A DNA stretch of 64,000 bases from Prochlorococcus sp. AG-355-J09. Lineage in GTDB: Bacteria; Cyanobacteriota; Cyanobacteriia; PCC-6307; Cyanobiaceae. Where the stretch lies: NCBI GenBank assembly GCA_003278735.1, contig QCDO01000005.1, positions 1 through 64,000 on the forward strand, given 5' to 3'. The notes under the pieces are model-generated. The model was not told where the DNA came from, ran no database searches, and worked only from the letters and a program-made list of their open reading frames with translations. The translations under genes and the position numbers were made by a program. Of the stretch, positions 1 through 64,000 are shown piece by piece; position 1 is the first letter of the stretch; the number at the start of each line of letters is the position of its first letter.

Positions 1-111
1 CGTTTAATTATCCCTTTATAAATAATCCACAAAATTTTTATTATTTGTTCTATTATCGATAGATTACTATTTTGTTGGCGCACTTTAAGACAATCAAAAC
101 ACTTTCTTTCA

Positions 112-492
112 ATGACTTCCAAATATACCTTTATTTATGATGGAGAATGCCCGTTCTGCAATCATTTTGCTGAACTCCTTGAGATCAAAAGCAAGTTAAA
201 TAATATTATAATTATTGATGGTCGTAAAAATTTAACTCTGATTAAAAGCCTCCTAGATAAAGGTTATGACCTAGATAAAGGGGCTATTCTCCTGAAAGAT
301 GAAGAAATTTTTCATGGGGCAGATGCAATTAATACTATTTGCAAACAGATAAATAATCCCTCAAGTAGTTTACTTTTGTTACTTACTAGTGTGTTTAAAT
401 CTTACAAACGAACAAATTTGATATTTCCTTTACTAGTCAGAGCCCGAAGATTGGCATTGATATCAAAAGGTATATCAATATCCCTAGTTTAA
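112..492 (+). CDS. DUF393 (DCC family) thiol-disulfide oxidoreductase-like protein
   Basis: A 126-residue protein that opens with YDGECPFC, the DxxCxxC signature of the DUF393/DCC family (Cys13 and Cys16), small thioredoxin-like proteins of uncertain substrate. The hydrophobic middle and the late Arg-rich segment with a leucine-rich tail fit the family. There is no signal peptide, so it is probably cytosolic. The frame upstream is open back to a stop at 19-21 but has no other standard start, so ATG 112 is chosen. The redox role is inferred from the CxxC motif only. Confidence 0.8.
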   Translation: MTSKYTFIYDGECPFCNHFAELLEIKSKLNNIIIIDGRKNLTLIKSLLDKGYDLDKGAILLKDEEIFHGADAINTICKQINNPSSSLLLLLTSVFKSYKRTNLIFPLLVRARRLALISKGISISLV

Positions 493-599
493 AAATAAAA
501 ACTTTCTAAATATTAAATGACATATTTATAAGCTTCTGCATCAATAAATGATAAATAATTATTTCTTAGCTAGAACTAGGTGGTAATAACAAGTATTAA

Positions 600-785
600 A
601 TGATAGAAAACTTCAATCCCTTTATTTCATTGGGTGGTGATAACCAAAAAGTTAATCATATGGCTGAAGCTGCGCTTGAAATGAATTTAACTTGCAATGA
701 TTTAAAGAAGGATTTAAATTTAACTGATGGTGATGTAGTTGATATGTTGCAACTAGTCATGGATAGGTTTAAAAATAATAATTAA
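600..785 (+). CDS. Small conserved-type hypothetical protein
   Basis: A 61-residue soluble acidic protein that I do not recognise. It has no membrane segment or cysteine pair; the second half (NLTDGDVVDMLQLVMDRF) looks like two amphipathic helices. It starts with ATG, is followed closely by the next plus-strand gene, and has coding-like composition. No function can be proposed. Confidence 0.55.
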   Translation: MIENFNPFISLGGDNQKVNHMAEAALEMNLTCNDLKKDLNLTDGDVVDMLQLVMDRFKNNN

Positions 786-830
786 GTAAATATCATAATT
801 AATTAATCACTATATATCTATTATTCTTTA

Positions 831-1133
831 ATGAAAACAGTACAAATTGAGTTTTCTAAATATCAACTAGTTAACTTTTTATGGCCTGAATTAATAGAAG
901 ATTATGGATTTGATAAAGCCAGAAAAATAGTTTCTCAAGCTATTGACTTACAAAAAATGAATGGGACTAAAAATAGCACCATGCCAATCATATTTTCAGG
1001 AACAGGAGGATTAGCTCTAATACCAATACAAATGCTAGAAAAAGAAAACTTAGAGATTAGTTATAAAGATAATCAAGTTTTAATATTTAATCTAAAAAGA
1101 AAGTCATTTCAAATCTTAAAAGAAGCAAACTAA
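831..1133 (+). CDS. Hypothetical protein, 100 aa
   Basis: A 100-residue soluble protein with no recognised domain. The N-terminal half is predicted helical and charged (ELIEDYGFDKARKIVSQAID). The middle has a Gly-rich turn (FSGTGGLALIP) and the C-terminus is a Lys-rich beta/helix segment. It lies 45 bases after the previous small gene and about 65 before the metallo-beta-lactamase-like gene, so it may share a transcript with them. Function unknown. Confidence 0.55.
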   Translation: MKTVQIEFSKYQLVNFLWPELIEDYGFDKARKIVSQAIDLQKMNGTKNSTMPIIFSGTGGLALIPIQMLEKENLEISYKDNQVLIFNLKRKSFQILKEAN

Positions 1134-1199
1134 TCTAAATTAGTAATTTCTCGATAAAGCCAAAAGTACCTTATAGTCTAGTAAGACAAATAATTGATA

Positions 1200-1916
1200 A
1201 TGACTTTTGAAGCGACCTACCTTGGTTCAAATGGTTGGATTATAAAATTTAAAAAAACCAATTTAATTATTGATCCTTGGCTCAAAGGAGATTTAATATT
1301 TCCTCCAGGTGAGTGGTTTTTTAAAGGATCATTAGAAGAAGAAATTTCAATTGATAAAAATATAGATATTATTTTGTTAACTCAAGGATTACCTGACCAC
1401 TGTCATGTTCCAACATTAGAAATGTTCAGAAAGGATATTCCTATAATTTGCCCTAAAAGTGCTGTTGAAACATTAAAAAAAATTGGTTTTAGTTCAATTA
1501 AACTGCTTAAGCCAACTGAAAAGACAAATCTGTTTAATTTAAGTTTTCAAGCAACTGCTGGGGCTCCGGTGCCACAGATAGAAAACGGATACATTGTAAA
1601 AGACGATCAAGATAATGGGTTTTATATAGAACCCCATGGATATCTTGATGAAAAATTAAACAAGCAAAGTCTTGATGCAGTCATTACTCCTACAAAAAAT
1701 TTAGAATTACCCCTAGTTGGTTCTTTTGTAAAAGGTGCTGATGCAATCCCTAAATTGATTAACAAATTCAATCCTAAATATATACTTTCAAGCACCATAG
1801 GCGGAGATGCAAAATATTCAGGTTTTTTAAATAATTTTATTTCAGTTCAGGATTATGAAGAGGAATTAGATTGTAATCTTGTAGATCTAAAAAGTATGCA
1901 ATCTATTACGATTTAA
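1200..1916 (+). CDS. MBL-fold (metallo-beta-lactamase-like) hydrolase with altered metal motif
   Basis: A 238-residue protein with the beta-sandwich start of MBL-fold proteins (ATYLGSNGWIIKF, then LIIDPWLKGD). Where the family normally has HxHxDH it has TQGLPDHCH, so only part of the usual first metal site is kept. This resembles cyanobacterial and plastid relatives with a DHxH-type motif. ATG 1200 is preferred to an in-frame TTG at 1194 because it gives a compact MTFEATYLG start. Substrate unknown. It may bind one metal or bind metal differently; this is inference. Confidence 0.75.
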   Translation: MTFEATYLGSNGWIIKFKKTNLIIDPWLKGDLIFPPGEWFFKGSLEEEISIDKNIDIILLTQGLPDHCHVPTLEMFRKDIPIICPKSAVETLKKIGFSSIKLLKPTEKTNLFNLSFQATAGAPVPQIENGYIVKDDQDNGFYIEPHGYLDEKLNKQSLDAVITPTKNLELPLVGSFVKGADAIPKLINKFNPKYILSSTIGGDAKYSGFLNNFISVQDYEEELDCNLVDLKSMQSITI

Positions 1917-1987
1917 ATCGATCCAAAAAGATTTTTAATTAAGTCATTTAGCTTGAAAGTAAATTTACTTTAAAAGGAGTACAAAAA

Positions 1988-2353
1988 ATTCATTCATTTT
2001 TTATTACCTCAATACTTTTATTAGCTTTAAATAATAGCTATGTATGTGAAAATTCAAAGCTTAATCTTGTGATGAGAAATAATATTAATGGTGACTTTTC
2101 CATAGTAGAAAAGATATCTGAGTTAAAGCCAGGAGCATTTATAAATATTATTTGGAATAAAGAAAAGCTTATGCTTCCATATTCTCTAAGAAAAGATTAT
2201 ATTTCCTTTACAGATAAAAAATGGGACTGGAGGTACCAATTTAATAAAGACGGATTGCCTGATATTAATAATCCCTCTTTATACGAACTACTACCTTCTG
2301 GAGAGATTAAAACACATTTTTGTGAAACAGAAGATAATAAGCCAAACTTATAA
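1988..2353 (+). CDS. Secreted hypothetical protein, probable non-AUG start
   Basis: From a GTG at 2069 the reading frame gives 94 residues, but it is open back to a stop at 1949. The upstream part reads HSFFITSILLLALNNSYVC, an apparent signal peptide that the GTG start would cut off. A strong ribosome site (AAAAGGAG, 1972-1979) sits 8 bases before ATT 1988, and no ATG, GTG or TTG lies in between. I therefore place the start at ATT 1988 (121 aa). The mature part is soluble, rich in Trp and Lys, and of unknown function. If the ATT is not used, the gene starts at 2069 and lacks a signal peptide. Confidence 0.5.
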   Translation: MHSFFITSILLLALNNSYVCENSKLNLVMRNNINGDFSIVEKISELKPGAFINIIWNKEKLMLPYSLRKDYISFTDKKWDWRYQFNKDGLPDINNPSLYELLPSGEIKTHFCETEDNKPNL

Positions 2354-2399
2354 TTTCAAAATAGGTATTCTAGATTTTTTAACTTCTTAATTTTTAAAA

Positions 2400-5003
2400 A
2401 TGAACAATCCAATAAACCAAAAGAATATTTCAAGATATGTAAAACTTGAAGGTTACAAAGTTTTTGATTATGAAATTCCAGAAATCTTTTTGGACTTTGT
2501 AATTAAGAAAAATGCTGTAAATGTTACAACCAAACTAAAATTGGTAAAAAAAAATAAAAAAACCAGAAATCTAATTCTTGATGGTACGGATATCTTTATA
2601 AAGAAAATATTTATAGATGACTCATTACTAGAAGAGGAATACTACAAACAGCAAAAAAATAACTTAAAAATTAAAAATATAAATAAAGATAATTTTTTAT
2701 TAAAAATAGAAGGAATAATTAAACCAAAGGAAAATATATCCCTTTTAGGAATGTATGAGAGTAATGGAATTATAACTACGCAATGTGAGGCAGAGGGATT
2801 TAGGAGAATAAGTTTTCACTCTGATAGGCCTGATATCCTAAGCAAATACACTGTGAGAATTGAGGCCGACAAGAAAGATTATCCCGTTTTACTTTCAAAT
2901 GGTAACATCATAAAAGAAAATGATCTTACAGATAATCGACATGAAATAATTTGGGAAGACCCATATCCGAAACCCTCATATTTATTTGCATTGGTAGCGG
3001 GTAAACTTAATTGTGTGAAAGATAATTTCATAACGAAATCGAATAAAAAAGTAAAAATAAAGATATATGTTGAGTATGGTGATGAAAAATATGTCCAACA
3101 TGCAATAAGTTCCTTACAGAAATCCATGAAATGGGACGAAGATAAATATAACCTTGAATACGATTTGTCATTGTTCAATATAGTTGCAATCAGGCACTTT
3201 AATATGGGAGCAATGGAAAATAAAAGTCTCAATATTTTCAACTCAAAACTAATACTCGCTAATTCTGAAACAACAACTGATGAGGAATTAGAGAGAATAG
3301 AGAGTGTGATCGCCCATGAATACTTCCATAATTGGACGGGTAATAGAGTAACTTGTAGGGATTGGTTTCAATTATCTCTTAAAGAGGGTTTAACAGTCTT
3401 CAGAGATCAACAGTTCACAGCAGACCTTCATAATCATGAAATCAAGAGACTTGAGGATGCAAAATTTCTTAGAAGAAATCAATTTAGAGAGGATTCTGGT
3501 CCAACATCGCATCCTGTAATGCCAGAAAGATACCAAGAGATAGACAATTTCTACACGACCACGATATACGAAAAAGGATCAGAAATAATTAGAATGCTTA
3601 ATAAGCTTGTAAAAAATGAAAATTTCTATAAAGGATTTAGTAATTACATCTCAACATATGATGGGAAGGCAGCAACAATAGACCAATTTGTCGATAAAAT
3701 TTTAGAGAATAATAAGGAAATTGATCCTGAAGAATTCAAAGTCTGGTACAAGCAAAATGGCACACCAAAAGTTAAATTCAAGAGAATCTGGGATCAAACA
3801 GATGAAAAACTCACAATTGAAGCCTCTCAAAGTAATCCAATAAAGAAGAACCCATATAATAATTTACCTCTAATAATTCCTATAAATTTGGCTTTATTTT
3901 TCGGAGACAATAAAACAATAGAAAAAACAGTTGTTTTAAAAACAAAAAAACAAGAATTTATTTTTAGGAATGTTAGATCTCACCTCCAAATTCCTTTAGT
4001 AACCTATTTTCGCGAATTCTCTTCACCAGTTGAGTGGGAATCTGACACTACCTTGGATGAAAAATTTTTAATCTTAAAATATGAAAAAGATTTTTTTACA
4101 CTATCTAATATTGTAAGAGAATTATTTAAAAAAATAATTTTGTGCAGATTAGATGAAAAGCCAGATCATAAAATTGAAAATAAGTTAATAAGCACTTTAA
4201 TATCATTTATTAATAATAAAGATATAAATTTGTCTCTCTTATCAGAATTACTAAGTATTCCGACATTTGCTGAAATTGAATCAGAAATGGAAAATATAGA
4301 TCCTTTAAAGATATATAAAACTATTGACGAATTAAATCATTTATTTGGTACCAAATTAAAAGAAGAATTATATTTTAAGCTCCAAGAAATAGAGAAAAAT
4401 CTTGATAAAGTTTGGCCAGAAGGTAAAAATGAAAGAAAACTAATCGAAACTATTTGGAAACTACTCTTACATAGTGATGATGAAAAAATTAAAAGCAAAA
4501 TAATCAATTATGTCGATAGTAATTCGATGACACTAGCAAAAGCTGCATTGAATTCTTTCAGTAGGATTAATTGCCCTGAAAGAAAAATTATTTCAAATAT
4601 ATTCTTCAATAAATGGAAAAATAATAGTGTCGTTTTGGATAGTTGGTTCTCATTCAATGCATCTATAGAAATAGATGAAAAAACAAACAGCATTGAAAAA
4701 CTATTTGAAAATAAATTTTTTGATTCAAAATCACCAAACACTTTAAGAGCAATATTAAATACTTTCGTAACAAGAAATAGTAATTTTCATGCAATTGATG
4801 GTTCTGGTTATAAATATATTGCAAAAAAGATAATTCACTTTGATAAATTAAATCCAATCGTAATTTCACGTTTTGTGAAAGTATTTAGCAGATACAATTA
4901 TTATTCGGACCCTTACAAAAGAAATATGGTAGAAACTATTAAGCAGATTAAAAAAAATAAACTATCAACAAATACTAAAGAAGTATTAGATGCAATAATA
5001 TAG
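2400..5003 (+). CDS. pepN: Aminopeptidase N (M1 family zinc metallopeptidase)
   Basis: Removes N-terminal amino acids from peptides in the cytosol. The 867 residues match the usual length of bacterial PepN. The GAMEN exopeptidase motif is near residue 270, and the zinc site HEYFH (306-310) is followed by the third ligand Glu329, exactly the HExxH-x18-E spacing. The usual order follows: N-terminal beta domain, thermolysin-like catalytic domain, small Ig-like domain, helical C-terminal domain. There is no signal peptide. The C-terminal third is very Lys/Asn-rich, in keeping with the AT-rich genome. Confidence 0.97.
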   Translation: MNNPINQKNISRYVKLEGYKVFDYEIPEIFLDFVIKKNAVNVTTKLKLVKKNKKTRNLILDGTDIFIKKIFIDDSLLEEEYYKQQKNNLKIKNINKDNFLLKIEGIIKPKENISLLGMYESNGIITTQCEAEGFRRISFHSDRPDILSKYTVRIEADKKDYPVLLSNGNIIKENDLTDNRHEIIWEDPYPKPSYLFALVAGKLNCVKDNFITKSNKKVKIKIYVEYGDEKYVQHAISSLQKSMKWDEDKYNLEYDLSLFNIVAIRHFNMGAMENKSLNIFNSKLILANSETTTDEELERIESVIAHEYFHNWTGNRVTCRDWFQLSLKEGLTVFRDQQFTADLHNHEIKRLEDAKFLRRNQFREDSGPTSHPVMPERYQEIDNFYTTTIYEKGSEIIRMLNKLVKNENFYKGFSNYISTYDGKAATIDQFVDKILENNKEIDPEEFKVWYKQNGTPKVKFKRIWDQTDEKLTIEASQSNPIKKNPYNNLPLIIPINLALFFGDNKTIEKTVVLKTKKQEFIFRNVRSHLQIPLVTYFREFSSPVEWESDTTLDEKFLILKYEKDFFTLSNIVRELFKKIILCRLDEKPDHKIENKLISTLISFINNKDINLSLLSELLSIPTFAEIESEMENIDPLKIYKTIDELNHLFGTKLKEELYFKLQEIEKNLDKVWPEGKNERKLIETIWKLLLHSDDEKIKSKIINYVDSNSMTLAKAALNSFSRINCPERKIISNIFFNKWKNNSVVLDSWFSFNASIEIDEKTNSIEKLFENKFFDSKSPNTLRAILNTFVTRNSNFHAIDGSGYKYIAKKIIHFDKLNPIVISRFVKVFSRYNYYSDPYKRNMVETIKQIKKNKLSTNTKEVLDAII

Positions 5004-5020
5004 TGATTAATTGATGTTAT

Positions 5021-5242
5021 TTAACTAAATATAATAATAACAATTGTAAATATTAAGAATAGAATTAATACAAGATACTTATTAATAAAAATATAATCAA
5101 ATACGTTTTTGTTAATATCTTTATTCCACTTTTTATTTACGTATTCCTTAGTAATAAATTTATTAGGTCTACCACAATATAAACATGTTGGGGAAGTTTT
5201 TAAAATTAAATTTTTACATTGGGGGCACTTTTTTTTTTCCAT
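5021..5242 (-). CDS. Small zinc-ribbon membrane protein
   Basis: 73 residues. The N-terminus has two CxxC knuckles (CPQCKNLILK and CLYCGR), a zinc-ribbon arrangement, and the C-terminal 20 residues are a single hydrophobic helix (LVLILFLIFTIVIII). It probably sits in a membrane with the ribbon in the cytosol. It is convergent with pepN and ends 18 bases beyond it. Function unknown; proteins of this kind are often tail-anchored adaptors, but nothing here shows a partner. Confidence 0.65.
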   Translation of the reverse strand: MEKKKCPQCKNLILKTSPTCLYCGRPNKFITKEYVNKKWNKDINKNVFDYIFINKYLVLILFLIFTIVIIIFS

Positions 5243-5294
5243 AATTTAATCTTACTGAATAAAATTGAAATCAGAAACAATAAATAATGTAAGT

Positions 5295-5330
5295 AATTTA
5301 AATTTAAATTTAAATTTAAATTTAAATTTT
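5295..5330. repeat. AAATTT hexamer tandem repeat
   Basis: About six copies of AAATTT between two divergently oriented small genes. The tract is self-complementary and AT-only, so it should melt or bend easily. Slippage could vary the copy number between strains. No binding protein can be named. Confidence 0.9.
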
Positions 5331-5430
5331 ATTTTTATATTTTGAATAATTAAATATCATTGCAAAAAAAAATTTGATTCTAACTATTTAAAAAAATTCA
5401 ATATAATGAAAAATTATTATTTGTTTTGAA

Positions 5431-5592
5431 ATGTTTGCTATTGCACTTGGAATGTCCCCTGTCGAAAAAATCACTGTTGCAATATCTGCTTCAATTTTTA
5501 TAATCGCCTTTACATGGGTCTCGATTAAGGGAGATTTAAGAAAACTTGCTAATGAACTTATTGAAGATAATGAAAATAATCAGGATAATTAA
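5431..5592 (+). CDS. Small membrane protein, 53 aa
   Basis: The 53 residues begin MFAIALGMSPVEKITVAIS. A single membrane helix covers about residues 14-31 (TVAISASIFIIAFTWVSI), followed by a charged, acidic C-terminal tail. The ATG lies after the AT repeat and the frame ends cleanly at TAA. Composition is clearly coding-like. Function unknown; this is one of many single-helix microproteins in this window. Confidence 0.6.
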   Translation: MFAIALGMSPVEKITVAISASIFIIAFTWVSIKGDLRKLANELIEDNENNQDN

Positions 5593-5606
5593 AAAAATCT
5601 TTTAAT

Positions 5607-5807
5607 CTACTTTGCATGCAAACTAGGATAATCAATAATATGCCTAATTTCTTTTAGAGAAGAACCATAAATTTTTTCACCATTTAAGTGAATTGCAATC
5701 CATTTTTCCTTTTGATTAAAAAAATTACTTTTAATAGTATCCCTTTCAAGATAATCTTTATTATCCCAATTTAAAGTTATATCCCAACCTTTATAGTTTT
5801 CTATCAT
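5607..5807 (-). CDS. Hypothetical protein, 66 aa
   Basis: A 66-residue soluble protein, aromatic-rich near the start (MIENYKGWDITLNWDNKD), with a central KWIAIHLNGEKIYGSSLKEI that reads as a beta-hairpin plus helix. It is convergent with the 53-residue gene, 14 bases apart. No family recognised and no signal peptide. The regular beta-type pattern makes it a likely real gene. Confidence 0.6.
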   Translation of the reverse strand: MIENYKGWDITLNWDNKDYLERDTIKSNFFNQKEKWIAIHLNGEKIYGSSLKEIRHIIDYPSLHAK

Positions 5808-5900
5808 TATGGAATAAAGAACATACTCAAATAATACCCAGAGAGACGTCGAACAAAAACAAAGGAAATAAGTATTTTTTTCGTTATTTTTATTTAATAT

Positions 5901-7076
5901 TTATGTAGTACTGACTTTTATTTTAAAAGCAGCTTCATCTGCATTTTTTCTAGCCAAATTAATATCAGAATTTGATGAGAGAACAACACCCATTCTTCTG
6001 CCTTTTCTGGAAACTGGTTTACCAAATATGAGCACTTTAGTCTTTTCAAATTCTAATGCTTCACTAAGACCCTCATAAATAGGATTTAGATATTCTTGGT
6101 TAGAGAGTATAACTCTGGTTGCAGAGGGTTCTATTAGATCTATATGCGGTATTGGTAAATTTAAAAAAGCCCTTAAATGTAATTCAAATTCATTAATATT
6201 TTGACTAACTAATGTAACCATCCCAGTATCGTGTGGTCTTGGAGATAATTCTGAAAATATAACCTCACTTCCTTTTATAAAAAACTCTACTCCGTATAAT
6301 CCAGCACCATTAAGGTTATTTAATATTTTACTTGTCATTTTCTTAGCTTCAATAATTAAGGACTCCTTAATCTCTAATGGTTGCCAACTAGATTGATAAT
6401 CTCCATTTGATTGAAGATGTCCAATTGGTAAACAAAAAATATTTTCACCATTTTCTTTTCTTACAGTTAAAAGAGTAAACTCAAAATCAAAATTAATAAA
6501 TTCTTCAATAATTACACCTTTAACCTTTCCTCTTGAGTTTGCTTGTGCCTGTTTCCAAGCATTTTGTAAATCATTTTTTGTTTCAACCAAACTCTGCCCT
6601 TTTCCTGAAGAGCTCATTAACGGCTTAAGTAAAAGTGGGAATCCTATTTCATCTGCTTTTTTTTCTAAAACATCAAATTCAAAAATATAATCAAACTTTG
6701 CAGTTTTAATTTTTAAATCTTTAGAAGCTAAGTCTCTAATTTTATCTCTATTCATTGTAATTTCTACAGTTCTGGCGTTGGGAACAATATTGAATCCTTC
6801 ATCCTCTAGTTCTTTTAGGGCTTCAATTGAAAGTGCCTCTATTTCTGGGACAACATAGTCAGGCTTAAATTCTTTTATAACATTTTTTAAAATATTTTTA
6901 TCTCTCATATCAATTACTCTTGAATAATCAGCAACTTGCATTGCAGGTGCTTTTTCATATCGATCAATTGCAATAACCTCTAATCCTAATCTTTTGGATT
7001 CTATTACTAATTCTTTTCCAAGCTCGCCGCTACCAAGCAATAAAATTCTCTTTTTAGAAAAAATTGATTCTTTCAT
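5901..7076 (-). CDS. purT: Formate-dependent phosphoribosylglycinamide formyltransferase (GAR transformylase 2)
   Basis: Catalyses the third step of purine synthesis using formate and ATP instead of formyl-THF. The 391 residues match PurT length. It begins with a Rossmann-like pre-ATP-grasp domain (RILLLGSGELGKELVIESKR). The ATP-grasp core follows with the loop LMSSSGKGQS (about residues 154-163), then IIEEFINFDFEFTLLTVR and the ELSPRPHDTGMVTL metal-binding segment. The protein reads through without interruption. It lies upstream of and close to an 80-residue membrane-protein gene on the same strand. Confidence 0.96.
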   Translation of the reverse strand: MKESIFSKKRILLLGSGELGKELVIESKRLGLEVIAIDRYEKAPAMQVADYSRVIDMRDKNILKNVIKEFKPDYVVPEIEALSIEALKELEDEGFNIVPNARTVEITMNRDKIRDLASKDLKIKTAKFDYIFEFDVLEKKADEIGFPLLLKPLMSSSGKGQSLVETKNDLQNAWKQAQANSRGKVKGVIIEEFINFDFEFTLLTVRKENGENIFCLPIGHLQSNGDYQSSWQPLEIKESLIIEAKKMTSKILNNLNGAGLYGVEFFIKGSEVIFSELSPRPHDTGMVTLVSQNINEFELHLRAFLNLPIPHIDLIEPSATRVILSNQEYLNPIYEGLSEALEFEKTKVLIFGKPVSRKGRRMGVVLSSNSDINLARKNADEAAFKIKVSTT

Positions 7077-7087
7077 ATATATTAAAC

Positions 7088-7330
7088 TTATTCGTCATCA
7101 CCAGAAGGTTGTGAGGAGGTATCATCTGCAATTTTTTTTTCTTTAGAATAACTAAATAAAAAATTTCTACCAAACCAATTTTGACTTCGCATACTATTAG
7201 TTATTGATCTTGAAATCGCTCCTAAAAAAAAGATTCCAATCATTGCCCAAATAATTCTTTCTAAAGAAATTGCAGATGAAAAACCTTGACCGGAATTAAT
7301 AATTTCAGTAAGTGGGTCTAAAGGGTCCAA
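7088..7330 (-). CDS. Small membrane protein upstream of purT
   Basis: 80 residues with one membrane helix near 26-43 (LERIIWAMIGIFFLGAIS), a short basic loop, and a polar acidic C-terminus (SQPSGDDE). The only standard in-frame start is TTG 7330; the frame closes at a TAA a few codons upstream, so a TTG start is likely. It ends 11 bases before purT begins and is probably co-transcribed with it. Function unknown. Confidence 0.6.
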   Translation of the reverse strand: MDPLDPLTEIINSGQGFSSAISLERIIWAMIGIFFLGAISRSITNSMRSQNWFGRNFLFSYSKEKKIADDTSSQPSGDDE

Positions 7331-7475
7331 ATTTAAATTGATTAATAATACTAATTATAAAGGGTTAAATAAATGAAAAATTAAAACTTATAAAAGAAAT
7401 AACCAAAACTACCATTTAAATTAAACACAATAAAGTCTATACAATGCTATCTTCAAGAGGTAATTTTTTTTAGAC

Positions 7476-7955
7476 ATGCAAGTTGACGTTCAAAATACTA
7501 CTGTTCTTTCTGCAGATGGATCAACCATAAAATTAGGGGAATATTCTGGGGAAGTAATTTTAGTTGTTAATGTAGCTAGTTATTGTGGAAATACAGCTCA
7601 GTATGAGGATCTTCAAAAGCTACATGATTTATATTCAAGCAAAGGCCTAAGAATACTTGCATTCCCTTGTAATGATTTCGGAAAACAAGAACCCGATTCT
7701 CTTTCAGTAATAAAAGATTTTTGCACAACAAAATATGGAGTTAAGTTTGAAATCTATGAAAAAGTTCATGCCAAAGGCAACACTACAGAACCATACACAA
7801 CCCTTAACAAAGTTGAACCTGAAGGAGATGTTGAATGGAATTTCGAGAAGTTTCTAATAGGTAAAGATAGTAAAGTAATTGCAAGATTCAAGCCAGGTGT
7901 TAAACCGTTCGACGAAAACTTAATAGCAGCTATCGAAGTAGCTTTAGATTCATAA
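7476..7955 (+). CDS. Glutathione peroxidase-like thiol peroxidase
   Basis: Reduces hydroperoxides. The 159 residues are the normal length of the cysteine-type GPx family, which in plants and cyanobacteria usually takes electrons from thioredoxin or NADPH rather than glutathione. Visible catalytic residues are Cys37 in NVASYCGNTAQY, Gln71 in FGKQEP, and Trp121-Asn122 in EWNFEKFLIG. Cys65 (FPCNDF) and Cys83 are available for resolution. There is no signal peptide. A short AGAGGTAA stretch precedes the ATG as ribosome site. It lies next to no obvious partner gene. Confidence 0.92.
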   Translation: MQVDVQNTTVLSADGSTIKLGEYSGEVILVVNVASYCGNTAQYEDLQKLHDLYSSKGLRILAFPCNDFGKQEPDSLSVIKDFCTTKYGVKFEIYEKVHAKGNTTEPYTTLNKVEPEGDVEWNFEKFLIGKDSKVIARFKPGVKPFDENLIAAIEVALDS

Positions 7956-8097
7956 CAACCTTCTTACATTTCAACTTAAAATATTAATAATAAAGACCCT
8001 TTATATTGAATTTTAAAAATAACCAAATTATTCTAAAAAGTATTTTATTCTATGATTCAAGCGTGTTTAGTAAAGTTTAATTTAATTTAAAATCTTA

Positions 8098-8613
8098 TTA
8101 ATTATCAGAATCAACTTCTGCGTCTATTATTTCATCTTTAACAGTTCTTTTTTTGGGTTTAATTGATTTTACCTCTGGCTTTACTATTTCTTTCTTAACT
8201 TCACTTTCTTCTGGTTCCTCTGATTTTACCTCTGAATCTACTTTTTCTTCATTAACTTTACTTTCTTCTTCTACCTGTACTTCTGACTCTATTATTTCTT
8301 CTTTAACTTTACTCTCTTCTTCTTCCTCTACCTGTACTTCGGACTCTATTATTTCTTCTTTAACTTCACTTTCTTCTTCTTCCTCTACCTGTACTTCGGA
8401 CTCTATTATTTCTTCTTTAACTTCAATTTTTTCTGGTTCCTCTGGTTTTACTTTTGAATTTGCTGAGCTTTGATCTTCATCTTTACTTAAGAGGAACTTT
8501 AATAGTTTTTTGAATAATAAGAAACCTTTTTCAACTCTTTTGGGACCTAAAATTGAAAGAATTATTACTAATATTATGAATATTTCAGGTGAATTTAAAC
8601 CTAATAGTTTCAT
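8098..8613 (-). CDS. TatA/TatB-like membrane protein with Glu-rich repeat tail
   Basis: 171 residues. The first 45 resemble the TatA/B (MttA/Hcf106) family: a short N-terminal membrane helix (PEIFIILVIILSILGPKRV) ending at a Gly-Pro hinge, then an amphipathic Lys/Leu helix (GFLLFKKLLKFLL). The rest is a highly acidic tail built of 19-residue repeats. It may be a twin-arginine translocase component or a divergent relative. The hinge and amphipathic helix support the family, and the tail is unusual. There is no tatC nearby. Confidence 0.65.
   Translation of the reverse strand: MKLLGLNSPEIFIILVIILSILGPKRVEKGFLLFKKLLKFLLSKDEDQSSANSKVKPEEPEKIEVKEEIIESEVQVEEEEESEVKEEIIESEVQVEEEEESKVKEEIIESEVQVEEESKVNEEKVDSEVKSEEPEESEVKKEIVKPEVKSIKPKKRTVKDEIIDAEVDSDN
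8251..8415 (-). repeat. 57-bp (19-aa) tandem repeat in the TatA/B-like gene
   Basis: Two complete copies and one copy shortened by two codons of a unit coding for EEIIESEVQVEEEEESEVK (residues 67-121), followed by degenerate copies. The nucleotide copies are nearly identical over 57 bases, pointing to recent expansion by slippage or unequal recombination. The product is a strongly negative, probably extended or helical tail. Confidence 0.9.
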
Positions 8614-8660
8614 AAAATTTCATATTCTATTTATATTTTAGTACATGCTAAAAATTTAAT

Positions 8661-9053
8661 CTAATTATTCTCAAAAGTTGGTAAATAGAGCTCCCTATTT
8701 GATGCAATTAAACCTTCTTCTTTAAAAAAAATCTCAAGGTCTTTTAGATCATTTATATCTACAAATTCGCCACAATTATCTAATATATTATTATGAGTGA
8801 AATTCCATAAATCAGCCAAATATTCGTCATCGTCTGGAAATGCAACAAATTTTAAATATGTATTATTCAAAGCATATTCACTAGCAAAATCAGAATCTAA
8901 TCCCTCCCTCTTAGCATCACAAAAAACTTTAGCAAATCTTTTCCCAACTGAAGTTTGAGCACTAGATAAATCTAAATTACCTTGAATAGCTTTAACATTT
9001 ATTGGTGCAATAAAAATAATTATTGGGAGAAAAATAGATACTAATATAAACAA
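8661..9053 (-). CDS. Secreted hypothetical protein, 130 aa
   Basis: Starts at TTG 9053, 9 bases after a good ribosome site (AAAAAGGA). Residues 1-22 are a signal peptide (ILVSIFLPIIIFIAPINVKA). The mature part holds conserved-looking segments GKRFAKVFCDAKREGLD and NNILDNCGEFVDI with two cysteines that could form a disulfide in the lumen or periplasm. Function unknown. It lies directly upstream of the TatA/B-like gene on the same strand. Confidence 0.7.
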   Translation of the reverse strand: MFILVSIFLPIIIFIAPINVKAIQGNLDLSSAQTSVGKRFAKVFCDAKREGLDSDFASEYALNNTYLKFVAFPDDDEYLADLWNFTHNNILDNCGEFVDINDLKDLEIFFKEEGLIASNRELYLPTFENN

Positions 9054-9218
9054 AAAAAATTTTCCTTTTTAAATTTTAACTCACCATAAACTAGCAAAAA
9101 AATCAATCAATTAGGTATATTTAAGTAAAAGCACTTATTATAAATTAAGAAATAAAAAATAAAATCAGCTCATTATCTGAATTTATAATAAAGAAAGATA
9201 AGATAAATTTAAAATTAT

Positions 9219-10220
9219 ATGTCTTCAAATATAAAGCTAAAAGGAAGGGGAATCAACAGGATAATTACGAGTAAGGTCATGCTATCGCCATTAGCAGGAG
9301 TAACAGATAATATTTTTAGACGACTTGTACGTAAATGGGCTCCAAACTCTTTACTTTTTACAGAAATGATAAATGCCACAAGTCTTAAAAAAGGATATGG
9401 CACACAAAAAATCAATCAAATAGATTTAGAAGAAGGTCCAATTGGTGTACAAATTTTTGATAATAGGCCATATGCTGTTTCTGAAGCTGCAAAACAAGCT
9501 GAGGACTCTGGAGCTTTCTTAATTGATATAAATATGGGATGTCCAGTAAAAAAAATTGCAAAGAAAGGTGGAGGCAGTGCTTTAATTAAAGATCGAAAAC
9601 TTGCTATAGAATTAGTCAAAAATGTTGTAAAAGCTGTTGAGATTCCAGTAACAGTAAAAACACGACTCGGATGGGATAGTAAAGAAGAAAATATAGAGGA
9701 TTTCTTATTTAAACTTCAAGATGCGGGAGCAACGATGATCACACTTCATGGAAGAACTAGAAAACAGGGTTTTTCAGGCAAGTCAGATTGGGAAATGATC
9801 GGGAGACTTAAAAAGTTGTTGGAAATTCCAGTAGTTGCTAATGGAGATATCAAAAATCCAGATGACGCTCTTAATTGTTTAAAAAAAACAAATGCTGATG
9901 GTGTAATGATTGGACGAGGAATTTTAGGATCTCCTTGGAAAATAGGAGAAATAGATTATGCCCTTAGAGAAAATAAAAATTTTAAAGAACCAAACACAGA
10001 AGAAAAACTACATTTAATTATTGAACATCTTGATGAATTAATAAAAGAAAAAGGAGATCACGGATTGCTAATTGCTAGGAAACATATCTCATGGACAGTC
10101 AAAGACTTTAAAGGAGCATCAAATTTGAGAAATAACTTGGTTAGAGCTGTTGATAAAAATGAAGTTAAAAATTTAATAATTAAGATGATTAAAACTTTGA
10201 ATAATGAAAAAAATAGATAA
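9219..10220 (+). CDS. dus: tRNA-dihydrouridine synthase
   Basis: FMN-dependent reduction of uridines in the tRNA D-loop. The 333 residues fit the DusB-like group. Visible are the FMN-binding start MLSPLAGVTDNIFRRL, the catalytic Cys108 in DINMGCPVKK followed by the Gly-rich KKGGGSALI, TLHGRTRKQGFSG, and the C-terminal phosphate-binding VVANGDI and VMIGRGILGSPW. A helical tRNA-binding tail follows. The next gene (DUF2470) starts 24 bases downstream on the same strand, suggesting an operon. Confidence 0.95.
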   Translation: MSSNIKLKGRGINRIITSKVMLSPLAGVTDNIFRRLVRKWAPNSLLFTEMINATSLKKGYGTQKINQIDLEEGPIGVQIFDNRPYAVSEAAKQAEDSGAFLIDINMGCPVKKIAKKGGGSALIKDRKLAIELVKNVVKAVEIPVTVKTRLGWDSKEENIEDFLFKLQDAGATMITLHGRTRKQGFSGKSDWEMIGRLKKLLEIPVVANGDIKNPDDALNCLKKTNADGVMIGRGILGSPWKIGEIDYALRENKNFKEPNTEEKLHLIIEHLDELIKEKGDHGLLIARKHISWTVKDFKGASNLRNNLVRAVDKNEVKNLIIKMIKTLNNEKNR

Positions 10221-10244
10221 GCTTAAAACAAATTTATTTTTTAA

Positions 10245-10502
10245 ATGAAAATTATTAGTAAAGAAACAAGTAAAAGAGTTTGTGATCACATGAACAATGA
10301 TCACATAGATTCAGTGCACAAATATCTTATTCATTATGGGAAGATATCAAAATTTGAGAATGCTTATATGGAAGAAATTAATAATATTTATATTAAAATC
10401 AATTACGATGGCCAATCAGCAATTATCAATTTTAAAAATGAAATATCTGAAGAAGAAATTCATTCAACCTTAGTATCAATGATTAAAGACATAAAAAAAT
10501 AA
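10245..10502 (+). CDS. DUF2470 domain protein
   Basis: An 85-residue protein with the family's start motif VCDHMNNDHIDSVHKYL. It matches DUF2470, a domain found at the end of haem-oxygenase-like or HugZ-like and pyridoxamine-phosphate-oxidase-like proteins and as a stand-alone protein in cyanobacteria. The NDH(I/A)D motif carries the histidines characteristic of the family. A link to haem or tetrapyrrole handling is known for the fused forms and is only suggestive here. Probably co-transcribed with dus. Confidence 0.8.
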   Translation: MKIISKETSKRVCDHMNNDHIDSVHKYLIHYGKISKFENAYMEEINNIYIKINYDGQSAIINFKNEISEEEIHSTLVSMIKDIKK

Positions 10503-10521
10503 AATAATTTATAAAAAAATT

Positions 10522-10686
10522 CTAATTTTTATTTTCATAGTAATCAGTTATCTTTTTACATTCTTCAAATGAAAGCATGCTTAATCTAGATGTGGCTTTT
10601 ATTTTTAGAATTGCACAAACAGCTAATAAATCAGCGCTATCAACATTAAGTGCTTCAGAAAGTTCTAGGACCCTAAGACCTTTCAT
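10522..10686 (-). CDS. Microprotein resembling the IF2 N-terminal helical domain
   Basis: 54 residues starting MKGLRVLELSEALNVDSADL and continuing LAVCAILKIKATSRLSMLS. The pattern 'VLELSEALNVDSADLL...L.I.ATSRLSMLS' resembles the small IF2_N fold at the N-terminus of translation initiation factor 2 (RVYELAKELGVSSKELL-type), a tiny helix bundle, here as a separate protein. It is convergent with the DUF2470 gene, 19 bases apart. The structural resemblance is my pattern reading. Function unknown. Confidence 0.6.
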   Translation of the reverse strand: MKGLRVLELSEALNVDSADLLAVCAILKIKATSRLSMLSFEECKKITDYYENKN

Positions 10687-10728
10687 TAGTATTAAAAAAT
10701 CATTTCTACATTATCAAGAACATTAAAA

Positions 10729-10965
10729 TCAATGGGCTGCATTTTTCCCTAAACCTGCAACGAATGGAAAAGTTTGTTCATCACCAAATATATCTTCTAC
10801 CGAAGAATTAGAAATATTAGTTTTTGTATTATCAGGCTTAATTTCTTCAATCTCATCAGAAATATTATCTTTAATGTTATTTTCAATTTCTTTTGCTAAT
10901 AAATTATTCGTATTAGAAAATATTGAAAAAACCAATACACATAAAAACAAAACAATTCTTTTCAT
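10729..10965 (-). CDS. Small secreted protein, 78 aa
   Basis: A signal peptide covers about residues 1-25 (MKRIVLFLCVLVFSIFSNTN, then NLLAKE), followed by a low-complexity Asn/Ile/Asp segment. The distinctive C-terminus EDIFGDEQTFPFVAGLGKN looks like the conserved part. It contains no cysteines. Probably a lumenal or periplasmic protein. It sits upstream of the IF2_N-like gene on the same strand. Function unknown. Confidence 0.65.
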   Translation of the reverse strand: MKRIVLFLCVLVFSIFSNTNNLLAKEIENNIKDNISDEIEEIKPDNTKTNISNSSVEDIFGDEQTFPFVAGLGKNAAH

Positions 10966-11068
10966 AAAAAAAATTTATCTAATACTATTGTTATATGCCA
11001 ATAGAGTTATTTAGAAAAACTAGATTATTTTAAAACAAATCTATATAAATCAAAATCAAAAAAAATAT

Positions 11069-11305
11069 TCATCTTCCCAACTTATTTCTATTTTTAAATC
11101 TAATTAAAAAATAAAGACCTAGTAACAAAAGAATTGCCAAGGAGTACTGATTAAGAAAAACATAAACCATATAGACGAGAAAAGGAAATAAGCACGCTCT
11201 CTTGAAATTTATTTTCTGTTCCTTTGACATATTTTTCCAATTTAAATATTCTTGCCATTGAAAAATCTTCTTCATTTTTCTACTTCTATTTTTACGATTA
11301 AACAT
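11069..11305 (-). CDS. Small membrane protein, 78 aa
   Basis: A basic N-terminus with a Trp-rich segment (IFQWQEYLNWKNMSKEQK) is followed by two hydrophobic stretches: LFPFLVYMVYVFLNQY, then LAILLLLGLYFLIRF. They probably form a two-helix hairpin. An internal ATG at residue 11 is an alternative start; neither has a clear ribosome site. Function unknown. Confidence 0.6.
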   Translation of the reverse strand: MFNRKNRSRKMKKIFQWQEYLNWKNMSKEQKINFKRACLFPFLVYMVYVFLNQYSLAILLLLGLYFLIRFKNRNKLGR

Positions 11306-11410
11306 AACTTTATAAATATAGTTTTGATGATTCTTATGTTAATAAACAAAATTAATCTACAATATCAAAATAAGTTTTTTCATTGAATAAAAATATTTTT
11401 TAAATAAAAG

Positions 11411-11830
11411 ATGAACTCAAAACCAGTTTGGAAAATAGAAAAAATTGTTTTACCTCAACATGCAGATCATGCAGGCGTAATGTGGCACGGTAAATACTTT
11501 AATTGGCTTGAAGAAAGCCGAATAAGTGCACTTTCTGAAGTAGGAGTAAGTTATTTCGAACTAACTAAAAATGGCTTAGATTTACCTTTAATCAATACTT
11601 CAATAAAATATAAATCTCCAATATTTCTTGGTGAAAAAATAACAATAGAGAGCGAATTTAATATTGATAAAAGTCCTAGGATTAATGTAATTTCAAAATT
11701 TCATAATAAGAGAAATGAAATCTTAACGATTGCTGAAGTCAATTTAGTCTTAATAAATAAACTGAATTTTTCTATAATAAGAAAAAGGCCAGATTTCCTA
11801 TCGGAAGCCTTTAGTAAATTAAACGGTTGA
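11411..11830 (+). CDS. Hotdog-fold acyl-CoA thioesterase, probable DHNA-CoA hydrolase
   Basis: 139 residues of the 4-hydroxybenzoyl-CoA thioesterase-like hotdog family. The catalytic motif is QHADHAGVMWHGKYFNWLEE, with Asp19 in the position of the usual aspartate. In cyanobacteria this branch includes 1,4-dihydroxy-2-naphthoyl-CoA hydrolase, which releases the naphthoate used for phylloquinone of photosystem I. That substrate is inferred from family and organism. No other menaquinone or phylloquinone gene is adjacent. Confidence 0.82.
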   Translation: MNSKPVWKIEKIVLPQHADHAGVMWHGKYFNWLEESRISALSEVGVSYFELTKNGLDLPLINTSIKYKSPIFLGEKITIESEFNIDKSPRINVISKFHNKRNEILTIAEVNLVLINKLNFSIIRKRPDFLSEAFSKLNG

Positions 11831-11872
11831 AATTATTATCTGCCAATTGAACGATTTATTATTTTATTAATT

Positions 11873-12070
11873 ATGAATATATTTAAAGTTATTGATTCTT
11901 ATCAATATCAAATGGAATCAAGATATCAAGAAAAATCAATGCTCACAAATCTTTTTACAGAGCACAAATTTATAGGATGGTTAGGGTTGTTTATAGTATT
12001 TTTCTCAATCTTTGCAATTTTTGTTTTTCAATTTCTTGAGTGGGAAAGTAATGACAATAATAAAAGTTAA
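11873..12070 (+). CDS. Small membrane protein, 65 aa
   Basis: A polar N-terminal half (VIDSYQYQMESRYQEKSML) precedes one strong membrane helix (FIGWLGLFIVFFSIFAIFVF) and a short acidic tail. It lies 42 bases after the thioesterase gene on the same strand. No family recognised. Confidence 0.6.
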   Translation: MNIFKVIDSYQYQMESRYQEKSMLTNLFTEHKFIGWLGLFIVFFSIFAIFVFQFLEWESNDNNKS

Positions 12071-12110
12071 GAAGATTTAATGCTTATAATTCAACTGAAT
12101 GACTTAAAAA

Positions 12111-12362
12111 ATGGCTATCTACTTAAAAATAACTAATCCTACAGAGGTTGTAAAAAAAAAGACCTCAAAATGGCTTACAGATATTACCCCTGAAAGGATT
12201 GATAGGAAATTAGTCGAGGATGAAGTAATAAAAGGCATTATCGAGCAATTAACATTAGAAGGTATAAAAGGAGAAATTTCAGCAATTAATGGCTTTGAAG
12301 TAAATGAATCTTCAGTAATAACAAAAAATAATTTTGTTATTAGAAAAACAAAAACTTTTTAG
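12111..12362 (+). CDS. Conserved-type hypothetical protein, 83 aa
   Basis: A soluble mixed alpha/beta protein beginning MAIYLKITNPTEVVKKKTSK with a central ERIDRKLVEDEVIKGIIEQL helix. The regular pattern strongly suggests a real folded protein. There are no cysteines and no membrane segment. It lies 40 bases after the preceding membrane protein and 20 bases before the Mrr-like gene, so an operon is likely. Function unknown. Confidence 0.65.
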   Translation: MAIYLKITNPTEVVKKKTSKWLTDITPERIDRKLVEDEVIKGIIEQLTLEGIKGEISAINGFEVNESSVITKNNFVIRKTKTF

Positions 12363-12382
12363 ATAGAAAATAAAAATCTTTA

Positions 12383-13252
12383 ATGAAAATTTTTTTTATT
12401 TTAATTATTTTTATCATTTTTTTAATTTTTAAAATTGTAAGAGATTATCAAATTAAAAAGAAAAAATTAAAAATAACTAATGCCTTGAATTCCAATTTTT
12501 TTATTCAAACAATTAATAATTTAATAGACGAGAACAAATACAATTTGTTAGAGGAGAGGATCAGATTAAGAGAAACAGATGCTTACGGTAACGAGGATTA
12601 TAAAAAATGGATTGGCAATCCACCTCTTGATGAAAAAACCATTGAGAAAAATATATTTAATGGGTCTAAGAGTTTTAAAGAGGGTATACCATACTTCTGG
12701 GAAAGAGTAATTTTAAAAAAATTTGGTAGTGTGGAATTATTTTTCGAAAAGTGGAGATCATATTGTATTGAAAATCCTACTATTGATGATGAGATAGTTG
12801 GATCTATTAGAAAGCTCGAGACTGAAGATTGGTTTGTTTTCATAGCTAGTCAAATAGAGAAATCATGCTTAAACCTAATAGAAAAAAACTACTCAAGTAA
12901 AAGCAAGGGAAACTACAAAAAAGGTATTAGATTTGAAAATCATTGTATGGAAATTCTCAAACAAAATGGCTGGGAAGTAAAAGAAACCCCTATTACAGGA
13001 GATCAAGGGGTTGACTTAATTGCGTCAGTAAATGATTTGAGAATATGTATACAATGCAAAGATCATGAAAAAGCCATTGGAAATAAAGCAGTTCAGGAAA
13101 TTTCAGCTGGTAAATTATTTTGGAAAGGTACACATGCAATAATAGTCTCAAGATCTGGCTTTACAAAGTCTGCGCATCAACTAGCAAAATCAAATAAAGT
13201 GGAACTAATTAATGAATTTCAATTAAAAGATTTAGAAAAATTTATTGTTTAA
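12383..13252 (+). CDS. Membrane-anchored Mrr-like restriction endonuclease-fold protein
   Basis: 289 residues. An N-terminal membrane helix (KIFFILIIFIIFLIFKIV) is followed by a charged central region and a C-terminal Mrr_cat-type nuclease domain from about residue 175. The domain shows RFENHCMEILKQNGWEVKE, the catalytic D...QxK core GDQGVDLIASVNDLRICIQCK, and GNKAVQEI. Such domains cleave DNA, often methylated, in defence, but membrane-tethered forms with unknown roles are common in cyanobacteria. No methyltransferase gene is nearby, so a restriction-modification system is not supported. Confidence 0.85.
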   Translation: MKIFFILIIFIIFLIFKIVRDYQIKKKKLKITNALNSNFFIQTINNLIDENKYNLLEERIRLRETDAYGNEDYKKWIGNPPLDEKTIEKNIFNGSKSFKEGIPYFWERVILKKFGSVELFFEKWRSYCIENPTIDDEIVGSIRKLETEDWFVFIASQIEKSCLNLIEKNYSSKSKGNYKKGIRFENHCMEILKQNGWEVKETPITGDQGVDLIASVNDLRICIQCKDHEKAIGNKAVQEISAGKLFWKGTHAIIVSRSGFTKSAHQLAKSNKVELINEFQLKDLEKFIV

Positions 13253-13257
13253 ATACT

Positions 13258-13662
13258 TTATATCAATTGAGTTAAGCCCTCTTTGTAAAGCAAAAGAGTT
13301 GTAAAAATTCCTGAGGCCCACATTAAACCTCTAGCTGTGGGGATATTAAATACATAGGCACCAATATATAAAAAACGAAAAATAGGATGAATCAATGCTG
13401 CAATTATTGCAATATTAGAGTCAGTTAAAGTAATCAAACAAAGAAGACATGCGGGTGCATGTAGGGAAATACTTTCCCAACAATTTTGATGACACCAAAC
13501 TGCTCTTTTTCCAAAAGAAGGTAATTCATCGAATAAAGCCCTTGGAGCAGCCATATTTTCAACAGAATATCCCGCTTTAACTCTCCCTATAGTTAATGGA
13601 ATAATTGATAATAAAACAACACCAACTGATAGACAAAGGCTCCAGGCAAAAGCTACTTGCAT
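13258..13662 (-). CDS. MAPEG family membrane protein
   Basis: 134 residues with four hydrophobic helices, of the MAPEG (microsomal glutathione S-transferase-like) superfamily. Visible are an N-terminal helix, the polar loop RALFDELPSFGKRAVWCHQN, the helix start ESISLHAPACLLCLI, and HPIFRFLYIGAYVFNIPTAR, which matches the family's HPxxRxxY segment. Bacterial members are mostly uncharacterised; glutathione-dependent lipid or peroxide chemistry is possible. It is convergent with the Mrr-like gene and only 5 bases away. Confidence 0.85.
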   Translation of the reverse strand: MQVAFAWSLCLSVGVVLLSIIPLTIGRVKAGYSVENMAAPRALFDELPSFGKRAVWCHQNCWESISLHAPACLLCLITLTDSNIAIIAALIHPIFRFLYIGAYVFNIPTARGLMWASGIFTTLLLYKEGLTQLI

Positions 13663-13779
13663 ATGATTTAAATAATATTATTAGCTTAATAATTGAAGCT
13701 CGTTATCGTGATAAATGAAAAATCATTACCATAGATAAAACTTTGCAAAAAATGTTGTAATTTATAAAAAAAATCATTT

Positions 13780-13905
13780 ATGGATATTTCAAAGATAGTT
13801 TTAATTTTTGGCATAAGTTTACTTATATATTCCGCTTTTCTGTTTTTAGGATTTTTTCTTAAGAATAAAAATCTAAAGGCACAGAATCTAAAAAAAGAAG
13901 AATAG
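13780..13905 (+). CDS. Membrane microprotein, 41 aa
   Basis: 41 residues: MDISK, one membrane helix (IVLIFGISLLIYSAFLFLGF), then a basic tail KNKNLKAQNLKKEE. The size and layout resemble small photosystem or cytochrome subunits, but I do not recognise it as any named psb, psa, pet or ndh protein. It starts with ATG and stops cleanly. Confidence 0.5.
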   Translation: MDISKIVLIFGISLLIYSAFLFLGFFLKNKNLKAQNLKKEE

Positions 13906-13968
13906 ATTATTAATCCCAAGAAAATTTTCTATTTTCTCAATATTTTTATATCTTTTTGAATATATTTA

Positions 13969-14040
13969 ATGGAAATAAATTTTGATCCAAATAATAATAA
14001 GGGATATTTGAAATTAAATAAGATAGTTGCTGGTATATGA
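13969..14040 (+). CDS. Possible upstream ORF overlapping the next gene
   Basis: A 23-codon frame beginning MEINFDPNNNKG whose TGA stop overlaps the ATG at 14037 (ATGA). The overlap would suit translational coupling to the next gene. No clear ribosome site precedes it, and frames of this length arise easily in AT-rich DNA, so it is a weak call. Confidence 0.25.
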   Translation: MEINFDPNNNKGYLKLNKIVAGI

Positions 14041-14330
14041 AAAAATTTTATAAATTTCTTAAAAGTTTTCTATTTATATCAATATGGCTTATTTTATCAT
14101 CATTTTTAACACAATATTGGAATACCTTTCATTGGGAATATGTTTACTTAAACTTCAGAATTATATTTGATAGAGAATTTTGGTTTGTTGTAGAAAAAAT
14201 TCTTTTAGGATTTGATATTGGTTACTGGTTAGAAGAAGCACTAAAATTCTTAAGTTATGAAATACCTAAAGAATCATTTAAATATTTACCAATTTATTTC
14301 GTATTAAAGTCTATTTGGATAAAGAATTAA
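14037..14330 (+). CDS. Membrane-associated hypothetical protein, 97 aa
   Basis: 97 residues with a hydrophobic N-terminal segment (FLFISIWLILSSFLTQYW), then an aromatic-rich region (FHWEYVYLNFRIIFDREFW) and a final hydrophobic stretch. It may be membrane-anchored with interfacial helices. There is no known domain. It overlaps a possible 23-codon upstream frame and ends 3 bases before the convergent fibrillin gene. Confidence 0.55.
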   Translation: MKKFYKFLKSFLFISIWLILSSFLTQYWNTFHWEYVYLNFRIIFDREFWFVVEKILLGFDIGYWLEEALKFLSYEIPKESFKYLPIYFVLKSIWIKN

Positions 14331-14333
14331 TTT

Positions 14334-14882
14334 CTATTTATAATAGATTTTAATAAATTCCTTGAAATTCATGAATAAAGTCGGTGAATTTATTTTTCTT
14401 AAAACGAATAAAGTTCCTTTATCACCTCTACAGATTCTAAGCTTATTGCTTAAATAAGTTATCTCTAACCACCCTAATTGTTCATTATTTATTTCTTTCA
14501 TAGCCTTTATATTTTTTTTCCCAAATTTAGGACCAATAGCACCAGCATGTGTAAATTTGACCCCAATTTTTTTTTCATTAATGTAATTAAGTCTTATTAA
14601 AATACCAGTACCAATAATTGATTTTATTCCTCTAGGTTTAAGTAAATTAAGACCATTTAAATTTAAGGGATCAAGAATTTGAAGGTTATCAATAAGAGGA
14701 GAATATTTTAAAAAAGGACTATTAGAACTACTCCACCTAAGCTCCCAAACACCCTGCAAATCATTTCTTTCTTTGCTAAAGGAAAAATTATGATCAATTT
14801 CAAGTTGTTCGGCAATATTACGTATACCCTGTGAATTTGGAGATTTAAGAAGTAAATTTAATAAATCATTTTCGGTTTCCAT
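14334..14882 (-). CDS. PAP/fibrillin family protein
   Basis: 182 residues of the plastid-lipid-associated protein (fibrillin) family, lipocalin-like proteins linked to thylakoid lipids, carotenoids and plastoquinone. The typical early strand GVWELRWSSSNSPF is followed by SPLIDNLQILDPLNLNGLN and a basic segment RGIKSIIGTGILIRLNYI. There is no signal peptide. It is divergent from the DUF1330 gene. A second member lies at 17317-18087. The exact role is not known from the sequence. Confidence 0.82.
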   Translation of the reverse strand: METENDLLNLLLKSPNSQGIRNIAEQLEIDHNFSFSKERNDLQGVWELRWSSSNSPFLKYSPLIDNLQILDPLNLNGLNLLKPRGIKSIIGTGILIRLNYINEKKIGVKFTHAGAIGPKFGKKNIKAMKEINNEQLGWLEITYLSNKLRICRGDKGTLFVLRKINSPTLFMNFKEFIKIYYK

Positions 14883-14963
14883 TTGATAAACGCTGGGGTG
14901 TATATAGCTAAGGATAAATACTTACCTCCATGTGCTATATTCTACCCAGAATATGTTGATTTG

Positions 14964-15248
14964 ATGACAAAGAGCTATTGGTTAAAGAAAATTTCAATTC
15001 CAAATGCTGATTTATTTCTGGAATATATAAGGACAGTATTGCCTTGGATTAAATCTGTGGGAGGAGTAATAGTAAAAAGAGATTTAATACAAGAATCAAC
15101 CTCAAATGAATGGGATGGAGGGCAGCTTGGATTAGTAATTGAATTCGAATCAAAATTTGCTGCTAAAAAAGCATTTTATTCTGAAGTATTTCAAAAATAT
15201 CTGCAGTCTAGAGATTTAATGGAACTAGTTACTATAAGTACTCTTTAA
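14964..15248 (+). CDS. DUF1330 family protein
   Basis: 94 residues from ATG 14964. It matches the small ferredoxin-like dimeric DUF1330 family: SYWLKKISIPNADLFLEYI, SVGGVIVKRD, and the C-terminal GLVIEFESKFAAKKAFYSE. The same frame is open from a TTG at 14883, but that would add 27 residues not expected for the family, so the internal ATG is preferred. Members of this fold include monooxygenase-like proteins; the substrate is unknown. Confidence 0.75.
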   Translation: MTKSYWLKKISIPNADLFLEYIRTVLPWIKSVGGVIVKRDLIQESTSNEWDGGQLGLVIEFESKFAAKKAFYSEVFQKYLQSRDLMELVTISTL

Positions 15249-15385
15249 AAAAATCAACCAATATCAACCTCACAAAAACAACTTATAAGTATTTATTACT
15301 ATTAAATTATTTATGTAATATTTATAACTTCACCAGCAGTAGCATATTTTGCAAAATTTAATTGTAAAAGTAATTCGTTAATCAA

Positions 15386-15565
15386 ATGAACTATTCAACA
15401 GAAAAAGATGATTATTTGATGACAACTCCATATACAAAGAAAATTCAGCAAAAATTTGAAAAGGTTAAATCATTTTTAGAGCAAAATGGATTTAATCCTT
15501 CATCAGAGAGCTTAATGCAAGATATAGTTAGCTCAGAAGAATATATTGCTAAAAATGGCTTATAA
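15386..15565 (+). CDS. Small soluble hypothetical protein, 59 aa
   Basis: 59 residues starting MNYSTEKDDYLMTTPYTKKI, with a helical Lys-rich middle (QQKFEKVKSFLEQNG) and an acidic end (SSEEYIAKNGL). No membrane segment and no recognised family. It is convergent with the Psb34-like gene, ending 4 bases before it. Confidence 0.55.
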   Translation: MNYSTEKDDYLMTTPYTKKIQQKFEKVKSFLEQNGFNPSSESLMQDIVSSEEYIAKNGL

Positions 15566-15569
15566 AATA

Positions 15570-15749
15570 TCAGAATATATTCAGAGTCCTTAAATAATAA
15601 AAACCTCCTATTAGAAAAGGTAATAATATTCCAATAAATAAAAATATGGATTTCTTTGATTCGCCTTCTGATATGGGGTTAATTTCTGGTTCAATTGCAA
15701 AACCATTTTGTCTACCACCACTTTCGGTTGTATAACCTTTTTTATTCAT
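15570..15749 (-). CDS. psb34: Psb34-like (ssl1498 family) photosystem II assembly-associated protein
   Basis: 59 residues. The N-terminus KGYTTESGGRQNGFAIEPE matches the Y-T-T-E-x-G-G-R-x-N-x-F-A-(I/V)-E-P signature of the cyanobacterial ssl1498 family, known as Psb34. That protein binds CP47 during photosystem II assembly near the site of high-light-inducible proteins. One C-terminal membrane helix (IFLFIGILLPFLIGGFYYL) agrees. The family call rests on my memory of the motif; the function follows the family. Confidence 0.65.
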   Translation of the reverse strand: MNKKGYTTESGGRQNGFAIEPEINPISEGESKKSIFLFIGILLPFLIGGFYYLRTLNIF

Positions 15750-15834
15750 AAGAAAAATAATCTATGCAGATTATCTCATGTAAAAACTTATTTAAAAAAA
15801 TTTTTTACATTTAGAATTAAACTAATTTTAAAAT

Positions 15835-15969
15835 CTAATAATTAATTTCAATCTGAGATTTCAATTTGGCAGCTTTTTTTAGAAGACCTACAACTTCCTT
15901 ACGGCCAGTAGCAAACTCAGCCCTGTTAAGTAATTCGCTATATTTTTTTGTGATTTCTCTATGGTTCAT
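15835..15969 (-). CDS. Small basic hypothetical protein, 44 aa
   Basis: 44 residues, MNHREITKKYSELLNRAEFA followed by TGRKEVVGLLKKAAKLKSQI. It is entirely helical in pattern and basic, with no membrane segment. Heptad-like spacing suggests a helical hairpin. It starts with ATG and has a coding-like composition. Function unknown. Confidence 0.55.
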   Translation of the reverse strand: MNHREITKKYSELLNRAEFATGRKEVVGLLKKAAKLKSQIEINY

Positions 15970-16055
15970 TTAGGTTATTATCTTCTATAGATTATAAAGT
16001 TACTAAAAAAAGTTTTTGTATAAAAGATATCAAAAAAGAGTTTAAGTACCTTTAC

Positions 16056-16358
16056 CTATTTAAACCAACCTTTTTTCTTTGGTTTAATCTCTTCTTTAAT
16101 AACTTCTTTTTTTCTCCCAAATAATCCCTTTTTTTGGACTGTTAAATTCTCTTCAACAGGTTTAGATTTTCTGTTAAATAAGCCTTTTTTAGGTTCTTTT
16201 TTAATTGATTCTTTTTTGTCGGAAATCTTTGTTTTTTTAGGATTTGATTTTGAATTTTTGGGTTTGCTATCTGCAAATAAAGTTTGATATACAAAAAAAC
16301 CAAAAACAGCAAAGAAGCCTAGTGCCTGTACTAGAGCAGTTCCAAGATTATCAAACAT
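16056..16358 (-). CDS. Membrane-anchored Lys-rich protein with KKGLF motifs
   Basis: 100 residues. One N-terminal membrane helix (ALVQALGFFAVFGFFVYQTLF) is followed by a strongly basic, low-complexity tail. The motif KKGLFNRK, KKGLFGRK, KKKGWFK occurs three times, spaced by acidic linkers. Short repeated linear motifs on a disordered tail suggest a multivalent binding or docking protein. Its ATG follows immediately after the stop of the next upstream gene (TAAATG), so the two are translated from one message. Confidence 0.65.
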   Translation of the reverse strand: MFDNLGTALVQALGFFAVFGFFVYQTLFADSKPKNSKSNPKKTKISDKKESIKKEPKKGLFNRKSKPVEENLTVQKKGLFGRKKEVIKEEIKPKKKGWFK

Positions 16359-16544
16359 TTAGGCCTCAACTTTGTATAGTGATTCTTTTTCTTTCGCTTC
16401 TATACATTTTTTATCATCAGACAAGCATTCAATTTCTGCCTTCTTCTCAGTATGAAAACTGCAGCCACCTGCATTTGCATTAGATGTTGAAAACAAAGTT
16501 AGTACTCCTAGAATTAAGGCGCATGAGGTGTAAATCGGTTTCAT
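16359..16544 (-). CDS. Small secreted cysteine-containing protein, 61 aa
   Basis: A signal peptide ends near residue 25 (LGVLTLFSTSNANA, then GGCSFH). The mature peptide of about 36 residues has Cys28, Cys40 and Cys47 and is highly charged. It probably acts in the lumen or periplasm. Its stop codon directly abuts the ATG of the KKGLF-motif gene, so they form an operon. Function unknown. Confidence 0.65.
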   Translation of the reverse strand: MKPIYTSCALILGVLTLFSTSNANAGGCSFHTEKKAEIECLSDDKKCIEAKEKESLYKVEA

Positions 16545-16630
16545 GAGTTTTATTTTTATTATGGAAAATTAATTTTGCAATTGCGAAGATAATCTTCTCT
16601 TATGCTAAAAGTATCCCCTTTTTTATATAT

Positions 16631-16810
16631 CTATTTGTAGTAATTGACTAAATCGATAATTAATATTGCTAGTAATGAAAAACCTAAAATGAAAGGTAAA
16701 TAAGGATATTTATTTAAAATTTTGTTTAGTTGATTTTTCGATGTTTGTTTTTCCTTTTTCTTTTCTCTAGGTGGTAGGCCTAACTCTTCCCTTCTCTTAG
16801 CTTCTCCCAT
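16631..16810 (-). CDS. DUF2839 family membrane protein
   Basis: 59 residues from the ATG at 16810. The start MGEAKRREELGLPPREKKK is the hallmark of the cyanobacterial DUF2839 family, and a membrane helix follows (YLPFILGFSLLAILIIDLV). The frame is open 11 codons further upstream to ATG 16843, but the MGEAKRR start is conserved in the family and is preferred. Function unknown. Confidence 0.75.
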   Translation of the reverse strand: MGEAKRREELGLPPREKKKEKQTSKNQLNKILNKYPYLPFILGFSLLAILIIDLVNYYK

Positions 16811-16936
16811 AATTTTTAAACTATTTAAGACTATTTTATACACTTAGAAAAAGTAGTGTATTGTTCTTGATTTAAATTATTAACGGTTAATTTAATTTAA
16901 ATTTTGGATATATTAAAAATATATAAAAAAAATTAC

Positions 16937-17044
16937 ATGATAGAAGTAGTTTGGTCAGTAAATATAATGATTGCAATTCTTATTATTGGTGTTGCTTGGG
17001 TTCTTTATTACATATTTACTTATGATCAAAAATTTACTTCCTAG
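16937..17044 (+). CDS. Membrane microprotein, 35 aa
   Basis: 35 residues, essentially a single membrane helix (VNIMIAILIIGVAWVLYYIF) with a short polar tail YDQKFTS. It ends 4 bases before the Nif11-like gene and probably shares its transcript. The size resembles a photosystem small subunit, but no named subunit is recognised. Confidence 0.5.
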   Translation: MIEVVWSVNIMIAILIIGVAWVLYYIFTYDQKFTS

Positions 17045-17048
17045 ATAA

Positions 17049-17231
17049 ATGTCAGATAAAGATCTAAGTAATTTTCTAAAAAAAATAGAGCAACTAAATC
17101 AAATTGCTGAGCTAATAAAAAATAATCCCAGTAAAAAGTTATCCCTTTCAAAATGCAAGAATCATGATGAAGTAATTAGATTAACCACTGAATGGGGTTT
17201 TGATATTGGTAAAAGGTGGGGAGAATATTAA
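17049..17231 (+). CDS. Nif11 domain-like small protein
   Basis: 60 residues with the Nif11 pattern: SDKDLSNFLKKIEQLNQIAE, a Lys/Ser-rich middle, then HDEVIRLTTEWGFDIGKRWG, matching the 'A...GF.I' end of the family. Nif11 proteins were first seen near nif genes, and in picocyanobacteria related sequences serve as leader peptides for lanthipeptides. This one has no Gly-Gly cleavage site and no Cys/Ser/Thr-rich core, so it is not a lanthipeptide precursor. Function unknown. Confidence 0.65.
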   Translation: MSDKDLSNFLKKIEQLNQIAELIKNNPSKKLSLSKCKNHDEVIRLTTEWGFDIGKRWGEY

Positions 17232-17316
17232 TTGATTTTATTACCAGCATTATTAAAATTGCCATCAACTTCAAATTAAATTCCTAAGATTAATTAATAT
17301 TTCTTGTATTGGAGCT

Positions 17317-18087
17317 ATGAAAGAAATTGGAGAGATAAAGTCAAATATATTTAAAATAGCTGCTGTTACAGATAGAGGGCAAAGATTAAATAAATTAATT
17401 TCTCCTATGTATGAGGAAAAAGCTAATGAAATGGATAAATTGATTGATGCTCTAAAGGACTTTAGTTTTGAAATGTCAGAAGAATTATTGTCTGGAGAGT
17501 GGGAATTGATTTTTTCTAATGTTGAATTATTTCGAAGTTCTCCTTTCTTCCTTGCTATTGAAAAGGCATTAAATGATGAATTTAAAAGTAATCTTTTTTT
17601 TAAATTACATCAATTGCAAGTAGGATCCTTTGGCATATCAACTATTGGGAGAATTGCTCAAAAGATTGATTTTGAAAAAAAAGAATTTATATCTACTTTT
17701 GACACTACAATATTTGGCCTCACAACAATTCCTATCTTGGGTTGGTTCAAACTATTGCCTACTTTTGGTGGAAGAGTAATAACCGTAGCAAGTGATTTAG
17801 TTTTAAGAAATAATTTACTTGATATGAACTTACAAAAGACAAAAGTTTCCAAAGTTGATGGACTTAATAAGATTCCATTATTTAGTGAATTACTTATGGA
17901 TAGATGGTATCCAGTTAAAGAGGTATGGGATAAGTTACCTTGGAATAAAGAATCGCCAAATTGTCAGGTTTCAATTGTATATATAGACGATGAAATGAGA
18001 ATTATGCAGGATATGTATGGGTCTATTTTTATTTATATAAGGCCTTCAATTTCCTTGTTGAATTCTAATAAAATCTCTAATAATTAA
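17317..18087 (+). CDS. PAP/fibrillin family protein (second copy)
   Basis: 256 residues. Early helices (AAVTDRGQRLNKLISPMYEE) lead to LSGEWELIFSNVELFRSSPF, the conserved first strand of fibrillins. The later IFGLTTIPILGWFKLLPTFG and the C-terminal DDEMRIMQDMYGSIFIYIRP complete the domain. It is much longer than the 14334-14882 member and probably binds lipid or quinone at thylakoids. The role is inferred from the family only. Confidence 0.82.
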   Translation: MKEIGEIKSNIFKIAAVTDRGQRLNKLISPMYEEKANEMDKLIDALKDFSFEMSEELLSGEWELIFSNVELFRSSPFFLAIEKALNDEFKSNLFFKLHQLQVGSFGISTIGRIAQKIDFEKKEFISTFDTTIFGLTTIPILGWFKLLPTFGGRVITVASDLVLRNNLLDMNLQKTKVSKVDGLNKIPLFSELLMDRWYPVKEVWDKLPWNKESPNCQVSIVYIDDEMRIMQDMYGSIFIYIRPSISLLNSNKISNN

Positions 18088-18192
18088 TTAAAACACTGAA
18101 TAATAATTTTATAATTTATAGAAATAACCATTAAAAATTTATTTTAAAGATTAATTAATAAAAACATCTCACATCTTAAATACAAATAGGTT

Positions 18193-18209
18193 ATGTTCAT
18201 AATGAACAT
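18193..18209. promoter_or_regulatory. Perfect 17-bp palindrome upstream of the TM2-like gene
   Basis: ATGTTCAT-A-ATGAACAT, two perfect 8-base arms around a single base, followed by a T run. It ends 8 bases before the ATG of the 104-residue gene, so a bound repressor or an RNA hairpin would cover the ribosome site. The arms do not match the Zur-type sequence seen in the zinc locus. The binding factor is unknown. Confidence 0.5.
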
Positions 18210-18217
18210 TTTTTATT

Positions 18218-18532
18218 ATGCTTAGAAATCAAGAAAAAAATTCAGTTATTAGAGGAATATTCCTAATAGGAGGTTGGGGCTTAGGTCTAGACAGATTCTA
18301 CGAAGGAGATAAAAAAGGTGGCTTTTTATCAATCATTGGTTGGAGTATCACATTTTTTAGCTTTATATTTCTTAAATGTTCAGGTTATGAATATGTTGAG
18401 GGTGTGAAAAATTATTCAACTTATTCCCCTAACCCTTTAATAGTATTACCTTTACTGGCAGGGGCATATGGCGGCTTTCTAATAATTAAGAAGGCGTTTA
18501 GATTAGCAAAACAATTTGAGAATGCTGAATAA
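18218..18532 (+). CDS. TM2-like membrane protein
   Basis: 104 residues. The segment GGWGLGLDRFYEGDKKGGFL matches the TM2 domain core (G..G.DRFY.G...G), with one hydrophobic segment before it and one after; a further helix, IVLPLLAGAYGGFLIIKKAF, lies near the C-terminus. TM2 proteins are small membrane proteins with no general known role. A perfect palindrome sits just upstream of the start. Confidence 0.65.
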   Translation: MLRNQEKNSVIRGIFLIGGWGLGLDRFYEGDKKGGFLSIIGWSITFFSFIFLKCSGYEYVEGVKNYSTYSPNPLIVLPLLAGAYGGFLIIKKAFRLAKQFENAE

Positions 18533-18550
18533 TACTACCAGCAGTTAAAT

Positions 18551-18712
18551 TCAAGATAATAATCCTGATCCTTTCAAATAAAATTTAAATAAAAGAATCA
18601 CTAAAAGGTTTACTATTGCTAAGGCTACTAAACCATTTCTGTTTTTTACATCTAATTTTTTTACTAAATTAGAAAGATAAACTACTGGATTTTCTGGCTC
18701 TTTATTATCCAA
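18551..18712 (-). CDS. Small tail-anchored membrane protein, 53 aa
   Basis: 53 residues from TTG 18712: a polar N-terminus (DNKEPENPVVYLSNLVKKLD) and one C-terminal membrane helix (LVALAIVNLLVILLFKFYL). No ATG is available in frame, and there is no clear ribosome site, so the start is uncertain. The biased composition and clean hydrophobic helix support a real gene. Function unknown. Confidence 0.45.
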   Translation of the reverse strand: MDNKEPENPVVYLSNLVKKLDVKNRNGLVALAIVNLLVILLFKFYLKGSGLLS

Positions 18713-18808
18713 ATTTTTTTTAAATATTAATTTGACAAGAAAATATCACAGTTTCATTTGAAGAATCAAAATTGTAAAGATGAATATCCAAAAAGAAATA
18801 AATAATTT

Positions 18809-19183
18809 TTAACCCATAATTCCTGCATTTCTTAAAAACGCTTTACCCATATTGCCAATTACAAAAAATAGAGACAGATTAATTAAAAGGACTATTAATA
18901 ATGCCAACATTTTATAGTTTGGATTAGTTGAAATGCCATCAAATCCATTATTAAGAAATCTTTTAAAAAGTGATTTGTCAATTTTTATTTTTTGTTGCTC
19001 AGAATCAAGTTTTACTTTTTCTTCTGAAGAATCTTGATTACTTGCTTTCTCTAGAAATTCTGTAAATGCCTTAACATTTTCTTCTTTTTTATTCCCCTCA
19101 TTAAGATCTTTATTGTCTTCATTCAAATTGGGGGACGATTCGATGGAATTATTTTCCTCAGGATTAAGTTTTGAATCTTCCAA
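18809..19183 (-). CDS. Acidic membrane-anchored protein, about 124 aa
   Basis: A long polar acidic region (NPEENNSIESSPNLNEDNKD) is followed by a charged helical stretch and a C-terminal membrane helix (MLALLIVLLINLSLFFVIG). I start it at TTG 19183. The frame continues to a TTG at 19237, but that part lies inside a terminator-like hairpin at 19216-19251 and is an unlikely coding start. No ribosome site is visible for either, so the start is uncertain. Function unknown. Confidence 0.5.
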   Translation of the reverse strand: MEDSKLNPEENNSIESSPNLNEDNKDLNEGNKKEENVKAFTEFLEKASNQDSSEEKVKLDSEQQKIKIDKSLFKRFLNNGFDGISTNPNYKMLALLIVLLINLSLFFVIGNMGKAFLRNAGIMG

Positions 19184-19215
19184 ATTAATAGTAAATGCTA
19201 GGAGTATATTACACC

Positions 19216-19251
19216 AAAAAAAAACCCACTCGATCAATTGAAGAGAGGGTT
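19216..19251 (-). terminator. Hairpin plus T9 tract upstream of a minus-strand gene
   Basis: Read on the minus strand: AACCCTCTC, an 11-base loop, GAGTGGGTT (one mismatch), then nine T. This is a classic intrinsic terminator, but no minus-strand gene ends just before it. A TATAAT at 19338-19333 would start a transcript of about 110 nt ending here. It is either a small RNA or an attenuator for the downstream acidic protein gene. Confidence 0.6.
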
Positions 19252-19361
19252 AGCTAAGGTTAAAGTTCTTAATTTGATAATAATTTATTTTAATTAAATT
19301 TGCGGTTGTAGCATAATGAAGTTTTAAATTAGATTATATTCAAGGTGATATTTTCGTACAT

Positions 19362-19568
19362 ATGTTAGATGCAAATACTAAAAAAGCATGTAAAGATGAT
19401 CCCTCAATAAGAGATATTAAAATTAGAAATATAGAACATGCTATTGAACAAGCAGAATTGATGATAAAAGAATCAAAAATGAGCCAAGAAGAATTAATCT
19501 TTTTAAAAAGAAAAATATCGGACTCAAGACAAGATTTAGAGATACTTTATTTGATGAAAATTCAATGA
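19362..19568 (+). CDS. Small helical protein, 68 aa
   Basis: 68 residues with continuous helix-forming pattern from residue 19 (DIKIRNIEHAIEQAELMIKE and on to the C-terminus), probably a coiled-coil hairpin. It has an N-terminal Cys and no membrane segment. It starts with ATG about 110 bases from the divergent hairpin on the other strand. Function unknown. Confidence 0.6.
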   Translation: MLDANTKKACKDDPSIRDIKIRNIEHAIEQAELMIKESKMSQEELIFLKRKISDSRQDLEILYLMKIQ

Positions 19569-19683
19569 ATATAAATTTGTTAATTTTTAAAAGGATTGAA
19601 TTTATACAAAGAAAATTAATTTGTATATTTGAAGACTTATAAAGTTTAAAGGGAATGTAATTATTTGTGTAAAGGTTTTAGTT

Positions 19684-19785
19684 ATGTCTAAAAATAATCT
19701 ATATATACCTTTAAAGGTTGTTCCATACATCTTCATTTCAATTACTGCAATAGCAATAACAGCGGCTACATATGTAATTACTTAG
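19684..19785 (+). CDS. Membrane microprotein, 33 aa
   Basis: 33 residues: MSKNNLYIPLKVVPYIF followed by a hydrophobic helix rich in Ile, Ala and Thr (ISITAIAITAATYVIT). ATG start and clean stop. The helix is typical of a single-pass subunit of a larger complex. I cannot match it to a named subunit. Confidence 0.45.
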   Translation: MSKNNLYIPLKVVPYIFISITAIAITAATYVIT

Positions 19786-19849
19786 TTGTATAAGCTATGT
19801 AAAGTTTTTAGATATTAAGTAAATTAAAATATTTGTAATAACTAATTGT

Positions 19850-20092
19850 ATGAATAAATTCAAAATAGCAATTTTTACAATATCAATAATCATATTTTCC
19901 CTAATTGGGATTAAAAAATTAATTTATATAAATCAAGTTAAAGATATAAAAAATAAAGAAGAATCATTCTTAAATGAATCTATACGTGTTTTAAATGAAT
20001 GTTTCGATCTAGAAAATAAAAATAAAAGAACTCTTAATAAATCAATTGAATTAATTGAGTATTGCTTAGAGGAATATGGATATAAAAACTGA
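19850..20092 (+). CDS. Membrane-anchored small protein, 80 aa
   Basis: 80 residues. An N-terminal membrane anchor (FKIAIFTISIIIFSLIGI) precedes a charged helical domain with two cysteines (LNECFDLENKN and EYCLEEYGYK). The anchor has no evident cleavage site, so the rest probably faces the lumen or periplasm. Function unknown. Confidence 0.55.
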   Translation: MNKFKIAIFTISIIIFSLIGIKKLIYINQVKDIKNKEESFLNESIRVLNECFDLENKNKRTLNKSIELIEYCLEEYGYKN

Positions 20093-20219
20093 TTTCAAAA
20101 CTTGAATGATGAATTTCCTTAATACTCCACTAATATGCAAATAAAAAATTTCTCATCAATAATTTTGTTATGTTCCATAATTTTTTACTAATAATATTTT
20201 CCTAATTTAATTTTTTAAA

Positions 20220-20639
20220 ATGACTAAAGTAAAATGTTCTTATTTAGGAAATTTAAACTGTGAGGCTATTCATCTACAATCTGGAAGTATTATTAGAACT
20301 GATGCACCTTTAGATCACTGCGGTAAAGGTGAAAGTTTTTCTCCAACTGATTTATTAGCAACATCTCTAGGTACTTGCCTGCTAACCATTATGGCAATCA
20401 AAGCTAAATCGAAAGGATTTGATTTGAAAGGTATATATTTAAATATGGAAAAAGTAATGACACAAAATAGCGAGAGGAAGATAAAAGAACTAATAATAGA
20501 TATTTTTATACCAAAGAACACTACTAATGAAACTATTTATTTTTTGAAAAAAGCTTCCAAAGAATGTCCAGTTACAAGAAATTTATCTCAAGAAATAGAT
20601 ATTAAAATTAGTTGGCATAATGATAAATCTCAAACATAG
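20220..20639 (+). CDS. OsmC/Ohr family peroxidase-like protein
   Basis: 139 residues with both cysteines of the OsmC family in their usual settings: SLGTCLLTIMAIKAK, and the later KECPVTRNLS. In characterised members these cysteines reduce organic hydroperoxides, with lipoyl or other thiol donors. The N-terminal half has the domain-swapped beta strands expected of the dimer. The peroxidase role is family knowledge; the substrate is not known here. Confidence 0.88.
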   Translation: MTKVKCSYLGNLNCEAIHLQSGSIIRTDAPLDHCGKGESFSPTDLLATSLGTCLLTIMAIKAKSKGFDLKGIYLNMEKVMTQNSERKIKELIIDIFIPKNTTNETIYFLKKASKECPVTRNLSQEIDIKISWHNDKSQT

Positions 20640-20656
20640 TAATTACATAAAAAATA

Positions 20657-20767
20657 ATGAAATACTTTATTGGAATAGTCCTCCTTTTATTTGGAATATA
20701 CATAATGACAGACTTGGCATTAAAGACTAGGTATACAAGAAAAAGACTTTCAAAAGGAAAAAAATAA
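20657..20767 (+). CDS. Membrane microprotein, 36 aa
   Basis: 36 residues: one membrane helix (YFIGIVLLLFGIYIMTDLAL) and a strongly basic tail (KTRYTRKRLSKGKK). It follows the OsmC-like gene by 17 bases and may be co-transcribed. The positive-inside rule would put the tail in the cytosol. Function unknown. Confidence 0.5.
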   Translation: MKYFIGIVLLLFGIYIMTDLALKTRYTRKRLSKGKK

Positions 20768-20842
20768 ATCCTATAAATTTTAATATTGCAGATTAAGAAA
20801 ATAGATTTATTTTTGTACTGAGAATTAAGGCATATTTTAGTT

Positions 20843-21127
20843 TTATTTTTTTACTATTTTTTGGTCAATCAAACTAATCAAAGGGATCATGAAATTTACA
20901 TTTATTCCAGCAGTGCACCATGTATAAATAATAAGAAAAAATATTTTTATAAATAAATTTGGGGGTAAGGTAAAAAATATTTTGAAAAACCCTCCAATGA
21001 ATAACACCAATATTCCTATTTGCAAAAGACCTTTGATTATCCATTTAACTCCATTTTTTTTAATATTTATATAAAACCAGAAAAAAACAAAACTAGATAA
21101 CAATAAATATATAAAATTTATGATCAT
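20843..21127 (-). CDS. Multi-helix membrane protein, 94 aa
   Basis: Three hydrophobic segments: IINFIYLLLSSFVFFWFYI, LLQIGILVLFIGGFFKIFF, and IKIFFLIIYTWCTAGINVNF. The last is followed by MIPLISLID. No family is recognised. The protein is almost wholly membrane-embedded, with short basic loops. No role can be proposed. Confidence 0.55.
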   Translation of the reverse strand: MIINFIYLLLSSFVFFWFYINIKKNGVKWIIKGLLQIGILVLFIGGFFKIFFTLPPNLFIKIFFLIIYTWCTAGINVNFMIPLISLIDQKIVKK

Positions 21128-21265
21128 CTTTTCAGAGAAAATCTAATAAATTTGCCATTATCAAGGCATTATGACAATTATCACTTTTTTATCTGCTAAT
21201 TTTTTTTAAAAATGTAAAAGTTATACAAAAAACAATAAAAATAAATTATTTTTTTACTTTTTATC

Positions 21266-21649
21266 TTAAAACATTTTAGATTTTAGTAAATCAACTCTTT
21301 TTTGATTCACTCCCAAATCACTTTCTCCAACTCTTGATTCTGATCTTATTGATAAGATGTTTGATTCAGGTAGAAAGGATACCTCTAAGTCGTCTACATA
21401 CTTCATCCATTTACTGGTTGACTCAGCATGAAGATAATCTCCATCTATTTCTACAATCTCAGTTCTTGGAGTGTTTTCGATAAATGTTTTAATCTCTTCA
21501 AAAGGTTTCTCAATATTGTTAACCTCCCATTCTTCTCGTACACAATGAGCGATCTCTACACAAGGTTTTAGTTCTACATGTGAGGCAAATGATGAAGAAG
21601 GGAATAAAAAGCTTGAACAAATTAAAATTGCTAAAAAAAGTATTTTCAT
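21266..21649 (-). CDS. DUF1499 family secreted protein
   Basis: 127 residues. A signal peptide covers about residues 1-22 (ILFLAILICSSFLFPSSSFA). The mature part has the DUF1499 pattern: PFEEIKTFIENTPRTEIVEI, DGDYLHAESTSKWMKYVDDL, EVSFLP and SIRSESRVGESDLGVNQKRV. Members are widespread in cyanobacteria and plastids, exported, of unknown function. Two cysteines (Cys30, Cys36) may form a disulfide. Confidence 0.85.
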   Translation of the reverse strand: MKILFLAILICSSFLFPSSSFASHVELKPCVEIAHCVREEWEVNNIEKPFEEIKTFIENTPRTEIVEIDGDYLHAESTSKWMKYVDDLEVSFLPESNILSIRSESRVGESDLGVNQKRVDLLKSKMF

Positions 21650-21778
21650 TAACAGAAGTATTTAACGAACCATAATCTAACGAATTAAATTACTAATTTA
21701 TAATGACGTATCTAATTATTTTGGAAGAAAGCATATATTTTTTTTATTCAGAATTTAATATATGTTGCTAAAAATCAC

Positions 21779-21873
21779 AAAAAAAAGACCCCTCATAGAG
21801 AGATCTTTTTAAAATTGATTTATATCAAGTGTTTCCTTGTTTCCACTGAAATAAATCAATTCCTCCTACACAC
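21779..21873 (-). ncRNA. Yfr2-family small RNA
   Basis: On the minus strand a perfect 10-bp stem (21851-21860 with 21814-21823) encloses a loop with the doubled motif GGAAACA-A-GGAAACA (21844-21830), the signature I recall for the Yfr2 family of cyanobacterial sRNAs. An intrinsic terminator follows: an 11-bp stem including G-U pairs (21808-21798 with 21794-21784), a TAT loop and eight T. A weak -10-like GATATT lies near 21887-21882, so the 5' end is estimated at about 21873. RNA length is about 95 nt. Confidence 0.85.
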
Positions 21874-21947
21874 AAACCTAATATCACACTTAATTTCAAA
21901 ATATGTAATGCCTAATAGACCTCTATCTTAACTGTCACATCGCAAAA

Positions 21948-22056
21948 AATACAAAAAGTACTCAAACATTGCGGTCGAGTACTTTTGAAGTTATCAGAAA
22001 AAAGTGTGTGAGGAGTTTCTGATTTATTTAATTTACTCCGTAGGTAATTTAAAAGG
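21948..22056 (-). ncRNA. Small RNA displaying the Yfr1 core motif in a hairpin loop
   Basis: A minus-strand hairpin, TCAGAAA (22022-22016) paired with TTTCTGA (22000-21994), has CTCCTCACACACTTT as its loop. With the last base of the left arm this gives ACTCCTCACACAC, the core sequence of Yfr1. It is followed by a 10-bp terminator stem (21986-21977 with 21963-21954) and T-rich DNA. A good -10 (TATACT, 22066-22061) places the 5' end near 22056. Unlike Yfr1 it has no GGGG/CCCC 5' hairpin and is about twice as long. The ends are estimates. Confidence 0.7.
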
Positions 22057-22139
22057 CTACAGTATAAATTACTAATTATTTAAATCTTTCAGAAAAATTG
22101 GGCGTTGATGAAAAAAATAATCAAAAACATAAAAAATTC

Positions 22140-22274
22140 ATGAAAAGCATTTACAAAAAAATCATTTTTCTTATTTCGGCAATTGCTCTTTTTTCAGTAA
22201 TAGTCGGTATTGTCAAATATTCGCTTGCTTATATTGAAAATAATCCCGAAAAATACTTACCTACACAAAAATAA
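22140..22274 (+). CDS. Membrane microprotein, 44 aa
   Basis: 44 residues: a basic start MKSIYKK, a membrane helix (IIFLISAIALFSVIVGIVKY), and a polar tail (ENNPEKYLPTQK). An 11-codon frame at 22108-22143 ends in a TGA that overlaps its ATG (ATGA), which may couple their translation. It is divergent from the minus-strand sRNA pair. Function unknown. Confidence 0.5.
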   Translation: MKSIYKKIIFLISAIALFSVIVGIVKYSLAYIENNPEKYLPTQK

Positions 22275-22350
22275 GACAAAATTAAGTATAAATTCACTTC
22301 AAAAAATCTATAAAGTGTCTTAAATATGTTCTACATAGACAGCTTGAGTC

Positions 22351-22494
22351 ATGAAAATCAAAAATACTTCAGTTCTTAATCAGAATAATATTCATTTAAG
22401 TCAATTCAAAAATAAGCATAAATATCAAATACTTGAGAATTACTGGAAGAAAAGAAAGAAAGAATGTCAAAAAAATCTTTCAAAATTTTGCTAA
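22351..22494 (+). CDS. Small basic hypothetical protein, 47 aa
   Basis: 47 residues, MKIKNTSVLNQNNIHLSQFK then a very basic helical part (YQILENYWKKRKKECQKNLS). No membrane segment. It ends 9 bases before the next gene. The basic helix could bind nucleic acid, but this is only a composition-based guess. Confidence 0.45.
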   Translation: MKIKNTSVLNQNNIHLSQFKNKHKYQILENYWKKRKKECQKNLSKFC

Positions 22495-22503
22495 CCGATA
22501 ATT

Positions 22504-22752
22504 ATGAATTTTATTTTTTCTTTTTTATTAGCATCTGTGATGTGGGTACAAGTTCCACAGTGGGAAGCTGACTGGTCAAAATGTGCTGTAGATGTTCCCG
22601 ATTCATCATGTCACTGGTACGTAGCTGCTCCCGATAATACGTTTGGTGAAGGATTTAATTGGGAAAACGCTCCTTGGTTTGATGCTAATGGATTACAGGA
22701 TGTAGCTAAAATTGAGAAAGAATCTGTAGTAGAAAAACTTCAAAATAACTAA
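22504..22752 (+). CDS. Small Trp-rich, probably exported protein, 82 aa
   Basis: An N-terminal hydrophobic stretch (NFIFSFLLASVMWVQVP) may be a signal peptide or anchor. It is followed by an unusually Trp-rich region: PQWEADWSKCAVDVPDSSCH, then WYVAAPDNTFGEGFNWENAP. Two cysteines (Cys27, Cys36) could form a disulfide. The composition is distinctive and likely conserved, but I know no family function. Confidence 0.6.
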   Translation: MNFIFSFLLASVMWVQVPQWEADWSKCAVDVPDSSCHWYVAAPDNTFGEGFNWENAPWFDANGLQDVAKIEKESVVEKLQNN

Positions 22753-22835
22753 AGTTACTATTTCATCAATTAACTTTTAAAAGTATTTAAATCTAGTTGC
22801 TTAGTGGTTAACTTTTGATTAACTAAAAAATTTTT

Positions 22836-22982
22836 ATGCGTTTCAAAGTAAGTCTCAAAAAAAATGGAAAGGAATTTGATGAAGTTGTTATAGCTAATAA
22901 TAAAAAAGAGGCTATGGAATTAGCTTTAAAAAACAATCCAGAAGCTCAAGGATTAAACTCTGATTGGACATTTAAGATTTAA
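22836..22982 (+). CDS. Small conserved-type protein, 48 aa
   Basis: 48 residues: MRFKVSLKKNGKEFDEVVIA, then NNKKEAMELALKNNPEAQGL and NSDWTFKI. The pattern beta-strand, beta-strand, helix, strand resembles a tiny ferredoxin-like or 'KEAMELA' small domain seen in many cyanobacterial microproteins. Its stop abuts the convergent end of znuB. Function unknown. Confidence 0.55.
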   Translation: MRFKVSLKKNGKEFDEVVIANNKKEAMELALKNNPEAQGLNSDWTFKI

Positions 22983-23768
22983 TTATTTACGAAGTTTAGG
23001 AATCAAAAGAGATGCGACACAAATAACACTAATTGCAGGTCCAGGCGACAAATTAAAGACTATAGAGAGAATAAAGCCCAGAAGTGAGATACATAATCCA
23101 AAAAATGAAGATCTCATCATTGCAATTCTTAAACTATGAGCCTTATTTAGCCCTAACAGTGTTGGGGTAGAAAGAAGAGCAATAACAAGAATTACTCCCA
23201 CTGCTGACATTGAACTAACAATTACTAATGCCGTTGTAAAACTCAAAGCAAGATTTAATAAAGCAACTTTTATACCACTCGCGGATGCTCCTTCTGGATC
23301 TATTCCCACATAAACAACCTTTTCATATCCAAAAGTCATTAAAAGTATAAATACTAAAAAAGCAATTATTGTTCTAAGTAAATCTCCAAAATTTGCTGTC
23401 AATAAATCGCCAAATAATACTGCCTCCAAATCGATCCTTATTCCAAGTAAAGGGATTATAAGGACTCCAAACCCAAGCATTCCGGCTAATATTGTGTTCA
23501 TTATTGCTTCATAGTTTTCACTCTTTTTATTAGTTAAACTTTCCGCAATTACAGAACCTAAAAGACCACTGATAATCCCACCAATTGAAGGATGAATTCC
23601 AAGCGCTAAGGCTAAAGCAAGTCCTGGCAAAACGCAGTGAGAGATTAAATTTACTTGAAGTAATCTCCTATGGGTTATTAATACAGTTCCCATAGCTGGA
23701 CATAGAATTCCTGAAAAAATAGTTATTATTAAAGGAACAAGCCACCAACTGCTATTAATAAAAGACAT
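22983..23768 (-). CDS. znuB: Zinc ABC transporter permease ZnuB
   Basis: 261 residues with about eight membrane helices, of the ABC-3 family that moves zinc or manganese. Typical segments are GTVLITHRRLLQVNLISHCV, LPGLALALALGIHPSIGG, and the late SAVGVILVIALLSTPTLLG. Zinc as substrate is inferred from the adjacent zur, znuC and the His-rich znuA. It is on the same strand as znuC but separated from it by zur on the opposite strand. It starts 17 bases from the zur start. I see no Zur box of its own. Confidence 0.9.
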   Translation of the reverse strand: MSFINSSWWLVPLIITIFSGILCPAMGTVLITHRRLLQVNLISHCVLPGLALALALGIHPSIGGIISGLLGSVIAESLTNKKSENYEAIMNTILAGMLGFGVLIIPLLGIRIDLEAVLFGDLLTANFGDLLRTIIAFLVFILLMTFGYEKVVYVGIDPEGASASGIKVALLNLALSFTTALVIVSSMSAVGVILVIALLSTPTLLGLNKAHSLRIAMMRSSFFGLCISLLGFILSIVFNLSPGPAISVICVASLLIPKLRK

Positions 23769-23785
23769 TAATCTATTGATTCGGT

Positions 23786-24220
23786 ATGATCAAAAATACG
23801 GGACAAAAAAAGATTTCTGAAAAAATGGTAACTAAGCCTGACATTACCAAAAGACAAGAACAACTTCTTGAAGAACTTAATAAATGTGAAGATGAACTGA
23901 GCGGTCAAGAGTTGCATAGACAATTGATTGAAAGCGGAAAAGCTATGGGACTGACAACTGTATACAGGAATCTTCAAGTTCTTATAAAGCATGGTTTAAT
24001 ACGTTCTAGACATCTCCCAACAGGAGAGGTCCTTTACACTCCCGTAGATAGAGACATTCATCATTTGACATGTGTTCAATGTGGTGAGACCTCAAAAATG
24101 GAAGGGTGCCCTGTAAAAGATATTCATACACCCAAAACAAATCCAAAGAAATTCCAATTGTTGTTTCATACCCTGGAGTATTTCGGACTTTGCCAGAACT
24201 GCTATCAAGCACAAAGTTAA
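23786..24220 (+). CDS. zur: Fur-family zinc uptake regulator Zur
   Basis: 144 residues of the Fur family: a winged-helix domain (KRQEQLLEELNKCEDELSGQ, then GLTTVYRNLQVLIKHGLIRS) and a dimer/metal domain. The metal ligands HHLTCVQCGET and the late GLCQNCYQ form the two CxxC pairs of the structural zinc site. Zur rather than Fur is inferred because the gene is embedded in the znu genes and Zur-type boxes flank znuA. An ATG 13 codons downstream is an alternative start. The gene lies antisense between znuC (14 bases away) and znuB (17 bases away). Confidence 0.9.
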   Translation: MIKNTGQKKISEKMVTKPDITKRQEQLLEELNKCEDELSGQELHRQLIESGKAMGLTTVYRNLQVLIKHGLIRSRHLPTGEVLYTPVDRDIHHLTCVQCGETSKMEGCPVKDIHTPKTNPKKFQLLFHTLEYFGLCQNCYQAQS

Positions 24221-24234
24221 AACTAAATATTTTT

Positions 24235-25005
24235 TTAATCACAACAATTATTATCCTCAATAGAGCTGATATTTATATCCTCTAATTTATCTTTTATGGA
24301 ATCAGGTCTTCCACAGGCCAATACAGCTTTATCCAAAACAATAACTTGATCATAACTATTTAACGAGGTACCCCAATCATGACTGCTCACCATTAAAGAA
24401 AGACCAGCATCAGCAAGTTGACGAACAATTTTTAGAAAATCCTCCTTTGCAGGTGGATCTAAAGCTGCACAAGGTTCATCAAGAAGGAAAATTTTTGCTG
24501 GAGACATTAATGTTTTGGCTAATAGAGCTCTTTGTTGTTGTCCACCAGATAAAGAATCAAGCCTTCTTTTAGCAATATTTGCAATGCCGACTCTTTGCAT
24601 TGTGGCCTCCAATTCACAGCATTTATTAATCCATGCATTAGGGTTGGCAAGAAGAGCTTTTATTTGAAAAGGACTACTACTTTTTGATTTTGAGTATTTT
24701 ATTTGTCCTAATGAAACTAGTTTTTCTACAGTTATTGGAAATTTCCAATTCATAGAGCTTCTTTGTGGCATGAGTGCCACCTGAGATCTTTGTCTAATTA
24801 ACTTCTCCCCGTCAATTGTTATCTGGCCATTATCAGGAATACATTGTCCCTGCAATATTCTTAAAAGAGTAGATTTGCCAGCTCCGTTTGGTCCTACTAG
24901 AGCAGTTAATGTACCTGGTTCAACTGTTATGGAAACTTTACTTATAGCCGGGCTTACATTTTTTGCATACGAATAAGATAAATTTTCAGCTACTAGTAGT
25001 GACAT
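24235..25005 (-). CDS. znuC: Zinc ABC transporter ATP-binding protein ZnuC
   Basis: 256 residues. Walker A GPNGAGKST (38-46), signature LSGGQQQR, Walker B IFLLDEP, and the H-loop SSHDWGTS. It powers metal import with ZnuB. The C-terminus ends in DNNCCD, possibly metal-sensing, which is unusual. It is divergent from znuA across a 129-base gap that holds a Zur-type palindrome. Its transcript has no room to end before running antisense through zur, so it may continue into znuB. Confidence 0.93.
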   Translation of the reverse strand: MSLLVAENLSYSYAKNVSPAISKVSITVEPGTLTALVGPNGAGKSTLLRILQGQCIPDNGQITIDGEKLIRQRSQVALMPQRSSMNWKFPITVEKLVSLGQIKYSKSKSSSPFQIKALLANPNAWINKCCELEATMQRVGIANIAKRRLDSLSGGQQQRALLAKTLMSPAKIFLLDEPCAALDPPAKEDFLKIVRQLADAGLSLMVSSHDWGTSLNSYDQVIVLDKAVLACGRPDSIKDKLEDINISSIEDNNCCD

Positions 25006-25096
25006 TAATACTTGAACTTACAACCCCATAATATTTTAATTATGGAAAATAATTTACTTTAAAAACATTTTATACCTAAACTTGCATATAAAAATG

Positions 25097-25113
25097 AAAA
25101 TGATTATCATTTT
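25097..25113. promoter_or_regulatory. Zur box in the znuC-znuA intergenic region
   Basis: AAAATGAT-T-ATCATTTT, a perfect 17-base palindrome around one base, close to the TGATAATnATTATCA-type operators known for Zur/Fur proteins. It sits between the divergent znuC and znuA starts, 22 bases before the znuA ATG, so one site can control both. Binding by the Zur encoded here is inferred. Confidence 0.85.
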
Positions 25114-25134
25114 AAAATATCTATCATTTTTTTT

Positions 25135-26232
25135 ATGTCAATTTTTAAGAGAATTTTTTCAAGCTATATATCTCATAAAAAAGTATCTATCCGAAATTCA
25201 CTTATCGCTAGTGCGGCATTATTCTCAATAAATACAAACGGTGCCTTTGCTGCAAGTAAAAACTATGTAGCAGTTGAGCCTCTTACCTGCGATATCGTTA
25301 AATCTATAGCACTCCCTTCCGATGAAGTTATATGTCTAGTAGATAGAAAACAAGACGTTCATGATTTAAAAATTTCTCCAAAACAGGCAAGATTATTAAA
25401 AAAGGCAGATAAAGTTTTTACTTTAGGGACAGAAATGACACCCGCAATGAGGAATTGGGTGAAGAGAAATAGCACTGTTGTTTTAGGCGTAAGCGCAATT
25501 GATATTGACGATCATAGTGACCATGATGACCACGACGATCATGGACACTCAGCAAAGAAACATGACGACCATGATGACCACGACGATCATGGACATTCAG
25601 CAAAGAAACATGATGACCATGATGACCACGACCATCATGATCACGGAGGCGTGGATCCACATGTCTGGCATGATCCTCATAACATCATCAAGATGGGTAA
25701 AGTCGTATCAAAAAGTCTTAAAAAAGATGTGCCTGAAAGAAAACTACGCAAAGCTATCTCTAATAGATTAAAAACTTTTGACAAAACACTAGAAGATCTT
25801 GATAAATGGATTGTTAAACAAGTATCTACTATCCCTTCTTCAAATCGTGTAATTGTCTCAAAACACAAAGCTATGGATTACTATGGCGATGCATTTGGTT
25901 TTGAAACAATAAGTTTATTAGATTTCTTTGGTCATTCATCTAGCCTGAGGCCTCAGAACATATCAAAAGTTTTAAATGAGTTAAAGGAAGAAAATGTCAA
26001 AGTTATATTTAAGGAGCAAGAGCCTGCTTCAAAATTAGTCAATAATTTAAGCAAGCAAAGTTCTATCCCACTCTCTTCTAATCAAATTTTTGTCGATGGA
26101 CTAATGATGGAAGGAAACACTATCACTGTGGCAGTTCATAACACATGCACTATCGTCAATGAGCTTGGTGGCTCATGTGATGAGACAACAGGTTTTGATT
26201 TAGCAAGTAACTGGGGATCACTTAATCAATAA
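25135..26232 (+). CDS. znuA: Zinc ABC transporter substrate-binding protein ZnuA
   Basis: 365 residues. An N-terminal signal peptide ends near residue 39 (ALFSINTNGAFA). Cluster A-I metal-binding fold: ligand His76 in DVHDLKISP, the pair in DPHVWHDPHN after the His-rich loop, SKHKAMDYYG, and a C-terminal cysteine pair. Residues 127-170 are a mobile His/Asp loop, the hallmark of zinc-specific family members. It captures zinc in the periplasm for ZnuBC. A Zur box lies just upstream. Confidence 0.94.
   Translation: MSIFKRIFSSYISHKKVSIRNSLIASAALFSINTNGAFAASKNYVAVEPLTCDIVKSIALPSDEVICLVDRKQDVHDLKISPKQARLLKKADKVFTLGTEMTPAMRNWVKRNSTVVLGVSAIDIDDHSDHDDHDDHGHSAKKHDDHDDHDDHGHSAKKHDDHDDHDHHDHGGVDPHVWHDPHNIIKMGKVVSKSLKKDVPERKLRKAISNRLKTFDKTLEDLDKWIVKQVSTIPSSNRVIVSKHKAMDYYGDAFGFETISLLDFFGHSSSLRPQNISKVLNELKEENVKVIFKEQEPASKLVNNLSKQSSIPLSSNQIFVDGLMMEGNTITVAVHNTCTIVNELGGSCDETTGFDLASNWGSLNQ
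25513..25644 (+). repeat. 48-bp tandem repeat coding the ZnuA His/Asp loop
   Basis: Nearly identical 48-base units code for HDDHDDHDDHGHSAKK-type segments (residues 127-170). The copies differ at single bases, suggesting recent duplication. The repeat sets the number of metal-buffering histidines and could vary between strains. Confidence 0.88.
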
Positions 26233-26244
26233 AATTTATAGATA

Positions 26245-26261
26245 AAAATGGTTTTCATTTC
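26245..26261. promoter_or_regulatory. Probable second Zur box
   Basis: AAAATGGTTTTCATTTC matches the perfect palindrome upstream of znuA at 14 of 17 positions. It lies between the end of znuA and the COG0523 gene, 55 bases before that gene's ATG. It would place the GTPase and the WD40 gene in the zinc-starvation regulon. Weaker symmetry than the first site. Confidence 0.65.
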
Positions 26262-26315
26262 GATTTTTTGATTATTATATTTATGGTTAGCATTACATTT
26301 TAAAAACAGAGAGAA

Positions 26316-27665
26316 ATGAGTATTAAGGAAAAGGTTCCTGTAACCATACTTACTGGATTCTTAGGTTCAGGGAAGACTACTTTGCTTAATAGAATTTTGA
26401 GTGAAGAGCACGGAAAAAGAATAGCCGTAATTGAGAATGAATACGGTGAAGTAGGTATAGATCAAGGACTCGTAATTAATGCCGATGAAGAAGTGTTTGA
26501 GATGTCAAACGGGTGCATTTGTTGTACCGTTCGCGGTGATTTAATAAGAGTCCTTGGCAATCTTATGAAAAGAAGAGATAAGTTTGATTATGTTTTAGTA
26601 GAAACGACAGGATTAGCAGATCCTGGACCAGTTGCTCAGACCTTTTTTATGGATGAAGAGATTAGTTCTGAATTCACTCTTGATGGAATTGTAACTTTAG
26701 TTGATGCTGCCCACATTGATCAGCAGTTAGGCAGGAGTGATGAAAGTTCAGAACAAGTTGCATTTGCAGATGTTCTTGTCCTTAATAAAACTGATTTAGT
26801 CTCTGATGATGCACTAAATACTCTTGAATCGAGATTGAGAGATATGAACCGAATGACCCGAATTATTAGAGCAGAGAATGCCAAAGTACCAATTGAAACT
26901 GTCTTAAATCTAAGTGCATTTGATCTTGATCAGATCCTTAAACGTAGGCCAACATTCCTTGAACCAGAATATCCTTTTGAATGGACAGGTGTTTACGATC
27001 TTGATGCAGGTAAATATGAATTAATGCTAGAAGAAGGACCTGATCCAGAAATGTCCTTAGTAGCCCTGGCTAACCAAGGAGAGAGTGAAGAGGAACTTAA
27101 AAATGGTGCTGAATCCTCAGTGAGACTTTATGCAGAAAAAGCTAATAGTTTAGATCCTGGAAATACCATCACATATAGAGAACATATAAATCTCAAATTG
27201 GAGGATAAAGGAAATAAATCCTTCATCCTAAACATAGAAAAACCAACAAAAATAGGTTTGTTTACACAGCACACCGCTGAAGAATTCAATATGAAAGTCA
27301 TTAAAAGTGACGAAAATAAAGAGATTCCATTTAATACTGAAAGATTCTGGCAAGCAGAGCACGAACATGATGACGAAGTAGGCTCAATTGCTATAGAGCG
27401 TTTTGGAGATGTTGACCCAGAAAAACTAAATACTTGGATGGGAAGACTTCTATCAGAAAAAGGAGTGGATATATTCAGAACTAAAGGTTTCATAAGTTAC
27501 TCAGGTAACCCAAGGAGAATAGTTTTCCAAGGAGTTCACATGTTATTTACTGCACAACCTGATAAAGAATGGGGTAACGAACCTCGTAGAAATCAACTTG
27601 TTTTTATCGGTAGAAATTTAAATGAGAAAGAGATGCAAGAAGGCTTTGATAAATGCCTGATATAG
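26316..27665 (+). CDS. COG0523 (CobW/ZNG1-type) GTPase, putative zinc metallochaperone
   Basis: 449 residues. GTP-binding P-loop GFLGSGKT (14-21), metal motif CICC (67-70), LVETTGLADPGPVAQ, the NKTD specificity motif, and a His-bearing linker AEHEHDDE before the CobW C-terminal domain. Family members are GTP-driven metal-transfer proteins; those under Zur control deliver zinc to key enzymes during starvation. The adjacent znuA and a Zur-like box support that branch over the cobalamin-related one. Its last 13 bases overlap the WD40 gene, so translation is probably coupled. Confidence 0.9.
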   Translation: MSIKEKVPVTILTGFLGSGKTTLLNRILSEEHGKRIAVIENEYGEVGIDQGLVINADEEVFEMSNGCICCTVRGDLIRVLGNLMKRRDKFDYVLVETTGLADPGPVAQTFFMDEEISSEFTLDGIVTLVDAAHIDQQLGRSDESSEQVAFADVLVLNKTDLVSDDALNTLESRLRDMNRMTRIIRAENAKVPIETVLNLSAFDLDQILKRRPTFLEPEYPFEWTGVYDLDAGKYELMLEEGPDPEMSLVALANQGESEEELKNGAESSVRLYAEKANSLDPGNTITYREHINLKLEDKGNKSFILNIEKPTKIGLFTQHTAEEFNMKVIKSDENKEIPFNTERFWQAEHEHDDEVGSIAIERFGDVDPEKLNTWMGRLLSEKGVDIFRTKGFISYSGNPRRIVFQGVHMLFTAQPDKEWGNEPRRNQLVFIGRNLNEKEMQEGFDKCLI

Positions 27666-28726
27666 AACCATTTAGCCCAAGAGGCATGTTCCATGAAGGA
27701 TGGACTGCTGAAGTTAACGATTACGCCATAGCATGTGGCTGGGCTCTTAAAGGAAAACAATTTATTGTTGGTGACGTGGCAGGAGGTCTTTTTTCGTTCG
27801 AAGGAGATACTGGAAAAATTATTTGGAAAAAAGAAAATATACACTCCGGTGGTCTATTAGCAATGGCCATTCATCCAGAGGGTGAGATTTTTGCAACATC
27901 AGGTCAGGATGGAAATGTTCAAATTTGTAATTGCCACGAAGGTAAAGTAATTAAAACACTTAATCTTGGTAAGGGTTGGGTAGAACACCTCAAGTGGTCT
28001 AATGACGGTTTATTTCTAGCGATAGCATCCTCAAAAAAAGTATATGTTTTCAATGAAATTGGAGAAGAGAAATGGATCTCAGAAGACCATCCAAGCACAG
28101 TAAGTGCAATAACATGGTCAAATAAAAATGAGCTCGCAACTGCATGCTACGGCAGAGTGACATTCTTTGACATTGTCAATAATAAAACGAATCAAAAACT
28201 CGAGTGGAAAGGATCATTGGTATCTATGGAATTAAGTCCTGATGGAGATATAGTCGCCTGTGGGAGTCAAGACAATTCAGTTCATTTTTGGAGAAGATCA
28301 ACAGGAATGGATGCTGAAATGACTGGATACCCTGGGAAACCAAGTCACCTTTCTTTTGATGACAGCGGAAAATTATTAGCGACTAGCGGCAGTGAAAGAA
28401 TTACAGTATGGAGCTTCATAGGCAATGGTCCAGAAGGGACTATGCCAGGAGAGCTATGTCACCATACAGAACCGATTTCGAGCCTAGCCTTTTCAAATAA
28501 AGGTATGCTTGTAGCCTCAGGATCTAGGGATGGTTCTGTTGTCGCAAGTTTCCTCAAAAATGACGGCAATGGAGATCCCGTTGGGGCTGCATTCGCAGGA
28601 GATTTAGTAGGGGCATTATCTTGGAGACCTGATGATTGTGCACTTGCAGCAGTCAATGCAAAAGGTGTTGTAAATGTATGGAAATTTAAAGTTCGTACTA
28701 ACCTTTTTTCAAAGGGATTTAAGTAA
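27653..28726 (+). CDS. WD40 repeat protein coupled to the COG0523 GTPase
   Basis: 357 residues forming a beta-propeller. Successive blades show the WD40 pattern, for example AMAIHPEGEIFATSGQDGNV, LKWSNDGLFLAIASSKKVYV, MELSPDGDIVACGSQDNSVH, SLAFSNKGMLVASGSRDGSV and LSWRPDDCALAAVNAKGVVN. There is no signal peptide. It overlaps the GTPase gene by 13 bases and so is expected to work with it, perhaps as a scaffold for zinc delivery. That role is inference. No catalytic motif is seen. Confidence 0.88.
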   Translation: MPDIEPFSPRGMFHEGWTAEVNDYAIACGWALKGKQFIVGDVAGGLFSFEGDTGKIIWKKENIHSGGLLAMAIHPEGEIFATSGQDGNVQICNCHEGKVIKTLNLGKGWVEHLKWSNDGLFLAIASSKKVYVFNEIGEEKWISEDHPSTVSAITWSNKNELATACYGRVTFFDIVNNKTNQKLEWKGSLVSMELSPDGDIVACGSQDNSVHFWRRSTGMDAEMTGYPGKPSHLSFDDSGKLLATSGSERITVWSFIGNGPEGTMPGELCHHTEPISSLAFSNKGMLVASGSRDGSVVASFLKNDGNGDPVGAAFAGDLVGALSWRPDDCALAAVNAKGVVNVWKFKVRTNLFSKGFK

Positions 28727-28744
28727 AAAGTAGAAATTTATTAA

Positions 28745-28900
28745 TTACCAATAGTTAGCTTTTAAATGTCTTTCCATACAAATGACCTCACAGTCATTAT
28801 CTATGCCTTTTGGGTGAATATCGCAATATGAGAGACATTGAAAATATTCGTCTATTGGATTTGATTTATCAGTTTTACTAACTTCTTTCGAATGATTCAT
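28745..28900 (-). CDS. Microprotein with twin CX3C motif, 51 aa
   Basis: 51 residues with two CX3C pairs: Cys22-Cys26 (FQCLSYCDIHP) and Cys37-Cys41 (DNDCEVICMERHLK), plus nearby His29 and His45. The arrangement could bind a metal or form two disulfides in a helical hairpin. There is no signal peptide, so metal binding is more likely than disulfides in the cytosol. It is convergent with the WD40 gene of the zinc locus, 18 bases away. Function unknown. Confidence 0.65.
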   Translation of the reverse strand: MNHSKEVSKTDKSNPIDEYFQCLSYCDIHPKGIDNDCEVICMERHLKANYW

Positions 28901-29371
28901 AAAAGATTTCCTCAATTATTTAAAATTAAGATAGACGAATTAAATATCAAAAGAAATAAGCAAAACTTACTAAAAATATCTCAAAAAAATTAGCACGATT
29001 GATTACTACTCTCGGACATTTTTAATTAAAAAGCAATGCGTATAAAAACGGATTGTCTTTAGAGAAATATTTTCCTAATTTTGTATTGTTGAGTTCTAGG
29101 AGGTCTTTCAAAATGATCGATAGCCTGCCTGAAATTTCGGGATAAACCGAACTAATTTAATTAACTGCTCCAATTATTTTTTATTAATGTCTAAGCTTCC
29201 TTCTTCTGCATTGTTTAGGTGCCCTTTAAGAAACAAGCTTAATGCTAGATTTTTTGCCCCAGTTAAAGACAATTAGTTAATTTTGGTGAGCATTAGCTTA
29301 AAAGAAGTTAGCAACAAGGAGCCATGATTTAGGTGCGTTAATAACTTCTGTAAAAAATATAAGTAAGAGAT
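28901..29371. other. Gene-poor stretch with features of a structured plus-strand RNA
   Basis: No convincing protein gene. It contains a long inverted repeat (29235-29246 with 29289-29299, 11 pairs, one bulge), a smaller hairpin near 29126-29141, a very strong ribosome-like AGGAGGT at 29098-29104 before a 10-codon frame (29113-29145), and a TATAAA at 29040-29045 that could be a -10. It ends at an intrinsic terminator. A 29-codon ATG frame (29187-29276) without ribosome site is also present. It may be a noncoding RNA or a leader with small peptides. Confidence 0.45.
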
Positions 29372-29402
29372 AAAAGAGGGCTTAAATTAGCCCTCTTTTT
29401 TT
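29372..29402 (+). terminator. Strong intrinsic terminator
   Basis: The GC-rich stem AAGAGGGC (29374-29381) pairs perfectly with GCCCTCTT (29390-29397) around an 8-base loop and is followed by T to 29402. It is one of the clearest terminators in the window and no plus-strand protein gene precedes it for more than 600 bases, implying a noncoding transcript. Confidence 0.85.
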
Positions 29403-29460
29403 AATAGGATGACTTTCTTATGGTTTTATAGATAATGATTAAAACAATAAAATTTTAAAA

Positions 29461-29736
29461 ATGGTTCGATATTATTGCCCATATTGCAATCCTAAATATC
29501 AATTTCAAAAACAATCTTTAAAAGGTAATTTGATTTGTGGATTATGCGGAGAGGATCTCGCAAAAAAACCATATATTAGTTTAAACCAGATAATCGCTTT
29601 AGTTGCTGCTTCATCATTACTTCTACCGTTAATTTATACTTTTATTTTTTTAATTAAAAATCAAATAAATCCTCCTAATAAAAATTATCAAGCAAAAAGT
29701 ACTTTTATGATAATTATCAAAGAACAAACTTCATAA
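29461..29736 (+). CDS. Zinc-ribbon membrane protein, 91 aa
   Basis: Two CxxC knuckles (YCPYCNPKYQF and LICGLCGEDLA) form an N-terminal zinc ribbon, followed by a membrane helix (IIALVAASSLLLPLIYTFIF) and a basic tail. The layout resembles the 73-residue protein at 5021-5242, but the sequence differs. Probably membrane-bound with a cytosolic metal site. Function unknown. Confidence 0.65.
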   Translation: MVRYYCPYCNPKYQFQKQSLKGNLICGLCGEDLAKKPYISLNQIIALVAASSLLLPLIYTFIFLIKNQINPPNKNYQAKSTFMIIIKEQTS

Positions 29737-29760
29737 AATAATTAAAAAAATCTCAAGAGG

Positions 29761-29982
29761 TCAACCTCTACAAAGTGATTTATTTAAACAAGAATTTTTA
29801 CTTTCAATATTTATTTGATCATCAATATTTTTTAATTTGTTTTTATTACTTATTACTTTAACTTTTTGCCCACAATGTTCTTTGCAACCACCATTAAATA
29901 AATTATGTGCATATAAACTGGAACTATTCGTAAGTAATAAAAGAAAAATTATTTTATAAATTTGATTGGAATAAAAATTCAT
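29761..29982 (-). CDS. Small secreted cysteine-rich protein, 73 aa
   Basis: A signal peptide covers about residues 1-25 (IIFLLLLTNSSSLYAH). The mature part has GGCKEHCGQKVKV, with a CxxxC pair, and a C-terminal pair in NSCLNKSLCRG. The four cysteines probably form two disulfides in the lumen or periplasm. No named family is recognised. Confidence 0.6.
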   Translation of the reverse strand: MNFYSNQIYKIIFLLLLTNSSSLYAHNLFNGGCKEHCGQKVKVISNKNKLKNIDDQINIESKNSCLNKSLCRG

Positions 29983-30026
29983 TTTTTATTATGATTTTCC
30001 CAGAATTAGTAAATAAACAATATCAG

Positions 30027-30263
30027 TTAATTCCAAGGAGTGTTTATAAGTCCCCAGATATCGAAGAAGAAAAATAAAACTGCAATAACAACAAGATCCC
30101 ATGCCCTTTCCCTAAAAGCCCAAGGCGCAATAAAAACTTCCCCAAGTCCGTGAAGTGCCGCCCCTACTGGTAAATGATCAAGAACCAGCAAACTATGAGA
30201 GAGGATAAAAAGAAAGCTTGCGAAATATCTAAAAAAAACAAATTGCCAATTACTAGAACTCAT
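30027..30263 (-). CDS. Conserved-type membrane protein, 78 aa
   Basis: 78 residues with two hydrophobic segments (FFRYFASFLFILSHSLLVL and WDLVVIAVLFFFFDIWGLI) joined by a loop DHLPVGAALHGLGEVFIAPW with conserved-looking His, Glu and Trp residues. The loop composition suggests a function in the membrane rather than a plain anchor. I recall similar proteins in cyanobacteria without assigned role. Confidence 0.6.
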   Translation of the reverse strand: MSSSNWQFVFFRYFASFLFILSHSLLVLDHLPVGAALHGLGEVFIAPWAFRERAWDLVVIAVLFFFFDIWGLINTPWN

Positions 30264-30400
30264 GCTTTTTAGATTTTTAAGAAATATACTTCAATGATCA
30301 AAATAATGATATAGATCTAGTCAAGAGATATTATTTTTGGTAGCCATAAATACGAATAAAGATATAAAGCTAAAGTAAAAGTTACTAAACGATAAAATAT

Positions 30401-31834
30401 ATGTTTTCAAGTTATCAGCCTAAAAATAGTTTTGATGAATACTTTAAAGACAATGTTAACTCTGCTAGAGAAATATTGATTCCACTTCTTTCATCTTTAG
30501 ATAATATGGGACTTGAAGAATTAAACAGGAATCACTCTGCCGCAAAAAAATTATTACTAAGACATGGTGCAACTTTTAGATTAAACGATACTGGTTTAAA
30601 AGGTACTGAGAGAATATTACCTTTTGATCCACTTCCCAGAATAATTAGTAAAGATGATTGGGTAACGTTAGAAAAAGGCCTAAAACAAAGGCTTGAGGCA
30701 ATAGATTTGTTCCTAGATGATATTTATAATTCTCAAAAAATAATAAATGATGGAATAATTCCAAGAGAATTAATAGAGAGTTCAGAAGGTTGGAGACCTC
30801 AGATGATAGGTTTCAAACCTCCACTAAATAAATGGTGTCAAATTTCGGGACTTGATTTAATAAGGGATAGAAGAGGGGATTGGCATGTTTTAGAAGATAA
30901 TTTAAGGTGCCCTTCTGGGGTTGCTTATTTTTTAGAAAATAGATTAGTTATGAAAAATATTTTTCCTAATCTTTTCTCAGGAAGAATAGTTAAACCAATT
31001 GATGAATATCCATCATATCTTTTAAAAACCCTTCAAGACCTTGCAGTTTGGACTGACACTCCCAAAATAGTGCTACTAACTCCAGGAATTTTTAATAGTG
31101 CTTATTTTGAACATAGTTATCTAGCGCAAGAAATGGGCATCCAACTAGTTCAGGGTCATGACTTAGTTTGTAATGATGATTATGTATATTTAAAAACTAC
31201 CTCTGGATTAAAAAGAGTAGATGTCATTTACAGGCGAATTGATGATGATTTCTTAGATCCTCTTAATTTCAGAAAAGATTCCTGCCTTGGTGTAAGCGGA
31301 TTACTTGATGTTTTTAAAGCAGGTCATGTTGCTTTAGCAAATGCACCGGGTACTGGAATAGCAGATGACAAAATGATTTATTCTTTTGTTCCCAAGATGA
31401 TTAAATATTATCTTGATGAAGATATTATTATTAAAAATGTAGAAACGTATATTTGTCATTATCAAAAGGATCGTGAATATGTTCTAGAAAATTTATCAAA
31501 ACTTGTTGTTAAGTCTGTCGCAGAAGCTGGGGGTTATGGAATGTTAATTGGCCCTCACTCAACAACGAGTGAGATAGAAGAATTCGCTAATAAAATTAAA
31601 AATAATCCTAGAAATTTTATAGCACAACCAACATTAGAATTATCTACTGTGCCATCGTTATGTGAAGGAGAACTATACCCATGTCATGTTGATTTAAGAC
31701 CATATATCTTAAGAGGAAAAGATTCATGGGTTAGTCCAGGCGGGCTAACGAGAGTAGCATTAAAAAAAGGATCATTAGTCGTTAATTCTTCTCAAGGTGG
31801 AGGATGCAAAGATACATGGGTTGTAGGTAAATAA
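30401..31834 (+). CDS. Circularly permuted ATP-grasp type 2 protein
   Basis: 477 residues of the CP_ATPgrasp_2 family (formerly DUF404/407): FDEYFKDNVNSAREILIPLL, GWRPQMIGFKPPLNKWCQIS, GDWHVLEDNLRCPSGVAYFL, DVIYRRIDDDFLDPLNFR, and the late KSVAEAGGYGMLIGPH and LRPYILRGKDSW. Such enzymes are predicted to form amide bonds on peptides. It is the first gene of a three-gene operon with alpha-E and transglutaminase genes (1-base and 11-base gaps), an association seen in many bacteria. The substrate is not known. Confidence 0.92.
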   Translation: MFSSYQPKNSFDEYFKDNVNSAREILIPLLSSLDNMGLEELNRNHSAAKKLLLRHGATFRLNDTGLKGTERILPFDPLPRIISKDDWVTLEKGLKQRLEAIDLFLDDIYNSQKIINDGIIPRELIESSEGWRPQMIGFKPPLNKWCQISGLDLIRDRRGDWHVLEDNLRCPSGVAYFLENRLVMKNIFPNLFSGRIVKPIDEYPSYLLKTLQDLAVWTDTPKIVLLTPGIFNSAYFEHSYLAQEMGIQLVQGHDLVCNDDYVYLKTTSGLKRVDVIYRRIDDDFLDPLNFRKDSCLGVSGLLDVFKAGHVALANAPGTGIADDKMIYSFVPKMIKYYLDEDIIIKNVETYICHYQKDREYVLENLSKLVVKSVAEAGGYGMLIGPHSTTSEIEEFANKIKNNPRNFIAQPTLELSTVPSLCEGELYPCHVDLRPYILRGKDSWVSPGGLTRVALKKGSLVVNSSQGGGCKDTWVVGK

Positions 31835-31835
31835 T

Positions 31836-32777
31836 ATGCTTTTAAGTCGTGTAGCAGAATCTCTTTATTGGATCAATCGTTATTTAGAACGTGCGGAAAA
31901 CATATCTCGTTTCGTGGAAGTAAGCGAAGCAATGTCATTAGATTGTCCGCCAGGAAGCGCAGAACCTTGGCTCCCGTTAATTGACGCTTCAAGTGACAGA
32001 GAATCTTTTGATAAAAGATTTCCAGAGAAAAAACCTGATGACGTTATTAATTTTTTAATAAGAGATCGTTTAAATCCAAATAGCATAATTTCTTGCATTC
32101 AAATGGCAAGAGAAAATGCAAGGCAAATCAGAGATGTCATGACCACAGAAATGTGGGAGCAGATTAATATTTTATATTGGAATATGCAAGAAGGAGAGGC
32201 AATATGGAATAAACCAAGACAAGAACAATTAAGTGAAATAAGGAGGGAATGTCAGCTATTTTATGGAATTACAGATGCGACTCTAAGCAAAGATCTTGCC
32301 TGGAGATTCAGCATTCTTGGGAGATTAATCGAAAGAGCTGACAAAACATCAAGAATTTTAGATGTTAAATATTATTTACTCCTACCCAGCTTAGATGAAC
32401 TTGGAGGAGTTCTTGATGAGCTGCAATGGATTGCACTTTTACGTTCAGCTGGAGCTTATCAAATGTTTAGGAAAGCAGTGCAGAATTCTATAAAGCCTAA
32501 TTCAGTTGCGAGATTTCTTTTACTTGATCCAATTTTCCCTAGATCAGTAAGATACTGTCTTGATGGGATAAGCAATACTCTTAAATCAATAGATACCTCT
32601 CCAAGTACTGAAAATCCTTCAGAATTAGAATGCATGAGAGGTTTGCTTAAAGCAAAGTGGAGTTATATCAGAATTGAAGATATAATCAATGATGGTTTAC
32701 ATGAGGCAATCGATTCATTGCAAATGGATTTAAATAAATTAAATGATCTCATTCAAGAAAAATATTTTATTAATTAA
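31836..32777 (+). CDS. Alpha-E domain protein
   Basis: 313 residues, all helical. It begins LLSRVAESLYWINRYLERAE, the standard start of the alpha-E (DUF403) family, and continues RENARQIRDVMTTEMWEQIN and RFSILGRLIERADKTSRILD. Family members always travel with CP-ATP-grasp and transglutaminase-like proteins in a predicted peptide-modification system. It begins 1 base after the ATP-grasp stop. Probably a scaffold or regulatory subunit; this is inference. Confidence 0.92.
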   Translation: MLLSRVAESLYWINRYLERAENISRFVEVSEAMSLDCPPGSAEPWLPLIDASSDRESFDKRFPEKKPDDVINFLIRDRLNPNSIISCIQMARENARQIRDVMTTEMWEQINILYWNMQEGEAIWNKPRQEQLSEIRRECQLFYGITDATLSKDLAWRFSILGRLIERADKTSRILDVKYYLLLPSLDELGGVLDELQWIALLRSAGAYQMFRKAVQNSIKPNSVARFLLLDPIFPRSVRYCLDGISNTLKSIDTSPSTENPSELECMRGLLKAKWSYIRIEDIINDGLHEAIDSLQMDLNKLNDLIQEKYFIN

Positions 32778-32788
32778 GAAGTTTATTA

Positions 32789-33646
32789 ATGAGAATTAAA
32801 TACATTCACAAACTTGAATATAAATACGAAGACCCTGTTCAATTAGGTGAGCATAGATTATGTATAAAGCCAAGGTCAAATGGATTCCAAAAGCTAAAGA
32901 ATTTTGAATTAAAAATAACCCCAGAACCAGAAATTATTTATCCATTACTTGCTGCCAGCGGAGAAGAGATTAATAGAATCAGATTCAATGGATTAACAGA
33001 TAATTTAATTATTGAATCAATCAGTGAAGTTGAAACTATTAAACATCCAAACATTATTGATGGAGTTAAAAATAGAGATTTATCATTACCTTTTTGTAGA
33101 AGTATTATTAACAGAGATTTGCAGGGAGCATTAGAGGGATGGATGCCTAATGGACAACACGACCCCTCTGCTGTAGAACTTGCCCAAGAAGCCTTAGCAG
33201 GAAGCATTAATAACGCATTATCATTTACCTACCAGTTAATAGAGATTATTCAAGATCGGGTTAAATATACAAAAAGACATACAGGTCCAGCATGGCCGGC
33301 TAGCAGAACACTTAGAGAACGTATAGGTTCATGCAGAGATTTAGCAATGCTGATGGTTGAAGCTTGCAGGTCTATAGGTATCCCAAGCAGGTTTGTAAGT
33401 GGTTATCATTTTGAAGATCCGTTACCCTCTGAGTTGGATTTACACGCTTGGGCTGAATTATATATTCCAGGTGCTGGTTGGAGAGGTTTTGATCCAAGCG
33501 GGAAAGGATTAATAGATGATAGATATTTAACATTGGTATCATCTTCAAAATCTAATTTAACTTCTGTAATTACAGGAAACTTTATAGGAAAAAATAATCT
33601 AGAAAATACTTTATCTTGGGAAATCAAACCTCTTGAGATTAAATAA
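32789..33646 (+). CDS. Transglutaminase-like cysteine protease or transferase
   Basis: 285 residues: an N-terminal Bact_transglu_N beta domain (IKYIHKLEYKYEDPVQLGEH) and a transglutaminase core with catalytic Cys in RIGSCRDLAMLMVEACRSIG, His in LDLHAWAELYIPG and Asp in RGFDPS. In this operon family the enzyme is predicted to cleave or ligate peptides produced by the ATP-grasp partner. No signal peptide. No Anbu-type proteasome gene is seen nearby, although these operons often contain one. Confidence 0.92.
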   Translation: MRIKYIHKLEYKYEDPVQLGEHRLCIKPRSNGFQKLKNFELKITPEPEIIYPLLAASGEEINRIRFNGLTDNLIIESISEVETIKHPNIIDGVKNRDLSLPFCRSIINRDLQGALEGWMPNGQHDPSAVELAQEALAGSINNALSFTYQLIEIIQDRVKYTKRHTGPAWPASRTLRERIGSCRDLAMLMVEACRSIGIPSRFVSGYHFEDPLPSELDLHAWAELYIPGAGWRGFDPSGKGLIDDRYLTLVSSSKSNLTSVITGNFIGKNNLENTLSWEIKPLEIK

Positions 33647-33770
33647 AGACTAAATTTATAATCTTTTAAATGACGTAAAATATAAATAATAATATGTTTC
33701 TTTTTTAGTGTTATTTGATACGTTCTTAGATTAATAAATCTGTTTTCATTTGTTTAATCTTTAAAGAAAA

Positions 33771-34292
33771 TTGAACTCAAGTTTAGAAATTCCAGTTATC
33801 AAATCAAATAAATCAAAAATGTTTGAATTGATAAGTTATGAAAAATTTCGCGATACAAAAGATGTAAGATTTTTTGATATTAGTGTTAATGAATCAAATT
33901 ATAGAGATCTAGTTATTCACAGTGGTCCTGCAGTTAGTCCTCCAAATGATGAAGATTTTAATAATTGGCAATTTTATATACATCAAAATCAAGAAGATAA
34001 TCTATTAGCTATCTCTGGGGGTAGAACATTTTTTCTTGTAAATTTTGGTTGGGATTATCCTTTTTATAAAGTTAGATTAGAATCTTGCGGATATATTTTA
34101 AGGATACCTAGAGGAACTTTTCATAGATCGGTATCTGACGAAAACGGTTCCATAGTTTTAAATCAAGCAATTAGAGATAAAGACGGTACAGTTGAATCTG
34201 AATTCAAAGTTACCAATAGCAAAGAAAATAAAAAACTTCTAGATTGTATAACTAATTTAGAGCCTAAATTTAAAATTTATAGTGTTAAATAA
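33771..34292 (+). CDS. Hypothetical cupin-like protein, 173 aa
   Basis: 173 residues from a TTG start with a weak purine-rich ribosome site (AAAGAAAA). Beta-rich throughout: NNWQFYIHQNQEDNLLAISG, GRTFFLVNFGWDYPFYKVRL, and CGYILRIPRGTFHRSVSDEN. The last segment resembles the 'IPxGxxH' turn of cupin folds. I do not recognise a named family, so the cupin suggestion is a reading of the pattern. There is no signal peptide. Confidence 0.65.
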   Translation: MNSSLEIPVIKSNKSKMFELISYEKFRDTKDVRFFDISVNESNYRDLVIHSGPAVSPPNDEDFNNWQFYIHQNQEDNLLAISGGRTFFLVNFGWDYPFYKVRLESCGYILRIPRGTFHRSVSDENGSIVLNQAIRDKDGTVESEFKVTNSKENKKLLDCITNLEPKFKIYSVK

Positions 34293-34375
34293 TCTTAAAA
34301 AGGGATTCTAAATTTATTCATTGATTTAAAAAATTATCTAATTGTTATAAAATAATAATATTCGAATTTTCTAGT

Positions 34376-34894
34376 ATGAAATTTTTCAGATTTTTAAAAT
34401 ATCTTTTATGCATAACTTTTTCTTTCTTAATTTTATCCTCTCCAGTTTTTGCTGGGGCAAATGTAGCTGTTAAGGGCGAGGGAGATGAAGTTCCAAGTTA
34501 TGTAAGATCTAATATTACAGGATTTGATTTCCATGGAGAGGATCTTCATTTGTCATCTATAGCTGGAGCAGTTGCGAGAGATGCGGATTTTAGTGACGTT
34601 GATTTACATGGGACAACTTTAACCCTATCTGATTTAAAAGGTTCTAATTTAAATGGAATCGACCTGACCGATACTCTTTCTGATCGAGTTAATTTCCAAA
34701 AAACAGATCTTAGAAATGCTGTTTTAATAAATATGATCGCATCAGGTAGCAGTTTTGCAGGAGCTCAAATAGAAGGAGCAGATTTTTCTTACGCTATTCT
34801 TGACAGCGAAGATCAAAGAAATCTTTGTGAAATTGCTGATGGGATCAATCCAACAACAGGCGTTTCTACCAGAGAAAGTCTTGAGTGTAGTTAG
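34376..34894 (+). CDS. Exported pentapeptide-repeat protein
   Basis: 172 residues. A signal peptide covers about residues 1-26 (YLLCITFSFLILSSPVFAG). Pentapeptide repeats with A/D-(L/F)-x-x-x rhythm follow: DLHLSSIAGAVARDADFSDV, DLHGTTLTLSDLKGSNLNGI, DLTDTLSDRVNFQKTDLRNA. They form a right-handed beta-helix. The C-terminus carries a disulfide-capable pair (NLCEIADG and SLECS). Likely a thylakoid-lumen or periplasmic protein, as known for cyanobacterial members; function unknown. Confidence 0.87.
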   Translation: MKFFRFLKYLLCITFSFLILSSPVFAGANVAVKGEGDEVPSYVRSNITGFDFHGEDLHLSSIAGAVARDADFSDVDLHGTTLTLSDLKGSNLNGIDLTDTLSDRVNFQKTDLRNAVLINMIASGSSFAGAQIEGADFSYAILDSEDQRNLCEIADGINPTTGVSTRESLECS

Positions 34895-34917
34895 AACAAA
34901 AACTATAAGTAAACTTT

Positions 34918-35271
34918 TTATAAATAAACTTTCCTACCATTATTAAATTTATAAATCCTTTGTTCATCATCCTGAAATATCATTTCACCATTTAATTTGG
35001 ATTTCTTAAATTTTGAAAGCCTTGCTCTGTGAATATTAGATTTCCTATTAATATTTTCTTCATTATCATAACTCCCAATATAGATATTTATATTAGGATT
35101 TGAAAAGGTTTTTTCATCCTCTCTTAAAAAAATTCTTTCAATATTTGTTTGCGTACTTTGAAGTTTATTTTTAAATTTGTTTAATTTTAAGTTCTTTGGT
35201 TTTTTAGATTTAATTTTTTTGTAGACCAAAAAAATAACCCCTAAAATTAGAAAAAATAAAAATATATTCAT
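34918..35271 (-). CDS. Membrane-anchored basic hypothetical protein, 117 aa
   Basis: An N-terminal membrane helix (NIFLFFLILGVIFLVYKKI) is followed by a strongly basic region (KSKKPKNLKLNKFKNKLQ) and a beta-rich C-terminal part (NGEMIFQDDEQRIYKFNNGR). Possibly a peripheral cytosolic domain tethered to the membrane. It lies 3 bases after the upstream minus-strand gene and is probably co-transcribed with it. Function unknown. Confidence 0.58.
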   Translation of the reverse strand: MNIFLFFLILGVIFLVYKKIKSKKPKNLKLNKFKNKLQSTQTNIERIFLREDEKTFSNPNINIYIGSYDNEENINRKSNIHRARLSKFKKSKLNGEMIFQDDEQRIYKFNNGRKVYL

Positions 35272-35274
35272 TAA

Positions 35275-35466
35275 CTATTTAATTTTTATTTTAATATCTA
35301 CGCCTAAGTTACTTTTAGTAGTTAATATTTCTTTTCTTAAGATTCCATAAGTAAAAATTCTAGATAAAGTTTTCAAAGATTTAAAAACCAAAAAAACAGT
35401 AAATAAAAAGAAAACAATAATATTTTCTACAAGAATATTTTTATTTTTATTATCCAGATTGCTCAT
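35275..35466 (-). CDS. Small membrane protein, 63 aa
   Basis: A polar start (MSNLDNKNKN), one membrane helix (ILVENIIVFFLFTVFLVFK), and a basic C-terminal region ending KIKIK. It starts 16 bases after the stop of the sugar-kinase gene and ends 3 bases before the 117-residue gene, suggesting a three-gene minus-strand operon. No family recognised. Confidence 0.52.
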   Translation of the reverse strand: MSNLDNKNKNILVENIIVFFLFTVFLVFKSLKTLSRIFTYGILRKEILTTKSNLGVDIKIKIK

Positions 35467-35482
35467 GTAAGTGTTAATTCAA

Positions 35483-36352
35483 TTATTTTTCATCATTATT
35501 TGCATATGGTCCGAAAAATTCACTAGCGTCTCTTCCCATTACTTTAGCAAGATTTAAACTTTTATCTATATCCCATTTAGATGCCATTCCATAAAGAATA
35601 CCAGCAGCAAAAGAATCACCACATCCATAAGAATCAACCTTTAATTTTTTGTTTTTAAGAGCCTTATATCTTCCTCCTGGGAATATTATGCCTCCCTTCT
35701 CTCCCTCGGTTTTAATAGTATATTTGGGTTTTAACGATAATTCAGAAAAAGAAAAAACTTCTCCGGGATCAAGATTACTGCCTATTAATCCATCTAAAAG
35801 AACATTTGAATTATTAATTATATTTAATCCTACCCTTGGTGTTGTACACAGTATTGAAGCCGATCTAGCCATTTTAAAAATCTCTGAATCAGATGCAGTA
35901 ATAAAAATTCCATCCATTTTTTTTAAAATGTTCCATTCTAAATTGTCTTTATGAGTTGGAGCTAACCTTTCACCAATAACTGTTATTGCTCTTTCACCTT
36001 GAGAGTCAATTAAACTAAATCCTCTTCTAGTTGGTTTATCACGCCAGGCTACATGCAACTTAATTCCCATATTTGAGAGAATCTTGAAACACTTATCTCC
36101 ATAATCATCATTACCTAATGACGTAAAAAAATGAATTTGGTTTAAAGTTAAATCAGAAAGTATTTTCGCGATAATAGATCCACCACCAGCTGGATACTCA
36201 AGGGACTTTTCAGAATGAGAAATGACTCCAGGTTTTGGTAATTGATCAACCTTTAAAAAATTTATCCACTCAACATGACCAACAACGGCAAAATTTAAAT
36301 TTTCTTTTTTAAATTTATAGTCTTCACCTTTATTATTCTTTTCAACAACCAT
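35483..36352 (-). CDS. PfkB/ribokinase-family carbohydrate kinase
   Basis: 289 residues of the PfkB family. The sugar-binding start GHVEWINFLKVDQLPKPGVI and PAGGGSIIAKILSDL are followed by the anion-hole and catalytic base motif SYGCGDSFAAGILYGMASKW (GxGD with Asp as base). It phosphorylates a sugar or nucleoside with ATP. The substrate cannot be read from the sequence. It heads a minus-strand group with two small membrane-protein genes, divergent from the DUF2834 gene. Confidence 0.88.
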   Translation of the reverse strand: MVVEKNNKGEDYKFKKENLNFAVVGHVEWINFLKVDQLPKPGVISHSEKSLEYPAGGGSIIAKILSDLTLNQIHFFTSLGNDDYGDKCFKILSNMGIKLHVAWRDKPTRRGFSLIDSQGERAITVIGERLAPTHKDNLEWNILKKMDGIFITASDSEIFKMARSASILCTTPRVGLNIINNSNVLLDGLIGSNLDPGEVFSFSELSLKPKYTIKTEGEKGGIIFPGGRYKALKNKKLKVDSYGCGDSFAAGILYGMASKWDIDKSLNLAKVMGRDASEFFGPYANNDEK

Positions 36353-36393
36353 AAGCTTTTAAATACTATTATTAAAAGAAATATTTTTGACAA

Positions 36394-36765
36394 GTGAATT
36401 CATTCAACATTTTAAAAGATAATAAACAGATACTATCTTTTCTTTACCTTTTTCTATCAATTTTGGGAGCTGTTCTGCCAATGTTGGCAAATTTCGAATT
36501 TGCTAGGGAATATGGAAACAGCTTTGATATTAATAACTTCATTTCTTTAGCGAATGCAAACCCTGCAGCTCAGTCAATTTCTAGAGACTTATTAGTAGGT
36601 GCAAGCGCTATTTTTATATGGATAGTAAATGAATCAAAAAGACTAAACATGAAGAATATGTGGGTTGTATACATTGGAACTTTTCTTATAGCCTTCGCAT
36701 TCTCTGCACCTTTTTTCTTATTTCTAAGAGAGAAAAGAATTATTGAATTAGAAAAGATTAATTAA
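36394..36765 (+). CDS. DUF2834 membrane protein
   Basis: 123 residues from a GTG start. Three membrane segments (LSFLYLFLSILGAVLPMLA, SRDLLVGASAIFIWIVNES and NMWVVYIGTFLIAFAFSAPF) with the loop containing DRxL-type SRDLLVGASA, as in the DUF2834 family. Function unknown. Its last 4 bases overlap the end of the convergent MFS gene. Confidence 0.8.
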   Translation: MNSFNILKDNKQILSFLYLFLSILGAVLPMLANFEFAREYGNSFDINNFISLANANPAAQSISRDLLVGASAIFIWIVNESKRLNMKNMWVVYIGTFLIAFAFSAPFFLFLREKRIIELEKIN

Positions 36766-37991
36766 AATAATCTCTTAAATAGAATTATAAATGCAATAAA
36801 GCAACAACAAGAAATTGAAAGCCAGATTATTGAAGCATAACCAAATAGATCTAATATGCGACCTGAAATAAATGGTCCAAAAAAATAACCCATAGCGAAA
36901 CATTGTGATAGTAGAGCAAGTGCAAAACCTTTTTTATTTGAAGGAGCTATTCTGAAAACGACATCTGTTGATGTTGGAAGAAATGAAGCAGTCCCTAAAC
37001 TTACTAAAATCAATGCCAAAGAAATTAAATAAAACGCTGGGATATTTAAATAACTAGAAATAAATAATAAAAATGCAGCGAAAGAGAAATTTATTAAACT
37101 AAATTTCAAGCCAAATAATCTTTCTTTCTTAGATATCCAAGAACCGACAGGCCATTGTAAAAACAACAATAAAATTAACTGAATAGAAATTATAAGACTA
37201 ATAATTTCTTTGCTTAATTCATTGCGATATACTCCACCTTTAACAAGATCCAAAGGCAAAGTTACTTGTATCAAGGCTAAAGAGGTAGTTATCAATAAAA
37301 TAGATAAAATTATTATTGTTGAATTTTTATTCCATTTCAATTGTCCCTGATTAATTGGATCTACTAATTTTTTTTGAAAATTTTCTAAGCTTCTTTTTAT
37401 AGAAGAACTATTTCTAGATATTAAATAGGTGATAACTAACATGCAAAAAATATCATTTATAAATATTGATTTAGAATACAAAAAATTCGTCATATACCCC
37501 CCTAAGAATACCCCTAGAAATATTCCTAAAGCTTCCGAACTTCTAACAAGGGCATAAGCTTTACGTGTTTCGATAGGATGACAAAAATAGGGCACCCCAA
37601 ACTCGGCAGCAGGCCAATATATTCCTGCAGCAGCCCCAACAAGTGATTGTCCAATTATGTACAAAAAAGTATCTCTTGAAAAAATGAGGCATAAGCTTGC
37701 TGCAATACTTAGTATTGAAGAAGTAATTATCGGAAATTGTATTTTTCCCGTTTTATTAAGATAATTACCTGTAAAGAGTCTTGTTACGGTTCCAATTATT
37801 GCTGAAATGGTAAATCCTAGGCCAATATCTGTCGCCGATAATCCTAGGTTATTAAAAATAAGTGATGTTAAATAAATAACACCTCCTGCTCCAAATGCAG
37901 CAAAAAATCTTATCTTGGTTATTAACCTCAAATGATAAGGAAATTGAATCCACCAATTTTTGCTAATTTGTAAACTATTTGGACTAATCAC
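36762..37991 (-). CDS. Major facilitator superfamily transporter
   Basis: 409 residues with about twelve membrane helices. The loop 2-3 signature is visible in modified form (GTVTRLFTGNYLNKTGKIQF), with a central hydrophilic loop (NSSSIKRSLENFQKKLVDPI). It fits the sugar/drug-efflux branch of MFS; the substrate is unknown. It starts at GTG 37991. The start of the divergent hydrolase gene lies only 2 bases away (37994), and the two GTG codons form CACTAGTG. Confidence 0.86.
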   Translation of the reverse strand: MISPNSLQISKNWWIQFPYHLRLITKIRFFAAFGAGGVIYLTSLIFNNLGLSATDIGLGFTISAIIGTVTRLFTGNYLNKTGKIQFPIITSSILSIAASLCLIFSRDTFLYIIGQSLVGAAAGIYWPAAEFGVPYFCHPIETRKAYALVRSSEALGIFLGVFLGGYMTNFLYSKSIFINDIFCMLVITYLISRNSSSIKRSLENFQKKLVDPINQGQLKWNKNSTIIILSILLITTSLALIQVTLPLDLVKGGVYRNELSKEIISLIISIQLILLLFLQWPVGSWISKKERLFGLKFSLINFSFAAFLLFISSYLNIPAFYLISLALILVSLGTASFLPTSTDVVFRIAPSNKKGFALALLSQCFAMGYFFGPFISGRILDLFGYASIIWLSISCCCFIAFIILFKRLF

Positions 37992-37993
37992 TA

Positions 37994-39544
37994 GTGAAAT
38001 ACATTTTTATAATTTTTTTTAGTTTTTGTGGTTTATTTTTTAATAATGGTTTAAAGGCTGCTGAAAAGATAAATATTAAGTTTGAAGAGATGGAAATCCC
38101 TCTTACTATAGAACAATTATCAAAAATAGAAAAATACAAAGATAATTCAACAGAATTAATAGATTGGCTAAAAAAAAATGGATTTATAAGAGTTTTTGAA
38201 TTATCAAAATTTTTAGAATTTTCAGTTTTCAAAGAAGAGGGATTAAATAGAGAAATATTAAGAAGTTGGATAGGGCGTAAAATTCTTACAGAATTAAGCA
38301 AAAGCATTAAAGTTCCAAATGACAATAATGGAACAGAAATATATAACACTATAGAAAATTTATTAGATCAAAAAAAAGAAGTTTCAACTTTAGACATCAT
38401 AAAGGCATTACCATCAGAAGAAATTTCACTGGATATTGATAATCTAATTTTAATAATTTCATCTTGGAAAAATGAATTATCAATGCAACAAGAACTGTTG
38501 TCCAAATTAAATCAGCTTGAAAGAACTAAACAAAATGCCTTTAAAAATACTGAAAAAAAATCAACTAAAGATCTAATAAAAATTGAAAAAAAAATTTATG
38601 CTCCTCACCGAGTGAAACCTTTTGAAATTGAAATATGGAAAAGCAATAAAACAAATTTTGATAAAGAATTGATAATATTTATGCCAGGACTTGGAGGCGA
38701 AATTAATAATTTCAAATGGATAGGTAACGAATTGGCTAGAAGAGGCTGGCCAATATTATTCATAGATCATAGAGGGAGTAATTTAGAGTCATTCATAGAA
38801 GTACTCGATGGTAAGGAAACAATACCAGGAAGTGTAGACTTTTACTTATATAGAATTAAAGATTTAGATGCTGTATTGAAAGCTCATGAAAATGGAGAAT
38901 TTGATTTACCTAATAATTCTTATATTTTAATGGGGCATTCACTTGGTGCTTTAATAGCACTTTTATATGAAGGCAAGAAACCTACTGATCAACTAGAGGA
39001 AAAATGTAATTCGGCATTAAAAGACTTTGCGGTAACAAATTTATCAAAATTACTTCAATGTCAGTTGAGTGAAATACCATTCCCTAAGAAAAAAAATACT
39101 AATAAGGCCAGTGCCATAGTTGGTTTTAATTCATTTGGAAGTCTAGTATGGCCAAAAGAAAATAGTACAGGCATTAAAGCACCAACTCTTTTAATAGGTG
39201 GTACTTATGACCTTATTACACCGTTAATGAATGAACAATTTAGAGTTTTTTATGCTTTAGATAATCCATCAAATAGATTTCTAATTATTGAAGGAGCAAG
39301 TCATTTCTCTCCAATAAGAATTAATAAAAGCTTTGAAGAAAATAATGACCTCTTCAAAATAAGTGAATCTTTTATTGGTTCAGAGCCAATATTAGTACAA
39401 GATTTATCTACTAAATTTATAGTTGAATTTTTAAAAAATATTAAAGACCAAAAGATCCCTAATGTCGTTAAAAACCAAAGAGATTTGGGACTTGACTTCC
39501 ATCTTTTAGATCTTGAAACAATAAAAGAAATTTCCGAAAATTAG
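37994..39544 (+). CDS. Exported alpha/beta hydrolase with DUF1400 N-terminal domain
   Basis: 516 residues. A signal peptide covers about residues 1-22 (YIFIIFFSFCGLFFNNGLKA). The N-terminal helical part (EMEIPLTIEQLSKIEKYKDN) fits the cyanobacterial DUF1400 domain. The alpha/beta hydrolase core follows with FMPGLGGEINNFKWIGNELA, FIDHRGSN, the nucleophile elbow GHSLGALIALLYEG, Asp in LLIGGTYDLITP and His in GASHFSP. Substrate unknown. The GTG start is supported by the signal peptide beginning exactly there. Confidence 0.83.
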   Translation: MKYIFIIFFSFCGLFFNNGLKAAEKINIKFEEMEIPLTIEQLSKIEKYKDNSTELIDWLKKNGFIRVFELSKFLEFSVFKEEGLNREILRSWIGRKILTELSKSIKVPNDNNGTEIYNTIENLLDQKKEVSTLDIIKALPSEEISLDIDNLILIISSWKNELSMQQELLSKLNQLERTKQNAFKNTEKKSTKDLIKIEKKIYAPHRVKPFEIEIWKSNKTNFDKELIIFMPGLGGEINNFKWIGNELARRGWPILFIDHRGSNLESFIEVLDGKETIPGSVDFYLYRIKDLDAVLKAHENGEFDLPNNSYILMGHSLGALIALLYEGKKPTDQLEEKCNSALKDFAVTNLSKLLQCQLSEIPFPKKKNTNKASAIVGFNSFGSLVWPKENSTGIKAPTLLIGGTYDLITPLMNEQFRVFYALDNPSNRFLIIEGASHFSPIRINKSFEENNDLFKISESFIGSEPILVQDLSTKFIVEFLKNIKDQKIPNVVKNQRDLGLDFHLLDLETIKEISEN

Positions 39545-40563
39545 TACTCTATTCGTGGATCTAAATATGCGATTAAAATATCCACGAAGAGATTTAGAGA
39601 GACTATAAGCATAGAGGTAAAAATTACAATTCCTTGAACCAAGGTATAGTCTCTCTGAGAAATAGCTTCATGTAATCTTAAAGCTATACCTGGCCATGAG
39701 AAAGTCACCTCGAACAAAAGAGCACCTCCTGCTAGAGAGGCCATAGTCAAGCCAGAAATAGTGACAATTGGCAATAGAGCATTAGGCAATGCATGGTTTA
39801 AGAATATTTTTTTCCTCGATATTCCTCTACATATAGCAGCATTTACATAATCACTTTTTAATGTCTTATCCAAATTTACTCTTAATGAGCGGCTGAATAT
39901 ACCACTTAATAAAAGGCCAAGGGTAATCGAAGGAAGTGCGAGATGATAAAGACTATCTTTCAAGGCAATAATATTATTTGAAAGAATACTATCTAAAACT
40001 AAAAAACCTGTAATTTGGGGTTGTTGCTGAAATATAGGAAATCTCCCTCCAATTGGGGAAATATTAAAAAATACAGAAAATAATAATTGAGCTAACATTG
40101 CTCCCCAAAAAGGAGGGATCGCATATGTAGCAATTCCTAATATTCTCGAAATATAATCAATCTTTTTCCCTCTATTTCTTAAACCAATTAATCCCAATGG
40201 AAATCCTATTAGTATGGCACTTAATATTGAAAAGAATCCAAGCTCAAGACTTGCAGGCAATGACTTTACAATAATATTAAGGACTGGCTCTTGGGTACTA
40301 AGAGATTGGCCAAAATCTAAGTGCAATATATTTTTAATATATGAAAAATATTGATTTATTAAAGGTTCATTTAGCCCCAATTTATTTCTTAGAAATTCCC
40401 TAGAAACCTCATCTGCACCAGATCCAAGTATGGCATCGACAGGATCGCCAGGAGCAACTCTTAATAAAATAAAAACTAATGAAGAAATTATCCATAACAT
40501 TAACGGAATTAATGAAATTTTTAATAAGGAATAATTTAGTAGTTTATTTAAATTTCTACTCAT
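39541..40563 (-). CDS. Peptide-type ABC transporter permease (DppB family)
   Basis: 340 residues of the DppB/OppB family: FILLRVAPGDPVDAILGSGA, then REFLRNKLGLNEPLINQYF, membrane helices, and the EAA-type loop NAAICRGISRKKIFLNHALP before LLPIVTISGLTM. It overlaps the substrate-binding-protein gene by 8 bases and so is translated with it. No DppC-type permease or ATPase gene is adjacent, so the remaining subunits must lie elsewhere. The substrate could be peptides, nickel or other. Confidence 0.9.
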   Translation of the reverse strand: MSRNLNKLLNYSLLKISLIPLMLWIISSLVFILLRVAPGDPVDAILGSGADEVSREFLRNKLGLNEPLINQYFSYIKNILHLDFGQSLSTQEPVLNIIVKSLPASLELGFFSILSAILIGFPLGLIGLRNRGKKIDYISRILGIATYAIPPFWGAMLAQLLFSVFFNISPIGGRFPIFQQQPQITGFLVLDSILSNNIIALKDSLYHLALPSITLGLLLSGIFSRSLRVNLDKTLKSDYVNAAICRGISRKKIFLNHALPNALLPIVTISGLTMASLAGGALLFEVTFSWPGIALRLHEAISQRDYTLVQGIVIFTSMLIVSLNLFVDILIAYLDPRIEY

Positions 40564-42127
40564 TAATTAACTCAAGATCACTCAATGAAATTATTCCTGC
40601 GCCATTAAAAATAGGTTTTGATATTTTATTTTGTGACCATGCCTTTTGAGAGGAGATCCAAATAGGAATATAAGGTATTGAACTTGCTGCTATTTTTTCA
40701 ATTTCAACAAATTTTTCTAATCTTTTAATTCCACTTATTTTTTCACTCTCAAGAAATAAACTTTCCACTTTATTAGATCCCCAAAAACTACCGCTGTAAA
40801 CTGATTCTCCTTTTTTACATATGCCGTCAACTATTTCATTACAACTTAAAAGAGGGGTAAGATAAGCCTCTGGATCTGAATAAGCCCCAGTCCAATCAAG
40901 AAGAACTGCCGTATAAATTCCTAAACTTAGATTCTTATAAACTGTTGTAGATTCAACCCCATTGAGTTCAATAGCAATACAATCTTTCAAAGAATTTTTA
41001 ATTTCTTCTTGCCAAGTCAGAGCAATAAGCTTGTCAGCTGGTACATTCGATCTATAAGTAAGGGGTATTTTTAGAATATTTCCATTGCAATAATTTTCTT
41101 TTTGCAATAACCTTCTCGCTTCTAAATAATCATATTTAGGCCACAGTTCTTGATTATCTTTTTTTAATATCGGAGGAATAATTGATCTAGATGGCTTCCT
41201 TAATCCATAACTTACTTTCTCACTAATCAATTTTCTATTAAGACTTTTTGCCAAAGCCAATCTTAAATTAAGATTACTTAAGGGATAAGAACTAGTTTTG
41301 AGACTTATAAAACTTAATTCAGTGAAAGGGCTATTACCTTCATTAAACTGTTTATTTTTGCTTAGATCATTTAAACTTTTTCTCTGACTATCATCAATTG
41401 AATTTGATAAAAGCACGTCAATTTGTTTACTTTTTAAAGCCCCAAAAAGAGAGGATGAATTTGAATAACCCACAAAATTAACGCCGTTATTTAAGGGCTT
41501 TTCACCCCAATAATTCAAATATGGATCAATTGATTGAACTTCATTAGAAAAACTGGTCAGCACATACTTGCCAGTACCAACAAATTTTTCATTTAGAAAC
41601 TTATCAGAATATTGTTTGTAAAATGTAGGAGATATTGGAGTTAAATTTACTGATGTGAGTAAACCATTTATAGAACTTGATGGTTTATTCAAATTTATTA
41701 TGACTGAATATTCACTTGGCGTTTCTATTGATTTAATCTTATTTCCTAAAATATAGTTCATCGTTCCAATTCTTTTGAATCTATCAAAGGTAAACTTCAT
41801 AGCATTTGAGTTAAATGCAGTTCCATCGTGAAAGAAAACATTCTTTCTTAAATTGATAGTTATTTGAAGTCTATCCTTTGAAATAACTGGCATCCCCGAG
41901 GCCAATTCAGGTATTAACTCTCCGCTAGAATTTAATTCATATAATGTGTCTCCAAGAGAACTGATTAATTGAATTGCTTTAAGAGTATTTGCTCTCGCTG
42001 GATCTAAAGATTCAATTTTTCCAGAGCTTGCTACTATGATTTTTTTAGATATTCTTTTTGAGCTACAAGAGTTCTGTAAAAAAGAAATTAAAATAATAAG
42101 TATTGATAAAACAACTTTTTTTTTCAT
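40556..42127 (-). CDS. Peptide-type ABC transporter substrate-binding lipoprotein
   Basis: 523 residues of the SBP family 5 (OppA/DppA-like). The N-terminus is a lipoprotein-like signal with Cys21 (IILISFLQNSC). Family features are IVASSGKIESLDPARANTLK, then GELIPELASGMPVISKDRLQ, and VFFHDGTAFNSNAMKFTFDR. The substrate is unknown; the family binds peptides, nickel or opines. It is upstream of and overlaps the permease gene. Confidence 0.9.
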   Translation of the reverse strand: MKKKVVLSILIILISFLQNSCSSKRISKKIIVASSGKIESLDPARANTLKAIQLISSLGDTLYELNSSGELIPELASGMPVISKDRLQITINLRKNVFFHDGTAFNSNAMKFTFDRFKRIGTMNYILGNKIKSIETPSEYSVIINLNKPSSSINGLLTSVNLTPISPTFYKQYSDKFLNEKFVGTGKYVLTSFSNEVQSIDPYLNYWGEKPLNNGVNFVGYSNSSSLFGALKSKQIDVLLSNSIDDSQRKSLNDLSKNKQFNEGNSPFTELSFISLKTSSYPLSNLNLRLALAKSLNRKLISEKVSYGLRKPSRSIIPPILKKDNQELWPKYDYLEARRLLQKENYCNGNILKIPLTYRSNVPADKLIALTWQEEIKNSLKDCIAIELNGVESTTVYKNLSLGIYTAVLLDWTGAYSDPEAYLTPLLSCNEIVDGICKKGESVYSGSFWGSNKVESLFLESEKISGIKRLEKFVEIEKIAASSIPYIPIWISSQKAWSQNKISKPIFNGAGIISLSDLELINE

Positions 42128-42144
42128 ATTTCCTTAGTTCTTAA

Positions 42145-42396
42145 TTATTCTGAAGAATTATTTGAGCAAAAAATTTGTAAGGTTATTTGACTTATTTTTA
42201 AAGCAAATGTTTTTTTAGAATTACAGGCAAAAGGCCACTCTCTCACCCAACAAATTTCTTTACCTATATTTAATCCAATTACTTGAAAAGTCTTATTGCT
42301 ATTTTTAATTTTTACACAAGCACCTTTATAAAGGTTTTCAGAAAAAGTTAAATTATCATTTTCATTATTATTTTCTAAAAGCTTTGAATGAATCAT
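42145..42396 (-). CDS. Small conserved-type protein, 83 aa
   Basis: A soluble beta-rich protein: SENLYKGACVKIKNSNKTFQ, then VIGLNIGKEICWVREWPFAC. The pattern suggests a small SH3-like barrel. Three of its cysteines lie in the core and one near the C-terminus. It is upstream of the ABC transporter pair, 17 bases away on the same strand. Function unknown. Confidence 0.6.
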   Translation of the reverse strand: MIHSKLLENNNENDNLTFSENLYKGACVKIKNSNKTFQVIGLNIGKEICWVREWPFACNSKKTFALKISQITLQIFCSNNSSE

Positions 42397-42466
42397 TAAG
42401 GTGCTAAAACCAAATACTTACTTTCTTCGGTTTACCAAGTTATAAAGAAATTTGCAAACTATATTT

Positions 42467-43765
42467 TTAAATACAACTTAATTGACTTGCAATGATTTTG
42501 ACTTCATTAAGCGAATTTATTTCATCTTTCGATCTCTCAAAATCTCCATTATTCACCTCATGAGTGATAACGACAATTTCAGCTTTGTCCTCACTTGCAT
42601 CAAGTTGAACAATTGATTCGATTGATACATTATTCTTACCAAAAATATCTCCAATCTTTCCTATGACACCTGGACTATCGAGACAAATAATTCTAAGGTA
42701 ATTTTTTTTATTTATTTGTGAAGATTCGATGATATGACAGTTTCTCCAGAAATAAAAAGATAATAATGGATCGATTGAATTATTATTTTTTACTGAGGCG
42801 GCATGCAGATTTAATATATCTGATACTACTGATGCAGCAGTTGGTCCACTCCCTGCACCTGGACCATATAACATTATCTCTCCAAGAGGATCAGCCTCTA
42901 TCAATAAGGCATTATTAACTCCCTTTACTGTTGCCAATGGATGAGATTTTGGAATCAAAGAAGGCCCTACCCAAATATTCAAAGCAAGTGAATCATTATT
43001 AATTTGGTCCCTTTCGGAGAGCGCTAAAAGTTTTATTTCAAACCCTAATTTATTGGCATATTCGATATCCTTTAGATTAATTTTACTAATGCCCTCAGAA
43101 TGAATATCCTCTCTTTTGATTTTCCCTCCAAATGCAAGTTCACTAAGAATTGAAATCTTATCAGCAGTATCATGGCCCTCAACATCTGCAGTTGGATCAA
43201 ATTCTGCATAACCAAGGCTTTGGGCCAATTTTAAGGTCTCCTTGTAATCAGCTTTTTCATTTGTCATCTTTGAAAGAATAAAATTTGTTGTGCCATTTAT
43301 TATTCCAACCATTTTTTTTATGCTGTTACTTTTTAAAGATCTTTTTAAAGGTTCGATTATAGGAATCCCCCCGCAAACTGCCGCCTCTGACAATATATAA
43401 ACTCCTTCTTTAGATGCAGTTCTGTATATTTCTTCTCCATATCTTGCAATGACTGCTTTATTTGCTGTAACAACAGATTTTCCTAATTTTAATGATTGCA
43501 GAATAATATCTTTCGCTAAATCAACCCCACCCATTACTTCAACAATTACATCTATAGATGGGTCATTAATTAATTTAAATGGATCATCAGTTAATAAATT
43601 ATTATCTAGCTCAATATCTCTTTTTTTATTAAGATCTTTAACTGCTATTTTTGAAATTTCTATTTCTTTTAGAATTGGATGTGAATCAAGTTCAGAAGTT
43701 AATATTTTATAAATTCCTGAACCTACAGTTCCAAAACCTACAATACCAATTTTGCATTTTCTCAT
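42467..43765 (-). CDS. hom: Homoserine dehydrogenase
   Basis: 432 residues, the usual length of the monofunctional enzyme that reduces aspartate semialdehyde to homoserine in threonine, methionine and isoleucine synthesis. It has the Rossmann start KIGIVGFGTVGSGIYKIL, EVMGGVDLAKDIILQSLKLG, the catalytic region GIINGTTNFILSKM and ADVEGHDTADKISILSELAF, and a C-terminal ACT domain (SPGVIGKIGDIFGKNNVSIE) for end-product control. Confidence 0.96.
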   Translation of the reverse strand: MRKCKIGIVGFGTVGSGIYKILTSELDSHPILKEIEISKIAVKDLNKKRDIELDNNLLTDDPFKLINDPSIDVIVEVMGGVDLAKDIILQSLKLGKSVVTANKAVIARYGEEIYRTASKEGVYILSEAAVCGGIPIIEPLKRSLKSNSIKKMVGIINGTTNFILSKMTNEKADYKETLKLAQSLGYAEFDPTADVEGHDTADKISILSELAFGGKIKREDIHSEGISKINLKDIEYANKLGFEIKLLALSERDQINNDSLALNIWVGPSLIPKSHPLATVKGVNNALLIEADPLGEIMLYGPGAGSGPTAASVVSDILNLHAASVKNNNSIDPLLSFYFWRNCHIIESSQINKKNYLRIICLDSPGVIGKIGDIFGKNNVSIESIVQLDASEDKAEIVVITHEVNNGDFERSKDEINSLNEVKIIASQLSCI

Positions 43766-43810
43766 TGTTTTATTTCTTTTTACTTTGAATTTAATTTTAT
43801 ATTATTAGAC

Positions 43811-44230
43811 CTACAAAAATTCATTTGCCTGAGACTGCATTTTTAATAAAATGTTTAAAAAACCATTTGATCGTGAAGGGGTTAAGCTTGCTTTCAAACC
43901 CGTATCTTCAATAAATTTCTTATCTATTTTAACAACCTCATTTGGTGTTAATTCATTTAAACCAGTAATTAAAAATGCTAATAAACCCTTAGTAATTAAG
44001 GCATCAGAATATCCCTCCCAAAATAATTTACCACTTTTAATATTTGCCTTAACAAAAACTTCTGAAACGCATCCCTTAACTTTATTTTCTTCAACAAGGA
44101 TTTCACTACCTGGTTCTTTCAATTTTTTACCTAACCACAAAATATATTCATATTTTCTTTTTGGATCTTCTGATTTCTTCAACTTTTCTACTAATTTTGA
44201 TAAATTATTGTATTTTTCCTTATTTTCCAT
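43811..44230 (-). CDS. sufE: SufE-type sulfur acceptor protein
   Basis: 139 residues. The fold and active-site Cys54 in KVKGCVSEVFVKANIKSGKL match SufE, which takes persulfide sulfur from SufS for iron-sulfur cluster assembly. The segments KYEYILWLGKKLKEPGSEI and the C-terminal SLTPSRSNGFLNILLKM are typical. There are no other suf genes nearby; in cyanobacteria they usually form a separate operon. It lies directly downstream of a folate enzyme gene on the same strand. Confidence 0.93.
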   Translation of the reverse strand: MENKEKYNNLSKLVEKLKKSEDPKRKYEYILWLGKKLKEPGSEILVEENKVKGCVSEVFVKANIKSGKLFWEGYSDALITKGLLAFLITGLNELTPNEVVKIDKKFIEDTGLKASLTPSRSNGFLNILLKMQSQANEFL

Positions 44231-44269
44231 TTTTTTAAGCTATGAATTAATCACTTTATGAATTTTTTA

Positions 44270-44827
44270 TTATACAAATATTTCTTTTTCTGTGATAAAG
44301 CCCGATAAAGGAATATCCCACTCGGCTCTGGTTAATGGAATCTTACTTACACAATTAGAAGTTAATACTCCAATGCATGGAACATCTCGCCAATCATAAT
44401 CTCTCCTTAATTTATCAAAATAACCTCCACCATAACCTAATCTTGTTAAATTTTTATCAACGGAAAGACATGGAACAAGTATCATGCTTATCTGCAAATG
44501 ACTTAATGGTAAGGAGTTATTTGGACTTAGTATCCCCTCAGAATCTTTGGTAAGAGGTTTTTCGTCCCATGGATAAAATAACAACTCTTTTTTATCTTTA
44601 CATCTAGGCAAAGCTAATTTAAATTTTTTCTTAAGACTTCTTATATCTACTTCATTTTTTAGAGGCCAATATATTGCTATAAAACCAATATTTTTATATC
44701 CCTTAACAAATGAATCAACATATAATCTAACATTCTTTTCTACATTTTCTCTTTGATTAAGAGAAATCCCATCTCTTAGTTTTCTAAACGTATCCCTCTC
44801 CAATTTCTTTTTTTTAAAGATCGTCAT
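44270..44827 (-). CDS. 5-formyltetrahydrofolate cyclo-ligase
   Basis: 185 residues. It converts 5-formyl-THF to methenyl-THF with ATP. Visible are the basic N-terminal KKKLERDTFRKLRDGISLNQ, GFIAIYWPLKNEVDIRSL, and the signature RLGYGGGYFDKLRRDYDW followed by GVLTSNCV. Length is normal for the family. It ends 39 bases before the sufE start and follows ruvC by 9 bases, so the genes are likely co-transcribed. Confidence 0.93.
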   Translation of the reverse strand: MTIFKKKKLERDTFRKLRDGISLNQRENVEKNVRLYVDSFVKGYKNIGFIAIYWPLKNEVDIRSLKKKFKLALPRCKDKKELLFYPWDEKPLTKDSEGILSPNNSLPLSHLQISMILVPCLSVDKNLTRLGYGGGYFDKLRRDYDWRDVPCIGVLTSNCVSKIPLTRAEWDIPLSGFITEKEIFV

Positions 44828-44836
44828 ATTAAATTT

Positions 44837-45310
44837 TCAGTTAAAGCCATCTTCATTTAGTTTTGTGAGTGCTATAGCCAATGCATCTGCTGAATCATCA
44901 GGTTTTGGAGGTTTGTTAAGATCTAAGTTATACATAACCGCATCAAGAATATCTTTCTTAGATGCTTTTCCAGATCCAGCAATTGTTAATTTTATTTGAG
45001 CAGGTGAATATTCACTAACATGAATTTTATTAGAGGCCAATACCATCAAAATCACGCCTCTAGCCTGCACCACACTAATTGTAGTGCTTGACCTGTAAAA
45101 GAAAAATTTTTCTACCGCCGCTACAGTTGGGTTCCAGTGATTTATTAATTCATTAAGATCTTGGAATATCTCATAAAGTCTATCCTCTTCTTTTTTACCT
45201 TTATTTGTCTCAATAACGCCGCAATCTAATAGTATCTTTCTTTCATTTTCTATTTCAATTATCCCATAACCTACTCTAGCTAATCCAGGGTCAATCCCAA
45301 TTATTCTCAC
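44837..45310 (-). CDS. ruvC: Holliday junction resolvase RuvC
   Basis: 157 residues, full length. Catalytic acidic residues are in place: Asp7 ([14 protein letters not shown]), Glu67 ([12 protein letters not shown]), and the C-terminal pair in [13 protein letters not shown] (Asp139 and Asp142). It cuts Holliday junctions made by RuvAB during recombination repair. It starts 5 bases after the end of chlI on the same strand. Confidence 0.96.
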
Positions 45311-45315
45311 TGTTA

Positions 45316-46404
45316 TTAAGCTTCAGCAGATAATTGAAATTTTGAAAGATTTTCTTTTTCATCTAAATCGAATACTTTACAGAAAGCTTGAATAACTCTT
45401 TCGCCTGAGTCAACTTGTTCTAGAGGATCTTTTCTTAATCTATGTCTTAAAGAACAAGAAATAACCCTTGCGATGTCATCTTCTTGCACTTCAGTTCTGC
45501 CCTCAAAGGCTGCAATTGCCCTTGCAGACCTATTTGTAACAATATCTCCACGTAAACCATCAACATCTAGTTCTCCACAGATTGCAGAAATATTCAATCT
45601 TAGGTCATCGTCCATTTGAACAGAATTTAATATTTCTTGTGCTTTAATAACCTTTTGTTGAAGTTCATCTTGTTGCCTCTCAACACTCAATGAAAACTCA
45701 TCAGGATTATCGTCAAAAGAAGTTCTTTGATCTACTACTTGAACTCTTAATTCAGCATCTCTAACTGTCTTAACCTCGACACTCATTCCAAACCTGTCCA
45801 AAAGTTGAGGCCTTAATTCACCTTCTTCCGGATTGCCTGAACCAATAAGAACAAACCTTGCAGGATGTCGAACTGAAACTCCCTCCCTTTCAACTGTATT
45901 CCATCCTGAGGCAGCCGAATCTAGAAGTACATCAACTAAATGATCATCAAGCAAATTCACTTCATCAACGTATAGTAAACCCCTATTAGCTTTAGCCAAC
46001 AATCCAGGTTCAAATGCCTTAACACCTTCACTCAAAGCCTTCTCTATATCAATGGTTCCACAAAGCCTGTCTTCAGTAGCCCCTAAAGGCAAGTCAACCA
46101 TAGGTACTTGTTTTTGAACACTCTCTAGATTTTCTCCTTGAGTAATTTTTTCCATAACTTCTTTACTTTGTAAATCAGGATCGACTAGAGAACTATTATA
46201 TGGATCGTCTTTAACAACATCGATTGCAGGCAACAAATCAGCTAAGGCTCTAATTGTAGTAGACTTTCCAGTCCCTCTATCACCCATTATCATCACACCT
46301 CCAATTCTTGGATCAATAACATTTAACAAGAGAGCCAATTTCATTTCTTCTTGACCAATTACAGCTGTAAAAGGAAAAACTCGTCTTTTCTTTGTTGAAG
46401 GCAC
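45316..46404 (-). CDS. chlI: Magnesium chelatase ATPase subunit I
   Basis: 362 residues, normal length. This AAA+ subunit drives insertion of Mg2+ into protoporphyrin IX, the committed step of chlorophyll synthesis, with ChlD and ChlH. Walker [10 protein letters not shown] (41-49), [20 protein letters not shown] (Walker B region), [20 protein letters not shown] (sensor and arginine finger). It starts at GTG 46404; the N-terminal region [20 protein letters not shown] is the conserved beginning of ChlI. Confidence 0.97.
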
Positions 46405-46526
46405 AGTTTTAGTTTTCTTAAATATTCAAATAATCAATAGATGTTACTTCAGAAAATGTTTTTAGTAAATATCCCCTTCAAATTAAAACTACAAATAAAT
46501 AAAATCTAATTTAATTAATTAAGTAG

Positions 46527-47276
46527 CTAGTTTCTTTTCGAATTGTTTAAAAACCAGTTTATTTGATGGACAATTCCTCTTAAAACATTTATTTCGTGCA
46601 TTGTTGTATTTGCCCTCAAAATAGAATTCTTAAATTTACTGATTTTTTTCTTAGAAGTATGTTTTAAAAGATATCCAACTCGCAAAAGCATTTCCTCTAT
46701 CTCCACAAATGTATCATGCACTTCTTTCGATGATGCTAAATTAAAAACTTTTAATTCATTATTTAAATTCTTTTTAGAAGACTTATTTAATTCATATAAA
46801 ACTATTGAAACAGCGTGAGAAAGATTTAATGAAGGATTATTCTGAGAAGTTGGGATATTAAAAGTTTTATTTGCCAGAAGCAATTCACTATTAGTTAAAC
46901 CTCTATCTTCTCTTCCAAATATAATTGCTAAATTATTTATCTTTTTAAAGGATAAAGTCCAATCAAATATATCTTCAGAAGACCCAAAAAATGAATCTTT
47001 ATTTACATCAATCCTTCCACAAGATGCTAGAACTAAATCACAATCAAAAATTGCTTTTTGAAGATCATCAAAAATCTTACAATTAACGAGAAATTTTTGA
47101 CCTTTAAGGGCCATTTTTCTTGCTTCTAAAGAAAATATATCGCATTTCGGAGAAACAATTCTTAATTCATCAACTTCAAAATTACTACATAATCTTGCTA
47201 CGCTCCCTACATTTAAAGGGCCATTTGGTTCAACTAATATTACCTTTAAATTAGAAAAATTATTTCCCAAAATCAT
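46527..47276 (-). CDS. SPOUT (TrmH/TrmJ-type) RNA methyltransferase
   Basis: 249 residues. The knotted SPOUT start ILVEPNGPLNVGSVARLCSN, the middle DCDLVLASCGRID, the cofactor loop AIIFGREDRGLTNSELLLAN and NIPTSQNNPSLNLSHAVSIV are typical of the TrmJ/LasT group, which 2'-O-methylates tRNA. A C-terminal helical extension is present. It overlaps the start region of the cytochrome gene by 4 bases, so the two are translated in tandem. Confidence 0.88.
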   Translation of the reverse strand: MILGNNFSNLKVILVEPNGPLNVGSVARLCSNFEVDELRIVSPKCDIFSLEARKMALKGQKFLVNCKIFDDLQKAIFDCDLVLASCGRIDVNKDSFFGSSEDIFDWTLSFKKINNLAIIFGREDRGLTNSELLLANKTFNIPTSQNNPSLNLSHAVSIVLYELNKSSKKNLNNELKVFNLASSKEVHDTFVEIEEMLLRVGYLLKHTSKKKISKFKNSILRANTTMHEINVLRGIVHQINWFLNNSKRN

Positions 47277-47659
47277 TCAAGAGTATGAAGATATTTTAAT
47301 AGATTGGACATATTTACAGGATCAATATCAAAACTTGGCATAGGAGGAGTAAGACCTCCAGTAACTTGTTTTATTATCTGTTTATCATTCAAACGTTTAG
47401 TTATTGAATGTAAGTCTGGGCCCACTAATCCTCTTGCTGTAATTCCATGACATCCAACACAATTTATCTTAAAAAGAGCATCTCCTTCCTCAGCAGAGCC
47501 ATTAAGCCCAAGAGTTTCAATAATGTATTTATTATTTTCATGATGATATACGAAAAATATTGAAAAACAAATCAATAAAACTCCAAATACAACAAAAACA
47601 ATTTTTAAGAATTCTTTTTTAAATTCCCTTTCTGCTGCAGTTGATGAAGATGTTGACAC
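47273..47659 (-). CDS. cytM: Cytochrome c (CytM-like), membrane-anchored
   Basis: 128 residues. One N-terminal membrane helix (VFVVFGVLLICFSIFFVYHH), then a class I c-type domain with haem motif CVGCH (67-71) and axial Met107 in LTPPMPSFD. The anchored layout and size fit CytM, a low-potential cytochrome of cyanobacteria tied to stress and repression of photosynthesis genes or alternative electron flow. The role is family knowledge. It is divergent from petG, with 56 bases between. Confidence 0.85.
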   Translation of the reverse strand: MSTSSSTAAEREFKKEFLKIVFVVFGVLLICFSIFFVYHHENNKYIIETLGLNGSAEEGDALFKINCVGCHGITARGLVGPDLHSITKRLNDKQIIKQVTGGLTPPMPSFDIDPVNMSNLLKYLHTLE

Positions 47660-47715
47660 AAAAAATAGTCTCTATGTAACAATTGTGAATAAGAATCTCA
47701 AAAAAGGCAAAAGAA

Positions 47716-47835
47716 ATGATCGAGCCTCTTCTATGTGGAATTGTTTTGGGTTTAGTTCCTATAACTCTTCTTGGATTATTTGTAAGTGCATGGAATCAAT
47801 ATAGAAGAGGTTCAGGGATGCTGGACATTGATTAA
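47716..47835 (+). CDS. petG: Cytochrome b6f complex subunit V (PetG)
   Basis: 39 residues beginning [20 protein letters not shown], followed by [12 protein letters not shown] and an acidic end. This is the highly conserved PetG single helix, required for assembly or stability of cytochrome b6f. The extra two to three residues at the C-terminus relative to the usual 37 are minor. Its last 24 bases overlap the end of rsmD on the other strand. Confidence 0.97.
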
Positions 47836-48411
47836 GAATGTTAATCTTGACTGCCCATAGTTTCTTACATCTATAGTCTCCCACAAAGAACTTTTTTTAA
47901 TAAATAGGTTTGGAGAATGTTCACAAATAACTATTGAATCTTTTTTTAAAAAATTACAGTTAAATAATTGCTTTAAAACTAATTCATGGAAATTCACATC
48001 ATATGGAGGATCTAGATAAACAAAATCAAATTTTAATTTGTTTAAATCCAAATTTCTAGATGATAAGTTTCTCTCATAATTTGGTTTTGTCCATTTCAAA
48101 ACATCTTTACAAATAACTTCGATATCATTTTCCCTATTTTCTATATTCTCCAACGAGAGTAAATTCTCTAAGCAAATTTTTGAGTTTATTTTGTTTTTTT
48201 CAATTGCAAGTATTTTTCTTGCCCCGTGATTATAGGCTTCACAAGATATAGCTCCAGTTCCACTAAATAAATCTAACCAGTTACTATCTTCAACTCTATT
48301 ATTCAATATATTAAATATTGCCTCTCTAACTCTCAAAGTTGTAGGTCTGGTAAAAGAATTATTTGGACTTTGGAGTTTTTTACCACCTATTAATCTTAAG
48401 TTTGTCTTCAT
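47812..48411 (-). CDS. rsmD: 16S rRNA (guanine966-N2)-methyltransferase RsmD
   Basis: 199 residues. The N-terminal [20 protein letters not shown] and [11 protein letters not shown], the SAM-binding [20 protein letters not shown], and the catalytic [18 protein letters not shown] (DPPY) match RsmD. It methylates a base of the 30S head during ribosome assembly. It ends 24 bases inside the convergent petG. It follows hisH on the same strand. Confidence 0.93.
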
Positions 48412-48424
48412 CAGTAATTATCAA

Positions 48425-49042
48425 TTATTGAATATTACTAAGCCATCGTCTCAAAAGCTTTTCTCCGGTTTTTCCAGATTTTTCCGGATGAAATTGACAG
48501 GCCAATAAATTATCATTCTCAATCATTGCAGTTAATTTTTCAGAGCCATAATCAACCTGAGCTGCAATAATCTTTGGATCATCAGGTACTGCATGATAGG
48601 AATGTACAAAATAGACCCAATTATTTAATTCTTCTAGCTCTAATAAAGTATTTGGTTTTGTAGGTAAAAGTTGGCACCAACCCATGTGTGGGATTCTTTG
48701 GTTAACAATATGAGGAATTTTTTGTATTTTTCCTTTTAATATTCCCAGCCCTTGAACCTCTCCTTCATCACTAGATTCAAAAAGGAGTTGAAGACCTAAA
48801 CATATCCCTAAAAAAGACTTCCCACTTTTAATCCAATTTTTCAAATCAGTTATCAAATCCGTATTTATAAGATTATTCATCGCTGGATCAAATGCTCCAA
48901 CACCAGGAAGTATTATCGCCTTACAAAGATTAGACTCATTAAAATTTTTAATTAATATTATTTCTTCTCCAAGACTTTCTAGAGATTTTGTTACAGAATG
49001 AATGTTACCCATCCCGTAATCTATAAGTCCAATTTTATCCAA
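48425..49042 (-). CDS. hisH: Imidazole glycerol phosphate synthase glutaminase subunit HisH
   Basis: 205 residues. This class I glutaminase passes ammonia to HisF in histidine synthesis. It has the start IGLIDYGMGNIHSVTKSLES, oxyanion strand PGVGAFDPAMNNL, nucleophile Cys81 in FLGICLGLQLLFESS, and the C-terminal His-Glu pair in QFHPEKSGKTGEKLL. hisF is not in the window. It sits between rsmD and trxA on the minus strand. Confidence 0.95.
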   Translation of the reverse strand: MDKIGLIDYGMGNIHSVTKSLESLGEEIILIKNFNESNLCKAIILPGVGAFDPAMNNLINTDLITDLKNWIKSGKSFLGICLGLQLLFESSDEGEVQGLGILKGKIQKIPHIVNQRIPHMGWCQLLPTKPNTLLELEELNNWVYFVHSYHAVPDDPKIIAAQVDYGSEKLTAMIENDNLLACQFHPEKSGKTGEKLLRRWLSNIQ

Positions 49043-49053
49043 AGCCTTTAAAT

Positions 49054-49377
49054 TTATAAATGCTTAGTTAAAGTGCTTGAAAGAGTCGCTTTTGGAACAG
49101 CACCAACAACAGTATCAACCTTTTGACCTCCTTTAAAGATCATTAATGTAGGAATACTTCTAATTCCGTATTGGCTGGCTACATTTGGATTCTCATCTGT
49201 ATTTAATTTAAAAACTTTAATTTTCCCTTCAAAGTCTTTTGAGATTTCTTCTACAACTGGAGCGACCATCCTACATGGACCGCACCATGGTGCCCAAAAA
49301 TCAACCAATACTGGTAGATCACTTTGCAGTACATCTTTGTCAAATGAAGAATCAGTTACGGCTGGAGCTGATGACAT
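49054..49377 (-). CDS. trxA: Thioredoxin
   Basis: 107 residues of the classic thioredoxin fold: [20 protein letters not shown] with active Cys32 and Cys35, the cis-Pro segment [20 protein letters not shown], and a 107-residue total. It reduces disulfides in cytosolic enzymes. The yfr1 RNA gene lies upstream on the same strand, between it and guaB. Confidence 0.97.
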
Positions 49378-49468
49378 AATTTAAGTATTCCTTTTTGAAA
49401 ATTTAGCAGGCAATTCTTCTAAGTGATGATTTCATTACAGATAAAATAATATAAGTAACAAAATATCT

Positions 49469-49523
49469 AAAAAAGCCCGATTAATCGGGCGATTTAGTGT
49501 GTGAGGAGTATGGGGTTTCCCCC
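49469..49523 (-). ncRNA. yfr1: Yfr1 small regulatory RNA
   Basis: Minus-strand RNA of about 55 nt: a 5' hairpin GGGG-GAAA-CCCC, the unpaired core ACTCCTCACACAC, and a 3' hairpin GCCCGATTAATCGGGC followed by six T. All parts match Yfr1, and the position between guaB and trxA matches Prochlorococcus MED4 as I recall it. In MED4 Yfr1 represses outer-membrane porin mRNAs by base pairing through the core sequence; the targets here are not shown by the sequence. The region around it has no protein gene. Confidence 0.95.
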
Positions 49524-49607
49524 ATTATTTCATAATAACTCCTAATCAGAAAATTTTTCAATTTAATACTTAATTCACTAAGGTTTTAAAATTTTGCTCT
49601 AAATGAA

Positions 49608-50771
49608 CTACTTACCCATCCCAAGCTGCTGAGCTTTTTGATAAACCTTACCCTCTGTAAGAAGCGATGGTGCAATAACTATTTCTACTTCTTGCATTTC
49701 TTTAATATTTTTTGCACCAAGAGTACTCATTGAGGTTCTAATGGCTCCTAATAAGTTATGTGTCCCATCATCAAGTAAAGCAGGACCTTTAATTATTCTT
49801 TCTAAGGATCCTGTAGAACCAACTTCGATTCTTGTGCCCCTTGGCAATACTGGACTTGGAGTAGCCATACCCCAGTGAAATCCTTTACCTGGAGCGTTTG
49901 TGGATTTGGCTATTGGGGATCCAATCATTACAGCATCTGCCCCACATGCTAAACATTTACAGATATCTCCACCCGTTACAATTCCTCCATCACCAATAAT
50001 AGGTATATAACGACCACTTTCTCTAAAGTAATCATTTCTTGCCGCACTACAATCGGCAATTGCAGTTGCTTGAGGGATTCCAATTCCCAATACTCCTCTT
50101 GATGTACAAGCCGCTCCAGGTCCTATCCCAACCATTAATCCTGCAACTCCAGCGTCCATGAGAAGTTTTGCAACTTCGTAAGTAACACAATTTCCTGCTA
50201 CAACTGGAACATTCATAGATTGGCAAAGATCTTTAATATTTAAGGTTTTCTTACCTTCAATACCAAAATGTTCAGTTGAAACAACAGTTCCTTGAAGAAA
50301 AAATAAATCTATTTTGGAATTATTAAGTGTTTCTTTAAACTTAATTGCAGCTTGAGGAGTCCCACTAAAAGCAGCGATACCTCCTCCTTCTTTGACCTCA
50401 TTTATTCTTTGTAAAATCAATCCGTCCTTGACGGGTTCACTGTATATATTCTGCATTAACGGAACGAAATCATTCTTCCCGACTGATGCTATTTGGTTCA
50501 ATATTTCATCAGGATTTTCATATCTTGTTTGTATGCCCTCCATATTAATAACCCCAATAGAACCTAATTTTGTGAGTTCTACAGCCGTATTGACATCGAC
50601 AACACTGTCCATGGCACTAGCTACGATAGGAACTTCTCTTTTGATATCACCTATTGACCAAGAAGGATCAGTCAAATCGTAATCAAGTGTTTTATTACCA
50701 GGGACTAAAGCTATTTCATCAATGCCATAAGCTCTTCTGACTTTTTTATTTAAACCAAGTTCAAAATTCAC
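49608..50771 (-). CDS. guaB: GuaB3-type IMP dehydrogenase
   Basis: 387 residues, shorter than classic GuaB because the CBS (Bateman) regulatory domain is absent. The TIM barrel shows AYGIDEIALVPGNKTLDYDL, SAMDSVVDVNTAVELTKLG, the catalytic Cys loop GIGPGAACTSRGVLGIGIPQ and DGGIVTGGDICKCLACGADA. This short form is the GuaB3 type of cyanobacteria and actinobacteria, some of which make XMP from IMP. It lies divergent from gyrA, 180 bases away. Confidence 0.93.
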   Translation of the reverse strand: MNFELGLNKKVRRAYGIDEIALVPGNKTLDYDLTDPSWSIGDIKREVPIVASAMDSVVDVNTAVELTKLGSIGVINMEGIQTRYENPDEILNQIASVGKNDFVPLMQNIYSEPVKDGLILQRINEVKEGGGIAAFSGTPQAAIKFKETLNNSKIDLFFLQGTVVSTEHFGIEGKKTLNIKDLCQSMNVPVVAGNCVTYEVAKLLMDAGVAGLMVGIGPGAACTSRGVLGIGIPQATAIADCSAARNDYFRESGRYIPIIGDGGIVTGGDICKCLACGADAVMIGSPIAKSTNAPGKGFHWGMATPSPVLPRGTRIEVGSTGSLERIIKGPALLDDGTHNLLGAIRTSMSTLGAKNIKEMQEVEIVIAPSLLTEGKVYQKAQQLGMGK

Positions 50772-50951
50772 GGAATTTTTCTCTTTATTTTGAATAAATT
50801 AACAACTAAAGGGGTAATAAGCCAAGGTTTGTTCAAAAACAACAGGTTTTGTTTTGATTTGTGTGTAAATGTGAGTATTTGGGAATTAAATAAATATTTT
50901 TTTTTATTCATTATGACAATCAACGATTATTATTAAAAAAAGGATTTTTAT

Positions 50952-53549
50952 ATGTCTGATATTTTAGATTCTGATGACTCAGGATTAAGCGAAGATAACG
51001 ACCGAATTATCCAGACTGACCTAAGAAACGAGATGTCTCGCTCATACCTTGAGTATGCAATGAGTGTTATTGTCGGTCGTGCTCTTCCAGATGCAAGAGA
51101 TGGATTAAAACCTGTTCATAGAAGAATTCTTTATGCAATGTATGAGCTTGGTCTAACTAGCGGTAGACCATACAGAAAATGTGCGAGAGTTGTTGGCGAA
51201 GTACTTGGTAAGTACCACCCTCATGGCGATACTGCTGTTTATGACGCTTTGGTAAGGATGGCTCAGGATTTCTCTATGCGGATGCCACTCATAGATGGCC
51301 ATGGAAACTTTGGTTCTGTTGATAACGACCCTCCAGCAGCAATGAGATATACAGAATCTCGTTTACAGTCTCTTACAGATGAAAGTTTATTAGAGGATAT
51401 TGAATCTGAAACTGTGGATTTCGCCGATAATTTTGATGGTTCTCAGCAAGAACCAACAGTTTTACCTGCTAGGATTCCTCAATTACTACTAAATGGATCA
51501 TCTGGAATAGCAGTAGGAATGGCAACTAATATTCCACCTCATAACTTAGGGGAATTAATTAATGGTCTTAAATCAATCATCAATAACCCTTCGATTGAAG
51601 ATAGAGAACTTTTTGAAATAATTAAGGGTCCTGATTTTCCCACAGGTGGTCAAATCTTAGGCAGAGATGGTATCAAAGAAACTTTCAAGACAGGGAGGGG
51701 TTCAATAACCATGAGGGGTGTAGCAAATATTGAGCAAATTAAATCCAGTGGTAGAGCAGAAAAAGACGCAGTAATAATTACAGAGCTCCCATTTCAAACC
51801 AATAAAGCGGCATTGATAGAAAGAATTGCTGACTTGGTTAATGAAAAAAAATTAGAAGGTATTTCTGATATTAGAGATGAAAGTGATCGAGATGGAATGA
51901 GGATTGTTATTGAACTGAAAAGGGATGCCTACCCACAAGTAGTTTTAAATAATTTATTTAAATTAACACCTCTACAAAACAACTTTAGTGCAAATATCCT
52001 TGCTTTAGTAAAAGGAGAACCCACAACACTATCACTCAGGAAAATGTTAGATGTATTTCTAGACTTCAGAGTGGAGACAATAAGGCGAAGAACATCATTT
52101 TTATTAAAAAAGGCTGAAGAGAGGGATCACATCGTAAAAGGTCTTTTATTAGCTTTGGATGCTATGGATGAGATTATTAATTTAATAAGATCAGCAAAAG
52201 ATACAGTTTCAGCCAGAGAAAATTTACAAACTGATCATTCTTTATCTGCCAAACAGGCAGAAGCTATTTTACAAATGCAATTAAGAAGATTAACAGCACT
52301 AGAAGCAGATAAAATCAAAGGGGAACATGATGAGTTAACCAGAAAAATTAACTCATATCAGCAAATATTGAATAGTAAAGAAAGAATTTTTGAAATTATT
52401 CTTGAAGAACTTAATAAAATCGATGAAAGATTTTCCTCTCCAAGAAAAACAGAAATACTCGATTTAGGTGGTGGTCTAGATGATATAGATCTTATCGCTA
52501 ATGAAAGATCTGTAGTTTTATTGACTGAAGCAGGTTATTTAAAAAGAATGCCTGTTAATGAATTCGAATCTACAAGTCGTGGGTCTAGAGGTAAAGCTGG
52601 AACAAAGACACAAGAAGATGATGAAGTAAAACTATTTATAAGCTGTAACGATCATGATACTCTTTTGCTTTTTAGTGATAGAGGGGTATCTTATGCTCTG
52701 CCAGCATATAGAGTTCCCATGAGCAGCAGAACAGCCAAAGGTACTCCATCAGTTCAACTTCTCCCAATACCAAGAGAAGAAAAGATAACATCGCTAATTG
52801 CAGTAGATTCTTTTGATAACGATTGTTATCTACTAATGCTAACCAAGGCTGGATTTATAAAAAGAACTTCACTCTCTGCTTTCTCAAAAATTCGATCAAA
52901 TGGTTTAATAGCAATTAATCTTGAGGATGGAGATGCTTTAACTTGGGTTAGATTGTCAAAAGAAGGTGACAGTGTTTTGATTGGATCAAGAACAGGAATG
53001 GCGATCCATTTCAGACTAGATATTAACGAATTAAGGCCGCTAGGCAGGACAGCAAGGGGGGTTAAATCTATGAACCTTAGAAAAGGAGACAATCTTGTAT
53101 CTATGGATGTTTTAACATCTGATTTAGTTGATCAATTAGCTAAAAGTGAAGATCTCATGAAAGAGTCTGATGAAAATCTTGAAGTTAACTCTTCAGAAGG
53201 TCCTTGGGTACTAATAGCCAGTGCATTTGGACTAGGTAAAAGAGTACCTGTCACTCAATTTAGATTACAAAAAAGAGCAGGCATGGGTTTGAGAGCTATA
53301 AAATTCAGAATTAAAGATGATGTATTAGTTTGTTTAAAGGTCCTCGGAGAAGGAGAAGAATTACTTTTTGTGACCGAAAAAGGCGTGATAGTGAGAACAA
53401 ACGCAGATAAAATATCCCAGCAATCTAGAGCCGCTACTGGAGTAAAATTACAAAGATTAGATCAGGGTGATCATTTATCAGAAGTTGTATTAGTTCCTCA
53501 TGAACAAACAGAAGAAATAGACCAATTCAACCAAGGAAAAGAAAATTAA
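50952..53549 (+). CDS. gyrA: DNA gyrase subunit A
   Basis: 865 residues, complete. Catalytic Tyr133 in [10 protein letters not shown], with the conserved [20 protein letters not shown]-type start (here [10 protein letters not shown]) and [21 protein letters not shown] coiled coil follows, and the C-terminal pinwheel with the motif [11 protein letters not shown] in place of the usual GyrA box. It introduces negative supercoils together with GyrB. A ribosome site AAAAAGGA lies 9 bases before the ATG. The lycopene cyclase gene follows 23 bases later. Confidence 0.97.
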
Positions 53550-53572
53550 AAGAAAATGGTTTTTTAGATAAT

Positions 53573-54784
53573 ATGGAAATACTTGATATTTTAATTTTAG
53601 GTTCTGGGCCTGCAGCACTATGCTTAGCTTCAGAATTAGCCAAGCAAGATCTAAATATTAAGGGCATATCAACTAAATCTCCAAATGAAAAATGGGAAAA
53701 TACATATGGTATTTGGGCTTCTGAATTAGAGGAATTAGGATTAGAGTCTTTGTTATCTCATCGGTGGTGCAAAACAGTTAGTTTTTTTGGAAATGGCGAA
53801 AATAAAAAGGGAGATAATCCTACAAAACATAATTACGATTATGGTTTGATAAATCAGGAAGCTTTTCAAAATGAGCTTTTAAAAAAGTGTAAAGGGATTG
53901 AATGGTTGAATGAGACAGCAAAAGATATTAAAGAGAAAAATAAACTATCTGAAGTGATTTGTTTTTCAGGTCTAACAATAAAGGCGAGGTTAGTCATTGA
54001 CGCAAGTGGCCACAAAAGTAATTTCATAAAAAGACCAGTCCAAAATGAAATCGCTCAACAAGCTGCGTATGGGATTGTCGGTAAATTTTCATCGCCACCA
54101 GTTAAAAAGGATCAATTTGTTTTGATGGATTTTCGTCCAAATCATTTAAACAATGAAGAAAAGTTATCATCTCCTTCTTTTCTTTATGCAATGGATCTTG
54201 GAAATGAAACTTTTTTTGTTGAAGAAACATCATTAGCTAGTTATCCTGCCTTATCCCAAGAGAATCTCAAAAAAAGACTTTTAAAAAGATTGAATAGCAA
54301 GGGTATTGAGGTGAGTGCAATTTTTCATGAAGAGAATTGCCTTTTCCCAATGAATTTACCCCTCCCATATAAAAAACAATTTGTACTTGGTTTTGGAGGT
54401 TCTGCAAGCATGGTGCATCCAGCATCAGGATACATGATCGGATCTTTATTAAGGAGAGCTCCACTCCTTGCAAAAAAATTAGCAATCTTTTTAAAAGAAC
54501 CTAATCTCAGTTCTCTTGAGCTAGCAACAAAAGGTTGGGAGATCCTATGGCCTTACGAGTTAATACAAAGGCATAAACTTTACCAATATGGTTTAAGAAG
54601 ATTGATGAGTTTTGACGAAAGCAGATTAAGAAGCTTTTTCTCAAATTTCTTTAGATTATCGACCAATGAATGGGTAGGTTTTCTTACGAATACACTTCCA
54701 CTTCCAAAACTAATTTACGTTATGAGTAAGATGTTTATAAATTCACCTCTAAAAGTAAAACTAGGAATGCTTAAGTTAAATTGA
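53573..54784 (+). CDS. crtL: Lycopene cyclase (CrtL type)
   Basis: 403 residues. Dinucleotide-binding start LDILILGSGPAALCLASELA, then TYGIWASELEELGLESLLSH, LVIDASGHKSNFIKRPVQN, the segment FLYAMDLGNETFFVEETSLA, and a C-terminal membrane-associated region. It cyclises lycopene ends to beta- (or epsilon-) rings on the way to beta-carotene and zeaxanthin. Prochlorococcus has two related cyclases (beta and epsilon); the beta type is more likely but not decided here. It may share the gyrA transcript. Confidence 0.9.
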   Translation: MEILDILILGSGPAALCLASELAKQDLNIKGISTKSPNEKWENTYGIWASELEELGLESLLSHRWCKTVSFFGNGENKKGDNPTKHNYDYGLINQEAFQNELLKKCKGIEWLNETAKDIKEKNKLSEVICFSGLTIKARLVIDASGHKSNFIKRPVQNEIAQQAAYGIVGKFSSPPVKKDQFVLMDFRPNHLNNEEKLSSPSFLYAMDLGNETFFVEETSLASYPALSQENLKKRLLKRLNSKGIEVSAIFHEENCLFPMNLPLPYKKQFVLGFGGSASMVHPASGYMIGSLLRRAPLLAKKLAIFLKEPNLSSLELATKGWEILWPYELIQRHKLYQYGLRRLMSFDESRLRSFFSNFFRLSTNEWVGFLTNTLPLPKLIYVMSKMFINSPLKVKLGMLKLN

Positions 54785-54873
54785 ACAATCCTACACCTTT
54801 TTTCATAACATAAAAAAGATTAATACTACCTTTGAACCAATTTATGGCAATAGCAAAAAATTCTATTAAGGTA

Positions 54874-54921
54874 AGTTAAGTATTTATGGAACTCATACTA
54901 CTATGATAACTTAACAATATT
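54874..54921 (+). terminator. Two-tier hairpin followed by T-run after crtL
   Basis: An outer stem GTTAAGT/ACTTAAC (7 pairs) encloses an inner stem TCATA/TATGA with a CTAC loop, and seven T follow. This is a plausible terminator for the gyrA-crtL transcript, though AT-rich and so weak. It lies about 90 bases beyond the stop, longer than usual. Confidence 0.4.
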
Positions 54922-54996
54922 TTTTTATTTTATATTTGCAGAAATTTTTTAAGCTAAATTCTGGGGATTTGAAGTCTTACTGGATATTATTATTTT

Positions 54997-56580
54997 TTAT
55001 TTTCGCCAATCATCAATATTAATATTTGGGAAAACATTATCTTCTTCCTCAACATCTTCAAGAAATTTTATATCAATATTGGAAAGATTATTTATCATTC
55101 CAACTATTTTCCAGAATCTAGACAAATGTCTTTCCATCCTCTCTTTTGCAAGCTCAGTTGTAGTTCCAGCTCTTAGTATAAAACTCCAATCAGAAGACTC
55201 AGAGAGAAGTAATTCTCTTGCTGCTTGTTTGAAAAGTCTTGGAGATAGTTCATTATTAAAATTTTTCGAGCATAAATCAACAAAAGTTGAGCCTGCTTTC
55301 GTGATTTCCGGAACAATCCATGCATTTGCATCATTAATCCAATAGTTATGGTAACCTCCTTGCCCCCAGCTGGATGGTGATGGGTCGCAAATCTGAAGAT
55401 TTGGCTTTTGAATTAAGAATTCTTTTAAATTTGTAAGCTTAATTGAATATTTATGAGAGTTTTTTAAAATATTTTCAATAAAAAAAGGTCCCTCATACCA
55501 CCAATGACCAAATAACTCTGCATCAAATGGAGCTACCAATAGGGGATTAAAGGAAGAGGATAATGTTAATTTTTCTAGTTGTTTGGATCTTGCACGAAGA
55601 TAATAATCAGCATGTTCTGCAACCTTCTTTTTGGCTTCATTTTCTAAGTAAAACGCCTTTTTCCCTAATGGCACCTTACTATCTGTAATCTTATGAAACT
55701 TCAAACCTAAAGGTCTTTTAGTCGAGATGCCTACCTTTCGGAGTTTGGAAATAGGTAATTCCCATCCCAAATCTTTATGAAATTCCCTATAAACATTATC
55801 GCCCGGAAAACCGTCCTTAGCAGACCAAACGGGTAACGTTGACTCACTATCTCTCCCAAAGAAAGCAACTCCTTTTTTCGAGCATATTGGAGCGTACACA
55901 CCATACCTAGGCCTTGGTACAGCGTTAAGAATACCGTGACCATCTAAGATTGCATATCTAATTCCGGAATTAAATAGCATTTCATCTAAATTCTCATAAT
56001 ATGCACATTCAGGTAACCAAATACCTAAAGGCTTATTTCCAAAAATATTTTCATGGTGCCTAATGGCTGTATTGATTTGTCCTTTAACGGTTTCTGGATT
56101 CTCCCTTAGAATTGGCAAATACCCGTGTGTAGCAGCACAGGTAAGAATATCCAAATTTCCAGAGTTTTTTAAAACTCTAAACTTCTCAATTAAATTTCCA
56201 GAGCATTTTTGCCAATACAAGTATTTTTCATTAAGATTAGTCATTAAAAATGCAGAGGCATTTTTTTCATCTTTTGGCAGTTCGTTTAAGAAATCATTTC
56301 TTGTTTCAATCCAGCTTGGGAATGTTTCTTGAATTTTTTTATTATTTAGAAGTGATAATAATGTTGGAGACAAACTAATAGTAAGTTTAGTATTTAAAGG
56401 ATTTTCATTTTTGGAAGATTCTATTGATTGAAGTAGAGGTATATAACATTCCAAAATCGCCTGAAATAGCCAATCTTCTTCTAAGGAGTTTTTTTCATTT
56501 TTTCTGACATAAGGTAGATGAGCATGTAAAACTATCGCTAACTGGCCTAAAACATTATTTTTAGAGTATTTATTGCCCAT
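54997..56580 (-). CDS. GH57 family enzyme, probable 1,4-alpha-glucan branching enzyme
   Basis: 527 residues with the GH57 barrel: LAIVLHAHLPYVRKNEKNSL, LDILTCAATHGYLPILRENP, the nucleophile region GIWLPECAYYENLDEML, the acid region VAPFDAELFGHWWYEGPFF, and a helical C-terminal domain. The length and ending fit GH57 branching enzymes, which add alpha-1,6 branches to glycogen. The choice against amylase-type members is inference. It is divergent from leuA. Confidence 0.88.
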   Translation of the reverse strand: MGNKYSKNNVLGQLAIVLHAHLPYVRKNEKNSLEEDWLFQAILECYIPLLQSIESSKNENPLNTKLTISLSPTLLSLLNNKKIQETFPSWIETRNDFLNELPKDEKNASAFLMTNLNEKYLYWQKCSGNLIEKFRVLKNSGNLDILTCAATHGYLPILRENPETVKGQINTAIRHHENIFGNKPLGIWLPECAYYENLDEMLFNSGIRYAILDGHGILNAVPRPRYGVYAPICSKKGVAFFGRDSESTLPVWSAKDGFPGDNVYREFHKDLGWELPISKLRKVGISTKRPLGLKFHKITDSKVPLGKKAFYLENEAKKKVAEHADYYLRARSKQLEKLTLSSSFNPLLVAPFDAELFGHWWYEGPFFIENILKNSHKYSIKLTNLKEFLIQKPNLQICDPSPSSWGQGGYHNYWINDANAWIVPEITKAGSTFVDLCSKNFNNELSPRLFKQAARELLLSESSDWSFILRAGTTTELAKERMERHLSRFWKIVGMINNLSNIDIKFLEDVEEEDNVFPNINIDDWRK

Positions 56581-56808
56581 TCATGCTTTTTAAATTTATG
56601 CCTGTCGTTCTATAAAAATAGAAAATAATTTTTTTATAAAAAAAAGACTTTGATACTAAAAGAATACTTTAATAATTTAAGTATTTTATTTTTTTTTCAG
56701 AAATTTAACCAATATTGTTTAAGTTATAAACTTTCAGCAAGTTTTATTGAACTAAATCTAGTCAAATTTTTTTAATTAGCCTAGTATAAGTTTAGGTTAT
56801 TCCTTCTG

Positions 56809-58449
56809 ATGTCAAAAGATCCTGGAAGAATTTTGATATTTGATACGACTCTTCGAGATGGAGAGCAATCTCCTGGTGCCAGTCTAAATCTCGAAGAAAA
56901 ACTTGCTATCGCCCATCAATTAGCAAGATTAGGGGTAGATGTTATTGAAGCTGGATTTCCTTTTGCAAGTCCAGGAGATTTTAAAGCTGTTAATAAAATT
57001 GCTAATGCTGTAGGGAAAGAAAATGGCCCTATAATATGCGGTTTAGCTAGAGCGTCTAAAGGAGATATAAAAGCATGTTACGAGGCAGTAAGTCCAGCTC
57101 CTAAGAAAAGAATACATACTTTTATTGCAACAAGTGATATTCATCTTAAACATAAACTTAAAAAATCCAGAAAAGACGTTCTTCAAATAGTTCCAGAAAT
57201 GGTTAATTATGCAAAATCCTTAGTAGATGATATTGAGTTTTCTTGTGAAGATGCCTCAAGGAGTGATCCTGAATTTTTATACGAAGTGATTCAACTAGCA
57301 ATTACTGCAGGAGCGACAACAATAAATATCCCTGATACTGTTGGATTTACAACTCCTAGTGAATTTGGCAAACTAGTTTCTGAAATAAATAAAAATGTTC
57401 CAAATATTGATGAGGCTGTAATCTCCGTTCATGGTCACAATGATTTGGGTTTAGCAGTAGCCAATTTTCTTGAGGCAGTAAAAAATGGAGCAAGACAACT
57501 AGAATGTACTATTAACGGAATTGGTGAAAGAGCCGGGAATGCCTCTCTAGAAGAATTAGTGATGGCACTTCATGTTAGGAAAAGTTTTTTTAATATTTTT
57601 TTCAAAAGAAATCCAGATTCCCCAACTCCTCTTACAGCTATAAGAACAGAAGAAATAACAAAAACCTCTAGACTTGTTTCCAACCTAACAGGAATGACTG
57701 TACAACCTAATAAAGCAATTGTAGGAGCTAACGCTTTTGCACATGAGTCAGGCATTCATCAGGATGGGGTTTTAAAGAATAGACTAACCTACGAAATTAT
57801 TGATGCAAAAACTGTTGGTTTGACTGACAACAAAATATCTTTAGGGAAACTTAGTGGAAGAAGTGCAGTAAGAGCAAGATTAGAAGAGATGGGATATGAC
57901 TTGAGCCGAGAAGATTTAAATGATGCTTTTGCCCGTTTTAAGGATTTAGCTGACAGGAAAAGAGAAATTACTGATAGAGACTTAGAAGCAATTGTTAGTG
58001 AGCAAGTTCAGCTCCCAGAAGCTAAATTTCAATTAAGTCTTGTACAAGTAAGTTGTGGTAACGCCTCTAAACCTACTGCCACCATTTCGCTTCTAAACAC
58101 AGAAGATAATAGTGAGGATACTGCTGTATCAATAGGTACTGGGCCCGTTGATGCTGTATGTGAGGCTTTAAATAAATTAGCTAAAGTTCCTAATGAATTA
58201 ATTGAATTTTCTGTTAAGTCGGTAACAGAAGGAATTGATGCTTTGGGCGAAGTAACAATAAGAATAAGAAGGGACAATAAAATATATTCTGGTCATTCTG
58301 CTGATACAGACGTAGTAGTTGCTGCAGCAAATGCTTACGTTAATGCTTTAAATAGACTTGTATTTTCTGAGAAAAAAAATTCAATTCATCCACAATTTGA
58401 TAATTTAGAGAACTCTGATAATAAATTTCTTTCTAATCCTGCAAATTAA
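56809..58449 (+). CDS. leuA: 2-Isopropylmalate synthase
   Basis: 546 residues. First committed step of leucine synthesis. The start [20 protein letters not shown], metal site [60 protein letters not shown], and a C-terminal regulatory domain that binds leucine. Length and domain order are complete. A 228-base gap upstream probably holds the promoter; no named regulatory site is obvious there. Confidence 0.97.
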
Positions 58450-58531
58450 ATTAATTTCTTAGGATTATTAAGTAGCATTAAAAATAGTCTCTTAATACTG
58501 TAGATTAAATCAATAGTTAAAGCAGTAAATA

Positions 58532-58924
58532 ATGAGAAAAAGGGTATTTGGATATTGGGCACTTTCTTGGGTTGGCTTAATAGGAAACATAATTGCACTT
58601 CCATTCATAGCATTAATTATAAGTTTTGGGCCTCCACTAAAAGTTGCGAATATAACTCTTGCCATTAGTCTTGGATGGCCTGCTGCAATTGTTGGAATAG
58701 TTTCTTCAGCAGCTCTTTTAGCAGAGAGAAAATGGGGAGTAACTTTAACTCTGGTATCTTTATCAATGGTAATTTCTGGTATGGGTCCTTATTCTGTTGT
58801 AAGGCTCATAACTCTCCAAGACATTTATGGAGTTGGTGGGTTTACTCTTTTAACAACATTATTAAGTACGTTAGCTCTTCTTTATTGGTGTAATCCGAAA
58901 CATCGAAGAAGTATTAGGTTATAA
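58532..58924 (+). CDS. Four-helix membrane protein, 130 aa
   Basis: Four hydrophobic segments: SWVGLIGNIIALPFIALIIS, ALPFIALIISFGPPLK-type, AIVGIVSSAALLAERKW and GGFTLLTTLLSTLALLYW, with short basic ends (PKHRRSIRL). No family recognised. It lies between leuA and the HD phosphohydrolase and ends 10 bases before the latter's stop. Function unknown. Confidence 0.65.
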   Translation: MRKRVFGYWALSWVGLIGNIIALPFIALIISFGPPLKVANITLAISLGWPAAIVGIVSSAALLAERKWGVTLTLVSLSMVISGMGPYSVVRLITLQDIYGVGGFTLLTTLLSTLALLYWCNPKHRRSIRL

Positions 58925-58933
58925 AATTGAAGA

Positions 58934-60403
58934 TTAAGAAAAAGTATTATTCTTGCTAGTTGGATACTGAATTCTTCTGTGTCGAATTCTTTTCCACACA
59001 TTCAAGAATGCTCTTTTTATTAGAAAAATTTCTCCTTTCGATAAATTACTATCATCTAATTGCCCATCTTTTTTACGCGAGTAGATAATATTTGAAATTG
59101 TTTCCAAAGCTTCTTTATCAGATGCATTAATATTCATAGCTCTTAGTGCTGCTTCACATCCATCCGCAAGCATTAAAATAGCTGTTTCTTTGGACTGAGG
59201 AATAGGGCCTTTGTATCTAAAATAATATTCATTAATGTCGAGATTTTTTTCTTTAGCTTTTTGAAAAAAATATCCCATTTTAAGTGTACCTTGATGTTCA
59301 GGAATAAAATTAGCTATCAGTCTAGGTAGTCGATTTTTTCTTGCAAATTTCAATCCTTCATCAACATGAGCCTGTAATACTTCTGCACTTTTAATGGGAT
59401 CATCTAATTCGTCATGCGGATTTTTTGAGCCATCCTGATTTTCAATAAACCAATTAGGTGCATGTAATTTGCCAACATCATGATATAACGCTCCAGTTTT
59501 AATTAGATCAATATCACCACCAATCATTCTCGTTGCTTCCTCTGCTAAACCGCATATAAGTAAGGTATGTTCAAACGTGCCAGGAGCTTCTAGAGACAAT
59601 CTTCTAATTAGAGGTTTCTCCTTATCAGCCAATTCGAGTAATCTTGCTTTAGTTAATAACCCGAATATCGATTCAAAAATAGGAATAAATAAGATTGTAA
59701 AAAGCATAGCTATTGCCAATAGGAAGGAATCAGAAAATATATCCCCATTTGATAACGCAAAATCTTGCTTATTAAGAGATATCTTATCTTTATAAATCAA
59801 TATCCACTGACTCAAGAAAGAACCTATTGGGACAAAAATTGATAGTTGAAGTAATTGAGCTCTACTTCTTATTCTTCCTCCAAGAAGAGATACTATTGAA
59901 GCACAAACTAATAAAATAAAAAATAAATTGTTATTGATAAAAATATCTGGGTCAGGCCAAATAAGACTCGCAATTGATACCCAAGCTAACGCTGTTATGC
60001 TTCCCATTCCTTGAGATATTATTAATGCCGGTGGAATTATCATAGATAATGGACTTATGGTTGAAGCTAAGGCTAATTTCGTAACTTGTACTGCCAAAAG
60101 AAGAGTAATGATCAAAAAGATCTGTCTTGAAGAAATTATGGGATTCTCTTTTTTTGAAACTAATATCAAAACTCCGCAACTAATAAGTATTTCAGTAAAG
60201 GTCAAAAGCCAAGAAAAAATTTCTGCGATTTTTAGAGGCGAGATAAGAAGTAGTTTATAAGAAGAAATTATTGAAATTAAAATGCACACTAAAAAAATTA
60301 TAAGATTATCTATCCTTGAAATTTTTATTGGTTGTTTTACTGGTACTTGACTTCGCCTCCACAGATAAAACAATTTCTTTAAGTTAGTTATGATGTTTTG
60401 CAC
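58934..60403 (-). CDS. 7TM-HD phosphohydrolase (HDIG family)
   Basis: 489 residues. The first half has several membrane helices (IFLVCILISIISSYKLLLIS onward), and the second half is an HD domain: GTFEHTLLICGLAEEATRMI, then DLIKTGALYHDVGKLHAPNW (the H..HD motif) and LIANFIPEHQGTLKMGYF. It matches 7TMR-HD proteins such as PgpH, but without the long extracellular sensor domain. In characterised relatives the enzyme cleaves cyclic dinucleotides, notably c-di-AMP. The substrate here is unknown. Confidence 0.88.
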   Translation of the reverse strand: MQNIITNLKKLFYLWRRSQVPVKQPIKISRIDNLIIFLVCILISIISSYKLLLISPLKIAEIFSWLLTFTEILISCGVLILVSKKENPIISSRQIFLIITLLLAVQVTKLALASTISPLSMIIPPALIISQGMGSITALAWVSIASLIWPDPDIFINNNLFFILLVCASIVSLLGGRIRSRAQLLQLSIFVPIGSFLSQWILIYKDKISLNKQDFALSNGDIFSDSFLLAIAMLFTILFIPIFESIFGLLTKARLLELADKEKPLIRRLSLEAPGTFEHTLLICGLAEEATRMIGGDIDLIKTGALYHDVGKLHAPNWFIENQDGSKNPHDELDDPIKSAEVLQAHVDEGLKFARKNRLPRLIANFIPEHQGTLKMGYFFQKAKEKNLDINEYYFRYKGPIPQSKETAILMLADGCEAALRAMNINASDKEALETISNIIYSRKKDGQLDDSNLSKGEIFLIKRAFLNVWKRIRHRRIQYPTSKNNTFS

Positions 60404-60477
60404 AGAATATAAGTAAATCTAATTGAATAATTTAGAATTATAGGCATGCTAGGTGTAAAAAGGAGATGTTTTTCTAA

Positions 60478-61374
60478 ATGTCATTAAAATTAGACGGTAA
60501 AAAATTATCTCTTGAAATTGAGGAAAGATTAACAGACTATATCTCTAGTAATAAATCAATTGCAAAAAGAGCTCCCGGTTTAGCTGTTATAAGAATAGGT
60601 GAAGACCCCGCGAGCGGTGTTTACGTTAATAACAAGGAAAAAGCATGTTCAAGGATTGGAATAAAGAGCTTTATCTTTCATCTAAAAGATAGTGTAGAGC
60701 AAAAAGAAGTTGAACAATTAATAATCAAACTTAATTCTGATAAAGATATTGATGGAATGTTACTACAACTTCCCATCCCAAAGAAATTTGACGAACAAAA
60801 ACTGATCAGTAATATTAATCCAAGCAAAGATGTGGATGGTCTAAATGAGATAAACATCGGCAAACTAGTAAAAAATGAGCCTGCGATGAGATCATGCACT
60901 CCAGCAGGAATTATTAATTTATTAAGATCCCAAAATATTCAAATTGAAGGTAAGAAAATTGTAGTTATAGGAAGAAGTTTGCTTGTTGGGAAACCCCTAT
61001 CGCTTATGTTGTTGAATCTAAATGGCACGGTAACAACTACTCACTCAAAAACATTGAATTTGAATAAAGTTTGTAGAGAAGCAGACATTCTAATTGCGGC
61101 TGCAGGAAAACCCAATCTTGTGGATTCGAGTTTTGTGAAAGAAGGAGCAGTAATTATTGATGTTGGAATACATAGATTAAAAAGTTCCGATAAAAATCAA
61201 ACCAGATTATGTGGAGATGTATTATTAGAAGATGTCATTTCTAAAGTTTTTGCCTACACACCTGTACCAGGAGGTGTTGGACCAATGACAGTAACAATGT
61301 TACTTGTAAATACTATTTTTAGCTGGCAAAAACAATTTGGTTTATCATCAACTCTTAATGACCTTTTGCCATAA
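60478..61374 (+). CDS. folD: Bifunctional methylenetetrahydrofolate dehydrogenase/cyclohydrolase
   Basis: 298 residues, complete Fol[21 protein letters not shown] contains the conserved YVxxKxKxCxxxGI-type active-site segment; [20 protein letters not shown] and [16 protein letters not shown] follow, then the NADP-binding [20 protein letters not shown] and the C-terminal [16 protein letters not shown]. It interconverts methylene-, methenyl- and formyl-THF. It is followed by crtE 37 bases downstream and is probably in the same operon. Confidence 0.97.
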
Positions 61375-61411
61375 ACTCCAAGATGAAATTTTTTTTTACT
61401 AAAGGTATAAA

Positions 61412-62314
61412 ATGACTGAAGTTATAAATAATATTTCTGATTTTGAAAAATATCTTAAAAACACAAAAAAGGTTGTAGAAGAAGCACTTGATTTTTCCTT
61501 GGGCCCTGAGAATCCAGAAATATTGAGAGAATCAATGAGATATTCCCTCTTAGCTGGAGGTAAAAGAATACGTCCAATTTTATGTTTAGCATCTTGTGCA
61601 TTGGCTGGAGGAGAACCCTCTCTTGCAGTACCTACTGCTGTGGCGATAGAAATGATCCATACAATGTCCTTGATTCATGATGATTTGCCCGCCATGGATA
61701 ATGATGACTTGAGGAGAGGTAGGCCGACAAATCATAAAGTATATGGTGACGCAATAGCTATTCTTGCAGGTGATGCTTTACTAACAAGGGCCTTTGAAAT
61801 GGTCTCTTTAAGAAGCCCTGGAGTCGATCCAAATAGATTATTAAATGTAGTTGGAGAATTATCCCTAGTTGCTGGTGCACCAGGCCTTGTCGGCGGACAA
61901 GTTGTTGATTTGGAATGTGAAGGCAAAGAAGTCGACCTTGACACTCTCGAATATATTCATCTTCATAAAACTGGGGCTTTATTAAAGGCTTGCGTAAGAA
62001 CAGGCGCGATGATCGCAGGAGCCAACGAAAAACTATTACAAGCTTTGACAACATATGCAGAGGGAATTGGTTTAGCCTTCCAAATAATAGATGATATTCT
62101 TGATTTAACTTCTAGCAGTGAAAAGCTTGGTAAAACTGCCGGCAAAGATCTATTAGCTGACAAAACTACTTACCCTAAATTACTTGGAATGGAGGAGTCA
62201 AAGAAAAGAGCATTAGATTTAGTTGAAAAAGCAAAAAAAGCAATTGAACCTTGGGGCGCAGATGCAAAGTATTTAATATCGTTAGCCGACTTTATTACAA
62301 ATAGAGACAGATAA
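61412..62314 (+). CDS. crtE: Geranylgeranyl diphosphate synthase
   Basis: 300 residues with the two aspartate-rich motifs of polyprenyl synthases: [19 protein letters not shown] (first, with the longer spacing typical of bacterial and plastid enzymes) and [20 protein letters not shown] (second). The start of the active domain is [20 protein letters not shown]. It makes C20 diphosphate for carotenoids, phytol and quinone tails. It sits between folD and a PAP2-related gene on the plus strand. Confidence 0.94.
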
Positions 62315-62326
62315 TTATTTTAATTT

Positions 62327-62806
62327 ATGTCTATGTTTTACCCTTTTTTTGATAATTCAGTTCTTTTCTGGAGTATATTATCATGTTTGCTCGCTCAATT
62401 TTTTAAAATTGTATTCAATTTCTTTTCAACTGGAGAGATAAGATTTGGAATTATGTTCGAGACGGGTGGTATGCCCTCAAGTCATTCTGCCTTAATAACT
62501 GGCGCTACATCTGGTATAGGTTATGAATTAGGGTTTGATAGCTCAATATTCGCATTATCAGTTGCTATAGCACTAATAGTTATGTATGACGCTAGTGGTG
62601 TTCGAAAATCAGCTGGGATTCAAGCTGCAGAAATTAATAAACTATCAAAAAAGCTAAAGCCTCAATCAGAATTACTGTTAAAAGAAACCCTAGGTCATAC
62701 AAAAATTGAGGTAATGGTGGGGAGTTTTTTAGGACCATTAATTACTTTGCCAGGAATATTTTTTTTAGGTTCTCCTCTCAAAATATTTGATCTGATAATA
62801 AATTAG
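62327..62806 (+). CDS. PAP2-related (DUF212) membrane protein
   Basis: 159 residues of the DUF212 divergent phosphatidic-acid-phosphatase-like family: FETGGMPSSHSALITGATSG and IALIVMYDASGVRKSAGIQA, with several membrane helices. It starts 12 bases after crtE and is probably co-transcribed, so it might act on prenyl diphosphates, but that is inference. Its last 4 bases overlap the end of the convergent cobB. Confidence 0.85.
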   Translation: MSMFYPFFDNSVLFWSILSCLLAQFFKIVFNFFSTGEIRFGIMFETGGMPSSHSALITGATSGIGYELGFDSSIFALSVAIALIVMYDASGVRKSAGIQAAEINKLSKKLKPQSELLLKETLGHTKIEVMVGSFLGPLITLPGIFFLGSPLKIFDLIIN

Positions 62807-64000
62807 GAATGCTTTGAAAAAGTAATTTGGGTGGCAGCTATAAAGTTTTTTGCCACTTCTGGAGAACTTGGAAAATGTAAGTGAATCCAACTAGCATGTA
62901 ATTTTTTATCAAAAAAGCCTTCATTTTTGTATTCAGTTTTCCAAGATTTAATTTTCCATGGGGATGAAAGTTTCTTCAGATGCTCAGCTTTTCCATAATC
63001 AAGATCAGATAAATTATTTTCAATTTCCCAATAATGAAATTCATGTCCTCTAATTAATTGATTTTGTTTAATGATCGGAGTATCTTTTAAACCTTCAATG
63101 TATCTATAACCTACTGAAAGTTTACTTTTTTTTGATCTAAAAGGTAGGATACCACTCATTTTATGATTATTACCATTTTCATCTTTTATGAATTCTCCTA
63201 AAATCATCATCCCTCCGCACTCAGCATATATAAATCCATTTTTACGAAATTTTCTTAACGAATTTAAGCTTTTTGTAGAGTTACTTATATGATCAGCATA
63301 TTTTTCAGGAAATCCCCCAGGAATAATTAAAGAAGAGGCCTCATTTGGTATTTCATCATCATCATAAATACTCCATGAAATCAATGGTATGCCTATTTCA
63401 CTTAAAAACTCCTTAGTTTCAGGGTATTGAAAATGAAAGATTTTATCTTCTGCAATTGCGATAGGTTTATTTTTGTCTATTTTAAAATCTTTAAAATTGA
63501 CAGAATTAAATATTTTCTTTTGAGGCGATTTCAGGAATTTAATAAGGGAAAATACATCAAGATTTCTTTCGGCAAAATTTGCAAAGTATTGAACATCAAT
63601 TTCTTTTCCATTATCCATAGGAGATATCAAACCTAAATTAGCTTTATTTAAAGTTATTTTTGGATCAGATGGTAAAAAACCAAGAATTTCGATATCTTCA
63701 TTTTTAAAAACTTCTTTGATTAATTTTTTATGTCTATCTGAATTAACGTTGTTAAATATAATTCCTACTATTGACAACTCACAATCGAAATCCCTAAAAC
63801 CTCGAATAGTCGCCAAAAGAGAAGCCACTTGACCTCTAGCATTAACAATAAAAATTATTGGAGCATTGAGAAGTTTAGAGATATTTGCTGTACTGGAATA
63901 GGTTGTTGACCCTAATCCATCAAATAGACCCATTGCTCCTTCTATTAAAGAGAATTCATATTTCAAAGAATATTTAAAAAAACTTTCTTGAACCCATTCC
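62803..64000 (-). CDS. cobB: Cobyrinic acid a,c-diamide synthase (partial, cut by the window edge)
   Basis: The frame is open to the window end: upstream of a TTG at 63966 it reads EWVQESFFKYS before SLIEGAMGLFDGLGST, so the N-terminal third with the P-loop is missing. Present are the dethiobiotin-synthase-like body and the C-terminal glutaminase domain, with SSLIIPGGFPEKYADHI and the Cys nucleophile in FIYAECGGMMILGEFI. The enzyme amidates two carboxyls of cobyrinic acid in B12 synthesis. The true start lies beyond 64000. Confidence 0.92.
   Translation of the reverse strand, partial: EWVQESFFKYSLKYEFSLIEGAMGLFDGLGSTTYSSTANISKLLNAPIIFIVNARGQVASLLATIRGFRDFDCELSIVGIIFNNVNSDRHKKLIKEVFKNEDIEILGFLPSDPKITLNKANLGLISPMDNGKEIDVQYFANFAERNLDVFSLIKFLKSPQKKIFNSVNFKDFKIDKNKPIAIAEDKIFHFQYPETKEFLSEIGIPLISWSIYDDDEIPNEASSLIIPGGFPEKYADHISNSTKSLNSLRKFRKNGFIYAECGGMMILGEFIKDENGNNHKMSGILPFRSKKSKLSVGYRYIEGLKDTPIIKQNQLIRGHEFHYWEIENNLSDLDYGKAEHLKKLSSPWKIKSWKTEYKNEGFFDKKLHASWIHLHFPSSPEVAKNFIAATQITFSKHS

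Follow-up and report, generated by a model that had tools for sequence, protein, structure and literature searches.

Why do two small RNAs with complementary motifs lie in tandem on one strand of a Prochlorococcus genome, and do they act on each other? The window, by which we mean the whole 64,000-nucleotide stretch of Prochlorococcus sp. AG-355-J09 that was analysed, had been read earlier from its letters alone. That sequence-only reading noticed CTCCTCACACAC (from 22015) and TGTGTGTAGGAG (at 21874-21863) on the minus strand, and both motifs are there. It also proposed that the two RNA classes could sponge or titrate each other, and this is the model published for Yfr1/Yfr10-type RNAs and the Yfr2-type 5' end in MED4 (PMC2518516 and PMC6778093). 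The regulatory pair is already known, and the locus is unremarkable but for a single base in the middle of the match; our work adds a further Prochlorococcus genome to those with this published circuit of sRNAs, which is linked to the metabolism of carbon and nitrogen, and predicts where the Yfr2-type RNA of the host starts.

We consider it highly probable (roughly 0.88) that the pair in the window is the tandem of Yfr18 and Yfr5 found in the MED4-type genus of Prochlorococcus, one of the Yfr10-Yfr2 kind, and that the 5' end of the Yfr2-type RNA docks the Yfr1/Yfr10 motif as a sponge and gains protection from RNase E. The single-stranded first 11 nucleotides of the Yfr2-type RNA (GUGUGUAGGAG) would be the docking site for CUCCUCACAC, which the Yfr10-type RNA would present in a loop and Yfr1 between two stems. 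When abundant, the Yfr2-type RNA would occupy CUCCUCACAC and keep Yfr1 and Yfr10 off mRNA leaders, and the binding would in return shield the Yfr2-type RNA from RNase E. The published tests used MED4 Yfr2, Yfr1 and Yfr10, neither the host organism nor the Yfr18/Yfr5 pair; our computations cover the presence of the genes, their synteny, the predicted start, the predicted accessibility and the conservation, and we infer the same circuit for the host and for this Yfr18-Yfr5-type copy. Adjacency would presumably help the two RNAs meet.

The sRNA genes and the predicted 5' end

The upstream gene is a Yfr10-family sRNA (21942..22023, minus strand; Rfam RF02362, 59.5 bits, gathering cut-off 43). It comprises the motif hairpin, a second stem in the minimum free energy (MFE) fold and a T-rich stretch; the terminator scan did not list this second stem. 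By sequence and MFE fold the Yfr1-type motif CUCCUCACACAC (22004..22015, minus strand) lies in the hairpin loop; CUCCUCACAC is thereby presented unpaired, in a loop topping a stem, as in the Yfr10 family (RF02362, which includes Yfr18). We recognized by eye, in conserved alignment columns, a -10-like TATACT (22061..22066, minus strand), from which a start of the RNA near 22054-22056 would follow; a sigma-70 consensus scan listed no promoter at this position.

The downstream gene matches the Yfr2-family model Cyano-1 over its full length (RF01701; 21808-21875, minus strand; 80.5 bits, cut-off 41), so that both sRNA genes lie on the minus strand, as the sequence-only reading had them. From its 5' end by homology to the terminator, whose stem was placed by the terminator scan at 21810-21782, the transcript is predicted to span 21779..21873 on the minus strand. 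The predicted length of 95 nucleotides compares with about 89 to 95 nucleotides in vivo for the family. Sequence, fold and terminator scan reveal a 5' hairpin whose loop carries a GGAAACA repeat, an unpaired 5' end and a terminator, which are features of Yfr2-type RNAs (PMC1242208, PMC2662882). As described for high-light strains (PMC6778093), the Yfr10-type gene is found upstream of the Yfr2 homologue. The canonical Yfr1 gene lies farther away (49472-49525, minus strand; 58 bits with the Rfam model, cut-off 38), between a trxA-like ORF (49054-49377) and a guaB-like ORF (49608-50771), both named by eye from their translations, and so in the guaB-trxA interval expected of Yfr1. The host genome (1.58 Mb, 94% complete) contains at least one Cyano-1 match among the 150 of 232 first-look candidates that were scored, and at least one Yfr10 match among 150 of 747.

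Where does the Yfr2-type RNA start? RACE mapping had given the 5' ends of MED4 yfr2, yfr3, yfr4 and yfr5, which are shown in print with -10 elements (PMC1242208), and on the genome GTGTGTAGGAG begins, at its first G, exactly at each of the four published starts. For MIT 9313 yfr2 the published 5' end, 1667390, also falls on the first G of GTGAGGAG, as read in a genome (G334) that we equate with MIT 9313 solely because of this coordinate. Because the MED4 RNAs start with this G, we place the +1 of the window RNA by homology at 21873, and the conserved alignment block begins at this very G. A -10-like GATATT (21880..21885, minus strand), preceded by TGT in the layout of an extended -10 element, was found by eye and is spaced for this +1. 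The layout lies in conserved columns and also precedes MED4 yfr2 and yfr5 and, less clearly, yfr3 and yfr4; a strict consensus promoter scan listed nothing at GATATT.

The pairing site should hence be +1 to +11 of the Yfr2-type RNA (21873-21863). By homology to the MED4 starts, 21863 would lie inside the transcript, as the proposed pairing demands. U21874 would lie outside it, which bears on the earlier count of 11 base pairs around a bulged U: the complementarity stands, but the count needs U21874, and this register keeps 10 pairs. The published register, with a bulged C on the other strand, has 11.

Orthology with MED4 and published precedent

Open reading frames of at least 60 amino acids that start between 10 and 34 kb of the window were compared with four MED4 loci. 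Both flanks match MED4 around yfr18-yfr5 (locus L226), for example with 92% identity for 22986-23789 and 79% for 24238-25017, and L223 and L225 each drew a single weak match. The upstream sRNA aligned with a score of 41 to MED4 yfr18, 26 to yfr10 and 22 to yfr12; on these scores and on synteny we rejected MED4 Yfr10 as its orthologue. The Yfr2-type RNA scored 48.0 with MED4 yfr2, 47.0 with yfr4 and 43.5 with both yfr5 and yfr3. Because it is nearer to yfr2 and yfr4 than to yfr5, the orthology rests on synteny and the upstream sRNA, and by synteny we take the window pair as the putative orthologue of MED4 yfr18-yfr5. The genome used as MED4 (G033) was recognized as such because its Yfr10 match fell exactly on the published coordinates (346661..346738).

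The window shares with MED4 Yfr18-Yfr5 (PMC2518516, PMC1242208, PMC2190773) the sRNA families, their order and strand, the flanking ORFs and the 11-nucleotide site, whereas the stems and the spacer have drifted and the Yfr10-type gene differs upstream of the motif hairpin. MED4 Yfr10-Yfr2 (PMC6778093) has the same architecture and pairing, and its RNAs are those tested experimentally; however, it is another locus without synteny to the window. At 654301-654562 of MED4 (L225), the published span of Yfr15 lies antisense to the 5' part of Yfr3 and covers the pairing site of the latter. Near the sRNA pair of the window, Pfam identified an ABC-3 permease, a FUR-family regulator and an ABC ATPase (22983-25005), in what looks like a metal-uptake cluster that is syntenic in MED4.

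The tandem arrangement and the pairing both have precedents in print. Voss et al. in 2007 located two copies of the Yfr1 motif, one that precedes the mapped Yfr2 5' end by 160-150 nucleotides and a second 128-138 nucleotides upstream of Yfr5 (PMC2190773). Steglich et al. in 2008 found Yfr10, Yfr12 and Yfr18 adjoining Yfr2, Yfr4 and Yfr5 and proposed that 5'-aCUCCUcACACAC-3' pairs with 5'-GUGUGUAGGAG-3' (PMC2518516), and the unpaired 5' end of Yfr2-type RNAs was described as conserved (PMC2662882). In the work of Lambrecht et al. in 2019, Yfr1 and Yfr10 were enriched in a pull-down with MED4 Yfr2, Yfr2 restored GFP in an E. coli reporter that Yfr1 had repressed 4.7-fold, and either Yfr1 or Yfr10 blocked the cleavage of Yfr2 by RNase E (PMC6778093). 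The sizes given for MED4 Yfr18, 29 and 76 nucleotides, add up to its span of 105 nucleotides (PMC2518516). We set aside the idea that both products come from one cut inside the motif; the sizes are suggestive only, and we saw no mapped cut.

In Escherichia coli, GlmY acts by capturing a protein and is not known to act by pairing to GlmZ, in which it differs from the window pair. The likeness of GlmY-GlmZ, a pair named in PMC2518516, to the one described here is that one sRNA controls the other.

Predicted pairing and its conservation

How specific is the complementarity? In the 1.58-Mb genome, CTCCTCACAC occurs at two sites, which are the Yfr10-type gene and Yfr1. GTGTGNAGGAG occurs once, at 21863-21873, as does its backwards control, so the motif alone is not improbable. 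We scanned both strands of the window for duplex energy, skipping stretches without GAG, AGG and GUGUG, and obtained -16.9 kcal/mol for the Yfr2-type site. Of the sites that scored better, two are simply the motif's own antisense; a further three, at +7104, +15053 and +62713, are not self matches and are at least as strong. The first of these three is antisense to an ORF of a mechanically made list and the other two are inside such ORFs; we set them aside as targets of the loop. The energy of the duplex does not by itself make the site stand out; its position and its conservation lift it above chance.

In the MFE folds both pairing sites are predicted to be single stranded. Over the 67 of 101 distinct related hairpins that have a Yfr2 neighbour of the GTGTG-N-AGGAG kind, 99% of the positions of the Yfr1-type motif were predicted to be unpaired. 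Cofolding of the Yfr2-type RNA with the Yfr10-type RNA gave a gain of -10.4 kcal/mol via the site at 21863..21873 (minus strand), in a model without pseudoknots, in which the stem of the Yfr10-type RNA must open. The canonical Yfr1, which had been named as a further partner for the same site, can indeed pair there and gave a gain of -16.1 kcal/mol. From these two gains, Yfr1 may be a better partner than the Yfr10-type RNA.

Both motifs at fixed spacing (110 to 140 nucleotides) were found in 174 of the 266 genomes of the genus and in 73 of the 87 of good quality, with no match of the control seen in the 266 genome rows. A Cyano-1 match was missing from 36 of the 266 genomes and a Yfr10 match from 47; 84 of the 87 good-quality genomes had each. 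We aligned 143 distinct tandems: the spacer drifts, and conservation is seen in the 5' motif of Yfr2, in the -10 region that belongs to it and in the stem of the hairpin. The columns of CTCCTCA and GGAAACAAGG are conserved by construction, having been used to choose the sequences, and the alignment includes sister-lineage tandems and 30 loci that were fetched with the 5' motif itself.

The earlier reading expected the complementarity to persist in related genomes or to change in a compensated manner. This is borne out in part: a strict GTGTG-N-AGGAG site is present in most of the genomes searched (203 of 266), but some copies are degraded and no compensatory double change between the motifs was found. 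The CUCCUCACAC side hardly varies, so compensatory change could not be demonstrated. In motif variants such as CACACGC and CATACAC, the replacement base can, by eye, still form a wobble pair.

Could the two motifs have separate tasks, so that their complementarity is a by-product? CUCCU would then act as an anti-Shine-Dalgarno sequence on mRNAs, and AGGAG as a Shine-Dalgarno mimic, in connection with RNase E or as a GGA site for an RsmA-like protein. The shared core is exactly CUCCU/AGGAG, the equally strong coding or antisense sites of the window would fit this explanation, and a likeness to the GGA/ANGGA motifs bound by RsmA has been noted for the parts of Yfr2-type RNAs that are unpaired (PMC2662882). 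However, the complementarity runs past AGGAG through GUGUG, which none of these roles needs, at least one strict copy of the whole site is kept in the 203 genomes mentioned above, and the MED4 pull-down and reporter data show an interaction (PMC6778093). We therefore regard separate tasks as improbable. Even less probable is a pairing mainly in cis, within a read-through precursor that holds both RNAs and whose processing the pairing would guide: a 270-nucleotide precursor of Yfr10 and Yfr2 in MED4 (Table 1 of PMC2518516) and the tandem order and spacing in 174 of the 266 genomes speak for it, but the same table, in the part available, gives no precursor for Yfr18-Yfr5, the RACE-mapped ends of MED4 Yfr2 to Yfr5 come with -10 elements of their own (PMC1242208), and 28 of the 42 distinct A-type Yfr2 sequences (those with an A between GUGUG and AGGAG) keep the site with no Yfr1 motif within about 300 nucleotides upstream. 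It follows from these A-type sequences that adjacency is not required and that the docking of the Yfr1/Yfr10 motif by the Yfr2-type 5' end is best seen as an interaction in trans.

A variable base in the duplex

All four bases, U, A, C and G, are seen in the genus at the position between GUGUG and AGGAG. Ahead of the core, GTGTG-V-AGGAG occurred 96 times in 93 of the 266 genomes (by eye 87 A, 8 C and 1 G); the U type was counted in the tandem only, with the 174 genomes given above. The 203 genomes with a strict site have at least one of these two forms, and 64 have both. No unbulged site, GTGAGGAG, was found in the 266 genomes. An 'always bulged' rule for the genus was nevertheless withdrawn: at least four of its Yfr2-type loci (L005, L006, L027 and L028) have degraded 5' pairing sites, and L116, which is named Prochlorococcus and may not belong to the GTDB genus of the window, has a perfect 10-base site.

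Against the Yfr1 motif, the median predicted energies were -16.9 kcal/mol for the U type (n = 109 distinct sequences), -18.0 for the A type (n = 42), -15.8 for the C type (n = 6) and -16.4 for the unbulged form (n = 55 distinct), with -20.8 for the single G; these values leave out 16 distinct sequences with neither a bulged nor an unbulged form, among them the four degraded loci of the genus, L176, which is truncated by the end of the locus, and L211, which is viral and has no match in Rfam. A hypothetical perfect site is predicted to reach about -20.5. In the sister lineages, where many copies lack the extra base, the unbulged site is shorter and its predicted energy is similar.

On which strand is the bulge? 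A single bulging C is mentioned in PMC2518516. Because the base on the Yfr2 side is free to vary, a bulge on that side is favoured over the bulged C of 2008. This applies at least to the types with A, C or G, whereas the U type fits both registers equally. We hypothesize, tentatively and with more doubt than belief, that selection keeps the duplex of the intact copies in this genus imperfect with one free base (U, A, C or G). Its strength may be set to leave the sponge reversible, or to let the duplex shield Yfr2 from RNase E and yet escape nucleases that attack double strands. The degraded copies lower the odds of a bulge held by selection, since the site is not kept everywhere in the genus. 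Moreover, the counts are of sequences and genomes and not of independent events, and inheritance alone is an alternative to selection.

We found no account of the variation of the bulge base in print, in a search that most subscription journals lay outside, which gives this absence little weight. In the available text of PMC2662882 and PMC2190773 the passages on bulges concern helices inside Yfr2 or Yfr1, and the word 'bulge' does not occur in the main text of PMC6778093 as far as it was accessible. The genus-wide comparison, with its bulge of variable base, is what our work adds, and it is directly testable with short RNA variants.

In the wider family, the unbulged form was present in 133 of 400 sampled genomes, none of them among the sampled members of the genus; the shorter core pattern of this search admits chance matches, and the backwards control matched in roughly 18 of these 400 as judged by eye. 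Phage-borne copies were considered and rejected: the Yfr2 core occurs in two viral contigs and the Yfr10-type 5' arm with the motif in seven, and none of the nine loci reaches any Rfam gathering score. One genome (G148) has two inverted look-alike tandems on contig 15 (5821-5974 on the minus strand and 19304-19457 on the plus strand), from a duplication or an effect of assembly. Finally, the Yfr2 core sequence lies, perhaps through contamination or chance, in a metagenome-assembled genome labelled Rhodobiaceae (L102, 903-920, contig PAAM01000015.1), less than 100 bases from the end of the contig.
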